A stretch of 48,886 nucleotides of DNA from an uncultured Wohlfahrtiimonas sp. (GTDB taxonomy: Bacteria > Pseudomonadota > Gammaproteobacteria > Cardiobacteriales > Wohlfahrtiimonadaceae): the NCBI GenBank assembly GCA_947630895.1, contig CANRJJ010000008.1, positions 1-48,886 of the forward strand, written 5' to 3'. This document shows, piece after piece, positions 1-48,886 of this stretch. A program made the translations under genes and the position numbers. The stretch's first letter is position 1, and each line of letters starts with the position of its first letter. A model generated the notes under the pieces. It saw only the letters and a list, made by a program, of their open reading frames with translations, made no database searches and was not told where the DNA came from.

Positions 1-160
1 ATCTCTTCCGTTATATTTCAAAAGATTAACCTCTTGCTAAGTTAAAAAGTTGTCATTTATGTGAATAAATTTGAATTCTAACTATACCGAATATCTTTGA
101 TTTAGTCATCATTCTCACATTAATGGGGCGAAAATTACCAAATACAATAGATCTTAAAAA

Positions 161-796
161 TTATTGTTCTTTGCCTTTAAAGCCTCGTGCCAATAAATAT
201 ATTTCTGAACTTCTTGCTCTTGATGCTTTTGGCTTTCTCGTTAGAACTTTATCAAAGTTTTCACGCAATAATTTTAAATATTCTTCAAAGCCTTCGCCTT
301 GGAATATTTTCATTAAAAAATCACCGCCTGGTTTCAAATGATGTATGGAGAAATCAAATGCTAATTCCAACAAATACATCATTCTTGGTTGATCAACACC
401 TTTTACACCACTTGTATTTGGTGCCATGTCCGAAATAACGATGTCAATTTTACGACCGTCTAATAGAGTCTCTAATTGCTTCAATACTTCATCTTCACGG
501 AAGTCACCTGTAATAATATCAACGCCCGCAATTGCACTCATTGGTAAAATATCCAAAGCAAAAACTTTTCCGTTATGCCCTACTTTATGCATTGCGTACT
601 GAGACCAACTGCCTGGTGCTGCACCAAGATCTACAACAGTCATGCCTTGTTTAAACAATAAATCTCTTTCATCCATCTCTGACAATTTATAAATAGCACG
701 TGAACGCCAATTTTCTTTACGTGCGCGTAATACATATTCATCATCATGATGTTCTTTCAACCAACGAGAACTACTTGGTGTACGTTTCTTTCCCAT
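161..796 (-). CDS. rlmE: 23S rRNA (uridine-2'-O)-methyltransferase RlmE (FtsJ/RrmJ)
   Basis: The enzyme methylates the 2'-OH of U2552 in the A loop of 23S rRNA, a late step in 50S assembly, using S-adenosylmethionine. The 211-residue length matches E. coli RlmE. Visible motifs are the SAM loop [12 protein letters not shown] (residues 55-66) and the complete K-D-K-E catalytic tetrad: K37 in the RAIYKL segment, D123 in ISDMAPN, K163 in FLMKIFQG and E198 in SSEIY, each one residue earlier than in E. coli. It is the last gene of a minus-strand run with rsuA (13 bases upstream). In enterobacteria ftsH follows rlmE; the 160 bases downstream here hold no recognisable ftsH start. Identification is secure; the exact target nucleotide is from family knowledge. 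Confidence 0.96.
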
Positions 797-809
797 ACTC
801 TAAATCACT

Positions 810-1523
810 TTAATATTGCAATTGGACGCAATCCCATAACATTTTCACCTCATCAAGTGTTAATGCTCTGTATTCGCCCGGTTGTAAATTATGATCCAAT
901 ATTAATGGACCATACTGAATTCTTTGAAGATAAGTCACACATAACCCTACCGCTAAAAACATCTTCTTCACTTGATGATATTTACCTTCGGTTAATGTTA
1001 CTAATGCTTCGCTTTCGTTTTGATTCGCTTGAATAATATCTAGTTTAGCAGGTGTACAACAAATACCACCATAAAACTCAATACCGTCTGCAAATTGATC
1101 AATTTCATTCTCTGTTAATAATCCATTCACTTTCACTCGATAGATTTTTTCAACTTTATATTCAGGTAATGGCAAACGAAAGCTTAATTGACCATTATCT
1201 GTTAATAATATTAATCCTTCTGTATTTCTATCTAATCGCCCAATTGGCCAAACATCTTCTGCGATTTCATCGCAAATTGTTGGTAATTTTTGATCCCGTA
1301 CCGCAGAGATTAATCCTTGTGGCTTATTCATCATAAAATAATGATGCTGTTTCACATTCATAACTTGATCATTTATAGTTAGAGCGTGCAATAAACCATC
1401 TACTTCTATTTTGTCATCTGTCACAACAGCATTATTCATTTTTATAGAATTGGTTTGTATCAAATGTCTGATTTCTTTTTTGGAGAGAGATAACTCTTTC
1501 AATAAAAATTGGTATAAGTGCAT
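810..1523 (-). CDS. rsuA: 16S rRNA pseudouridine(516) synthase RsuA
   Basis: Predicted to isomerise U516 of 16S rRNA to pseudouridine during 30S maturation. The 237-residue protein has an N-terminal S4-type RNA-binding region (about 1-50), then the RsuA/RluB/E/F catalytic domain with the signature GRLDRNTEGLILLTDNG; D98 in it is the expected catalytic aspartate. KPQG (67-70) and the C-terminal segment EGKYHQVKKMF also match the family. It lies 5 bases after the small membrane gene and 13 before rlmE, so the three are probably co-transcribed. RsuA and the RluB/E/F enzymes share this fold; overall length and the short S4 domain favour RsuA, but target specificity is inferred. Confidence 0.9.
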   Translation of the reverse strand: MHLYQFLLKELSLSKKEIRHLIQTNSIKMNNAVVTDDKIEVDGLLHALTINDQVMNVKQHHYFMMNKPQGLISAVRDQKLPTICDEIAEDVWPIGRLDRNTEGLILLTDNGQLSFRLPLPEYKVEKIYRVKVNGLLTENEIDQFADGIEFYGGICCTPAKLDIIQANQNESEALVTLTEGKYHQVKKMFLAVGLCVTYLQRIQYGPLILDHNLQPGEYRALTLDEVKMLWDCVQLQY

Positions 1524-1528
1524 TAAGG

Positions 1529-1786
1529 CTATTTTTTTCTTTTGGCATCAGTGATAAATGAACGCGCTCTACCCATCAAAAAGCTCCCACTGACCAATCC
1601 ATAAAATACCAATATGATAAATTCATCTCGTTGAGACAACGAAAAAAATGGTAAAATAATCAACAGGATTATGCCCGCAACTAAAAACATCATTGCTAAG
1701 ATTCTTAAACTCAAGAAAAGCTGGTGAATTTTTCGTGGTTGCGCTAAGCTTGCCCCCACTTTTTTTTGACTAGGATCGTTATTCAT
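1529..1786 (-). CDS. small two-helix membrane protein, unknown function
   Basis: An 85-residue protein with a charged N-terminus, two hydrophobic segments (about residues 25-48 and 55-72) and a basic C-terminal tail ending in RKK. I do not recognise the family. Its start codon overlaps that of yhbY on the other strand: the sequence CATG at 1784-1787 supplies ATG for both genes, so each leader lies inside the other coding region. No strong Shine-Dalgarno is visible for this start. It is followed after 5 bases by rsuA, and may be the first gene of an orf85-rsuA-rlmE operon. The next downstream ATG lies in the first membrane helix, so a later start is unlikely. Confidence 0.7.
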   Translation of the reverse strand: MNNDPSQKKVGASLAQPRKIHQLFLSLRILAMMFLVAGIILLIILPFFSLSQRDEFIILVFYGLVSGSFLMGRARSFITDAKRKK

Positions 1787-2090
1787 GACTCAAATGAAAT
1801 TAACCAAGGAACATATACACTCTTTAAAAGGACTCGCTCATACTATCAAACCTGTTTTGATAATGGGTGATAAAGGCTTAACAGAATCTTTCATCGCTGA
1901 AGCAGAACGCGCTATAGAATATCACGAGTTGATCAAAATTCGTATTGCTGGTGAAGATAGAGAAGAGAAAAAAGAAATTGCATCTGAATTAACTTCTGCT
2001 TTAAATGCGTCTTTGATTCAACACATCGGAAACGTTTTAACTTTATTTAAACGTAATCACGAAGCACCAAAAATTTTCTTCTCTAAATAA
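1785..2090 (+). CDS. yhbY: YhbY-family RNA-binding protein (CRM domain)
   Basis: A 101-residue single-domain protein of the CRS1/YhbY (CRM) family, which associates with pre-50S ribosomal particles. The family pattern is clear: LTKEHIHSLKGLAHTIKPVL, then MGDKGLTE, then HELIKIRIAGEDREEKKEIA and a C-terminal GNVLTLFKR with basic residues. The ATG at 1785 has AGGA at 1772-1775 at suitable spacing; family members often begin at MKLTKE, which would be 1794, but that start would be badly spaced from the AGGA. It is divergent from the small membrane gene with overlapping start codons and ends at the hairpin at 2107-2134. Neighbours rsuA and rlmE also act on ribosome assembly. Confidence 0.93.
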   Translation: MTQMKLTKEHIHSLKGLAHTIKPVLIMGDKGLTESFIAEAERAIEYHELIKIRIAGEDREEKKEIASELTSALNASLIQHIGNVLTLFKRNHEAPKIFFSK

Positions 2091-2106
2091 TTAATTTTAA
2101 AAACCC

Positions 2107-2134
2107 AATTACCTCTATATTTATAGAGGTAATT
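2107..2134. terminator. bidirectional intrinsic terminator between yhbY and the pilin genes
   Basis: A 13-bp perfect inverted repeat (AATTACCTCTATA / TATAGAGGTAATT) with a two-base loop lies between convergent genes. T-rich sequence follows on the plus strand (TTTTATAT from 2132), and the minus-strand exit is also A/T rich. Confidence 0.8.
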
Positions 2135-2141
2135 TTATATA

Positions 2142-2717
2142 TTAAGGTCCTTTATTCTCAGGAACTGCTGTGACAACACTAATCACATTATATGTATCTA
2201 ATACTTGAGCAATAATCGTGATTCTATATAGTAAATAACCAATATTCTGGGAGTCTTTACCTAATTGCTGGATGATATAATAAGCAGCGCCATCTTTTGA
2301 AAATGCACCTGTAAATTCATTACCATCAATTTTTCTCCAATCTCCTGATGGTTTCTGTCCAGTCTTCAATTCAGATAATGCAGTATTAATTTCTAAGTCC
2401 GTAATATATTCACACCTAGATGGTGATAAGTTTGGCTCCTCTTTACCATTTACAATGACCACCTCACCACAGAGTGGGCGTCTTGGATAAATTAATGATT
2501 GATTGCCTTCACCCTTCACATCATCAATTTTGTCTTCAAGTTCATTTAAAGCAATCATCGCTAAATCTTCTGCTTCTTGCTTAAAAGTCACATATTGCAC
2601 ATTTAATGTTGTAATAGATGTTTGCTGATATAAGCTAATGCCGACAATCGCAAAAATAATTAACATGATTAATGTAATAAACAATATAAAACCTTTTTCG
2701 ATCTGATTTTTAATCAT
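2142..2717 (-). CDS. type IV pilus minor pilin, PilX-like
   Basis: A 191-residue pilin-like protein probably incorporated into, or priming, type IV pili. It begins with a short basic leader ending in KG, followed by a hydrophobic helix (FILFITLIMLIIFAIVGISL). The glutamate normally at position +5 after the cleavage site is absent, which is usual for PilX-type minor pilins. The rest is a soluble domain with cysteines in the regions of residues 80-100 that could form a disulphide. I start at the ATG at 2717, which has GAGG about nine bases upstream; a TTG overlapping the pilV stop (2730-2732) is the alternative. It follows pilV directly, a normal minor-pilin order, but no pilW, fimU or pilY1 is present. 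Assignment rests on N-terminus and context. Confidence 0.72.
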   Translation of the reverse strand: MIKNQIEKGFILFITLIMLIIFAIVGISLYQQTSITTLNVQYVTFKQEAEDLAMIALNELEDKIDDVKGEGNQSLIYPRRPLCGEVVIVNGKEEPNLSPSRCEYITDLEINTALSELKTGQKPSGDWRKIDGNEFTGAFSKDGAAYYIIQQLGKDSQNIGYLLYRITIIAQVLDTYNVISVVTAVPENKGP

Positions 2718-2728
2718 ATTTATTTGCC

Positions 2729-3109
2729 TCAATTGTCATCACTTGGAGGAGCAGGCATTACACGGCTACTGTCTAACACAACAGTATAACTACGTTTATC
2801 CTCAGGATCATTTATGTCGGTAATTGTTATAGTATTTGCATTAAAAGTTACAATTTTCATCATAGCTTCGGCTGTTGCCTCCAATTCTTCTATATCTGTT
2901 TCTGTCAATTGCTCATTGACAGGCGCTAAGTTAATACGAGCTGTAAAATCATCAATCAAAATAGGAACAGCCATATTCGATCCTAAATCACCCAAATCAG
3001 AGATAGAACGGTTTTGTAATTTGACCAAGCCGACGATTGCGATTGAAAAGATCCCTAAAGCGATCAGAAACTCTAGCAGGAATGAGCCTTTTTGTTGTTT
3101 TATTGTCAT
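2729..3109 (-). CDS. pilV: type IV pilus modification/minor pilin PilV
   Basis: A 126-residue minor pilin precursor. A class III signal peptide is clear: leader MTIKQQKG, prepilin peptidase cleavage after G8, a small residue at +1, and glutamate at +5 (E13), then a hydrophobic helix EFLIALGIFSIAIVGLVKLQ. The N-terminal pattern is that of PilV, which helps initiate pilus assembly from the inner membrane. AGAGG precedes the ATG at good spacing. The gene is shorter than many PilV proteins but has a normal end. The downstream pilX-like gene overlaps or nearly abuts. Minor pilin clusters usually hold five to six genes; only two are present here, so the others must be elsewhere or missing. Confidence 0.78.
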   Translation of the reverse strand: MTIKQQKGSFLLEFLIALGIFSIAIVGLVKLQNRSISDLGDLGSNMAVPILIDDFTARINLAPVNEQLTETDIEELEATAEAMMKIVTFNANTITITDINDPEDKRSYTVVLDSSRVMPAPPSDDN

Positions 3110-3187
3110 TTTATCCTCTAATTATATCGACACATTCGCTATATTCTAGCAAATAATACATTTATAGTAATCTTTTGAAATCGCCGA

Positions 3188-3781
3188 TTAATGCAGTTTT
3201 TTTCTTCTATTTTGCGTACACTCAGGCAAGCCAAGCTGATAACCATACGAATTACAATCAAACTGAATATTTTTTTGTATGATATCTGATAACGTCAACG
3301 CCATTTTTTGATTAATCTCATTTATTAGGTATGTACATTCTTCATTATCTTGGATCTTTAATGCTTTAATATCTTTTTCAAACTTTACTAAAGAGTTTTT
3401 CCAAAGATCTTCGTGCTGATATTCATGAGCCTGTAAATGTAAATACTCTTCTTCAAATGCCTGCCGCACTGTTAATAAATAATTACCCATCTTTAACTTC
3501 GGCAAAGTCATGACACCTTTTAATTCCAACTCGAATTTATCTGCATAACATACGCCTTCGTGATGTTTGATATGGATAAGCTTGATCGCCGTTGAAGCAG
3601 TATAACTGCCAATGCTATTGAGCCCTTTTTCATTGCCGATAATAGAAGCTGTGCCAATCGAATGATTAATGCCTATGATATTCTCAGGATCAACATCATA
3701 GTGCTTTTTAACCAACTGAACATCCAATGCATGACTTAAATTAAACAATCCAACTATTGCGACTAAATAACGATAGATCAT
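3188..3781 (-). CDS. exported DUF922-type protein with HExxH motif, putative metalloprotease
   Basis: A 197-residue protein with an N-terminal hydrophobic signal (residues 1-18, cleavage probably after SHA). The centre has the layout I associate with DUF922, a family predicted to be secreted zinc peptidases: a conserved cysteine (C78), a LPKL-type segment (93-96), and HEYQH at 119-123, a perfect HExxH zinc-binding motif. Cysteines C149, C176 and C189 may form a disulphide. Its ATG overlaps the asmA-like stop by four bases (ATGA), so the two are translationally coupled. Family assignment is by pattern and no peptidase activity is shown; the substrate is unknown. Confidence 0.66.
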   Translation of the reverse strand: MIYRYLVAIVGLFNLSHALDVQLVKKHYDVDPENIIGINHSIGTASIIGNEKGLNSIGSYTASTAIKLIHIKHHEGVCYADKFELELKGVMTLPKLKMGNYLLTVRQAFEEEYLHLQAHEYQHEDLWKNSLVKFEKDIKALKIQDNEECTYLINEINQKMALTLSDIIQKNIQFDCNSYGYQLGLPECTQNRRKKLH

Positions 3782-6117
3782 AATAAGTTTTTCAATAAGC
3801 CTTTAATGGCTGGATTTTTATTAATTTGCTTCTCGATCTCGTTATCTAATTTGTTTTGTAATTTATCTTTTTCTTTATCCAATTCTTTTTTAACTTTATC
3901 TTTCGCAGCATCTTTTGCAAGATTCAATGCAACTTGTCCTAATTGCTCTGTATCCAAACGACATAATCCATCAGTTTTTTCTAAAGAACCTTCACAAATC
4001 AATGGTATTGGTAAACCTTGGAAACGTTGATTAATCTGACAAGCAGGATCAGCATTAATGGAATGATCACCAGTCAAAATCGCATTCATACGATAATTAA
4101 TCGTCATACGATTTAAATTCACATCGCCTTTACCATTGAAAGCAACACCTGGAATCAACATTTGGAATGGATCATTAGTCACGATGCCATTTCGAATAAT
4201 AATTTTCCCTGATAATTTTTGGAAATCCGTGTAATTACGATCAAAGTTGCCTGTTAATTGTTTTTGATTCAACAATGCAATGCCCTGACACATTAATTTT
4301 TCATAATTCAAATTATTCACTCGCCCTTGTAGCAAATCAAATGTTGCGTTGCCATTCAAATTAGAAATTACTTGGTTTTGCAAACGACCAGCAGTTGTTA
4401 TGCCAAATTGGCTATTCAAAATGCCTTGTACGTTAATATCCTTATGATTTTGATTCAATCTTGATAACAAGAAATCACTACTGATATATTCTTTCAAAGA
4501 AATTTGAGGCAGAATCTTAGTTAAATCAATATGTTGCAAATTACCATTCACCGAAATCTTTGGCTCTTTCTTGCCTTTCAAGGATCCTGTAACTGAAATT
4601 GTGCCGTCATAAACTTTAGTTTGCAGCTGATCAATAACTAAATCGCCATTTTTCAATGAGGCTTTCAATTTATTGTTATTCAAATTCAATTGATCTAACG
4701 TTAATGTATTCCATTGAATATCCGCAATCACGTTAAAACCATCAGGCAATACAGGAATAATTTCAGCATTCACAGGCACTTTAGTTGTTGAATGATTTTG
4801 CGTTTGTTTCTGCCCTTCTTGATTATTCGGTTGCTTTGGTGGTAAGTAATGATCAACCACTAATTGATCTCCTTTCAAAGCCAATGCAATCGTTGACACT
4901 TTATCTAAAGCAATCGCACCAGAACCTGTAACTTTTGTATTGTCAAAACTAATTTGAATAGGGTTAATTTCAATATTTTTCAAATTACCATTAATGGATA
5001 ATTGCGCTGATACTTTTGCCAAAGCTGTTTTAGATTCCATCTGCGGTAACTCTATTTTCAGCTGATTCAATAAAGATTTAGCATTAAATATATTAGTTTT
5101 AAGTTCACTGACAAATTTCAATTGATCACCGCCATAATTTTCAGCAATCACATTTCCTGTAATTTGAAGATCATTCATTCCCAATTGCATTTGATCAAAA
5201 TTAATAATTTCTTTTTGAAGATCAGCTTTCGCAATGCCTTTAACTTGTAGATCTTTCAACGCAAGATCACCAATTCTGCCATTATTATTGATGGATAAAT
5301 TTGAAACTTGTAGCAACTGTGCTTTCAAATCAAAATCTATTCGTCCTGCTAAATCAGTTAATAATTTAATGTCATCCAAAGTTACGTCATTTTTGAGCTT
5401 TAAATTTTTTACTTGTAAATATTTTTTGGCAGAATCAAAATCAATCGTTGCTGATAAATCGAGTGTCCCTTCAATCTTAGGATTATATAAAGCATAGCCA
5501 CTTTTTACGGATGCATCTATTGGCTGATTAGGACGAACTTCACCTGTATTCACATATAAATTTTTAAGTGCGATTGCCTGGTTACTTTGTGCATCTTTAT
5601 AAACTAAATTCGCATCATTCACACTGATGCTTTTGATGTAAATATTTGTACTGCTCTGCCCTGTAGTTGTGTTTGTCTTATGATCAGAATTTTGCTCATT
5701 CGCTGCTGTAGCTTGATCTGTTTTCTCAAAAGACCAGTTAGTATTTCCTTGTGCATCTTTCAACAATGAAACAGACAAACCATTCACAACCACATCGCTA
5801 ATATTTAATTCTTTATTCAATAAACTTTTTAACAATATGGATGCTTCGGCTAATTGTATTTTTGCTAATGGAACAGTTGGTGTATTTGGACTAGCGACGG
5901 AGATATTTTGAACTTTAATGCCAAGCCATGGATAGAACGTCCATTCAATATCACCATCTATGGTGAGCACAACATTGGCATTTTTCTGCACCAACTCTGT
6001 AATCTGAGGCTTAAACTGATTAGGATTGATAAACATCACAATCCCACCGATCGCTAAAGCAATGACAACAACAATCGTAATAATTAGATAAATAAATATT
6101 TTAATTAGTTTTTTCAT
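3778..6117 (-). CDS. AsmA-family envelope protein
   Basis: A 779-residue protein with one N-terminal membrane anchor (about residues 4-28, IFIYLIITIVVVIALAIGG) and a long periplasmic part made of beta-rich repeats, ending in a lysine/glutamate-rich helix (DKVKKELDKEKDKLQNKL). The layout, including the motif DGDIEWTFYPWLGI near residue 55 and the C-terminal LLQGRVNNLNYE segment, is that of AsmA, a relative of YhdP/TamB proteins proposed to move phospholipid across the periplasm. An upstream in-frame ATG (6156) would add 13 residues before MKKLIK; I start at 6117 because the membrane anchor begins there and a GGGTG lies about seven bases before it. It is coupled by ATGA overlap to the DUF922 gene. 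Confidence 0.85.
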   Translation of the reverse strand: MKKLIKIFIYLIITIVVVIALAIGGIVMFINPNQFKPQITELVQKNANVVLTIDGDIEWTFYPWLGIKVQNISVASPNTPTVPLAKIQLAEASILLKSLLNKELNISDVVVNGLSVSLLKDAQGNTNWSFEKTDQATAANEQNSDHKTNTTTGQSSTNIYIKSISVNDANLVYKDAQSNQAIALKNLYVNTGEVRPNQPIDASVKSGYALYNPKIEGTLDLSATIDFDSAKKYLQVKNLKLKNDVTLDDIKLLTDLAGRIDFDLKAQLLQVSNLSINNNGRIGDLALKDLQVKGIAKADLQKEIINFDQMQLGMNDLQITGNVIAENYGGDQLKFVSELKTNIFNAKSLLNQLKIELPQMESKTALAKVSAQLSINGNLKNIEINPIQISFDNTKVTGSGAIALDKVSTIALALKGDQLVVDHYLPPKQPNNQEGQKQTQNHSTTKVPVNAEIIPVLPDGFNVIADIQWNTLTLDQLNLNNNKLKASLKNGDLVIDQLQTKVYDGTISVTGSLKGKKEPKISVNGNLQHIDLTKILPQISLKEYISSDFLLSRLNQNHKDINVQGILNSQFGITTAGRLQNQVISNLNGNATFDLLQGRVNNLNYEKLMCQGIALLNQKQLTGNFDRNYTDFQKLSGKIIIRNGIVTNDPFQMLIPGVAFNGKGDVNLNRMTINYRMNAILTGDHSINADPACQINQRFQGLPIPLICEGSLEKTDGLCRLDTEQLGQVALNLAKDAAKDKVKKELDKEKDKLQNKLDNEIEKQINKNPAIKGLLKNLL

Positions 6118-6166
6118 TTTCACACCCAAATGGCAGAATCGTTTTTCCACTAGCATACATCAGTTT

Positions 6167-7372
6167 TTAATCTTCCGCTGTGGCTAATACACTCCGTTTT
6201 CTAATGTGATAAAAAAGTCCACCAATTCCAAATGAAAACAAAATGCCAAAACAGATCATTAAAGCAATGACAGAAACATTGTAATAAGCCAATAATCCAA
6301 AAATTACCATCATTAAAATCATCACTACATTTTCTGAAAAATTCTGTACTGCAACAGCTGTTCCTGCACTTTCAAATAATTTCCCACGCTCTTGTAGCAA
6401 AGCATTCATTGGTATTACGAATGTTCCGCCCAGCATTCCAATCAAAATTAAAAAGCCGTAAATAGCATATAGATTCGTTTGGAACGAAAATACAATCGTA
6501 ATAATTCCCATCCCAAACCCTGCCCATAAGCACCATTTAATATTTTTAATGCTGATAAACAGTGATGCAATCAATGCACCAAACACAATACCAATGCTTA
6601 CAATTGCACTAAGTGTTGCGACCATTTCCGTTCCACCATCTAATACAACTCTTACCCAATCATTCAGTAAAAGCCTTAAGGTGCTTGCTGCGCCCCAAAA
6701 TAAACTAGTACCCAAGATGGCAAATCGCGCCTGTTTATCACAAGCCAATTTTCGTAAAATTCCACCAAAGCTTATGAGCAAAGCTTTCGGTGCAAAGCTA
6801 TCTTTACGCGTTGCAGCTATCTTTGGAATGAATAAATTAAAAACAACCGCAACAGCATACATTCCACCCGCAAATACAAATGCCATCACAATATTTTTTT
6901 CGGCCAATAATCCACCTAAATACGCACCCAATAATATTGCTAAGATTGTAGAACCTTCTACTAAACCATTCACTTTCACCAATAGTTTCGTCGTCACTAA
7001 CTCACCCAAAATACCGAACTTAGCAGGTGAATAAATTGCAGCACCTATCCCTACAATGGCATAACACAAGAATGGGCTTGCATCGAAAAACAGTAACGCA
7101 ACACCAAACAGTTTCATTCCGTTACCAATCATAAGCACTCTGCCTTTTGGCTGATTATCAGCAAAAAGCCCTACAACTGGCGCTAACAAAATGTAAGAGA
7201 ATAAAAAACAAGCCTGCAATAAATAAGCACTTTCTTTTAAAGCCTCTAACTTATTGAGTAACTCAAGTAATGCGAAAAACAAAGCATTATCAGCAAAGGC
7301 TGAAAAAAACTGAGCATTAACAACGCTAATCACGCCTTTATTTAATAGTTTATCTGATGGACTATGTTTCAT
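6167..7372 (-). CDS. lplT: lysophospholipid transporter LplT
   Basis: A 401-residue major facilitator with about twelve hydrophobic segments. It flips lysophosphatidylethanolamine (and related lysolipids) across the inner membrane so that Aas can re-acylate it. The N-terminus (GVISVVNAQFFSAFADNALFFALL) and the loop ADNQPKGRVLMIGN are typical LplT features. It starts three bases after the aas stop, with AAGGA inside the end of aas as its ribosome site, so the pair is one transcription unit in the order aas-lplT. Function is inferred from the family and this fixed partnership, which is strong. Confidence 0.92.
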   Translation of the reverse strand: MKHSPSDKLLNKGVISVVNAQFFSAFADNALFFALLELLNKLEALKESAYLLQACFLFSYILLAPVVGLFADNQPKGRVLMIGNGMKLFGVALLFFDASPFLCYAIVGIGAAIYSPAKFGILGELVTTKLLVKVNGLVEGSTILAILLGAYLGGLLAEKNIVMAFVFAGGMYAVAVVFNLFIPKIAATRKDSFAPKALLISFGGILRKLACDKQARFAILGTSLFWGAASTLRLLLNDWVRVVLDGGTEMVATLSAIVSIGIVFGALIASLFISIKNIKWCLWAGFGMGIITIVFSFQTNLYAIYGFLILIGMLGGTFVIPMNALLQERGKLFESAGTAVAVQNFSENVVMILMMVIFGLLAYYNVSVIALMICFGILFSFGIGGLFYHIRKRSVLATAED

Positions 7373-7375
7373 AAT

Positions 7376-9499
7376 TTAGTCATCCTTAGCCATATTGGTC
7401 AAAGTCACGTAGTCGATCTTTCCTGTGCCTAATAATGGTATTTCTTTGAGTACTCGAATATCGCGAGCAACAGCAAGCTCTGGCACACCTAAAGTCTTAG
7501 CCATTGCTGACACATCTGAGCGAACGACTTCTTTTTGTGTAGTAAAGAGAACAATTGCTTCCCCTTTGCTTGCATCTTTTCTCACAACAGCAGCATGATG
7601 ATCATCTTTATAAACTTCTTTAAACAATTTTTCAGCCGTTTCCAATGTCACCATTTCACCTGCAATTTTTGCAAAGCGTTTAACACGACCTTTGATCGCC
7701 ATGTAACCATCTTCATCAATTGTGACCACATCACCTGTATCGTACCAATGCTGCTGTCCTTCGTATTCAGATGGAACCAATAAACTAGGATTATCGTAAA
7801 ACAAATAACCTTTCATCACATTTTGACCTTCTACAATCAATTTCCCACCTTCTGCAATACCATCAATCGGTTCTAAAATTGATTTCATACCTGGCAAAAT
7901 TCGACCAATGCTGTTTTCTTTATAGCTCATCGGGACATTGATAGAAATAACAGGTGAGCATTCTGTTGCACCATAACCTTCCAAAATACGAATACCAAAT
8001 TTATCAGACCAAGTATCTTTTACAGATTCAGATAAGCGCTCCGCTCCTGCGACTACATAACGCAAAGTCGTGAAATCATATGGATTTGCATATTTGGCAT
8101 AATTTTGTAAAAACGTTGATGTACCGAATAAAACAGTTGCTTGCACATCGTAAACCAACTCAGGAATCACACGATAATGCAGAGGAGACGGATATAAGAA
8201 TGTTTTACAACCTGCTCGTAGCGGCAATAAAACACCTGCCGTTAAGCCAAATGCATGAAACACTGGCAATGGACTCATAAAAATATCTTTCGTTGTAAAA
8301 TCTGCCACTGTGCATAATTGTTCGATATTCGTTAATAAGGATCTATTGGTATGTACAACACCTTTTGGCTTACCTTCTGAACCTGAAGTAAACAATACCA
8401 ATGCCTCATCATCAGGATTACCTTTTTCTAAATATCGACTTGGCATGAATTTAGCTTTCAATACCCATAACTTATCTTCTTTAGTAATTTGTTTGCGTAG
8501 ATCTTCCGCATATACCCAATTGATCTCAGGAAATGCTTCAACTAAATAGCCTAAATTACCTTTATCTAAAAAAATTCGTGATGTGATGATCGTTTTGACT
8601 TCAGCGGCAGCAATAGCAGCTCCCATCCCATCAATGCCAGCTGTGTAATTCAATAATGCCGATACTCGTTTAGCTAGATTTAAAGCCAAGATTGTCGCAA
8701 TAGAACCTGTTGCATTAGGCAACAACACACCAACTCTTTCATTCTTTGCAGTAAATTTCTCTACAATTCTGCTAACCCCTAAAATCTTCGTTAAAAACTG
8801 ATTATATGTTTCCGGTTTACGCTGAATATCTTCAATACATAGAGCATCTCCACCAAATCGATGCTTAGATTGCAAAATCATATTGAATAAAGAAGTGGGC
8901 TCAAAAACATTGATGCGCATATCCATCATGATGTCATGTGTATATTTTGCGAGATATTGACGACGCTTTTTCCCATATAAACCTTCAGGAATCGTTATAT
9001 CTAAAGGTTCTCCCATAGTAATTTTTATTGGCGTAAATAGTCGCTGTTTCACCAATCCTCTCAAACGGCTGAAATATGTATATTCTGCACCTTCCAAAAA
9101 TACTGGCATCAATGGAACACCAGCTTTTTGAGCAATAAACGCAGCACCTTCATACACTTTCATAAAGCTACCCGTTAATGTAATTCTCCCTTCTGGGAAA
9201 ATTACAATGGTTCTGCCCTTCATGACTTCTTTGGTCAACATTTTGACAGCCATCGGATGCAATGGATCAACAGTTACGTGATCTATCAGTTTTAAAAATG
9301 GTTTAAAGTACCAACGATTGGCAATATCAGTATTCACAACAAATACTGGTCGCTGAGGCAAGAATGCGCCCAGCAATACACCGTCCAAAAAAGATTGGTG
9401 ATTACATACGATCACGCCATGGGTTGATGCAGCTTTAGCATCAATTTTAGTTTCTACATTAAAGAATAGATTGAGTAAAAATTTTAATATTATTTTCAT
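7376..9499 (-). CDS. aas: bifunctional 2-acyl-GPE acyltransferase / acyl-ACP synthetase Aas
   Basis: A 707-residue inner-membrane enzyme (E. coli Aas 719) that re-acylates lysophospholipids at sn-1 using fatty acid activated on bound ACP. Residues 1 to about 200 are a PlsC-type acyltransferase: NHQSFLD at 33-39 is the HX4D motif and FPEGR near 100 the second motif. From about 210 onward is an AMP-binding acyl-activating domain with the P-loop LFTSGSEGKPKGV, the EGYGATECSP segment, YDTGD, and a C-terminal PLLGTGKIDY lysine loop. GGTGAG precedes the ATG. Repeats upstream (9525-9575) may be operator sites. Downstream lplT is coupled. Confidence 0.94.
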   Translation of the reverse strand: MKIILKFLLNLFFNVETKIDAKAASTHGVIVCNHQSFLDGVLLGAFLPQRPVFVVNTDIANRWYFKPFLKLIDHVTVDPLHPMAVKMLTKEVMKGRTIVIFPEGRITLTGSFMKVYEGAAFIAQKAGVPLMPVFLEGAEYTYFSRLRGLVKQRLFTPIKITMGEPLDITIPEGLYGKKRRQYLAKYTHDIMMDMRINVFEPTSLFNMILQSKHRFGGDALCIEDIQRKPETYNQFLTKILGVSRIVEKFTAKNERVGVLLPNATGSIATILALNLAKRVSALLNYTAGIDGMGAAIAAAEVKTIITSRIFLDKGNLGYLVEAFPEINWVYAEDLRKQITKEDKLWVLKAKFMPSRYLEKGNPDDEALVLFTSGSEGKPKGVVHTNRSLLTNIEQLCTVADFTTKDIFMSPLPVFHAFGLTAGVLLPLRAGCKTFLYPSPLHYRVIPELVYDVQATVLFGTSTFLQNYAKYANPYDFTTLRYVVAGAERLSESVKDTWSDKFGIRILEGYGATECSPVISINVPMSYKENSIGRILPGMKSILEPIDGIAEGGKLIVEGQNVMKGYLFYDNPSLLVPSEYEGQQHWYDTGDVVTIDEDGYMAIKGRVKRFAKIAGEMVTLETAEKLFKEVYKDDHHAAVVRKDASKGEAIVLFTTQKEVVRSDVSAMAKTLGVPELAVARDIRVLKEIPLLGTGKIDYVTLTNMAKDD

Positions 9500-9524
9500 C
9501 AGTGCTCACCACTATTTTGATTTT

Positions 9525-9575
9525 AATAAACAATGTTTATTTTATAAGCTATTTTTAATTAATCAACGTTTATTT
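9525..9575. promoter_or_regulatory. inverted and direct repeats upstream of aas
   Basis: AATAAAC-AAT-GTTTATT at 9525-9541 is a 7-bp inverted repeat. Its right part, CAATGTTTATTT (9531-9542), recurs with one change as CAACGTTTATTT at 9564-9575, 33 bases away or about three helical turns. This lies 26-76 bases upstream of the aas start codon and could be an operator. The surrounding 200 bases are very A/T rich, so chance similarity is possible. Confidence 0.35.
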
Positions 9576-9713
9576 AAATTTCTTAAACATTTTATGACTA
9601 CTACTTTAAAAGATTTTTATCACTTCCATTGTATTTTTTAATATTGACCGAATCGCTTATCTAGACAACTTCAGTATAATCGCCATACACATCTACATTT
9701 TAAAGGATAGTTA

Positions 9714-10223
9714 ATGTCTGCTCCTATCATTTCATTGATTGTTGCGATCGCAAATAATTCCACAATTGGCATCAATAATACTTTGCCTTGGCATTTACCC
9801 AATGATTTAGCTTTTTTCAAAAAAAATACGTTGAATAAGCCGATCATCATGGGCAGAAAAACTTATGAGTCATTAGGTCGTCCTTTACCTAAACGCGACA
9901 ATATCATTATCAGTCGAAATCATCAGCCTGATAACCTTCCTGATAATGTTTTTTATTTTGATTCATTAGAAAAAGCCATTGCCGCTTACAGAAATAAAGA
10001 AGAAATCATGATCATTGGTGGTGCTCAACTTTACAAAAGCGCTCTTTCTCATATGAATAGACTGTATTTAACGTTGGTTGATACTGAAGTTGAAGGTGAT
10101 ACTTTTTTACCAGAAGTTTTAGCATTGCCATTTGAGCAAGCAGAATTAATTTACACGGAAAATCATCCTAAAGATGAAAAACATAGCCATTCTTTCAAGT
10201 TTGAAATCTGGGATTTTTCATAA
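9714..10223 (+). CDS. folA: dihydrofolate reductase
   Basis: Reduces dihydrofolate to tetrahydrofolate with NADPH in the cytoplasm; the target of trimethoprim. At 169 residues it is close to the usual 160. Seen directly: the substrate pocket LPWHLPNDL with the acidic residue D31 (E. coli D27), the NADPH site MGRKTYESLGRPLP, and the MIIGGAQLYK strand. AAAGGAT lies six bases before the ATG. A TATAAT at 9675-9680 is a plausible -10, but no good -35 sits at normal distance. It stands alone, divergent from aas and 98 bases before ccmC. Confidence 0.96.
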   Translation: MSAPIISLIVAIANNSTIGINNTLPWHLPNDLAFFKKNTLNKPIIMGRKTYESLGRPLPKRDNIIISRNHQPDNLPDNVFYFDSLEKAIAAYRNKEEIMIIGGAQLYKSALSHMNRLYLTLVDTEVEGDTFLPEVLALPFEQAELIYTENHPKDEKHSHSFKFEIWDFS

Positions 10224-10321
10224 AAAAGTGGTGTAAATTTGACTTTACAATTCGATTATCTACTGCAAAATTTAGTGATTTCGCTATAATTGTGCATTCT
10301 ATCTTTTATATTGAGTGATTT

Positions 10322-11062
10322 ATGGCTGTTTCAACAAAGAAAGTAAGCTGGTATAAAAAATACGCAAGCTACAAATACTATATCCCTTTGGCAAATGCGA
10401 TTACGCCATATTGTCTTTGGGGAAGCCTTATTCTCGCAATTATTGGTTTAACACTTGGATTAGGTTTTGCACCGCCTGATTATCAGCAAGGTAATAGCTT
10501 TAGAATTATTTACATTCATGTACCTGCTGCAATGCTTTCCACTTCCTTATATATGACAATGGCGATCACGAGCCTTTGTTTTTTAATCTGGAGAGTTAAA
10601 TTATTGCCTCTAGTTGCGAGAAGCCTTGCTGTTGTTGGTGCTGTTTATACGGCTATTGCGCTTGTTACAGGTGCAATTTGGGGAGCACCAACTTGGGGTA
10701 CTTGGTGGGTTTGGGATATCAGACTAACTTCTGAACTGTTATTATTATTCTTCTACGTTGGTTATATCGCTTTTGATCATGCCATTGAAGATCGTCAAAC
10801 AGCTGACTTCTTTACATCTATTTTAGCAGTAATCGGCATTGCAATGGCATTACTTGTAAAATTCTCAGTATATTTTTTCAACTCTTTACACCAAAAAAGC
10901 ACACTTTTTGCATCCGGCGGTCCGAAAATTCCGATGGATATGTTACTACCACTGATTCTAATGCTGATCGCTTATAGTCTATTTACAACAGGTTATGTTC
11001 TCAAAAAGAGCGTGAACTTGATCAATAGAGAAAGAGTTATGAAGCATTATTTGAATCAATAA
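10322..11062 (+). CDS. ccmC: haem exporter/handling protein CcmC
   Basis: First gene of the system I cytochrome c maturation operon. CcmC is a six-helix inner-membrane protein that loads haem onto CcmE at the periplasmic face. The 246-residue protein shows the tryptophan-rich motif WGTWWVWD in the periplasmic loop near residue 125 and flanking histidines (an early YIHVPAA segment and SLHQKST late). Hydrophobic segments occur at regular spacing. A TATAAT at 10285-10290 is a plausible -10 for the operon, without an obvious -35. Unlike E. coli, ccmA and ccmB are not upstream but at the far end of the cluster. Confidence 0.94.
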   Translation: MAVSTKKVSWYKKYASYKYYIPLANAITPYCLWGSLILAIIGLTLGLGFAPPDYQQGNSFRIIYIHVPAAMLSTSLYMTMAITSLCFLIWRVKLLPLVARSLAVVGAVYTAIALVTGAIWGAPTWGTWWVWDIRLTSELLLLFFYVGYIAFDHAIEDRQTADFFTSILAVIGIAMALLVKFSVYFFNSLHQKSTLFASGGPKIPMDMLLPLILMLIAYSLFTTGYVLKKSVNLINRERVMKHYLNQ

Positions 11063-11079
11063 TTATGGATGGAATTGCG

Positions 11080-11250
11080 ATGACATTTGCATTTGGGAGC
11101 TTTGCAGAATTTCTGCAAATGGGAAAACATGGTTTATACGTTTGGTTGAGTTATGGATTTTTCTTAATCTGTGTACTTGGCTTGGTGATCCCACTATTTA
11201 GCGAAAGCAAGAAACTAAAACAAATTATGAAGCAAGAAGGAATTGAATAA
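11080..11250 (+). CDS. ccmD: haem exporter protein CcmD
   Basis: A 56-residue single-helix membrane protein needed to release holo-CcmE from the CcmABC complex. I start at ATG 11080 rather than 11065: GGAA sits seven bases before it, and the resulting N-terminus MTFAFGSFAEFLQMGKHG lines up with the familiar MTPAFASWNEFFAMGG start of E. coli CcmD. One transmembrane helix (about residues 20-40) is followed by a basic tail. The stop overlaps the ccmE start by one base. Confidence 0.88.
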   Translation: MTFAFGSFAEFLQMGKHGLYVWLSYGFFLICVLGLVIPLFSESKKLKQIMKQEGIE

Positions 11251-11717
11251 TGACCCCGAAACAGAAACAACGAGCCATTATTGTCTCCGCATTGGTAGCG
11301 GTTACTCTCGCAGCAATTGGTCTAATCATTTATGCATCAAGAAGCGAATTAAACTACTACTATTCACCCATTGAAGTGAAAGAAGGCAAAGCACCATTAG
11401 AACGATCCATCCGTATTGGTGGCTTGGTTGCTCCTGGCTCAGTCGTTAAAAGCACAGAAACCATTGATGTTGCTTTCGACATCATGGATGGACAAGATCG
11501 AGTGAGTGTAACGTACGATAAAATGTTGCCTGACTTATTCAGAGAAGGCCAAGGCGTAATCGCAACAGGCATTCTCACAGATACAAACACCTTTACAGCG
11601 ACAGAAATTTTAGCAAAACATGATGAAACATACATGCCGCCTGAAGTTAAAGAATCTCTTGAAAGAACTGGTATTGTCATTGATGAAAATTCAAGACATC
11701 CTGGCTCACAACCTTAA
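11250..11717 (+). CDS. ccmE: cytochrome c-type biogenesis haem chaperone CcmE
   Basis: A periplasmic haem chaperone anchored by an N-terminal helix (about residues 8-29). It binds haem covalently through a histidine and hands it to CcmF/H. The haem-binding histidine is H124 in LAKHDETYMPPEV, with the conserved tyrosine Y128 four residues on. The OB-fold core includes IRIGGLVAPGSV. Length 155 residues is normal. TAATG overlap with ccmD; ccmF follows after nine bases. Confidence 0.95.
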   Translation: MTPKQKQRAIIVSALVAVTLAAIGLIIYASRSELNYYYSPIEVKEGKAPLERSIRIGGLVAPGSVVKSTETIDVAFDIMDGQDRVSVTYDKMLPDLFREGQGVIATGILTDTNTFTATEILAKHDETYMPPEVKESLERTGIVIDENSRHPGSQP

Positions 11718-11726
11718 GGAGTTGGC

Positions 11727-13712
11727 ATGTTACCATTTGGCGAATTAACGTTATACATCGCACTAGCTTCATCATTACTACTACTTTTCTTACCAATAGT
11801 TGGGCTTTATACACATAATATAAAGCTCATGCAGACATCAAAACCATTAACAGCATGGATTTTCTGGATGCTGTTAGTCTCATTTTTATGTCTTGGTTAC
11901 GCTTTCTACGTGAATGATTTCAGTTATTCATACGTTTACAGTAACTCCAATACTCAATTACCCGCAATTTATAGATTTACTGCTATTTGGGGTAGCCATG
12001 AAGGCTCTGTATTGCTTTGGGTATTAACTTTATCCTTATGGATGTATGTTGCGACTTTCTTTATGCGCAAATTGCCAATAGAACTAACGGCAACGACATT
12101 ATCGATCTTGGGTGCGATTTCAGCTGCATTCATCGCATTTGTAATCTTTACATCTAATCCATTTGATCGACTCATTGATAACATTATTTTTGATGGTCGC
12201 GATCTTAATCCGCTATTACAAGACATCGGCTTAATTATTCATCCTCCATTACTTTATATGGGTTATGTTGGTTTTGCTGTGCCATACGCATTTGTCTGCG
12301 CAATTTTAATTAATGGCTACATTGATCGTGTAACTGTTCGTTGGTTGCGCCCTTGGGTATTAGCAGCTTGGGGATTTTTAACATTAGGTATTACCGTTGG
12401 TAGCTGGTGGGCTTATTACGAGCTCGGCTGGGGCGGTTGGTGGTTCTGGGATCCTGTAGAAAATGCTTCATTAATTCCATGGATTTTATCAACAGCACTT
12501 CTCCACTCTTTAATTACAACTGAAAAACGCCAAGCTTTCTCTATTTGGTCAGTTTTAATGGCGATCTTATGTTTCTGCTTAAGCGTATTGGGAACATTCT
12601 TAGTACGTTCAGGCGTATTAACATCTGTGCATTCATTCGCTGCTGATCCGACCCGCGGCGCGATCATCTTAATGATCTTAGCAATGGTTGTGATATTTGG
12701 TATTGGCTTGCTTTTATTGCGCTCAGGTAGAATTCGTCAACAATCAAACGTGACATTAGTTTCTAGAGAAACTGGTATTTTATTGAATAACATTTTCTTA
12801 TCAGTTGTGTGCTTCATCGTTGTATTGGGTACGCTTTACCCATTAATTATTGATATGTTAGCAATTGGTAAAATCTCAGTTGGCCCTAACTTCTTCAATA
12901 AAACAGTGAATCCACTCGCTTTGATTCTTTTAGTGATTATGGGTATTACGCCATTAGTACGCTTTAAGAAAGATCAATTCAGTCGCATCAAAAAACCTTT
13001 GATCTTCATGGGCATTGCATCATTGATTTTAGGTCCTTTATCTAATGCGTTATATGTAACGTATATTAATAACCTAAATCACAACAATGAACTTCCATTG
13101 CCATTATTTGAACCAATGGTTACGTTAAGCTTAATCCTATGTTATTGGGTATTCTTTGGTATCTTGTCTGAGATTTACATGCACAAACCACGCAATGCAA
13201 ATTTCATCAAAGGATTCTTCTCACAATCTATGTCTCGCGTTGCAATGAACTTGGGTCACTTCGGTACAGTCATTTTAATCATTGGTATCACCATGACAAG
13301 TTATTATAGCGTTGAAGCGGATCGCTTATTGAAAGTTGGACAAACTGAAGCAGTACAAGGTTATGACTTTACGTTAGAGAAGCTAGAAGATATTCAAGGC
13401 CCTAACTACACAGCAACCAAAGGTACTTTCTCAGTGAGCTTCCAAGGTGAATTCTTACGCATGATGCATCCTGAAAAACGTATCTATACTGCAAGCGGCA
13501 TGCCAATCAGTGAAGTAGCGCTGCGTGCATCTATCTTAGATGATCTCTACATTGCTCTTTCTGAAGAGCGCCCTGGTCAAAGCTGGGCAATTCGCTTATA
13601 TGTTAAACCATTCATTCGTTGGATTTGGTTCGGTGGAATCATTATGTCGATTGCGGCAGTGATTGCAGTATTCAGCCTACGTCGTCCAACGCCAGTTGAA
13701 AATAAAGGATAA
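11727..13712 (+). CDS. ccmF: cytochrome c haem lyase subunit CcmF
   Basis: The large membrane component of the haem ligation complex, 661 residues with about fifteen hydrophobic segments. The tryptophan-rich haem-handling motif WGGWWFWDPVENASLIPW is clear near residue 240. Conserved histidines lie in the IWGSHEGSVLLW and IIHPPLLYMGY segments. AAGGAG precedes the ATG. It belongs to an uninterrupted run ccmC-B with mostly overlapping genes; ccmG starts two bases after its stop. Confidence 0.96.
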   Translation: MLPFGELTLYIALASSLLLLFLPIVGLYTHNIKLMQTSKPLTAWIFWMLLVSFLCLGYAFYVNDFSYSYVYSNSNTQLPAIYRFTAIWGSHEGSVLLWVLTLSLWMYVATFFMRKLPIELTATTLSILGAISAAFIAFVIFTSNPFDRLIDNIIFDGRDLNPLLQDIGLIIHPPLLYMGYVGFAVPYAFVCAILINGYIDRVTVRWLRPWVLAAWGFLTLGITVGSWWAYYELGWGGWWFWDPVENASLIPWILSTALLHSLITTEKRQAFSIWSVLMAILCFCLSVLGTFLVRSGVLTSVHSFAADPTRGAIILMILAMVVIFGIGLLLLRSGRIRQQSNVTLVSRETGILLNNIFLSVVCFIVVLGTLYPLIIDMLAIGKISVGPNFFNKTVNPLALILLVIMGITPLVRFKKDQFSRIKKPLIFMGIASLILGPLSNALYVTYINNLNHNNELPLPLFEPMVTLSLILCYWVFFGILSEIYMHKPRNANFIKGFFSQSMSRVAMNLGHFGTVILIIGITMTSYYSVEADRLLKVGQTEAVQGYDFTLEKLEDIQGPNYTATKGTFSVSFQGEFLRMMHPEKRIYTASGMPISEVALRASILDDLYIALSEERPGQSWAIRLYVKPFIRWIWFGGIIMSIAAVIAVFSLRRPTPVENKG

Positions 13713-13714
13713 TT

Positions 13715-14266
13715 ATGAAAAAACCAGTTGTCGTAAGCATTACTATTGCTGCATTGGTCATCATTTTTGGATTTTTCTTTACAACTTTAACGAATGATCC
13801 AAGTAAGCTACCTTCACAATTAGAAGGTAAATCATTGCCTGAATTTAGCTCAAAAAAATTAGATGCACCGAATTCAATTGCAACGATTCTAACCAATGAA
13901 GATATCAAAGGCCCTGCGTTAATCAACGTATGGGCAACTTGGTGCCCAACTTGTCGTGATGAGCATGAAACATTGAATGGCTTAAAAGATCAAGGCATCA
14001 CCATTTATGGCATTAACTATAAAGATGATCCTACTTTGGCTCATCAATGGTTACAAAATCTTGGCGACCCATATTTATTTAATTTCTTAGATGAAAGTGG
14101 CGCTGTAGGTATTGAACTTGGCGTTTATGGTGCACCTGAAACATTCTTTGTGGATAAAAACAATATCATCCGTTATCGTCATGTGGGTGCTATTTTGCCG
14201 AATGTTTGGAATTCTGAATTAAAAACGATTTATGAATCACTCTTCACTCAAGGAGATCAATCATAA
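13715..14266 (+). CDS. ccmG: thiol:disulphide interchange protein CcmG (DsbE)
   Basis: A membrane-anchored periplasmic thioredoxin-like reductase that keeps apocytochrome c haem-site cysteines reduced. An N-terminal helix (about residues 5-23) is followed by a thioredoxin fold with the active site WATWCPTC (C77 and C80), preceded by PALINV. The segment GVYGAPETFFVD holds the conserved cis-proline turn. Its stop overlaps the ccmH start by one base. Confidence 0.95.
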   Translation: MKKPVVVSITIAALVIIFGFFFTTLTNDPSKLPSQLEGKSLPEFSSKKLDAPNSIATILTNEDIKGPALINVWATWCPTCRDEHETLNGLKDQGITIYGINYKDDPTLAHQWLQNLGDPYLFNFLDESGAVGIELGVYGAPETFFVDKNNIIRYRHVGAILPNVWNSELKTIYESLFTQGDQS

Positions 14267-14724
14267 TGAAAAAATTCTTAATGTTTTTGGTCTTAATCTC
14301 TGGATTAGCTGTTGCAAACGTTAATATTTATCCTTTCACGAATCCTGTGAATGAAAAGCGATTCAACTCGCTCATTAAAGATTTACGTTGCCCTAAATGC
14401 CAAAACCAAAACTTAGCTGATTCAGATGCTCCATTGGCAAAAGACTTAAAAGATCGTGTTTATACAATGATCAACGATGGCAGAAGCGACAGTGAAATTA
14501 TGGGTTTTATGGTGGATCGTTACGGTGATTTCGTACTTTATACGCCACCGATGAAGCCAATTACTTATGCACTTTGGTTTGGTCCAATCATCGTTTTATT
14601 AGCTGTATTGGTCATCATTTTCTCTCGCCGTAAAAAAACGGCAGATGAAACTATTCAGCCACTATCACAATCAGAAATCGAAAAATTGTCTGAAATGCTA
14701 AACAAAAAGGATACTCCTCAATGA
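14266..14724 (+). CDS. ccmH: cytochrome c-type biogenesis protein CcmH (CcmL)
   Basis: A 152-residue protein with a signal sequence, the redox motif LRCPKCQNQNLADSDAP (C42, C45) and a C-terminal membrane helix (about 103-122). It takes part in reduction of the apocytochrome disulphide and haem ligation. In E. coli this domain is fused to the CcmI part in one CcmH; here they are separate genes, ccmI starting within the last four bases (ATGA). Confidence 0.93.
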   Translation: MKKFLMFLVLISGLAVANVNIYPFTNPVNEKRFNSLIKDLRCPKCQNQNLADSDAPLAKDLKDRVYTMINDGRSDSEIMGFMVDRYGDFVLYTPPMKPITYALWFGPIIVLLAVLVIIFSRRKKTADETIQPLSQSEIEKLSEMLNKKDTPQ

Positions 14725-16463
14725 TTTTTGCCTCTTTTTTACTTTTTGCACTGACAATATTAGTTATTTTCTATCCATTGGTCAGATCAAAATCAGCACA
14801 ACAAGAAGTTTCGTTGCAGGATATTTACAAGAAAAACTATATCGCAACTGAAGAACGCTTATCTAAAGATCTTGCGAATGGTGTATTAACGCAAGAACAA
14901 TATGACATTCAAAAAGCTGAAGCTGCACGTGATCTACTAAAAATTAGCAGACAAAATGCTGTGAAGTTGTCTTCACCAACGCGTTTGGTTGTTACTTTAA
15001 TTGCGTTACTGTTCCCATTACTTGCCATTGGTGGTTTCTGGGCACTGTCTTACACGCCTGATGTTCGCCTTTATGATTCCGAACGCACTCGCTTAGCACA
15101 AGAGTTCTCTGAATGGCGCGATACTCTTCCACAAGAAGAGTTAGATTCATACAAAAGCGTATTGGAACTCACGCCACAACCGCGTAATCCTGAAATTTTT
15201 AATGAGTTAAAATATGGTTTCCCTGCTCTATTTTTCATGAGTGCTAAAGAAACTCATGACAATCCAGCAACTTTAAAATTATTGGGCAAAATGCTTTATG
15301 ACGTTAGATGGTTGCCTGCTGCTTATGAGGTCTATTCAAGAGTTTTAGCACTTTCTCCGAATGATCATATTGCCAATGCAATGATCATTGATATCGAGCT
15401 ACAAAACTCTAAAAACCAACTAACACCTGCTTTAATTGAGAAAATTGAGCGTTTCTTAGCTTTATATCCTGAAGAAACAGGCTTCCGTATCATGTACGCG
15501 CAAGCGTTGTATGATAACCAAATGGTGGATGAAGCAATTGTACAATGGCAAACGCTTCGCACATTCTTTGCTGAGTTGAACAATACCCCTGAGCAACAAG
15601 AACAAGCTGAAGCGACACTTCAAGCAATCGACATGGTATTAGCTGCCATTAATCAGCAAACGATGGAAACAGCACAAATTCGTAATTATCTAATCGATAC
15701 CAAATCATTAGACGATTTGGATTGGGATACTTTATCGAATCCTGCGTTATTAACGATTTATATGATGGACTTAGAGGAAAACACGCCATTAGCTTATAAA
15801 GAAATCTTAATTACACCTGATTCTAATATTCCTGAACAAATCTCAATCAATGATTTTGATAGCTTTGAAGGCATTGCACAACCTATTCGTAACTATGAGC
15901 ATATTGCGGTATTTGGCGACATTAAAGACCTAAAAGATAACTCAACAGTTTACACGACTCATCTTGTTCAATTGCCTAAAGGTGCTTATGAAAGTGCATT
16001 GTTATTTGAACCAAAAGATGACGTAGAGCCATTTGCAAACAATATGAATGTGATTGTTGATTTAGTTACCGAGCAACAAGAAAATCGTTTCTTAGTACAA
16101 GTGAATGCGCCTGAAGTTGATTTAGAAGCATTACCGAATGCAGCAACGCTGAATCTGTTCATCTCAACAGTAGGTTCTCGTATGCCTTTAGCCGCTAAAA
16201 AGATTCCAGCAGCTAAAACATTGAGCTTTCCATTGACTGTAGAAATTACTGATGCTGATAAATTAATCCCGAATTCTCCGAGCTTATTCTCTTATGACAA
16301 TCTCGAAGTGGGTGGTCGTTTAAGCATGACGAATGAGGCTGTTGGTACAGCAGGCGATATTGAAAGCATCAAGGAAGCCATTCCTGAAGCTAAAATCAAC
16401 GTTATCACTTTAGATCAGATTCGTGACAGTTCAAAAGCTTCACCAATCTCGCCAAATCAATGA
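14721..16463 (+). CDS. ccmI: cytochrome c biogenesis TPR protein CcmI
   Basis: A 580-residue apocytochrome c chaperone. Two membrane helices (about 1-17 and 90-110) flank a coiled cytoplasmic loop rich in charged residues. The periplasmic part has TPR-like helices (about 190-320, including LPAAYEVYSRVLALSPNDHI), followed by a less conserved C-terminal domain of about 220 residues. Overlaps ccmH at the start and ccmA at the end (four bases each). The name follows position and architecture; TPR proteins diverge quickly, so sequence similarity beyond the N-terminus is weaker evidence. Confidence 0.86.
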   Translation: MIFASFLLFALTILVIFYPLVRSKSAQQEVSLQDIYKKNYIATEERLSKDLANGVLTQEQYDIQKAEAARDLLKISRQNAVKLSSPTRLVVTLIALLFPLLAIGGFWALSYTPDVRLYDSERTRLAQEFSEWRDTLPQEELDSYKSVLELTPQPRNPEIFNELKYGFPALFFMSAKETHDNPATLKLLGKMLYDVRWLPAAYEVYSRVLALSPNDHIANAMIIDIELQNSKNQLTPALIEKIERFLALYPEETGFRIMYAQALYDNQMVDEAIVQWQTLRTFFAELNNTPEQQEQAEATLQAIDMVLAAINQQTMETAQIRNYLIDTKSLDDLDWDTLSNPALLTIYMMDLEENTPLAYKEILITPDSNIPEQISINDFDSFEGIAQPIRNYEHIAVFGDIKDLKDNSTVYTTHLVQLPKGAYESALLFEPKDDVEPFANNMNVIVDLVTEQQENRFLVQVNAPEVDLEALPNAATLNLFISTVGSRMPLAAKKIPAAKTLSFPLTVEITDADKLIPNSPSLFSYDNLEVGGRLSMTNEAVGTAGDIESIKEAIPEAKINVITLDQIRDSSKASPISPNQ

Positions 16464-17101
16464 CCTTTCCTAAATTTACCTTAAACATTCAAGATGTCAG
16501 CGCAACGCGTAATTACAGAAAAGTATTTACGCCAGTTTCGCTGACATTGAAAAATGGTGATAGCCTTTATATTGAAGGTGAAAATGGCGCGGGTAAAACA
16601 ACATTTTTACGTGTGATCGCAGGGCTTAATAATATCTATTTAGGTGATATTTTATTCGATGGCGTTAATCGTAAAGAGCTCGCTCACACTTATAATCAGC
16701 AAATCTTGTATATCGGGCATGCGTTAGGTTTAAAAGATGATTTAACTGCTTACGAAAACATCAACTTAATGTTAAAAATTCAAGGCATTAAAAAATCTGA
16801 AGCTGAGATTTATGAAGTTTTTGAACAGCTTTCTATTCCTACGCAAAACCGCGCGATTCGCTTTTTATCCGCAGGACAAAGACGTCGTGTCGCACTATCT
16901 CGTTTATGGTTAGAGCCTAAAACCATTTGGATTTTAGATGAGCCATTTACAGCTTTAGATAAGCGCTCTATCGAAATTTTAGAATCCGCCATCAAGGCTC
17001 ATTATGAACAAAATGGCACAGTTATTTTCACTTCTCATCAAACACCATCAGAAGCAGTGTATAATCAACACCATATTATTGAGAGCTATAGAAAAGAATG
17101 A
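16460..17101 (+). CDS. ccmA: haem exporter ABC ATPase CcmA
   Basis: ATPase of the CcmAB complex, which drives release of haem-loaded CcmE from CcmC. The 213-residue protein has Walker A GENGAGKTT (K46), signature LSAGQRRRVALSR, Walker B IWILDEPF and a switch histidine in FTSHQ. Its ATG overlaps the ccmI stop and its own stop overlaps ccmB (both four bases), so it is translationally coupled inside the operon. Its place near the end, together with ccmB, departs from the E. coli order ccmABCDEFGH. Confidence 0.94.
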   Translation: MTFPKFTLNIQDVSATRNYRKVFTPVSLTLKNGDSLYIEGENGAGKTTFLRVIAGLNNIYLGDILFDGVNRKELAHTYNQQILYIGHALGLKDDLTAYENINLMLKIQGIKKSEAEIYEVFEQLSIPTQNRAIRFLSAGQRRRVALSRLWLEPKTIWILDEPFTALDKRSIEILESAIKAHYEQNGTVIFTSHQTPSEAVYNQHHIIESYRKE

Positions 17102-17766
17102 GTGTTTTCACTGCGATCATTCAACGTGATCTACAACTGGGCATGCGCCAACGCACAGAATTATTAACCCCGATGATCTTCTTTTTGATCATCGTGAGCC
17201 TATTTCCATTAGGCTTAGGGTTGGATAATGAAAAAGTGATGCGCAATGTTTCACCTGCCATTTTATGGATTGGTGCTCTTTTATCGAACATGTTAATCAT
17301 GGAACGTTTATTTAAAAATGACTATGATGATGGATCTTTAGAGCAATTAATGCTTTCAGGCACGCCATTAGTCGTTGTTGTTTTAGGCAAAATCATTGCT
17401 CATTGGTGCTTAACCGCGCTGCCATTAATCATCGTTTCACCCATTTTAGGTTTAATGCTCTATTTCACTGTGCCACAAGCTCTAGAAATTGCGTTTCTAC
17501 TGCTGATCGCTACGCCTGTATTAAGTTGCATTGGTGCTATTTGTACCGCATTAACCTTACAACTCAGACGCGCAGGCTTACTGCTCAGCATCATCGCGCT
17601 ACCTCTCTTTTTACCTGTGCTTATTTTTGGTGTGCAGGCAACGCTTAGAATCGTCGAAGGGCATTCTGTGGTTGGTTTCTATGCTGTATTTTTCGCATTA
17701 GATTTAATCACGCTTGCACTCGCTCCTCTTATTACAGCTTTTGCACTTCGCATTAGTCTTCATTAA
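17098..17766 (+). CDS. ccmB: haem exporter permease CcmB
   Basis: A 222-residue inner-membrane protein with six hydrophobic segments; partner of CcmA. The N-terminus FTAIIQRDLQLGMRQRTELL, the FPLGLG turn and LIMERLFKNDYDDGSLEQL are family hallmarks. It is the last ccm gene; an AAA+ ATPase gene begins 17 bases after its stop without an intervening terminator. Confidence 0.94.
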   Translation: MSVFTAIIQRDLQLGMRQRTELLTPMIFFLIIVSLFPLGLGLDNEKVMRNVSPAILWIGALLSNMLIMERLFKNDYDDGSLEQLMLSGTPLVVVVLGKIIAHWCLTALPLIIVSPILGLMLYFTVPQALEIAFLLLIATPVLSCIGAICTALTLQLRRAGLLLSIIALPLFLPVLIFGVQATLRIVEGHSVVGFYAVFFALDLITLALAPLITAFALRISLH

Positions 17767-17783
17767 ATTTTCCTGAGATTTAC

Positions 17784-19880
17784 ATGACAAAAAAAACAAC
17801 TCCAGCCGTGGCTATGGACTACACACAACAATTACCGCCTGCTGTGCACTCATGGATTTTGACCATCATTTCTGATTTGGGTGGGCATCGTGAATTTATC
17901 CATAAAGATTTTTTCAGTGACGATCAGCTAGCGACAGCTTTATCTTTAGATAAATGGATCAATCATAAGCCACCTTTGAATCGTGCTGATATTTTAAAAA
18001 CTTTAAAAGAACAACAAGAAGCCTTACTGGCTGATCCTGAGCTTTTTACTAAGCCTTATAATGCTGATTTAAGCCATAATTTAGAAAACTTAAAATCACT
18101 CATTGATCTAACAGATACAGAATGTGCTTTATTAGAATTCACGTTGATTACTTACAATGAAACATTCTTGAATAATGCTTTGGATTTATTGGGCGCAATT
18201 AGCTCTGACCAAATGTACCGCATTCTTGCTGTGCTATTGCAAAAAACTCCGCAAGAAATCCGTACTGCATTTGCGTCAGATGGCACATTGGCTCGTACAG
18301 GTTTAGTGCGTGTTCATCACGGCCCTTCTCTCTTCTTCCGCGGCAAGATTGATTTATTGTCTCGCAATTTTATTGAGGCAATGTTCTCTCACGAAACAAC
18401 GCCATATAACATTCTTAAAGATGTTGTTTCTAAGAGTAAACCAACAAAATTAACGCTAGAGAACTTCAATTACTTAAAAACTGAGCTCTCTATTTTAGTG
18501 CCATATTTACAGCATGCATTGGATAACAATGAAAAAGGCATCAACATATTAATTTATGGTGAGCCTGGCACAGGTAAAACAGAATTGGCGCGCGTTTTGG
18601 TGGATCACTTCAAAGTTTCTGCTTATGAAGTTGTGTCTGAGTCCATTCATGGCGAAGGCGTAGAAAAAGGCGAGCAACGCTTATATGCTTATTTAGCGGC
18701 ACAAAACTTCTTCTGTAATCAAAAATCATTGATCATCTTTGATGAAATTGAAGATGTATTTTTTGATGGCTCAATGGAAGGCTTACCAAACTTCTCTAAA
18801 GCATGGTTTAACCATATTTTAGAAACCAATAAAATTCCAACCATTTGGATTTGTAATGATACTTATGACATTGATCCCGCGATCATTCGTCGTTTTGACT
18901 TCACATTCCATTTAGCATCACCACCGAAATCAGAACGCAAAGCAATGCTTGAATCAGCATTAAAAGGTTCTCTCAGTCCAAATACTTTAAATGCCTTAGC
19001 ATTGTCGAAAGATTTAGTGCCTGCCATCATTGATCGCACTGCAAAAGTTCTCAATACCATCGAGAAATCTTTGAATGTCAGCTACGATGAAGCTGCTGCG
19101 ACTATCATCAATGGCACACTCAAAGCACAAGGCAATGAAGAAATTCGCATTGCGAAAATTGGTGGCTTAAGCGAAATTTATAATCCTGCATTCACCAATA
19201 CTGATTCAAACTTATCTTTATTGGCTGAGCGTTTAAAAGTATTCAATGAAGCTCGGATCTGTTTGTATGGTGCTTCAGGCACTGGTAAATCAGCTTTTGC
19301 ACACTATTTATCAGATTATTTAAACAAACCGTTACTCATCAAAAAAGTTTCAGATTTGATGGATAAATATGTGGGTGAAACTGAGAAACAAATCGCCGCT
19401 GCATTCCATGAAGCAAATACAACAGGTGCAATCTTGTTGATGGATGAAGTGGATAGCTTCTTGCGCGATCGTCGCCATGCACAGCAAAACTATGAAGTGA
19501 CGATGGTAAATGAAATGCTCACGCAAATGGAAGAGTTTTCTGGCATTTTCATCGCAACCACAAACTTAATGGATCATTTAGATCAAGCGATGCTGCGTCG
19601 CTTTGACTTTAAAGTGAAGTTTAACTACTTAACGACAGAGCAAGCTTGGTTATTGTTCAATGAACAATGCCGTTATTTAGGCTTTAAAGAGATTGATCCT
19701 GCTTTGGAAGCGAGCTTTAAAAAACTTACAAGCTTAGCGCCTGGCGACTTTGCAATCTCTGCTCGCCAAGCTAAATTGGGCGTGATCACTAAACCTGAAG
19801 AAATCATCGCTCAGCTTGTGAAAGAAAATGATCTCAAACAAGCCAAAGGCACAACGATTGGTTTTGTGGCAAATAAATAA
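17784..19880 (+). CDS. tandem AAA+ ATPase, unknown function
   Basis: A 698-residue cytoplasmic protein with no signal or membrane helix. After an N-terminal helical region (1 to about 220) come two AAA+ modules. Module 1: Walker A GEPGTGKT (259-266), Walker B FDEIED (D320, E321), and a RRFDF arginine-finger segment. Module 2: Walker A GASGTGKS (496-503), Walker B MDEVDS (D554, E555) and again RRFDF. Both sites look intact. Such double-AAA proteins remodel or unfold proteins, but the closest named relatives (SpoVK/CDC48-type) differ in their N-terminal domains and I cannot assign a role. It is 17 bases after ccmB, so likely co-transcribed with the cytochrome c maturation genes, and ends at a GAAA-loop terminator. 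Confidence 0.85.
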   Translation: MTKKTTPAVAMDYTQQLPPAVHSWILTIISDLGGHREFIHKDFFSDDQLATALSLDKWINHKPPLNRADILKTLKEQQEALLADPELFTKPYNADLSHNLENLKSLIDLTDTECALLEFTLITYNETFLNNALDLLGAISSDQMYRILAVLLQKTPQEIRTAFASDGTLARTGLVRVHHGPSLFFRGKIDLLSRNFIEAMFSHETTPYNILKDVVSKSKPTKLTLENFNYLKTELSILVPYLQHALDNNEKGINILIYGEPGTGKTELARVLVDHFKVSAYEVVSESIHGEGVEKGEQRLYAYLAAQNFFCNQKSLIIFDEIEDVFFDGSMEGLPNFSKAWFNHILETNKIPTIWICNDTYDIDPAIIRRFDFTFHLASPPKSERKAMLESALKGSLSPNTLNALALSKDLVPAIIDRTAKVLNTIEKSLNVSYDEAAATIINGTLKAQGNEEIRIAKIGGLSEIYNPAFTNTDSNLSLLAERLKVFNEARICLYGASGTGKSAFAHYLSDYLNKPLLIKKVSDLMDKYVGETEKQIAAAFHEANTTGAILLMDEVDSFLRDRRHAQQNYEVTMVNEMLTQMEEFSGIFIATTNLMDHLDQAMLRRFDFKVKFNYLTTEQAWLLFNEQCRYLGFKEIDPALEASFKKLTSLAPGDFAISARQAKLGVITKPEEIIAQLVKENDLKQAKGTTIGFVANK

Positions 19881-19885
19881 TCAAT

Positions 19886-19911
19886 AAAAGGAAACAGAAA
19901 TGTTTCCTTTT
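19886..19911 (+). terminator. intrinsic terminator after the ccm-AAA operon
   Basis: Stem AAAAGGAAACA / TGTTTCCTTTT with a GAAA tetraloop, ending in a T run, six bases after the AAA+ stop. Confidence 0.88.
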
Positions 19912-19967
19912 TATTACACTTAAAAAAATATTAATTTAAAAAACTGACTAAATCTTGGAAATAAAAC

Positions 19968-21878
19968 ATGAAAATATCAGAAGTATATATAAATAAACTG
20001 GAGAGAATATTAGAGATATATTCTAAGGAAAATGAGCCTAATCCAAAAAATATTCAAGCAATTTCCAATTTAATCCAATATTTAATGAAATATGAAAATA
20101 TTATCAATAACGAGACAATCGAAATTACTAATAATTCACCATATATAGAATTAACTAAACAAATTAGCCAAAATGTAAAAGATGAATTATCAAAATATCA
20201 GATAGAAAATAAATTTAGTGATGGTGCAGAATTAACAACAATACCTACCATTGCATATAATGCTAAACAACTACTTGATCCTGATAGATTATATGAACTA
20301 TCCCTTGGCAAGTTAAATGATGATTTTAAACGCTTAGAATTATTAGAAATAATTAAAGATACTGAAAAAAATATTATTCTATTAGGTGCAAATGGTAGCG
20401 GTAAATCATCTTTAGCTAATTTTCTAAAAAACTCTGGCAACCAAAGAATAATTGTTGCTCCTGCACAAAAATATTTATTTATTCCAGAATCAACTGGATA
20501 TCATGATAAAACAACAGCAGACTATGATTTCATTAGAAACAAACAGCAAGAACACGATTTTAAAAATATTTTCAATATTAATGACTTTGAGTTTTATTTT
20601 AAGAACCTCATAACCGCTTTGATTAATGAATATACTGAAGAGGCTAACAAACACTATTTAGGTAGTGAAAGCACAGAATTTAGTAAATCTAAAATGGCAA
20701 TATTATGTCGTATATTTAATGAATTATTACCTAATATTAAACTCGAAATAATTACAAAAAATAGATCTTTAAGTGTTATTTCTGTATTAACCGAGGAAGA
20801 ATACAACTTTAATTTAATGAGCGATGGAGAAAGAGCTGTTATTTTCTATCTAGCTAGTGTGTTAATAGCAGAAGACAAGAGCATCATTGTCATAGATGAA
20901 CCTGAAACATATATCAATCCTTCTATCTATAAAGAATTATGGGACCGATTAATTTCTGAACGCTCAGATTGTCAATTCATTTTTATTACACACTCCATGG
21001 ATTTTATTGCATCACGTGCTGCAGAAAATACTAAATTTTATTGGCTAAAAAAATTTACACCACCTGACTCCTGGGAAATAGAAGCTCTTCCAACAATAGG
21101 GGATATTCCTAAAATATTAGTGGCAGAACTTGCGAGTAGCCGTAAACCAATTTTATTCTGTGAAGGAACACTAGAAAGCTGGGATTATCAAATTTATAGC
21201 ATATTATTTAGTGACAAATACACTGTACAACCCATTGAAAGCCATACATCTGTTATTAACTATACAAAAGCATTTAATGAATCTAATCATTTACATCACA
21301 ACAATGCAATTGGAATCATAGATGGAGATTTACTTTTTGGAGACAGAATAGAACAATATAAAAAAAATCATATTCATGTATTGCCTTTCAATGAAATTGA
21401 AATGATTTTATTATGGCAACCAATAATAGAAGAAGTTCTAAGTCATTTTAATAATAAAGATGATGTCGAACAAAAAATCGTAGCATTTCAGAATGAACTA
21501 GTTGAAAAAATTCTTACGAACAAACAAAGAATAATCACTGCGGCAGTAAAAAAAGAAATTGATAGTGAGCTCGGAAATTATCGTATTCAAAATGACAAAT
21601 CTATTGAAAATATTAAAGCAGAGATGATCAACTTATCAGAAAAGCTAGCAGACATAGATGCTATCACAAAAAATATATCAGCTTCTCTAGAAGCTGCATT
21701 AGAAGCTAAAGACTATGATTCATTATTGATCTTATGTAATTTAAAAGGTGAAATATTAAATGGATTGGGAAATAAAAAATTAGATAATGATTATGCTAAG
21801 AAAGCAAAATACGCAATTGCAAATAATCCAGAGCTACAAAAACAACTTAAAACAAAATTCTTCAAGGATATACATTAA
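19968..21878 (+). CDS. AAA/ABC-type ATPase with DUF4435 (TOPRIM-like) C-terminal domain, possible defence protein
   Basis: A 636-residue protein. After about 110 residues of helical N-terminus comes an ABC-like ATPase: Walker A GANGSGKSS (G140-K146), signature-like LMSDGERA (from 283), Walker B VIDEPE (D310, E311) and a switch histidine in FITHSMDF. From about 390 onward FCEGTLESWDYQIY (E399), IIDGDLLFG (D452, D454) and NEIEMILL fit the acidic pattern of DUF4435/OLD-type TOPRIM domains, which often cleave nucleic acid. A coiled segment (about 535-585) precedes the end. The gene is strikingly A/T rich, with many ATA, AAT and TTA codons unlike its neighbours, suggesting transfer. It stands alone between two terminators. 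Relatives occur in defence islands; anti-phage action here is inference. Confidence 0.75.
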   Translation: MKISEVYINKLERILEIYSKENEPNPKNIQAISNLIQYLMKYENIINNETIEITNNSPYIELTKQISQNVKDELSKYQIENKFSDGAELTTIPTIAYNAKQLLDPDRLYELSLGKLNDDFKRLELLEIIKDTEKNIILLGANGSGKSSLANFLKNSGNQRIIVAPAQKYLFIPESTGYHDKTTADYDFIRNKQQEHDFKNIFNINDFEFYFKNLITALINEYTEEANKHYLGSESTEFSKSKMAILCRIFNELLPNIKLEIITKNRSLSVISVLTEEEYNFNLMSDGERAVIFYLASVLIAEDKSIIVIDEPETYINPSIYKELWDRLISERSDCQFIFITHSMDFIASRAAENTKFYWLKKFTPPDSWEIEALPTIGDIPKILVAELASSRKPILFCEGTLESWDYQIYSILFSDKYTVQPIESHTSVINYTKAFNESNHLHHNNAIGIIDGDLLFGDRIEQYKKNHIHVLPFNEIEMILLWQPIIEEVLSHFNNKDDVEQKIVAFQNELVEKILTNKQRIITAAVKKEIDSELGNYRIQNDKSIENIKAEMINLSEKLADIDAITKNISASLEAALEAKDYDSLLILCNLKGEILNGLGNKKLDNDYAKKAKYAIANNPELQKQLKTKFFKDIH

Positions 21879-21888
21879 TCCTCAATAA

Positions 21889-21911
21889 AAAAGCCCTCAA
21901 TAAGGGCTTTT
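21889..21911. terminator. terminator between the DUF4435 ATPase and NYN genes
   Basis: Stem AAAAGCCCT / AGGGCTTTT with a five-base loop between two convergent genes; T runs on both exits allow bidirectional use. Confidence 0.85.
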
Positions 21912-21943
21912 CACTATCTATCTTTTTATTATTCTTAATACTT

Positions 21944-22621
21944 TTACGCACTCATTTTTCCTAAGAAATCTTCAATACGATTGGAATTATATTGCAAAAT
22001 ATTTCCTTGGTTTTTGATGCGTACAACATCCAAAAATTCCATGCGGCTGATCACATGATTCACTAAGTGTTCTCTTGCTCTCTCAGTAATATCTGAGCCT
22101 TTTAATTGTGAGCGAATCGTGTTGCGCAAACTCTCAAGCTTCACTGGGCGAGAGTAATCTTCAATTTTATGTAGCATTTTGCACATTTTAATTAACAAAG
22201 AATCAAACTGTAACTCTTTATTACTGCGCGTTGTTCCCACGCGCTTTGCTTTTTTATTCGGTGAGCGATTCACTAGATTAATAATCGCGTCAAAGTCTTT
22301 GTCATTAGAATATATTTCAAATCGATCATATTGCTCAAAGTAACAGCCCAACATAAATGTGATGCCAAAATCTGCTGAGTTGTTCGCGATGTCGCCCATT
22401 TTTACTAATTCTAGTCGCCCTTGCATTACAAATTCGCTCAATGATGTAATCCAATCTAAGGGGATTTTCACGCCAGTATTGGCATAACAAATCACAACTT
22501 TGTGATATTCCTTAAATTCGAGAATGAGTTCGGTAATCTTGGATGGGCAATTTTCGATGTCTATGAATAAAATAGAGCGTTTCGTTACATCCGGTAAGCT
22601 AATGATGGTTTTATCTTTCAT
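21944..22621 (-). CDS. NYN-domain (PIN-like) putative ribonuclease
   Basis: A 225-residue protein whose first 130 residues carry the NYN/PIN-like acidic set: D21 in LFIDIEN, D84 in NNSADFGI, and D107/D109 in IYSNDKDFD. These residues bind metal in known NYN nucleases such as those of the LabA/Zc3h12a superfamily. The C-terminal 90 residues are helical, with basic patches, and may form a winged-helix-like nucleic-acid domain. I start at ATG 22621, with AGAGGA nine bases upstream; in-frame ATGs at 22630 and 22672 would add residues with no family look. It converges on the DUF4435 ATPase gene. RNA cleavage is inferred from motifs only. Confidence 0.75.
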   Translation of the reverse strand: MKDKTIISLPDVTKRSILFIDIENCPSKITELILEFKEYHKVVICYANTGVKIPLDWITSLSEFVMQGRLELVKMGDIANNSADFGITFMLGCYFEQYDRFEIYSNDKDFDAIINLVNRSPNKKAKRVGTTRSNKELQFDSLLIKMCKMLHKIEDYSRPVKLESLRNTIRSQLKGSDITERAREHLVNHVISRMEFLDVVRIKNQGNILQYNSNRIEDFLGKMSA

Positions 22622-22735
22622 CGTGATCATTCCTCTGTTTAGTTGTATATTCAGGACAATGATGAAGCTCATTCGAGATTACCAAGCAATTGTGTCAGTT
22701 TTTTGACAATGAACGGATATATATTTTCCCCATAA

Positions 22736-22760
22736 AAAAAGGCGGTTTTACCGCCTTTTT
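22736..22760. terminator. intrinsic terminator downstream of arcC
   Basis: Stem AAAAAGGCGGT / ACCGCCTTTTT with a three-base loop. On the minus strand it ends the arcC transcript with a T run. Confidence 0.86.
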
Positions 22761-22780
22761 AATACATTGATAATGCTTCA

Positions 22781-23737
22781 TTATTTGTGAATTTTCGTGC
22801 CTTTAGTGCCTTTCAGCGCATCAGCCATAGTTTCTAGCTTTGTAACAATCCCAACGCCATTTGGGCATGCCGCAATGTAATCCAATAAAGATTCTACTTT
22901 TGGCAGCATGCTACCCGCAGGGAATTGTCCTTCAGCTTTATACTTTTCAGCATCAGCCACAGATAATTCAGATAACCACTCTTGATTAGGCTTGCCAAAA
23001 TTCACAGCGATTTGCTCAACGCCTGTTGGAATCAAGTAAACATCTGCTTGTAAATCTGCTGCCAATAAAGAAGACACTCGATCTTTATCAATCACTGATT
23101 CAATGCCCGTTACAGTATTATCTGCATTCTTTTGAACAGGAATACCGCCACCGCCACAAGCAATCACAAGCGCATCAGAATCCACTAAGCTTTTAATCAC
23201 ATCCAATTCAACAATCGATTTTGGCGATGGAGATGCAACCACTCTTCTCCAACCACGACCTGAATCTTCAACGATATTCCAGCCTTCTTTCGCTGCTTTC
23301 TCTTTAGCAACTGCTTCTTCCATAAACACGCCAACAGGTTTGTTAGGCGTTAAAAAAGCAGGATCTTGAGGATCAACTTCAACTTGCGTCACAACTGAAA
23401 CAACTGGCTTATTGATTCCGCGTCTTTTAAATTCATTACCAATCGCTGATTGTAATAAATAACCAATTTCACCCTGAGTACTTGATACATGATGATCTAG
23501 AGGATATTGAGGCAAATCAGTCGCTGCTGCATCTTGCATTAAATGGATACCAACGTGTGGTCCATTACCATGAGTTAGCACAACTCTCCAGCCTGCTTCG
23601 ACCAAATTGACAACATCCACTGCTAACTTATCTGCAACTTCACGCTGAGATTTAATATCAATATGATTATTGTCTTCAATCAGTGCATTACCACCAATTG
23701 CTAAAACCATTACAGGTACTTTCTTTTGATCACTCAT
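22781..23737 (-). CDS. arcC: carbamate kinase
   Basis: Transfers phosphate from carbamoyl phosphate to ADP, giving ATP, ammonia and CO2. The 318-residue length is normal. The N-terminal AIGGNALIE, THGNGPHVG, the segment DSGRGWRRVVASPSPK and ALVIACGGGGIPV are clear carbamate kinase motifs. AGAGGAAACTGT precedes the ATG. The gene lies 148 bases after a metabolite:H+ symporter on the same strand, and no arginine deiminase or catabolic transcarbamylase is in the window, so the source of carbamoyl phosphate is unknown. The gap upstream holds an unusual inverted repeat at 23794-23873. Confidence 0.94.
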   Translation of the reverse strand: MSDQKKVPVMVLAIGGNALIEDNNHIDIKSQREVADKLAVDVVNLVEAGWRVVLTHGNGPHVGIHLMQDAAATDLPQYPLDHHVSSTQGEIGYLLQSAIGNEFKRRGINKPVVSVVTQVEVDPQDPAFLTPNKPVGVFMEEAVAKEKAAKEGWNIVEDSGRGWRRVVASPSPKSIVELDVIKSLVDSDALVIACGGGGIPVQKNADNTVTGIESVIDKDRVSSLLAADLQADVYLIPTGVEQIAVNFGKPNQEWLSELSVADAEKYKAEGQFPAGSMLPKVESLLDYIAACPNGVGIVTKLETMADALKGTKGTKIHK

Positions 23738-23793
23738 ACAGTTTCCTCTTATATAACGTTTTAATTAAGCTCACTAACGTTAACAGTGTAATG

Positions 23794-23873
23794 GAGAATG
23801 CAACAATAATTACGTTATAAAAATAATTAAATCAATCATCTAAAATTAAAAAAAACAATTATTGAGCATTCTC
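23794..23873. repeat. long inverted repeat between the symporter and arcC
   Basis: Left arm GAGAATGC-AA-CAATAATT (23794-23811) is matched by right arm AATTATTG-A-GCATTCTC (23857-23873): 16 paired bases around a small asymmetric bulge, with a 45-base A/T-rich loop. It could form an mRNA hairpin between the two genes, or represent paired protein-binding sites. I see no target-site duplication that would mark a mobile element. Confidence 0.6.
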
Positions 23874-23885
23874 GTGGAAACTTGA

Positions 23886-25211
23886 TTAATTACCTTGATA
23901 GCCTTTATAAGACAAAGGTAAAAATGCAATGATGATTGCCAAAATAGATACTGCTCCGATATACCAAGCTGCACCTAAAGGCGTAATATCCAATAACCAA
24001 ATGGTTAAAGCTGGCGTAATTGCACTGAAAACTGCATACGCTAAGTTATAAGAAAATGATAATCCTGAATAACGAATTTTTGCAGGATAAGCTCTTGTAC
24101 CAACGATTGGTGTCAATGCGATTGAACCTGTGAATAAACCCATCAATGCTGCAGTTATATATAACATTTCAACGCTTGGCTCATGCATCAATACTGAGTA
24201 AAAAATAAATGATGTAATCGCTAAACCACCCCAAGCAATGATTGCTGTTACGCGAGTTTTCAACACATCTTCCATCCATCCGAAGAGCGCACAACCAATC
24301 GTTAACGTCAATGCCATAATACATCCTATGATACGAGCATCTAGCGATGGCAATTCATACATTCCACCCAATATTTTTACAGGTGTCATCAATATACCAA
24401 CCATAATTGTTGTTGAAAGTGTCCATGTTAATAAGCTCACAATGCTAGTCGCCAACATGTGTTTTTTGATTACTGTCACTACAGGAATCTCTTTCGATAA
24501 CTCTTTTCGCTCTGCCATTTCTTGGAAGATCGGTGTTTCATTTAAATAACGACGTAAATAAACAGAAATTACACCAAACAAACCACCCGCGATGAATGGA
24601 ATTCTCCATGCGTAATCTAAAATTTCTTCAACAGAGAATGTTAAATCGATCAAAATAGAAACAACAAAACCTAATAAAATACCGCCTGTGATGCCACTCG
24701 TTAATACGCCCACCCCTAAACCATAACGATTACGTGGAGTGTGTTCTGCGATAAATACCCAAGCGCCTGGCATTTCTCCGCCAATCGCCGCACCTTGGAA
24801 CATACGCATAATGATCAATAAAACAGGTGCCAATAATCCAATACTTTCATAAGTTGGCATTACGCCGATCACAAATGTTGGCAATGCCATCATCGCAACA
24901 CTCAAAGTAAACATTTTTTTACGGCCTAAAGTATCACCGAAATGCGCCATGATGATGCCACCAATTGGACGAGCAATATAGCCTGCCGCAAAACCACCCC
25001 AAGCGTAAATATCTCCCCAAACTGTTCCCATAAGATCTGCAGGTAAAAACAGCTTTTTCACGACAGTTTCGATGTAGAGTGCATAGATTACAAAATCATA
25101 AAATTCTAAAGTTCCGCCTAAAGATGAAAGGCTTAGTGTTTTGTAATCTTCTTTATTTAATGGGCGTGCTGAGGGGGAGTTACTATCCGATTGAGACATT
25201 GTTGCAGACAT
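23886..25211 (-). CDS. MFS transporter, metabolite:H+ symporter (MHS) family
   Basis: A 441-residue twelve-helix major facilitator. The loop motif ARPIGGIIMAHFGDTLGRKK between helices 2 and 3, and EMPGAWVFIAEHTPRNRYG, place it in the MHS family with ProP, ShiA and citrate/alpha-ketoglutarate carriers. The substrate cannot be read from sequence; a small organic acid or amino-acid-like compound is usual. AGGAAAAA lies before the ATG. Downstream on the same strand is arcC, so the substrate may feed carbamoyl phosphate formation (inference). Divergent from the YkvI-family transporter across a 321-base regulatory gap. Confidence 0.86.
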   Translation of the reverse strand: MSATMSQSDSNSPSARPLNKEDYKTLSLSSLGGTLEFYDFVIYALYIETVVKKLFLPADLMGTVWGDIYAWGGFAAGYIARPIGGIIMAHFGDTLGRKKMFTLSVAMMALPTFVIGVMPTYESIGLLAPVLLIIMRMFQGAAIGGEMPGAWVFIAEHTPRNRYGLGVGVLTSGITGGILLGFVVSILIDLTFSVEEILDYAWRIPFIAGGLFGVISVYLRRYLNETPIFQEMAERKELSKEIPVVTVIKKHMLATSIVSLLTWTLSTTIMVGILMTPVKILGGMYELPSLDARIIGCIMALTLTIGCALFGWMEDVLKTRVTAIIAWGGLAITSFIFYSVLMHEPSVEMLYITAALMGLFTGSIALTPIVGTRAYPAKIRYSGLSFSYNLAYAVFSAITPALTIWLLDITPLGAAWYIGAVSILAIIIAFLPLSYKGYQGN

Positions 25212-25532
25212 ACAATTTTTCCTAAAACTTATTTTGAACGAACAGACATCATAGCCACACCTTTTTTAAAATTTCAATCCTTCACATAAAATATTTATTT
25301 ACATCTATTTACTTTTAACAATGGATAAAATTTGACCACTACCACTTTATGTTTACTTTTTACCTGATCCTAACAAAACTTAATACATAAAATATTTGTT
25401 TCAAATCAATATATTGATTTTTAAATTTGCATCAAATTAAAATTTAATTCACGTAAATTTGTATTCTTATAAAAAATATGGTTTATATAGCTACAAATTA
25501 GCTACACATTATGAAAAACCTCGGAGGAAAAC
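25212..25532. promoter_or_regulatory. 321-base divergent regulatory region with palindrome and repeats
   Basis: No gene is seen here. An 18-bp perfect palindrome, AAATCAATATATTGATTT, lies at 25403-25420. A 17-base sequence, ACATAAAATATTTATTT (25284-25300), recurs with one change at 25385-25401, directly beside the palindrome. TAGCTACA occurs twice, at 25488-25495 and 25499-25506, 11 bases or about one helical turn apart, just upstream of the plus-strand leader. CGGAGG provides a strong ribosome site for the gene at 25533. These could be operator sites for the two divergent transporters; no regulator gene is adjacent. Confidence 0.5.
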
Positions 25533-26651
25533 ATGTATAAAATTATTCAAATGGCATTTGCATTTATAGGGATCATTGTCGGAGCTGGCTTTGCCTCTGG
25601 CCAAGAAATCCTACAATATTTCACAAGCTTCGGCATTTTAGGCACTGCGGGTGCAGTTTTGGCAACGGGGTTGTTTGCCTATATGGGCATGATGTTAATG
25701 ATGATGGGTTGCCGTTTAAAAGCTCAATCTCACGATGAAGCCATTTATAAACTCAGCGGTAAAGTAATGGGTGTTGCAATTGACTATATTATTATCTTAA
25801 CGTTATTTGGCGTAGGTATTGTTATGGTTGCTGGCGCAGGTAGCATGCTCAATCAACAATACGGATTACCAAGCTGGGTTGGCAGTTTACTCATGACAGT
25901 ATTAGTCACCGCGACAGTATTATTACCAATTAATCGTGTAATTGCACTCATTGCAGCAATCACACCAACATTAATTATAGCGCTTACAATTATCTGTGTT
26001 TATAGCTTATTCACTTCTCATGCAACCATTGAAGAACTAGATCCTATCGCAAAATCAGTGCCAACATCTTTACCAAACTGGTTCATCTCAACCATTAACT
26101 ACGTTTCTTTTAACGTTGCAGTAGGTGCAGGTATGGCATTAGTAATGGGTGGCAGTGAGAAAAGCGAAAAAATTGCTAAATGGGGTGGCTTACTAGGTGG
26201 TTTAGGTATCGGTGTATTAATCATCATCGCTCACTTTGCAATCTTCTATAAAATTAATGATGTAAAAGATGTTGGCTTGCCATTATTAAAAATCATCCAA
26301 GATATCTCTCCTACATTAGGCATCTTAATGACATTGGTATTATTTGGCATGATCTATAACACAGGTGTTGCAATGTACTATGCTTTCGTTGCTCGCTTTA
26401 CAGTAATGCAAACCAAACGTTCATACATTTTTGCGATCATTACAGGTGTCGTTGGTTTCTTAATTAGCTTTGCAGGCTTCACAGGTTTAGTTGCTTACTT
26501 GTATCCATTAATCGGCTACTTAGGCTTGTTATTAATCGCAATTTTAGTTTACTCACCATTCAAAATTAAAAAAGATCAAAAAGAAGAAAAAAATCAAAAA
26601 ACAGTTTTTCAATTGGAAGATGATGAAACTACTATCACAACAAATGTATAA
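25533..26651 (+). CDS. YkvI-family membrane transporter
   Basis: A 372-residue protein with ten or so hydrophobic helices. The first helix has the broken-helix pattern IGIIVGAGFASGQEILQYF, typical of the YkvI family (COG3949) of the APC/LeuT-fold superfamily, where the unwound GAG-type segment binds substrate and sodium. The substrate is not known for the family. A charged tail (from about residue 345, KIKKDQKEEKNQK) is cytoplasmic. A strong GGAGG precedes the ATG. It is divergent from the MHS symporter, and followed by a bidirectional terminator. Confidence 0.82.
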   Translation: MYKIIQMAFAFIGIIVGAGFASGQEILQYFTSFGILGTAGAVLATGLFAYMGMMLMMMGCRLKAQSHDEAIYKLSGKVMGVAIDYIIILTLFGVGIVMVAGAGSMLNQQYGLPSWVGSLLMTVLVTATVLLPINRVIALIAAITPTLIIALTIICVYSLFTSHATIEELDPIAKSVPTSLPNWFISTINYVSFNVAVGAGMALVMGGSEKSEKIAKWGGLLGGLGIGVLIIIAHFAIFYKINDVKDVGLPLLKIIQDISPTLGILMTLVLFGMIYNTGVAMYYAFVARFTVMQTKRSYIFAIITGVVGFLISFAGFTGLVAYLYPLIGYLGLLLIAILVYSPFKIKKDQKEEKNQKTVFQLEDDETTITTNV

Positions 26652-26666
26652 TTAGTTCTAATGAGC

Positions 26667-26698
26667 AAAAAAGCTTTGGCTAATGCCAAAGCTTTTTT
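26667..26698. terminator. bidirectional terminator between the YkvI-family gene and ugpQ
   Basis: Stem AAAAAAGCTTTGGC / GCCAAAGCTTTTTT, 14 bp with a TAAT loop, between convergent genes, with T runs on both exits. Confidence 0.9.
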
Positions 26699-26727
26699 TA
26701 TTGGGTTCAATAAATAAATTGGTTTTA

Positions 26728-27486
26728 CTAACTCATATAATCTTTCAAAAATCGCATATTATCAGTGATCACTGAATCCACACCGATTGAAAATAGATAC
26801 TTAATGTCTTCAGGCTCATTTGCCGTATAAACCATCACAAATAGCCCTAATTCATGGCATCGATGAACAATTTCAGCCGATAAAATTCTATAGTTCGTGA
26901 TAATGCCAACACATTTCAGCTCAGACAAGATTTTAAAGAACTTATCTTTATCATTTTCCCAATCATCCACTAATAATGCTCGAGGAATGCTTGGCGAAGT
27001 ATCCATTGCACCTTTCAATGCTTCTGGTTGAAATGAGGATAATAAAAATGGATAAACAGCTGCATCAAATGGTACTTTTTGCTCTAAAAATTGTGCGACA
27101 GCAACGCCAGTTTCATAAGCTTCGCCAGCATTCGGTTTCAGCTCAATGTCTAATTGATATTTATTAATCGTGACAAAGTCTATGAGTTGCTCCAAGCGCG
27201 CTAAAGGCTCACCTGTATAATGCATAGAGTGCCAACTGCCTGCATCTTTTTTAGATAATTCATCCCAAGTGAATAAACTCGCTAAGCCTTCGCCATTCGT
27301 TGTACGCATCAAGTGGTCATCATGATGTAAAAACAGTTCTTTATCCTTCGATAATTTCACATCACATTCGAACATTGTATAACCACTTTTTGCGCCCAAT
27401 CTAAAGGCTGCCAAAGTATTTTCTGGGGCATCTTTCCCTGCACCACGATGAGCAATCAAATTAGGATATATATAATTATTTGGCAT
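26728..27486 (-). CDS. ugpQ: glycerophosphodiester phosphodiesterase UgpQ
   Basis: Cytoplasmic enzyme that hydrolyses glycerophosphodiesters imported by the Ugp system to glycerol-3-phosphate and an alcohol. At 252 residues it matches UgpQ (about 247), without a signal peptide. GDPD-domain motifs: LIAHRGAGKDAPENTLAAF near the start with the catalytic HR and the glutamate of PEN, FECDVKLSKD with metal-binding E/D, and LHHDDHL. Later YQLDIELKPN is also typical. AAGGAA precedes the ATG. Last gene of the ugp operon, 16 bases after ugpC. Confidence 0.93.
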   Translation of the reverse strand: MPNNYIYPNLIAHRGAGKDAPENTLAAFRLGAKSGYTMFECDVKLSKDKELFLHHDDHLMRTTNGEGLASLFTWDELSKKDAGSWHSMHYTGEPLARLEQLIDFVTINKYQLDIELKPNAGEAYETGVAVAQFLEQKVPFDAAVYPFLLSSFQPEALKGAMDTSPSIPRALLVDDWENDKDKFFKILSELKCVGIITNYRILSAEIVHRCHELGLFVMVYTANEPEDIKYLFSIGVDSVITDNMRFLKDYMS

Positions 27487-27502
27487 ATTGATTCCTTATG
27501 TA

Positions 27503-28609
27503 TTAATTATCTATGAATCGCTTTTGTGTCGTCGGATCAAACCACAATATCTCATCTAGTTTTGGCATGACAGAAAATTTTTGATTGCGTTGGTATTTGC
27601 TCTCTAAATCACGCGAATCTTCCGTGCGAATCGTCAAAGAAACATCACCTAAGTTCGTATAAAGCAACTGCTCAGAGCCTAATGTTTCTGATAAAGACAA
27701 CACAACATCCCAAGTCGCATCATTCGTTTCTGCTAGTACATCAAAATGCTCTGGGCGAATTCCTAAAATCCAATCTTTCTGTCCACTATTTAAAATACCC
27801 GATGGCACTTGGATATTTTTCAATTCGATACCACCCAAATAAACGCGCTGATCTTTGATCTCAACATTCAATAAATTCATCGCAGGTGAACCCATAAAAT
27901 TTGCAACAAAAGTAGATGCAGGCGAATGGAAGATTTCACTTGGTGTACCAAACTGTTCAACAACACCGCCATTCATGATGATGATTCTATCTGCTAACGT
28001 CATCGCTTCTGTTTGATCATGCGTCACATACAATGAAGTAATACCAATTTGATTATGACGACGGCGAATTTCTAAACGCGTAGATGTTCGAAGCTTTGCA
28101 TCCAAGTTCGATAATGGTTCATCGAATAAAAAGAGTTTTGGCTTACGAACAATCGCCCTGCCCATTGCTACTCGCTGTCTTTGTCCACCTGATAATTGAT
28201 TTGGTTTTTTATCCAAATGTTGCTCAATGTCCAACATTTTAGCGGTATCTTGAATGCGCCTTTCAATTTCATCTTTCGGCATTTTGGCTAACTTCACGCC
28301 ATAAGCCATGTTTTCACGAACACTCATGTGAGGATACAAAGCATAGTTTTGGAAAACCATCGCGATATCACGTTGAGCAGGTTCAAGTGCTGTCACATCT
28401 TTATCGCCAATCATAATTGTGCCGCCTGAGCTTTCTTCTAAGCCTGCGATCACTCGTAACAATGTCGATTTACCACAACCTGATGGCCCAACAACAACGA
28501 TAAATTCACCATCTTGAATCTCTATATCAATCCCTTTCAGAACTAAAGGGCCCGGTTTTCTTTTTGATCCATAATGTTTAGTAATATTTTTCAACTGAAC
28601 TGTAGACAT
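27503..28609 (-). CDS. ugpC: sn-glycerol-3-phosphate ABC transporter ATPase UgpC
   Basis: 368-residue ATPase of the MalK/UgpC type. Walker A GPSGCGKST, Q-loop FQNYALYPHM, signature LSGGQRQRVAMGRAI and Walker B LFLFDEPLSNLD are intact, followed by a C-terminal TOBE/OB regulatory domain (from about 235, GIRPEHFDV). It powers import of glycerol-3-phosphate and glycerophosphodiesters through UgpAE. Position between ugpE and ugpQ confirms the assignment over other MalK homologues. Confidence 0.94.
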   Translation of the reverse strand: MSTVQLKNITKHYGSKRKPGPLVLKGIDIEIQDGEFIVVVGPSGCGKSTLLRVIAGLEESSGGTIMIGDKDVTALEPAQRDIAMVFQNYALYPHMSVRENMAYGVKLAKMPKDEIERRIQDTAKMLDIEQHLDKKPNQLSGGQRQRVAMGRAIVRKPKLFLFDEPLSNLDAKLRTSTRLEIRRRHNQIGITSLYVTHDQTEAMTLADRIIIMNGGVVEQFGTPSEIFHSPASTFVANFMGSPAMNLLNVEIKDQRVYLGGIELKNIQVPSGILNSGQKDWILGIRPEHFDVLAETNDATWDVVLSLSETLGSEQLLYTNLGDVSLTIRTEDSRDLESKYQRNQKFSVMPKLDEILWFDPTTQKRFIDN

Positions 28610-28629
28610 AATTCTCTAACTTCCTTTAT

Positions 28630-29472
28630 TTATTTTTCGCTGTCGATCAAGCCTTTAACCAACCATTTTTGCATTAATAAAATGACCAACATTGGCGGTA
28701 TTAGCATCAATACAACAGTTGCCATCACGATATTCCAATCCACAGCGACATCGCCATTCCCCATCATTTGTCGTAAACCAACAGCTAATGGAAACATATC
28801 TTCTTTGGTTGCCATTAAAAGTGGCCACAAATATTGATTCCAGCCATAAATGAACTGAATCACAAACAAAGATGCAATCGTCGGAATGGATAATGGCAAT
28901 AAGATGTCTTTAAAAAATCGAATTGCACCAGCGCCATCAATACGCGCAGCTTCTAACAATTCATCAGGCACTGTTTTAAAGAATTGCCTAAATAAAAATG
29001 TTGCAGTTGCAGAGGCGATCAATGGAATTGTTAAACCCGCATAGCTATTCAACATTTTCAGATTAGCCACAACATCAAAGGTTGGGATAATACGCACTTC
29101 AACCGGCAACATTAATGTGATGAAGATGATCCAAAAAAGCAACGTTCTGAATGGAAATCTAAAGTACACAATTGCGAAAGCAGACAATAACGAAATGGCT
29201 ATTTTGCCCACAGCGATGATGAGCGTCATCACTGTCGTTACCCACAACATTCGCGCCGCTGAAATAGAAACACCTTCGCCACCCGATAAAGCTTTTGAGT
29301 AGTTTTCCCAGAAATGTTCACCTGGTACTAAAGATAAAGGTACATTTACAACTTCTTGTGCTGTTTGCGTCGATGCCACAAAAGCCAAATAGATCGGGAA
29401 ACAAACCAGCAATACGCTGATGATTAAAAAGAAATGGGATAAAAATTTTAGCCCAGGACGATTCTCTATCAT
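28630..29472 (-). CDS. ugpE: sn-glycerol-3-phosphate ABC permease UgpE
   Basis: 280-residue inner-membrane permease with six hydrophobic segments. The EAA loop ELLEAARIDGAGAIRFFKDI, which docks the ATPase, is clear near residue 175. ANSTQTAQEVV-type and VPGEHFWENYS segments in the first periplasmic loop resemble UgpE of E. coli. It begins two bases after ugpA. Confidence 0.93.
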   Translation of the reverse strand: MIENRPGLKFLSHFFLIISVLLVCFPIYLAFVASTQTAQEVVNVPLSLVPGEHFWENYSKALSGGEGVSISAARMLWVTTVMTLIIAVGKIAISLLSAFAIVYFRFPFRTLLFWIIFITLMLPVEVRIIPTFDVVANLKMLNSYAGLTIPLIASATATFLFRQFFKTVPDELLEAARIDGAGAIRFFKDILLPLSIPTIASLFVIQFIYGWNQYLWPLLMATKEDMFPLAVGLRQMMGNGDVAVDWNIVMATVVLMLIPPMLVILLMQKWLVKGLIDSEK

Positions 29473-29474
29473 AA

Positions 29475-30353
29475 TTATTGATTCCCCTTGCGATCAATGA
29501 AACGGAATTGAACAATGGTCAGCATTAATACAAAGCCCATTAAAATCACTGACTGCGCAGCAGAACCACCATAATCCATCGCTTTAAAGCCATCAAAATA
29601 AATGCGATACACCAATGTTGATGTCGCTTTCCCTGGCCCGCCTTGCGTTAAGGCATCAATAATGGCAAATGTATCAAAGAACACATACACAACATTGATC
29701 ACGCATAAAAAGAAAGTTGTTGGCCATAACAGTGGAAATTGAATGGAGAAAAATCTGCGCCAAGGGCCAGCACCATCAATCGCCGCAGCTTCCATTAAAG
29801 ATTTAGGAATCGCTTGTAAGCCTGCAAAAAAGAATAAAAAGTTATAAGAAATCTGTTTCCAAATCGACGCGATAATCACAAGCCACATTGCTTGATCTGC
29901 ATTCAATTGATGGTTCCAAGTAATGCCTATTTTACTTAACCAATATGAAATGATTCCGAAAGATGGCGCGAACATAAATGTCCACAATACGCCAACAATA
30001 ATGGGTGAAACTGCATAAGGTAAAATTAATGCTGTGCGATAAAAGAGCGAGGCTCGCACAACTTTTTGCATAAAAAATGCCAAAAATAACGATAAACTCA
30101 AACCCAATAACGTGACCCAAAAAGAGAAATAAATGGTGACATAAACAGAATCAACATAAGTTTTATCCGCAAACAATGTGCGAAAGTTTTCAAAGCCAAC
30201 CCATTCACGAGAAGTACCAAAAATATCTTCTAACTGAAAACTTTGGACCAATGCTTGCCCCGCTGGCCAATAAAAGAAAATGGCAATAATGACTAATTGA
30301 GGCAAGATCAACAGCCATGGTAAAACTCGATAATGCTTAAAATATAATTTCAT
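29475..30353 (-). CDS. ugpA: sn-glycerol-3-phosphate ABC permease UgpA
   Basis: 292-residue permease, partner of UgpE, with six membrane segments. The N-terminus LPWLLILPQLVIIAIFFYWPA and the EAA loop SLMEAAAIDGAGPWRRFFSI are typical. The segment DALTQGGPGKATSTLVYRIY is conserved in sugar and glycerol-phosphate UgpA-type permeases. It lies 72 bases after ugpB1, with a terminator-like hairpin between them. Confidence 0.93.
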   Translation of the reverse strand: MKLYFKHYRVLPWLLILPQLVIIAIFFYWPAGQALVQSFQLEDIFGTSREWVGFENFRTLFADKTYVDSVYVTIYFSFWVTLLGLSLSLFLAFFMQKVVRASLFYRTALILPYAVSPIIVGVLWTFMFAPSFGIISYWLSKIGITWNHQLNADQAMWLVIIASIWKQISYNFLFFFAGLQAIPKSLMEAAAIDGAGPWRRFFSIQFPLLWPTTFFLCVINVVYVFFDTFAIIDALTQGGPGKATSTLVYRIYFDGFKAMDYGGSAAQSVILMGFVLMLTIVQFRFIDRKGNQ

Positions 30354-30387
30354 AAAACAACAGCCTTTGATTCGATACTAATAAAAA

Positions 30388-30417
30388 AAGAAGTGAAGAA
30401 TCATTTCCCCACTTCTT
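30388..30417 (-). terminator. terminator-like hairpin between ugpB1 and ugpA
   Basis: On the minus strand AAGAAGTG and CACTTCTT form an 8-bp stem with a 14-base loop, followed by a run of five T. It lies just after the ugpB1 stop; partial read-through would lower permease expression relative to the binding protein. Confidence 0.65.
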
Positions 30418-30425
30418 CATCAAAG

Positions 30426-31736
30426 CTACTTGTTAGCTCTTTCAAAACGTTTCAACAATGCATTTCCACGCTCTACTGCGCTGTCTAATGCTGCTTTTGG
30501 CGTTTTCTTTCCTGTCCAAATTTGTTCTGTTTCTTCATCTACGATCGTACGAATTTGGAGCATATTGCCTAAGCGCAAGCCTTTAGTATTGTCTGTTGTA
30601 TCTCGAATCATCTGCTCGACAGGTACATCAGCCCCAGGATTTTCATTATAGAAGCCTGTTTTCTCTGTAATCTCAAATGCCTCTTTAGTCACTGGTAAAT
30701 AACCTGTTCTCATGTGGCTTTGTGCCGCTCTTTCAGGTTCTGAAATAAACTCAAAGAACTTCGCAACACCTTTATAGTTCTCAGCTGGCTTGCCATTCAA
30801 TACCCATAAACTAGCACCACCGATGACTGTATTTTGTGGTGCACCTTCAACATCGTCATAATATGGCAAAGTTGTTTCTGCAAAATCAAACTGCGCATCA
30901 CGTTTCAAGCCTGAATAGAATCCTGATGAACCCATGAAAATTGCACATTCACCTGATAAAAATGCTGGCTGAGATGCAACTGAACGGCCTTTATAAACGA
31001 ACAAGCCATTTTTAGCCATATCACTCAAGTTTTCGAAATGTTTAACATGCAAAGGCGTATTAAATTGCAACTCAACATCTAAACCATCGAAGCCATTATT
31101 TTTAGATGCATATGGCACATTGTGCCAAGCTGAAAAGCTTTCTAGCTGTGTCCAGCCCATCCAAGAAATGGTCATTGGGCATTTGCTGCCTGCCGCTTTC
31201 AATGCTTCTGTTGCTTCACGCAACTCTTTCCATGTTTTCGGTGCTTTGTCAGGATCCAATCCTGCTTTTTTAAATTCATCTTTATTGTAATACATCACCG
31301 TTGTTGAGCTGTTGAATGGCATCGACAACAAATCGCCTTCTGGCGATGCATAGTAGCTCGCAACCGCAGGAATATAATCATCGATCTCAAACTCAATATT
31401 GTTCTCTTTCATGATGTCAGAAACAGATTTCGTAATCCCTTTTGAGTAGATCATCGATGCTGTTCCCACTTCAAAAACTTGCAATATATCTGGCGCTTGC
31501 CCTGAACGAATCGCTGCAACACCCGCAGTCATAGATTGCTCATAATCGCCTTTAAAAACTGGCACAACTTTATAGTCTGATTGGCTTGCGTTAAATTCAT
31601 TCGCCAAATCATTCACCCAATCATTCAGTGCGCCATTCATCGAATGCCACCATTGAATTTCAGTTTGTGCATAAGATGCACTCATTAATGCACTTGCCCC
31701 CAAAATCGTTGCCAAAGCAATTTTCTTTATTTTCAT
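30426..31736 (-). CDS. ugpB: sn-glycerol-3-phosphate-binding protein UgpB, copy 1
   Basis: 436-residue periplasmic solute-binding protein with a cleavable signal peptide (MKIKKIALATILGASALMSASYA). The mature start TEIQWWHSMNG and segments such as SMPFNSSTTVMYYNKDEFKKAG and GGASLWVLNGKPAENYKGVA match UgpB. It captures glycerol-3-phosphate and glycerophosphodiesters for UgpAEC. A close paralogue lies directly upstream (31909-33225); the two align along their whole length with most residues shared by eye. GGAGAG precedes the ATG at good spacing. The gap of 172 bases upstream may hold its own promoter, but I see no clear one. Confidence 0.92.
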   Translation of the reverse strand: MKIKKIALATILGASALMSASYAQTEIQWWHSMNGALNDWVNDLANEFNASQSDYKVVPVFKGDYEQSMTAGVAAIRSGQAPDILQVFEVGTASMIYSKGITKSVSDIMKENNIEFEIDDYIPAVASYYASPEGDLLSMPFNSSTTVMYYNKDEFKKAGLDPDKAPKTWKELREATEALKAAGSKCPMTISWMGWTQLESFSAWHNVPYASKNNGFDGLDVELQFNTPLHVKHFENLSDMAKNGLFVYKGRSVASQPAFLSGECAIFMGSSGFYSGLKRDAQFDFAETTLPYYDDVEGAPQNTVIGGASLWVLNGKPAENYKGVAKFFEFISEPERAAQSHMRTGYLPVTKEAFEITEKTGFYNENPGADVPVEQMIRDTTDNTKGLRLGNMLQIRTIVDEETEQIWTGKKTPKAALDSAVERGNALLKRFERANK

Positions 31737-31864
31737 CGATGCTTCTCTCCGTAAAATTTATATTTATTAACTACGTCTGATTGATGATGTTTATCCTCGC
31801 ACTATATTTAACATATATTGCCAAATTAAACACCCAACAATGTAGCTAAAAAGTAACCAGAATA

Positions 31865-31892
31865 AAAAGCCCAACCTTACGATTGGGCTTTT
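31865..31892 (-). terminator. intrinsic terminator between the two ugpB copies
   Basis: Inverted repeat AAAAGCCCAA / TTGGGCTTTT with an eight-base loop and a T-rich minus-strand exit, 17 bases after the upstream ugpB stop. Confidence 0.82.
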
Positions 31893-31908
31893 ATAAAATT
31901 GTTATATT

Positions 31909-33225
31909 TTATTGGTTTACGCGTTCAAAACGTTTCAGCAATGCATTGCCGCGCTCTACGATGTTATCCAATGCTTGTTTTGGCTCTTGCTCACCGATCC
32001 ATACTTTTTCTGTTTCTTCATCCATAATCGTACGAATTTGTAACATATTGCCTAAACGAATGCCTTTAGTATTGTCTGTTGCTTTACGAATCATTTGTTC
32101 AACAGGCACATCTGCACCAGGGTTTTCATCATAGAAACCTGACTTTTCTGTAATTTCAAATGCTTCTTTTGTGATTGGTAAATAACCTGTTCTCATGTGG
32201 CTGTCTGCTGCTCTTTCAGGCTGTGAAATGTAATCAAAGAACTGAGCAACACCTTTATAGTTTTCCGCAGGTTTGCCATTCAATACCCACAAGCTTGCGC
32301 CACCAATTACCGTATTTTGTGGTGCACCTTTTACATCTGAGTAATAAGGCATTTGTGCTTCACCAAATTCAAATTTAGCATCACGTTTAATGCCTGCATA
32401 AGCACCTGATGAACCAAATGTGATTGCACACTCACCAGCAATAAACGCAGGCTGTGCACCATCACCACGGCCTTTATAAACAAACAAGCCATTCTTAGCC
32501 ATATCGTTTAAGTTTTCTAAATGGCGAACTTGTAATGGCTCATTCAATAACAACTCAACATCTAAACCATCAAAGCCATTATTCTTAGTGGCAACAGGTT
32601 GATTGTGCCATGAAGAGAAGCTTTCTAATTGCGTCCAACCAAACCAAGTTGTCGTCATTGGGCATTTGCTACCTGAAGCTTTTAAAGCCTCAGTTGCTGT
32701 ACGAATTTCTTCCCATGTTTTTGGTGGTTGATCAGGATTTAAACCTGCTTTTTTGAACTCATCTTTATTGTAGTACATTACCGTTGTTGAGCTATTGAAT
32801 GGCAATGATAATAATTTACCATTTGGTGCAGTGTAGTAACTTGCCACCGCAGGGATGTATGCATCCATATCTAATGGCACATTGCTCTCTTCCATAATTT
32901 CAGAGACAGATTTAATCACGCCATCAGCATGAATCATGGATGCTGTGCCCACTTCGAATACTTGCAAAATATCTGGCGCATTGCCCGATCTAACTGCTGC
33001 AACACCAGCCGTCATTGATTGATCGTAGCTGCCTTTAAATACCGGCACAACTTTATAATCTTTTTGCGATTCATTGAAACCATTCGCCAAATCTTGTACC
33101 CAATCGCCCAATGGACCTTCCATTGAATGCCACCACTGAATTTCAGCTTGAGCCATGACTGAGCTTGATAAAAATCCAAAACCTAAAATTGTTGCTGCAG
33201 CGAGTTTTTTTACTTTAGTGACCAT
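31909..33225 (-). CDS. ugpB: sn-glycerol-3-phosphate-binding protein UgpB, copy 2 (promoter-proximal)
   Basis: 438-residue periplasmic binding protein, paralogue of the adjacent 30426-31736 gene. Signal peptide VKKLAAATILGFGFLSSSVMA, mature start QAEIQWWHSMEG. Differences from copy 1 fall mainly in surface stretches (for example AYIPAVASYYTAPNGKLLSLP against DYIPAVASYYASPEGDLLSMP), while the binding core is kept, so the substrates may be the same or slightly different. GAGG lies seven bases before the ATG. It is the first gene behind a Pho-box promoter and is followed by a terminator before copy 1. Tandem duplication is the simplest origin. Confidence 0.9.
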   Translation of the reverse strand: MVTKVKKLAAATILGFGFLSSSVMAQAEIQWWHSMEGPLGDWVQDLANGFNESQKDYKVVPVFKGSYDQSMTAGVAAVRSGNAPDILQVFEVGTASMIHADGVIKSVSEIMEESNVPLDMDAYIPAVASYYTAPNGKLLSLPFNSSTTVMYYNKDEFKKAGLNPDQPPKTWEEIRTATEALKASGSKCPMTTTWFGWTQLESFSSWHNQPVATKNNGFDGLDVELLLNEPLQVRHLENLNDMAKNGLFVYKGRGDGAQPAFIAGECAITFGSSGAYAGIKRDAKFEFGEAQMPYYSDVKGAPQNTVIGGASLWVLNGKPAENYKGVAQFFDYISQPERAADSHMRTGYLPITKEAFEITEKSGFYDENPGADVPVEQMIRKATDNTKGIRLGNMLQIRTIMDEETEKVWIGEQEPKQALDNIVERGNALLKRFERVNQ

Positions 33226-33261
33226 GAGGTTTCCTCGGTTTATTTATAATGAACTCCGAGG

Positions 33262-33295
33262 AGTATAAGAAAGATTTATGACACTAAAATTACAA
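33262..33295 (-). promoter_or_regulatory. Pho-box promoter of the ugp operon
   Basis: Read on the minus strand, TTGTAAT-TTTA-GTGTCAT (33295 to 33278) is a pair of seven-base half-sites four bases apart, close to the PhoB consensus CTGTCAT-N4-CTGTCAT. After exactly ten bases follows TATACT (33267-33262), a good -10. PhoB-activated promoters use a Pho box in place of the -35 at this distance. The ugp genes are classic Pho regulon members. An inverted repeat ACTCC-GA-GGAGT (33253-33264) overlaps the -10 and start region. Confidence 0.75.
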
Positions 33296-33311
33296 TCCAA
33301 ATTTTTATACA

Positions 33312-33345
33312 ACGTCATTAGATTGTCATAAATCCTCAATATACT
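33312..33345 (+). promoter_or_regulatory. Pho-box promoter of the HAD phosphatase gene
   Basis: On the plus strand ACGTCAT-TAGA-TTGTCAT (33312-33329) is a second PhoB-like half-site pair, followed after ten bases by TATACT (33340-33345). Geometry is the same as for the divergent ugp promoter, including AAATC right after the box. Transcription would start near 33352, some 84 bases before the ATG at 33436. Confidence 0.7.
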
Positions 33346-33435
33346 GATCAAAAACTATAACTAATAACGCGAAATTACATGAATTATTAAATTATTTTTC
33401 ACCTGTTAATAACGCTCCATCTTGGAAGATTATAT

Positions 33436-34116
33436 ATGCTAGCAATTTTTGATTTAGATGAAACACTCATTCAAGGCGACTGCGTCACTCTTTGGTGCGA
33501 ATGGCTTTGTGAGCAAGGTTTCATTGAAAACATTAAAGAATTCCTCGCGCAAGAAGCTGAAATTATGCGGGCATACAAAGCAAAAACTTTGGATCAACAA
33601 GATTGCATGAATTTAATTTTTAAGCCGATCGTGCATTTAACCATGTCAGAAATTCACTCGCACATAGAACAATTCATTCGCTCAAAAATTGCACCAATCA
33701 TCTATCAAGCAGGCTTTTCTTTGACCCAAGATCACATCAAAAATGGTGATGATGTCTTAATTATTTCAGCTTCGCCACAGATCTTTGTGAATCCGATCGC
33801 GAAACATTTTTTTAATATCGACAAAGCATTTGGCATTGAAATTTCACATGAAAATAATCATTACACAGGTAAAATCACAGGAATCATGCCTTATCAAGCA
33901 GGCAAAATTAGTACACTAAACCAATACATTCAACACAATAATATTGAATCCTCAAATGCTTTAGAGCATTGCTATTTCTATAGTGATTCCATCAATGATC
34001 TGCCATTGTTAGAACTTGTCGCTTACCCGAATGTTGTGAATCCTGATGTTGCGCTCAATGAAATCGCAGAGATGAATAACTGGCCAGTGTTACAGTTTAA
34101 AACCCTTCTGAAATAA
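33436..34116 (+). CDS. HAD-IB family phosphatase (SerB/CicA-like)
   Basis: A 226-residue cytoplasmic HAD hydrolase. Motif I FDLDETL gives nucleophile D6 and acid D8; motif II is IISASPQIF; a lysine follows in YQAGKIS; motif III/IV is YSDSINDLPLL with two aspartates. A helical cap (about 20-90) and the overall pattern match subfamily IB, which includes phosphoserine phosphatase and uncharacterised CicA-type enzymes. The substrate is not readable. GGAAG precedes the ATG. A Pho-box promoter shared back-to-back with ugpB suggests a role in phosphate scavenging, for example from a small phosphate ester. The last 20 bases overlap the convergent transglycosylase gene. Confidence 0.85.
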   Translation: MLAIFDLDETLIQGDCVTLWCEWLCEQGFIENIKEFLAQEAEIMRAYKAKTLDQQDCMNLIFKPIVHLTMSEIHSHIEQFIRSKIAPIIYQAGFSLTQDHIKNGDDVLIISASPQIFVNPIAKHFFNIDKAFGIEISHENNHYTGKITGIMPYQAGKISTLNQYIQHNNIESSNALEHCYFYSDSINDLPLLELVAYPNVVNPDVALNEIAEMNNWPVLQFKTLLK

Positions 34117-34864
34117 TATCGAAGTGATACTTCAAGCGAGCATTGTCCATATAAGTCTTAGACTTTAACTCTTCATATTTTTTAAAGACACGATTGGAAT
34201 ACTTTAAGGTTTTATCATTCTTACTACCGTTATAACGGTGTAACGCCGCACGTAAATTGCCCTCTTTATAAACGTACTCCATCAATATCTCTGTGCCAAT
34301 CGCAATATTCGCACGAATGTCATACAACACATCCACATCGCCATATTGGTTAATCTTATCCAAATGCCATTTAGGAACAACTTGCATTAAACCAATCGCA
34401 CCAACACCACTTTCTGCATGTGGCTTATAAGTGGATTCTACAAAAATGATCGCCATTAAAAGCTCTAAATCAATTTTATATTTTTGTGCATTAATGTCTG
34501 CGCTACGCACCAAAATTCGAGCTTCTTGTTCAGTCAAATCATAGTTATTTAATAAATAGCGCACCATTCTTTGGCGCTTATTCCGACGAATATCGCTGTG
34601 GTATTGAAAATTTTCAATCACGCCACTGTAACGCTCTAAATCACGCTCTGTAAATAGCGATATTGAAGGTTTTGATAACCCCCAAAATTTAAGCATATCC
34701 AATGGTTCAACATTATCCACAGCATCAATATGCAAAATATCAAATTGTGCACTCTCTGGATTTTCGTTGTGATGAAATGACAAATTGTAAAAGGTTATCG
34801 CCAATAGCGCCAAAACAATCGTCCCAATAATTCTTATGTTTTTTTGGATGATTGATAGAATCAT
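34097..34864 (-). CDS. membrane-anchored lytic transglycosylase (SLT domain)
   Basis: A 255-residue protein with an N-terminal membrane helix (about 10-30) and a C-terminal lysozyme-like SLT domain (about 125-235). The catalytic glutamate is E143 in AIIFVESTYKPHAES; GAIGLMQVVPKWH and the later LRAALHRYNGS segment are standard GH23 motifs. It would cleave the glycan strand of peptidoglycan in the periplasm to leave 1,6-anhydro ends. It is too short for Slt70 and unlike MltC in its N-terminus, so I leave the symbol blank. The 3' end overlaps the convergent HAD gene by 20 bases. Confidence 0.85.
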   Translation of the reverse strand: MILSIIQKNIRIIGTIVLALLAITFYNLSFHHNENPESAQFDILHIDAVDNVEPLDMLKFWGLSKPSISLFTERDLERYSGVIENFQYHSDIRRNKRQRMVRYLLNNYDLTEQEARILVRSADINAQKYKIDLELLMAIIFVESTYKPHAESGVGAIGLMQVVPKWHLDKINQYGDVDVLYDIRANIAIGTEILMEYVYKEGNLRAALHRYNGSKNDKTLKYSNRVFKKYEELKSKTYMDNARLKYHFDIISEGF

Positions 34865-34939
34865 GCAGCCTGTTTTTATTATTGAACAAGCGCAGATTAT
34901 ACCAACAAAAACAAATAGTTCAGCTAGAATTTATTTCTA

Positions 34940-35710
34940 TTATTGATAAGTATCAACTCTATTGTGCCAGCCCGGTAACCAACGCTCTTCATTACGATCT
35001 TTGTCTGCATTATTCACGCGATTGGTTAATACATTTTTAGCAGATTGGCGAAAGCTTCCCATCAAGTTCTGTTTTGTAGTTTGATCATTCATCCCTTCTA
35101 GAACTTGTAACAATCCCCAGCCTTGATTGTTGTAACGTTCATTCGGATTAATGCCTTCACCTTTAAAGTTAATGTAATCAATCAACGCATACAAACCAAC
35201 AGGATCATTCAATAAAGCATTAAAGTTCTGTTCTACTTTTTTCTTTTGATTCGTGTGTGCCAATATTTTTGGCAAAGAGGCATTCAATCGGTTGGCAATG
35301 AACTCAATTTGCACAGGCTGCGTGTTATATAAAAAGGCTTCTAGATCATTAAAAGCTTGATCATTTTGCTTTGCAGCTAAAAACTCTGTTTGTGTTTTCC
35401 ACGGCGCATAACGATACATACGCAATAACCATGGCAACTCTATATTCTTAGATTGGTAAAATTTCACCAATAATGGAAAGCTTTCTTCAAAACGCTCAGG
35501 CTCATTGTATTTGTACCAAATAAAATGTCCGATTCCCAATGATGGAAAATTTTCACCATTGTTCCAAACGACTAAATTTTCACGCTTCCCGCCTGTTTCA
35601 TTGCGATAAATTTTAGCTGCAATTTCAGTCAATGTTTGTTCTGGAATTTTAATATCTGCAAAACTGATGCTCATAGAAAACAATAAAACAGTGGCTAAAC
35701 GAATCAACAT
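34940..35710 (-). CDS. secreted conserved protein, possibly lysozyme-like
   Basis: A 256-residue protein with a signal peptide (MLIRLATVLLFSMSISFA). The segment ETGGKRENLVVWN followed by SLGIGHFIWY is one I recognise from a conserved family of unnamed proteobacterial exported proteins; an early glutamate followed by a GxGH turn is reminiscent of lysozyme-fold enzymes, but I cannot show catalysis. Later the protein is helical, with a KGEGINP segment and QGWGLLQVLEGM. I start at ATG 35708-35710, with GGAG six bases upstream; the TTG four codons earlier is unlikely. It follows a terminator of the next upstream gene and precedes the SLT transglycosylase, so a cell-wall role is plausible. Confidence 0.62.
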   Translation of the reverse strand: MLIRLATVLLFSMSISFADIKIPEQTLTEIAAKIYRNETGGKRENLVVWNNGENFPSLGIGHFIWYKYNEPERFEESFPLLVKFYQSKNIELPWLLRMYRYAPWKTQTEFLAAKQNDQAFNDLEAFLYNTQPVQIEFIANRLNASLPKILAHTNQKKKVEQNFNALLNDPVGLYALIDYINFKGEGINPNERYNNQGWGLLQVLEGMNDQTTKQNLMGSFRQSAKNVLTNRVNNADKDRNEERWLPGWHNRVDTYQ

Positions 35711-35732
35711 TTTTAACTCCAATCCAATAAAA

Positions 35733-35750
35733 AAGCGCCTTTCAGCGCTT
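35733..35750 (-). terminator. terminator downstream of the Ntn hydrolase gene
   Basis: AAGCGC / GCGCTT stem with a six-base loop; the minus-strand exit is a T run. It closes the gene at 35776-36858 before the secreted protein gene. Confidence 0.75.
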
Positions 35751-35775
35751 CATTGTGAGTATTTTTAATAAAAAA

Positions 35776-36858
35776 TCAATTTAAAATACCAGGCTCTTGG
35801 TTAATGCCTTGAAACTTAAATAACTTCGCTTCTTTAAAATCTTTTGTCGCATTGCCTGAGAAAATATTTTTCTGATCTTTCCCTAAGTCCAGCTTCATCA
35901 CTTTACCTGTTTTTTCATTAAAATCGATCTGTTTTAAATCAACCCAGAAAGTATTTGGCGTAAGCGCTGATTCAAAGAAATACAACAATTCTTTATGATC
36001 CACAACTGTGCGCCAGCGAGTGGATGAAATATTTGGCTCAGCTTCTGTATTCAAACCAAATGGGACAGAAACGTTACGAATCACGCTGAATACACTTGCG
36101 ATCGAAGTGCGCAAATCTTCATTTTTAGGAATCGCATTGATGTAGAACGATGCACGAGCAAAGCGATCCGATGCACGATTTGTACCTGGTAACATCACTG
36201 TGCCACCAATTTGTTGCCAATAAGTATTGAGCGCCAATTGCTCTTCAAAAGTTGGCGAGTTCGTCATCACTTGGTAATCACGACTATGATGAATCACTTG
36301 CTTACCTTTAATGTACTCAATAATTGCACTATCGCCTGTTGCATCAGAAATCGACAAATGCAGCGTTGCATTACGAGTTTCTCCTGGCACTTTATCCGTC
36401 ACAACCACAAATTCTTCTTTCGATAATGCATCGACAGCTTCTTGTACTGTTGCAAAGTTATCCAATACATATTGTGCCCAAGCTGAAATAGAGAGCAATT
36501 TTTTATCCGTTGAAACATCTGGATATTCTGATTCTACCAACCATAATAAGTTAGCTGCCAAACCCTTTTCATTCACGCCATCTGTGCTTGAAATATCATA
36601 GCCTGAAGCAATGACGCTGCCATATTTTGATACCCATTCCACAGAATTAGGACCAGCACCACCATTTTGATGAATGCCTTTTGGCAAAATCCATAAGTTA
36701 GTGCCAACATCAACTTTCCAATCCATTGATCGTCCAGTAATTACACGATCATTATCACCTAAAAATACTGCTCGAGTACAAGCTAAACCTACAGGAATCG
36801 CGGCAAGACAGAATGTCATAACTGCTGCCGATAATAAACGGCGCGTATATTTTTTCAT
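35776..36858 (-). CDS. periplasmic linear amide C-N hydrolase (choloylglycine hydrolase / penicillin V acylase family)
   Basis: A 360-residue Ntn-type hydrolase. A signal peptide ending PVGLA is followed directly by C27 (CTRAVFLGDNDRVITGRSMDW); after cleavage this cysteine would be the N-terminal nucleophile. R43 and D46 in GRSMDW, the SEYPD-containing strand and a later N (TNSPTFEEQLALN) and R (TRWRTVVD) are the expected family active-site positions. Gram-negative members act on penicillin V or on acyl-homoserine lactones rather than on bile salts; which applies here is unknown. It is divergent from ribokinase and has its own terminator. Confidence 0.84.
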   Translation of the reverse strand: MKKYTRRLLSAAVMTFCLAAIPVGLACTRAVFLGDNDRVITGRSMDWKVDVGTNLWILPKGIHQNGGAGPNSVEWVSKYGSVIASGYDISSTDGVNEKGLAANLLWLVESEYPDVSTDKKLLSISAWAQYVLDNFATVQEAVDALSKEEFVVVTDKVPGETRNATLHLSISDATGDSAIIEYIKGKQVIHHSRDYQVMTNSPTFEEQLALNTYWQQIGGTVMLPGTNRASDRFARASFYINAIPKNEDLRTSIASVFSVIRNVSVPFGLNTEAEPNISSTRWRTVVDHKELLYFFESALTPNTFWVDLKQIDFNEKTGKVMKLDLGKDQKNIFSGNATKDFKEAKLFKFQGINQEPGILN

Positions 36859-36933
36859 GTAACCACCTTAAATATTCAATGAAGCTTTTATTCTATATAA
36901 ATTATCTTCTTTGTAACGAAGTTTATTAAAAGT

Positions 36934-36958
36934 GTTGATATTAAGGTATATTATCAAC
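36934..36958. promoter_or_regulatory. inverted repeat upstream of rbsK
   Basis: GTTGATA and TATCAAC, 7-bp arms with an 11-base spacer, lie 32-56 bases before the ribokinase start, where a promoter or operator would be expected. Confidence 0.35.
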
Positions 36959-36989
36959 CATTCAACACAAATAGATTTATGGATTAATC

Positions 36990-37919
36990 ATGGCCAATCA
37001 AAAGAAACTTGTTGTGCTCGGTAGCACGAATATCGACCACATTTTAAATGTTCCTTATTTTTTAGCACCTGGAGAAACCTTGAGTGCTAATCAATACCAA
37101 ATCGCAATGGGCGGTAAAGGTGCAAACCAAGCCGTTGCTGCGGGTAGAGCTGGTGCGAATATCCAATTTATCACAGCTGTGGGTAATGATTCATTTGGTA
37201 AAGAAGCTTTGGCACAGTTCAAAGATGATGGCATCGATATCTCTTTAATCGAAACAATTGAAAATGAAAAAACAGGCGTTGCGCTTATTTTCGTCAATAA
37301 CGAAGGCGAAAATATGATTGGAATTCATCCTGGTGCAAATGCACATGTTTTACCAGAAATGCTCAATAAAAAATTAGAAGCCATTCAATCAGCAGATGCT
37401 TTGCTAATGCAATTAGAAATCCCATTAGAAACAATCCAATTAGCGATAGACTATGCTAAAGAGAACGGTGTATTGGTTGCGTTAAATCCTGCACCTGCGA
37501 AACCTTTGTCCGACGAGCTCTTATCAAAAATCGACATCATTACGCCAAATGAAACAGAAGCTGAAATTTTGACGGGCATCAAAGTTGATTCAGCAGAAAA
37601 AGCCCAACAAGCAGCTGAAGTTTTACATAACAAAGGCATTACGACAGTTATTATCACTATGGGTAAAGAAGGCGCTTGGGTTAGTGAAAATAAACAAGGA
37701 TTACTCATTAAAGGCTTTAAAGTTCATGCCATTGATACCATCGCAGCAGGGGATACTTTTAACGGTGTATTGCTAAAAGCTTTATTGGATGATGTTAGTT
37801 TAAATAATGCCATTGAGATCGCAAATGCAGCGGCGGCAATTGCAGTGACTCGTAAAGGTGCGCAACCTTCTATTCCATGGGCAAATGAAATAGAAGAGTT
37901 TTTAACTCAAAATTTTTAG
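36990..37919 (+). CDS. rbsK: ribokinase
   Basis: Phosphorylates D-ribose to ribose-5-phosphate with ATP. The 309-residue PfkB-family protein has the sugar-site signature GGKGANQAVAAGRAGA near residue 43 and the C-terminal TIAAGDTFNGVLL with catalytic aspartate D255. NPAPAKPL and ITPNETEAEILTG are ribokinase-specific segments. There is no ribose transporter, rbsD or rbsR alongside, so the ribose may come from nucleosides. It is divergent from the amide hydrolase; a small secreted protein gene follows after 33 bases. Confidence 0.93.
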   Translation: MANQKKLVVLGSTNIDHILNVPYFLAPGETLSANQYQIAMGGKGANQAVAAGRAGANIQFITAVGNDSFGKEALAQFKDDGIDISLIETIENEKTGVALIFVNNEGENMIGIHPGANAHVLPEMLNKKLEAIQSADALLMQLEIPLETIQLAIDYAKENGVLVALNPAPAKPLSDELLSKIDIITPNETEAEILTGIKVDSAEKAQQAAEVLHNKGITTVIITMGKEGAWVSENKQGLLIKGFKVHAIDTIAAGDTFNGVLLKALLDDVSLNNAIEIANAAAAIAVTRKGAQPSIPWANEIEEFLTQNF

Positions 37920-37952
37920 AAACTCGAGCAATATGATTATTCTTAAGGAGCG

Positions 37953-38315
37953 ATGATGAAAAAATTGATCTACCTAGCTATCATAACTATATTCGGTCAG
38001 TTCACTTACGCAGAAAATTTAATTGAGTATCAATCAACACCTTTAGCAATTGTGTTAATGGATCGCGCCTTATTGGATAATGATGAGTTCTCAAATATGA
38101 CCTTAACTCAACAAGTCAATCATATTGAAAACCCAAATCAAATATTGATAACGCTTACTGAATCAGATTTACTAGACGATTCTATTTTAGCCATACAGTC
38201 TGTATATGATATTCATAAAAACGAACAAGGTTGGTTCTTACAAGAAAAACAAGTTTCTTACCAATGTCGTAGAGGGGAAAATATCACATTATTTTCTAAA
38301 AAAATATGCCCTTAA
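37953..38315 (+). CDS. small exported protein of unknown function
   Basis: A 120-residue protein with a clear signal peptide (MMKKLIYLAIITIFGQFTYA). The mature part is acidic in the middle and ends with two cysteines, C105 and C119, which could form a disulphide. I do not recognise a family. AAGGAG lies just before the ATG pair at 37953/37956, and a terminator follows at once, which supports a real gene. It may be transcribed with rbsK. Confidence 0.6.
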   Translation: MMKKLIYLAIITIFGQFTYAENLIEYQSTPLAIVLMDRALLDNDEFSNMTLTQQVNHIENPNQILITLTESDLLDDSILAIQSVYDIHKNEQGWFLQEKQVSYQCRRGENITLFSKKICP

Positions 38316-38320
38316 ATACT

Positions 38321-38345
38321 AAAAGCAGTCATATCGACTGCTTTT
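38321..38345. terminator. bidirectional terminator
   Basis: AAAAGCAGTC / GACTGCTTTT with a five-base loop, between convergent genes, followed on the plus strand by more T. Confidence 0.85.
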
Positions 38346-38356
38346 TTCTTAATCAT

Positions 38357-38950
38357 CTAAATGTAACGATTCAGAATAAAATCTAATGCTTTATCCAACT
38401 CAGCGATTAACTGCAATATTTCTTCGCTATGATCATCGTCACCCATTGTAAAGAATTCTGTTTGTTTTTGAGCTTCGATTAATTCTGCGATCTTCACTGC
38501 TGGCTTAAATACATATTCACCTTTAGTATTTTTTTCTTCTGCCAATGCATAAAATTTATCCGTTAATCCTACTGAATAAAATCTAGCATCAGGCAATAAG
38601 TTTTTCCAAATATACAATGCAAAGAAACCACGCACATAAGCACCTTTTTGCGTTGCAGAAATCACATCTAACAGTAAATTAATGGCTGCTTTTTGGCTTG
38701 GATTAAACTCACTCGCGTAATCAATACCACTTGCAGCCTTTGGTGCATTCACAATTTCAATGAGATCATTAGGATTAATCATAAAAGACATTCTTTCAGC
38801 ACGCGTGATGGTTTCTGCTCTTTTAAGGTTGTTCGCACCCGTTGCAACAAATGCCTCATAACTTTCACGAACTGAACTCAATAATAGGCCAAACTCTAAA
38901 TCCCTAGTTTCTGAGGATCTTACTTCTAAAAACAATTCCTGAAATTTCAT
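38357..38950 (-). CDS. hypothetical protein
   Basis: A 197-residue, mainly helical, soluble acidic protein without signal or membrane segments. I do not recognise it. The C-terminus is rich in charged residues (GDDDHSEEI). I use ATG 38948-38950, with AAGGTG six bases upstream; the GTG two codons earlier would overlap that ribosome site. It is a single gene flanked by a terminator on one side and an A/T-rich promoter-like gap on the other. Confidence 0.55.
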   Translation of the reverse strand: MKFQELFLEVRSSETRDLEFGLLLSSVRESYEAFVATGANNLKRAETITRAERMSFMINPNDLIEIVNAPKAASGIDYASEFNPSQKAAINLLLDVISATQKGAYVRGFFALYIWKNLLPDARFYSVGLTDKFYALAEEKNTKGEYVFKPAVKIAELIEAQKQTEFFTMGDDDHSEEILQLIAELDKALDFILNRYI

Positions 38951-39137
38951 ATTCACACCTTACTTTCTTTATATTACTGTACTCACTACTAAATAATTTT
39001 TAATTATTTTAACCATAATTAGTTTATACAGCTAAATTTAATTTTCAGGCAATAAATTTCAGATAATAAATTTAATATACCTTTTTAATAACTTATAATA
39101 TAATTAAAACAACTTTAAGTTATAAAGAGTGATTCCT

Positions 39138-39392
39138 ATGAAAACAGCTTATATCGTTCAAACTTTTACAAGACAAGGCAATGGCCAATCATCACAATTA
39201 TTCAACGATCCTGCCGTACAATGCTCTTCAGCTGAGGAAGCCATCAATCGAGCAGAAAGGTTTTCAGAAATGCGCGCGGGTGTTTTAGCAATCTCGCAAG
39301 CTTATGATGAAACAACAGGTGATTATGGTGATATGAAGGTTCTCGCTCATTACGGAGAAATTCCTGAAGGTGCGTTAGGCTACGATGACTAA
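39138..39392 (+). CDS. small conserved-looking protein, unknown function
   Basis: An 84-residue soluble protein (MKTAYIVQTFTRQGNGQ...). It has an alternating pattern suggesting a small alpha/beta fold and an AEEAINRAERFSEM helix. No family recognised. The start is the ATG at 39138, with AAGAG nine bases upstream; a GTG three codons earlier is less likely. A TATAAT at 39094-39099 with TTTAAT 17 bases upstream is a possible promoter, and a strong terminator follows, so it looks like a stand-alone expressed gene. Confidence 0.6.
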   Translation: MKTAYIVQTFTRQGNGQSSQLFNDPAVQCSSAEEAINRAERFSEMRAGVLAISQAYDETTGDYGDMKVLAHYGEIPEGALGYDD

Positions 39393-39398
39393 ATATAG

Positions 39399-39422
39399 AA
39401 AAGGCGCTCTAAAGCGCCTTTT
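39399..39422. terminator. bidirectional terminator between the 84-residue gene and thiC
   Basis: AAAAGGCGCT / AGCGCCTTTT with a four-base loop and T runs, between convergent genes. Confidence 0.9.
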
Positions 39423-39445
39423 TGATTCATAGGATAAAGAATATC

Positions 39446-41457
<2,012 letters not shown>

Positions 41458-41466
41458 TCTGCAATA

Positions 41467-41495
41467 GTTATAGCCCTTATTTTTGATAAAAGCAA
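41467..41495 (-). promoter_or_regulatory. sigma-70-type promoter of thiC
   Basis: On the minus strand TTGCTT (41495-41490) and TATAAC (41472-41467) are separated by 17 bases. The predicted start, near 41459, falls just before the riboswitch aptamer, which supports the call. Confidence 0.7.
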
Positions 41496-41593
41496 ATTAT
41501 CTCTACTTAAGTAAGCCATTCAAAATCTGAGAATACAAAAAAGCTGTTATAAAATTTCTATATTCCAATTATATTTTCAAAGGCAATTTTATT

Positions 41594-42463
41594 ATGACTA
41601 AACGAACCAAAGAAGAAATCGATCAATGGCTAGAAAACATATATTTAAATTTTATAAAGCAATGTATCCCACATACCCAACGTGAATGGTTAGTCAGATC
41701 TAAAATTGATGAATTTCTTAAAGTTTGGTCCATCAAACCAATTCCAGAAAAAGAATATGCTTTACAATGGATCAGAGACAGATGCAAGAAAAACTCAAAT
41801 CATCTACCTGTCTCAATCTTCGCTTATTACTATGATACAGAATTCTGGGAAATCAAAATTCCTAACATATACGGAGAATATATTCCAAATCCTTTGCAAT
41901 CATTAACAAATATGCCTCCAAAACTAATACAATATTTATGTAATAACAGCTACTCAGTTGAGCAATATACCCTTTATTGGGCTAATTGTTTTGATCTAAC
42001 TTATGGTTCAAAAGAAATCCCAAAACAGATACTAAATGACAATCTTTTTGCAGCCAACTTATTATTCTCAGGCATACAAAACCTTAATGCTGCAACAATA
42101 ACTTTGTTATATACATCAAATAATACTCAAACTATCATGACGATCAGAATGGCTTTAGAAATGTTTATTAAAAGTTATATTGCGTTTAATGATTCTTCTG
42201 CAGAAACCTATGAGCAAAAAGATAAACAAGCTAGAAAAATAAGCCATGATCTAAAAGAAGGTTTAAAAATCATTCAAAGTATCTCACCAAGCCTAATTCA
42301 TACTCAACATTTTCAAATATTAAAATTATTTCCGAATATTAACGATCGATACATCCCACAAAATATAGATTTCCAAAACCTTGCATCTTGTTACACCTTA
42401 ACTGTACATATAGGAGCTTGTGTTACTAGATCAATCACTGATCGAAATATTCTTAATCAATAA
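41594..42463 (+). CDS. orphan hypothetical protein, weak HEPN-like region
   Basis: A 289-residue soluble protein, very A/T rich, with many ATA and AAT codons unlike the housekeeping genes around it. I do not recognise the whole protein. Around residues 184-230, RMALEMFIKSYIAFN followed by ARKISHDLKEGLKII resembles the helical pattern of HEPN-like proteins, but the usual R-x4-6-H ribonuclease motif is not evident. AAAGG lies eight bases before the ATG. It stands alone between the thiC leader and the cysteine transporter terminator. Recent acquisition is likely from base composition; function is unknown. Confidence 0.6.
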   Translation: MTKRTKEEIDQWLENIYLNFIKQCIPHTQREWLVRSKIDEFLKVWSIKPIPEKEYALQWIRDRCKKNSNHLPVSIFAYYYDTEFWEIKIPNIYGEYIPNPLQSLTNMPPKLIQYLCNNSYSVEQYTLYWANCFDLTYGSKEIPKQILNDNLFAANLLFSGIQNLNAATITLLYTSNNTQTIMTIRMALEMFIKSYIAFNDSSAETYEQKDKQARKISHDLKEGLKIIQSISPSLIHTQHFQILKLFPNINDRYIPQNIDFQNLASCYTLTVHIGACVTRSITDRNILNQ

Positions 42464-42490
42464 ATTATTAATTGTGTTTTATAAAAAAAA

Positions 42491-42509
42491 GCCCAGTACA
42501 GATCTGGGC
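42491..42509 (-). terminator. terminator of the cysteine uptake operon
   Basis: GCCCAG / CTGGGC stem with a seven-base loop; on the minus strand followed by eight T. It lies 31 bases beyond the binding-protein stop. Confidence 0.85.
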
Positions 42510-42539
42510 AAATTAGTGAAACGAGATAAGGGGTTTTTA

Positions 42540-43385
42540 TTATTGTTTTAAATTGCTAGCATCAATCACGATATTATCAGGATCGATGTTATCACCATAG
42601 AATGACTTAACGCTTTTATCGTATGCTTGATGGAAAAATTCTTGGCCTTGTAAGGTTGTAATTTCTGCATTCAACCAATCCAATAATTCTTTGTTACCTT
42701 TTTTAACAGCAGGTGCGATCACATCTTCAGGTCCAATTACTTGAATCGATACATCAAATTCTGGATTGTTCTTTGCCCATGCATATAACAAAGTATTATC
42801 ATGCGCTAAGCCTGCTGCACGACCATCTTTAAGTGCCGCAAATGCTTCTGAGTTATGATCGTATTTTTGCAACGTGATATTTGGGTGATTTTTTTCAAAA
42901 TAAGATTCAGATGTCGTACCTTTATTAACGATCAATACTTTGCCATCTAAATCTTTAATGTCTTTAATTGGAGCACCATTTGGTGAGACTAAACCTATCG
43001 CTGTTTTCATATATGGCTTTGCAAAATCCACTTGCTCTGCGCGCTCTGGAGTCACAGTAAAGTTCGCCAATGTCACATCAACCTTATTCGCGTTTAAAAC
43101 ATTGATACGGTTTTGCGCTTCCGTGAGTACAAATGTCACTTTACTTTCATCACCAAACAATGATTCCCCAAGCTTTTTTGCCAACTCTATGTCATAGCCT
43201 TGGCTATTGCCTTCTCTATCTACATAACCAAAAGGTGGTTTATCACTGAATACGGCAATGCGTAATTCACCTCGATCTTTCACAGCTTGCAAGCTATTAT
43301 CTGCTTCTTGCGCCATAACAGATGTTGAAAATAATGCTGATAACCCTAATAAAGCAATGGATGCTGATTTTTTAATATTTAACAT
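42540..43385 (-). CDS. amino acid ABC transporter substrate-binding protein (probable cysteine/cystine)
   Basis: A 281-residue periplasmic binding protein with a signal peptide (ending SVMA-Q). SBP family 3 segments are clear: GELRIAVFSDKPPFGYVD, QGYDIELAKKLGE, NKVDVTLANFTVTPERAEQVDFAKPY. The closest remembered relatives are CjaA-type cysteine binders of epsilonproteobacteria and cystine binders of the TcyA type. The operon partner cysK and the divergent Rrf2 regulator support a sulphur amino acid as ligand. It is the last gene of the operon, ending at a terminator. Confidence 0.85.
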   Translation of the reverse strand: MLNIKKSASIALLGLSALFSTSVMAQEADNSLQAVKDRGELRIAVFSDKPPFGYVDREGNSQGYDIELAKKLGESLFGDESKVTFVLTEAQNRINVLNANKVDVTLANFTVTPERAEQVDFAKPYMKTAIGLVSPNGAPIKDIKDLDGKVLIVNKGTTSESYFEKNHPNITLQKYDHNSEAFAALKDGRAAGLAHDNTLLYAWAKNNPEFDVSIQVIGPEDVIAPAVKKGNKELLDWLNAEITTLQGQEFFHQAYDKSVKSFYGDNIDPDNIVIDASNLKQ

Positions 43386-43415
43386 TTACAACCCTACCTT
43401 TTATAATTTTGATGG

Positions 43416-44153
43416 TTAAAAATCAAAAACAGTTAAAAATTGTTTTGCTCGTTCTGTTTTTGGTGCTGTGAAAAATAGTTCAGGTGCTGCAGTTTCAACG
43501 ATGTTTCCTTGATCCATAAAAACAATTCTATCCGCTACGCGTCTTGCAAAATTGAGTTCATGCGTCACGATCAACATCGTCATTCCTTGTTTTGCTAAAT
43601 CTTGGATGACTTCTAAGACTTCGCGAACCATTTCAGGATCTAATGAAGCCGTCACTTCATCAAATAGCATGATCTCTGGCTTCATAGATAATGCTCGTAC
43701 AATAGCGATTCTCTGCTTTTGTCCGCCTGATAATTCTCGTGGATAAGCATTTTTGCGATCCAATAAGCCCACTCGCGCTAACAACTCATCCACTTCTTTT
43801 AACACTTCAGTTTTATTTCGTTTTTGAACCTTTAAAGGTCCTAAAAGGATATTGTCTAAAACAGTTAAATTAGGAAACAAATCATAACTTTGGAAAACCA
43901 TACCGACTTTTTGTCTAACATTGATCCAATTTGTTTTTGGCTGATTTAGCTCACTTCCATCTAATTGAATTGAACCTTTTTCTATTTTTTCTAAGCCATT
44001 TAAACATCTTAAAAATGTCGATTTTCCACATCCCGATGGCCCAAGAATCACAACCACTTCGCCTTTTTTAACAGAAAGATCTACATCATTTAAAACTATT
44101 CTGTCGGCAAATTTTTTATACAGCTGTGATATTTCTAATACTGCATCTGGCAT
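43416..44153 (-). CDS. amino acid ABC transporter ATPase (probable cysteine/cystine)
   Basis: 245-residue polar amino acid transporter ATPase. Walker A GPSGCGKST, Q-loop FQSYDLFPNLTVLDN, signature LSGGQKQRIAIVRAL, Walker B IMLFDEVTASLDPE and switch histidine in VTHELNFARRVADR are all intact. It energises the two permeases encoded just upstream. Substrate is inferred from the operon, not the ATPase. Confidence 0.9.
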   Translation of the reverse strand: MPDAVLEISQLYKKFADRIVLNDVDLSVKKGEVVVILGPSGCGKSTFLRCLNGLEKIEKGSIQLDGSELNQPKTNWINVRQKVGMVFQSYDLFPNLTVLDNILLGPLKVQKRNKTEVLKEVDELLARVGLLDRKNAYPRELSGGQKQRIAIVRALSMKPEIMLFDEVTASLDPEMVREVLEVIQDLAKQGMTMLIVTHELNFARRVADRIVFMDQGNIVETAAPELFFTAPKTERAKQFLTVFDF

Positions 44154-44170
44154 GTTTTACATCCTTAGAT

Positions 44171-44845
44171 TTACTCTGTACGACGTGTTAATAATGTTGC
44201 TAATTTAGACAGTGGGTAACAAACCATAAAAAAGACTAATAAAATTACGCCATAAATCCAAAAAGGTGCCATTGGATTGTTCATCATCGTGGCGTATTCA
44301 ATAATCTCTTTACCTATTTTTGTAATGTCTTGCACACCGATTAAAACCAATAACGATGTTGTCATGACAATGCGTGACGATAAATTAAGCGTTGCTGGTA
44401 AAGCTCTTTTAAATGCTTGTGGCAGCAATACATAACGGAACAGTTGAAGATTATTCAATCCTATTGCTTGAGCTGATTCTTTCTGATGCTTTGGTATAGA
44501 AATAATTGCACCACGAATAATATCGCTCATTTCAGCAGCACCCCAGAATGTAAATGCGATGATGCCAACCAACCGACCATTAATGTCTATTTTAAAATCC
44601 GTCGGAAAAATATAATAAAGTAAATACAGCAAAACTAATGTTGGTAGAACTCTGACAATTTCTAAATACACTCTAAAAATTATTTTGATTAATCTATTGT
44701 TAGATGTTCGTAAAATACCAAAAAAGATACCTAAAGCTACGCTTAAAACTATCGATATCAATGCTACTTCTAAAGTAAAATACAAGCCGCTTGCCAAGCG
44801 CTTTACGGTGATCCAATCGAGAACGTCAAGACCCAAATTCTGCAT
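44171..44845 (-). CDS. amino acid ABC transporter permease 2
   Basis: A 224-residue His/Glu/Gln/Arg-type permease with about five membrane helices and the EAA loop KHQKESAQAIGLNNLQLFRYV. I start at ATG 44845: AGGAGAG lies six bases upstream and MQNLGLDVLDW is a family-like N-terminus; the in-frame ATG at 44878 would add eleven residues inside the preceding gene. The start overlaps the end of permease 1 by 20 bases, so translation is coupled. Confidence 0.87.
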   Translation of the reverse strand: MQNLGLDVLDWITVKRLASGLYFTLEVALISIVLSVALGIFFGILRTSNNRLIKIIFRVYLEIVRVLPTLVLLYLLYYIFPTDFKIDINGRLVGIIAFTFWGAAEMSDIIRGAIISIPKHQKESAQAIGLNNLQLFRYVLLPQAFKRALPATLNLSSRIVMTTSLLVLIGVQDITKIGKEIIEYATMMNNPMAPFWIYGVILLVFFMVCYPLSKLATLLTRRTE

Positions 44846-45488
44846 AACGCACTCTCCTTTCAACATAAGATAAAACAAATGTGAATGGTAAAATTACGAT
44901 GACGTAAGCGATGGCTAATAGCAGTAAATTCTCATTGGTATGCCCAACATTGCTGATGTAATTGACAACAACTGTTGTGATATCTGTGCCCGCAATCGCA
45001 GTAAAAACTGATGTTTCTTTAAAGAGAAAGATGCAGTTTGCACCGAGCGCTGAAATACAATAAGAAAATGCCTGCGGTAAAACTATATAGCGAATCATTT
45101 GAAAACGATTCAAACCAATCGCTTTGCCTGAGTCAAATTGAGATTTGGCAACCGCTTCAATCCCACCTTTAAAAGCTTCTGCCATGTAAGCACCACCGAG
45201 CAAGGATAAGCCAAGTAATGCAGTTGTTTCAAAACTTAAAACGATGCCAAAAGCTCTAGGCAAGCCAAAATAAAGAAAAAATAGATGAAGTAAGAGCGGT
45301 GTATTTCTAAAAAATGCGACATATCCTTGTGCAATTTTAGAAATAATCGGCATGCGATAAAATATCACTAAGCTCAATATCACACCGATCAACATTGCAC
45401 TGAGGATGCCAAAAAATGAAATTTTTACAGTCAACCACAGTGCTTTCTCTAAGGATGGTAATACTTGAATGATATAAGCAAAATCCAT
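44826..45488 (-). CDS. amino acid ABC transporter permease 1
   Basis: A 220-residue permease with the family N-terminus LPSLEKALWLTVKISFFGILSA, the segment FFRNTPLLLHLFFLYFGLP and the EAA-type loop SQFDSGKAIGLNRFQMIRYI. Likely forms a heterodimer with permease 2. It begins 22 bases after cysK on the same strand. Confidence 0.88.
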   Translation of the reverse strand: MDFAYIIQVLPSLEKALWLTVKISFFGILSAMLIGVILSLVIFYRMPIISKIAQGYVAFFRNTPLLLHLFFLYFGLPRAFGIVLSFETTALLGLSLLGGAYMAEAFKGGIEAVAKSQFDSGKAIGLNRFQMIRYIVLPQAFSYCISALGANCIFLFKETSVFTAIAGTDITTVVVNYISNVGHTNENLLLLAIAYVIVILPFTFVLSYVERRVRYAEFGS

Positions 45489-45510
45489 ACCTTATACTTC
45501 ACTTTATTAA

Positions 45511-46446
45511 TTATTTTCTTTCAAATAATGGTGTAGATAAATATTTCTCACCACCGTCAGGCAAAATTACAACAATATTTTTACCTTTATTTTCAGGACG
45601 TTTTGCTAATTCAATACTTGCTTTCAATGCAGCACTTGAAGAAATACCAACCAACAAACCTTCTGTGCTTGCAACTACTGGTGCAAGTGAGAATGCATCT
45701 ACGTCTGAAACTGTGATGATTTCATCATAAATTTCTGTGTTCAATGTATCTGGAATAAAGCCTGCGCCAATACCTTGTATTTTATGTGGACCCGCAACAC
45801 CTTTAGATAAAATTGGTGAACCTTCTGGTTCAATCGCGATCACTTTAATCTCAGGATTTTGTTTTTTCAAATAAGCACCAATACCAGAGATTGTTCCACC
45901 TGTACCGATACCCGCAACAACGATGTCTACTTTACCGTCTGTATCTTCCCAAATTTCAGGGCCAGTTGTTGCTTCATGAACAGCTGGATTTGCTGGGTTA
46001 ACGAATTGACCTAAAATCACAGCATTTGGGATTTCTTTAGACAATTCTTCAGCTTTAGCAATCGCGCCTTTCATACCTTTTGCGCCTTCTGTTAAAACTA
46101 ACTCTGCGCCATAAGCTTGTAATAAGTTACGACGTTCGATACTCATTGTTTCTGGCATCGTTAAAATGATACGATAGCCCTTCGCTGATGCAACTGAAGC
46201 TAAACCGATACCTGTGTTACCACTTGTTGGTTCAATAATTACAGAACCTGGTTTTAAAATACCTTCTTTTTCAGCAGTATCAATCATTGCGAAAGCAATA
46301 CGATCTTTCACACTACCTGCTGGGTTTCTATACTCTAATTTTGCAATCAAAGGTGTTTCTAAACCTTCGTGTTTTGAAAAACGATTTAGATGCAACAATG
46401 GTGTTTTACCAATTAGCTCAACCAAGCTTTCATAAATTTTTGCCAT
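45511..46446 (-). CDS. cysK: cysteine synthase A (O-acetylserine sulphhydrylase)
   Basis: PLP enzyme making cysteine from O-acetylserine and sulphide. The 311-residue protein shows the PLP lysine K47 in [11 protein letters not shown], the substrate loop [11 protein letters not shown], the glycine-rich phosphate loop [12 protein letters not shown] and the C-terminal GISSSAA. It is the first gene of an operon with a cysteine-type ABC importer, and is divergent from an Rrf2 regulator. In Gram-positive bacteria CysK also acts as a partner of the regulator CymR; the same layout is seen here, but interaction is not shown. Confidence 0.95.
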
Positions 46447-46536
46447 ACTAAAATTCCTTAATAATAAATTTGTCTTGACTTAGTCTAGCATACTTTTAAT
46501 ATATGCATTATATGATAAATAAATTACCAAATAATT

Positions 46537-46545
46537 TGCTAAAAT
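46537..46545 (+). promoter_or_regulatory. extended -10 promoter of the Rrf2 regulator gene
   Basis: TGCTAAAAT matches an extended -10 element 31 bases before the ATG at 46577. It overlaps the end of an 11-base palindrome CAAATAATTTG (46528-46538), which could be an autoregulatory operator in the divergent cysK-rrf2 gap. Confidence 0.5.
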
Positions 46546-46576
46546 GTCAATGAATTTTTAATTAAAGAAGGTGAAG

Positions 46577-47017
46577 ATGAAATTATCTGCTAAATCTCGT
46601 TACGCATTAGCATCAGTGATCAAAATGGCGATGGCATACGACTCAAAAGAAACGATGACCATCCTTGAAATTGCAACGGATTTAAACATTTCAAAAATAT
46701 ATCTTGAACGCGTTTTTTCTCAGCTAAAACAAGGCAACGTTGTATCTGCCATCAAAGGTGCGCAAGGCGGATACTATTTAACTAGAAACCCATCTGAGCT
46801 CTCAGTTTATGATGTGTTAGCGAGTGTTGAGCCTGCTATTTTTACAGAAAATGAAAAAACTGTCGAAGCAATTGCACCAAAAATTGAAAAAACGCTTCAA
46901 AACAAAATTTATGAACCATTAGATAATGCATTACAGACAACTTTAAGTGCTATTTCTTTGGCTGACCTTGCTGAAGATGCATTAAAAGATGACAGCAACT
47001 ACATGTATTATTTATAA
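46577..47017 (+). CDS. Rrf2-family transcription regulator, CymR-like
   Basis: A 146-residue winged-helix regulator. The N-terminus KLSAKSRYALASVIKMA, the recognition helix region ISKIYLERVFSQLKQGNVV and the wing IKGAQGGYYLTRNP are Rrf2 hallmarks. The protein contains no cysteine, so it cannot bind an Fe-S cluster through cysteines as IscR, NsrR or RsrR do. The cysteine-free Rrf2 protein CymR of Firmicutes controls cysteine genes together with CysK. Divergence from cysK and a cysteine importer makes the same role likely here (inference). I start at ATG 46577, with AAGG six bases upstream; the GTG two codons earlier is less likely. Confidence 0.88.
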   Translation: MKLSAKSRYALASVIKMAMAYDSKETMTILEIATDLNISKIYLERVFSQLKQGNVVSAIKGAQGGYYLTRNPSELSVYDVLASVEPAIFTENEKTVEAIAPKIEKTLQNKIYEPLDNALQTTLSAISLADLAEDALKDDSNYMYYL

Positions 47018-47069
47018 CTTTTTATACCTTTACGCATTAATCCTTCTAATTTTATGTAATAAATATGTT

Positions 47070-47083
47070 TTGTCAGATGACAA
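47070..47083. promoter_or_regulatory. palindromic site upstream of aspA
   Basis: TTGTCA-GA-TGACAA is a perfect inverted repeat with a two-base centre, immediately before TATATT (47084-47089), a possible -10. An operator for aspA is plausible; the sequence does not match the CRP or FNR consensus. Confidence 0.4.
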
Positions 47084-47154
47084 TATATTTAAACGGATTA
47101 CAATGGATTGCTTAAAAATTTTCATTAACAATAATCGTAAATTAAGAGGATTAA

Positions 47155-48561
47155 ATGCGTACAGAAGTTGACCTACTCGGCAGTAAAGAAATTTCTAATG
47201 ATTGTTATTACGGAATACATACACAAAGAGCCGTAGATAATTTTAAAATTTCATCTCAAACCATCAGCGATATGCCTGAAATTATTCGTGGCATGGCGCT
47301 CACTAAAAAAGCAGTGGCTTTGGCAAACCAATCATTGCGCATTTTAGATCCTAAAGTTGCAGATGCTATTGTTAATGCTTGTGATTTAATCTTGAATGAT
47401 CATCGTTGCTTAGATCAATTCCCTATTGACGCATTCCAAGGTGGCGCAGGGACTTCTGTGAACATGAATGCCAACGAAGTGATCGCAAACCTTGCTTTAG
47501 AAACATTAGGTTTAACAAAAGGCGACTACAACGTGGTGAATCCTAATAATCACGTAAACATGTCTCAATCAACGAATGATGCTTATCCTTCAAGCTTGCG
47601 TTTAGCATTCTATGAAAAAATGAATGGCTTAATCGAAGGCTTAAACTATTTAAAAACAGGCATTGATGCAAAAGCAAAAGAATTCGATGGCGTATTAAAA
47701 ATGGGTCGTACCCAATTACAAGATGCTGTTCCTATGTCTATGGGTCAAGAATTCAATGCATTTTCAGCAATGCTTGGTAATGAAATTAAAGCATTGAAGC
47801 AAGCAACAGATGCTTTACTAACGTTTAACTTAGGTGCAACTGCGATCGGCTCTGGCATTAATACGCCTGAAAACTATCCTGCAACTGTTGTAAAACATTT
47901 GTCTGAGTTATTGGGCAAAGAGTGCCATGGTGCAACTGACCTATTCTCTGCAACATATGATTGCTCTGACTTTGTAACATTGCATGCTGGCTTAAAGCGT
48001 TGTGCGATTCGTTTAGGCAAAATCTGTAACGATCTGCGCTTATTAGCATCTGGCCCGCGCACAGGCTTAAAAGAATTAAACTTACCTGAATTACAAGCAG
48101 GAAGCTCGATCATGCCTGCAAAAGTTAATCCTGTAATTCCTGAAGTTGTGAACCAAGTTTGCTTCAAAGTGATTGGTAATGACGTAACTGTTACGATGGC
48201 TGCGGATGCTGCACAATTACAATTGAACGTGATGGAGCCTGTATTGGTTCAAGCATTGTATGAATCAATCTCATTGTTAAATAACAGCTGCTACAACTTA
48301 CGTGACAAATGTATTGATGGCATTACTGTGAATGCTGATCGTTGTCGTGCACACGTTTTAAATTCTATCGGTATCATCACTTACTTAACGCCAGTCATCG
48401 GTCATGCTGAAGGTGATGTGATTGGTAAAATCTGTGCTGAAACAGGCAAGAGCATCAAAGAAGTTGTGTTAGAACGCAACTTAATGACAGAAGCTGAATT
48501 GGATGATTTATTGTCTGAAGAAAACTTATTGCACCCACATCATGTGAAGCCTAAGTTTTAA
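47155..48561 (+). CDS. aspA: aspartate ammonia-lyase
   Basis: Deaminates L-aspartate to fumarate and ammonia. The 468-residue protein has the superfamily signature [15 protein letters not shown] near residue 317, whose serine is the catalytic base, the [14 protein letters not shown] and [12 protein letters not shown] segments and [11 protein letters not shown]. The N-terminus [19 protein letters not shown] favours aspartase over fumarase C. AAGAGGA precedes the ATG. A palindrome upstream may be its operator. It ends at a strong terminator. Confidence 0.95.
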
Positions 48562-48577
48562 CTAAATTTAAATAAAT

Positions 48578-48611
48578 AAAAAGCCTCAAAACAATCATTT
48601 TGAGGCTTTTT
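48578..48611 (+). terminator. intrinsic terminator after aspA
   Basis: AAAAAGCCTCAAAA / TTTTGAGGCTTTTT, a 14-bp stem with a six-base loop and a T run. Confidence 0.92.
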
Positions 48612-48659
48612 TATTTCAAAATTAGCATTCTATACAAAAATAATATTTAGAGTACTCCA

Positions 48660-48839
48660 ATGAAAAAAATTATTTTATTATGCTTTCACTTATTTATCAT
48701 GAATTCATATGCTGAAATTGCACCCAAAACTCAGCAAGAAAAAATAGATGAGTTTTTATCCATCAACCAAGAAGAATATGACATTTGGGATCCTTACAAA
48801 AATTACCCAAAATTATTAGGGCGTGTTGAACATTCATAA
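48660..48839 (+). CDS. small secreted peptide, 59 residues
   Basis: An open frame from ATG 48660 to TAA 48837-48839. The first 18 residues (MKKIILLCFHLFIMNSYA) form a good signal peptide with an A-x-type cleavage site; the mature part of about 41 residues is acidic and aromatic (EEYDIWDPYKNYPK). I do not recognise it. The ribosome site is weak (TAGAG about ten bases upstream). The signal peptide is the main reason to accept it as a gene. Confidence 0.5.
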   Translation: MKKIILLCFHLFIMNSYAEIAPKTQQEKIDEFLSINQEEYDIWDPYKNYPKLLGRVEHS

Positions 48840-48886
48840 TTTTAGCCAAATATAAGCACAAGCTAAAGCGACAGTATTTTCATAAT

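Follow-up and report, generated by a model that had tools for sequence, protein, structure and literature searches.

What joins a glycerol-3-phosphate importer operon to a phosphatase gene of the HAD-IB subfamily when the two are transcribed away from each other out of one short intergenic region? The question is raised by the window, a 48,886-nucleotide stretch of DNA from an uncultured Wohlfahrtiimonas sp., for which a sequence-only reading had predicted that PhoB controls genes on both sides. We think it probable that a two-way PhoB-activated promoter drives the ugp operon together with a cytoplasmic HAD-IB phosphatase that acts on an imported phosphomonoester. The layout of the promoter, its conservation and its Pho setting were read from the DNA, the action of PhoB is carried over from E. 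coli, and the substrate is suggested by genomic context.

The region between ugpB and the HAD-IB gene contains two promoters of the PhoB type. Direct reading of positions 33262-33345 revealed two Pho boxes that point outward (Table 1). On both sides, two TGTCA-type half-sites form a direct repeat with an 11-bp period, and the box lies exactly 10 bp upstream of the -10 hexamer, in place of a -35 element. The spacer from box to TATACT is AAATCTTTCT on the minus strand and AAATCCTCAA on the plus strand, and the HAD gene has a leader of 90 nt between the -10 and its ATG. The two outward boxes, the 10-bp spacers, both TATACT hexamers and the start of the HAD gene at 33436 were all as the sequence-only reading had given them. 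Two other observations concern the window itself: the tandem ugpB duplicates (30426-33225) are 76% identical, with only the second copy retained in W. larvae, and positions 35776-36858 encode a member of the choloylglycine hydrolase family (PF02275), which probably has a signal peptide and scores under the bile-salt hydrolase equivalog cut-off.

Table 1. Promoter elements and genes at the ugp/HAD-IB locus, in positions of the window.
Feature	Position	Strand	Basis or remark
-10 hexamer TATACT, ugpB promoter	33262..33267	minus	10 bp from box; TATAAT in the other two species
Pho box, ugp operon side, TTGTAAT-TTTA-GTGTCAT	33278..33295	minus	11/12 half-site matches; kept in G003 and W. larvae; position class as for the E. 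coli ugpB box
Pho box, HAD-IB side, ACGTCAT-TAGA-TTGTCAT	33312..33329	plus	11/12 half-site matches; kept in G003 and W. larvae
-10 hexamer TATACT, HAD promoter	33340..33345	plus	10 bp from box; invariant in three species
HAD-IB family hydrolase, 226 aa, predicted cytoplasmic	33436..34116	plus	TIGR01490; single-gene unit (next gene convergent)
ugpB copy 1, glycerol-3-phosphate-binding protein, first gene of operon	31909..33225	minus	NF008211, 617 bits (cut-off 411)
ugpB copy 2	30426..31736	minus	605 bits (cut-off 411)
ugpA, permease	29475..30353	minus	profile search
ugpE, permease	28630..29472	minus	profile search
ugpC, ATPase	27503..28609	minus	profile search
ugpQ-like glycerophosphodiester phosphodiesterase	26728..27486	minus	NF006989, 252 bits (cut-off 264)

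The double promoter is conserved in evolution. It was also found between ugpB and the HAD gene in two congeners, G003 and W. larvae (G004). The half-site cores are 18, 18 and 16 bp apart in the three species, all spacers are 10 bp, and the -10 elements are retained. Identity across the three species was found at 32 of 36 motif positions, compared with 10 of 30 spacer positions (Fisher p = 3e-6). The AAATC described earlier as following each box is present in the source DNA but is missing from the other two species, and it therefore lies outside the conserved design. In G003 and W. larvae the HAD-side promoter element is only 28-33 nt upstream of the HAD start; in W. larvae, which lacks the first ugpB copy, the promoter is 329 nt upstream of the remaining one. 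The comparison left out G005, in which the contig ends inside ugpB and HAD and the junction is unreadable, and G001 and G002 have neither ugpB nor the HAD gene. Other genera of the family retain the Pho box at ugpB but have different neighbouring genes. Overall, the HAD gene is present in 8 of 18 family genomes, and three relatives have ugpB and lack the HAD gene, indicating that Ugp function does not depend on it.

The same promoter layout is found at established Pho genes. PhoB in the source genome scores above its curated cut-off and is accompanied by PhoR and a pst-phoU operon, thereby excluding the absence of phoB, which had been named beforehand as fatal to the prediction. A pstS carrying the layout, proposed earlier as a check, was found in the source genome and, by strict search, in four of five congeners (G001, G002, G004, G005). 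The strict search also placed the layout upstream of W. larvae phoA (alkaline phosphatase, 764.7 bits), a phnS2 operon and other phosphorus genes. In E. coli, the same scan returned CTGTCATAAAGTTGTCAC-10-TATAGT at phoA, CTGTCATAAAACTGTCAT-10-TATAAC at pstS and TTGTCATCTTTCTGACAC-10-TACAAA at ugpB. The spacing from pho box to core promoter is strict in E. coli, and the PhoB site of ugpB is broadly conserved in Gammaproteobacteria (PMC10294691).

Several other Pho-box promoters were observed in the genus. A second back-to-back pair with 10-bp spacers, in W. larvae and G003 (L137:2855-2948 and L138:8510-8603), sits between a gene for a TIGR03364 (HpnW) oxidase and a phnS2-transporter-phnW-phnX operon, which shows that the genus pairs import with breakdown by such promoters elsewhere too. 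In G001 (L107:1501-1533) and G002 (L110), both without ugp, a protoglobin-like gene is preceded at approximately 170-230 nt by a near-perfect Pho promoter. A Pho-box promoter also precedes a gene for a DAHL-domain histidine kinase (L075:309-3143, and L124 in W. larvae); in the source genome a response-regulator gene lies downstream of it, suggesting a Pho-controlled signalling pair. Lastly, an esterase-like phytase (PF13449) gene of the source genome (L075:13463-14879) has a Pho-box promoter, as does its homologue in G005 (L131).

The HAD protein belongs to the HAD-IB subfamily and appears to be cytoplasmic. It scored 153.5 bits against TIGR01490 (cut-off 98.3) and has the HAD motifs DLDETL and SDSxNDLPLL. 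The catalytic motif is at the very start of the protein and leaves no room for a signal peptide, so the enzyme is predicted to work in the cytoplasm on imported compounds and not as an external scavenger. Of the earlier suggestion of a phosphate-scavenging phosphatase, use of organophosphate after import thus stays plausible, and scavenging outside the cell does not. An AlphaFold model based on two sequences was of poor quality (pLDDT 46) and was set aside.

The nearest characterised relatives of the HAD protein are histidinol-phosphatases, and we considered whether it is a histidinol-phosphate or other biosynthetic phosphatase that adjoins ugp by accident, with a Pho box that is real and reflects general demand. 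The best NCBIfam model is indeed HolPasePseu (NF052360, histidinol-phosphatase), and related proteins of Pseudomonas and Marinobacter supply histidinol-phosphatase activity, making histidinol (PMC5764234). However, the score against this model, 188.8 bits, misses the cut-off of 280. The genome also has a full his operon with a bifunctional HisB (592.7 bits, cut-off 443), leaving no gap in the pathway for the HAD protein to fill and making a histidinol-phosphatase role unneeded, and hisD is present in 17 of the 18 family genomes, versus 8 for the HAD gene. The active-site motifs differ as well. Motif I is DLDETL, where HolPase-like homologues mostly have DLDNTL, and motif II is IISASP, where they have ITATN; throughout the family, the HAD proteins have E or L in DLDxTL and SASP or SSSP at motif II, as opposed to mostly N and TATN. 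A tree placed the family's HAD proteins apart from the HolPase-like group with 100/100 support. Based on these results, we consider a biosynthetic role unlikely, and an automatic histidinol-phosphatase label on this HAD-IB branch would probably mislead.

The HAD gene was also found in other Pho-linked settings. In G015, a member of the same family without ugpB, it overlaps the end of a gene for a type I phosphodiesterase (PF01663), and a Pho box with 10-bp spacing precedes this pair, which lies beside a ugpQ-like gene. In G013 it is the last gene in an operon that also encodes a binding protein, a PF01663 phosphodiesterase, two permeases and an ATPase, with closest similarity to 2-aminoethylphosphonate transporters; the upstream box is weak. 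The HAD gene is solitary in G010 and G014, with no Pho box upstream, and homologues of the HAD gene carried by replicons of Pseudomonas, Photobacterium and Vibrio had no Pho context. Separately, a distant gammaproteobacterium (G105, L105:8781-9701) has a stand-alone gene for a PF01663-like phosphodiesterase with a Pho box and a 10-bp spacer.

These arrangements bear on whether both halves of the promoter function. A single promoter can have several PhoB sites, as E. coli pstS does, and our scan detected a second, weaker site there. The HAD-side box might likewise be an accessory PhoB site for ugpB, with only the ugp side working and the HAD gene transcribed from some other promoter; the 90-nt leader would fit such an arrangement. 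Yet the HAD-side box faces the HAD gene and has its own -10 at exactly 10 bp, with a TATACT that does not vary among the three species. In addition, the corresponding element is much closer to the HAD start in the two congeners, and the G015 gene is behind a separate Pho box. We judge an accessory role to be improbable, and we retain activation by PhoB in both directions as the preferred reading.

The strict layout is rare in the genome and is found mostly at phosphorus genes. We scored the pattern TGTCAT-N5-TGTCAT-N10-TATA(A/C)T over its 18 positions. Both sites of the double promoter scored 17/18, and every other site in the window scored below 15/18. Across the genome (2.13 Mb), the layout with at most two mismatches had six matches, compared with none for a reversed-pattern control: two are the ugp/HAD pair, and the others are upstream of pstS, an operon with a phnS2-like binding protein, a phytase-like gene and a gene for a DAHL-domain sensor kinase, indicating a compact, mostly phosphorus-related set. 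Random genomes simulated with the dinucleotide make-up of the window had approximately 0.8 single sites scoring at least 16, and six simulated genomes contained no divergent pair. Single half-sites are common, and a loose half-site search gave >200 matches genome-wide, mostly noise, but the control, the simulations and the conservation in three species uphold the earlier argument from shared geometry and make it extremely improbable that the boxes are chance matches in AT-rich DNA.

Taken together, control of both ugp and the HAD gene by PhoB has good support at the level of sequence from the presence of PhoB, PhoR and Pst, the boxed pstS, the pair conserved in three species and the G015 operon. 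By analogy with E. coli, phosphorylated PhoB would bind each direct repeat when phosphate is low, in lieu of a -35 contact, and recruit RNA polymerase to the -10 element lying 10 bp downstream. On one side this would induce the importer for glycerol-3-phosphate and glycerophosphodiesters along with UgpQ, and on the other side the cytoplasmic HAD-IB phosphatase, thereby coordinating import by Ugp, diester cleavage by UgpQ and monoester cleavage by the HAD enzyme. The HAD enzyme would most likely free phosphate from a phosphomonoester supplied by Pho-induced import and phosphodiesterase activity. Glycerol-3-phosphate is the leading candidate substrate, judging from the context, and its cleavage would turn imported organophosphate into usable phosphate. 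More broadly, a HAD-IB branch with a changed active site may have been recruited to the Pho regulon of Wohlfahrtiimonas and its relatives for intracellular release of phosphate from glycerol-3-phosphate or related phosphomonoesters brought in by Ugp, moving between importer and phosphodiesterase operons; we put this forward tentatively, with its chances a little short of even. Control of ugp by Pho is textbook knowledge and this promoter type is already known; the HAD-IB gene is a new candidate member of the regulon, and we found no earlier report of the HAD-Pho pairing in the open-access papers searched. With it, the phosphate-starvation response of Wohlfahrtiimonas gains a candidate enzyme, which points to a possible answer to how glycerol-3-phosphate imported by Ugp yields its phosphate.

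The locus resembles several known systems and differs from each. Among HAD-IB proteins, PDB 3fvv is a full-length homologue (E 4e-27) that is uncharacterised and has no assigned function. The histidinol-phosphatases of Pseudomonas, Marinobacter and Burkholderia (NF052360, TIGR01490) share the subfamily and the length, and identity to gammaproteobacterial homologues is approximately 34%; unlike them, the HAD protein falls below the equivalog cut-off, has altered motifs I and II, would be redundant with HisB and is in a Pho-controlled context. The ugpBAECQ promoter of E. coli has the same direct repeat, 11-bp period, 10-bp spacer and operon content, but ugpB there lies behind livF, with neither a divergent phosphatase gene nor an outward partner box, whereas ugpB in the source genome is duplicated. 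A parallel in layout is the phosphonate importer-phnW-phnX system with its HpnW-type oxidase in the same genus, in which two outward Pho boxes also tie an enzyme gene to the operon of an organophosphorus importer, although the substrate there is a phosphonate and the enzymes come from described families.
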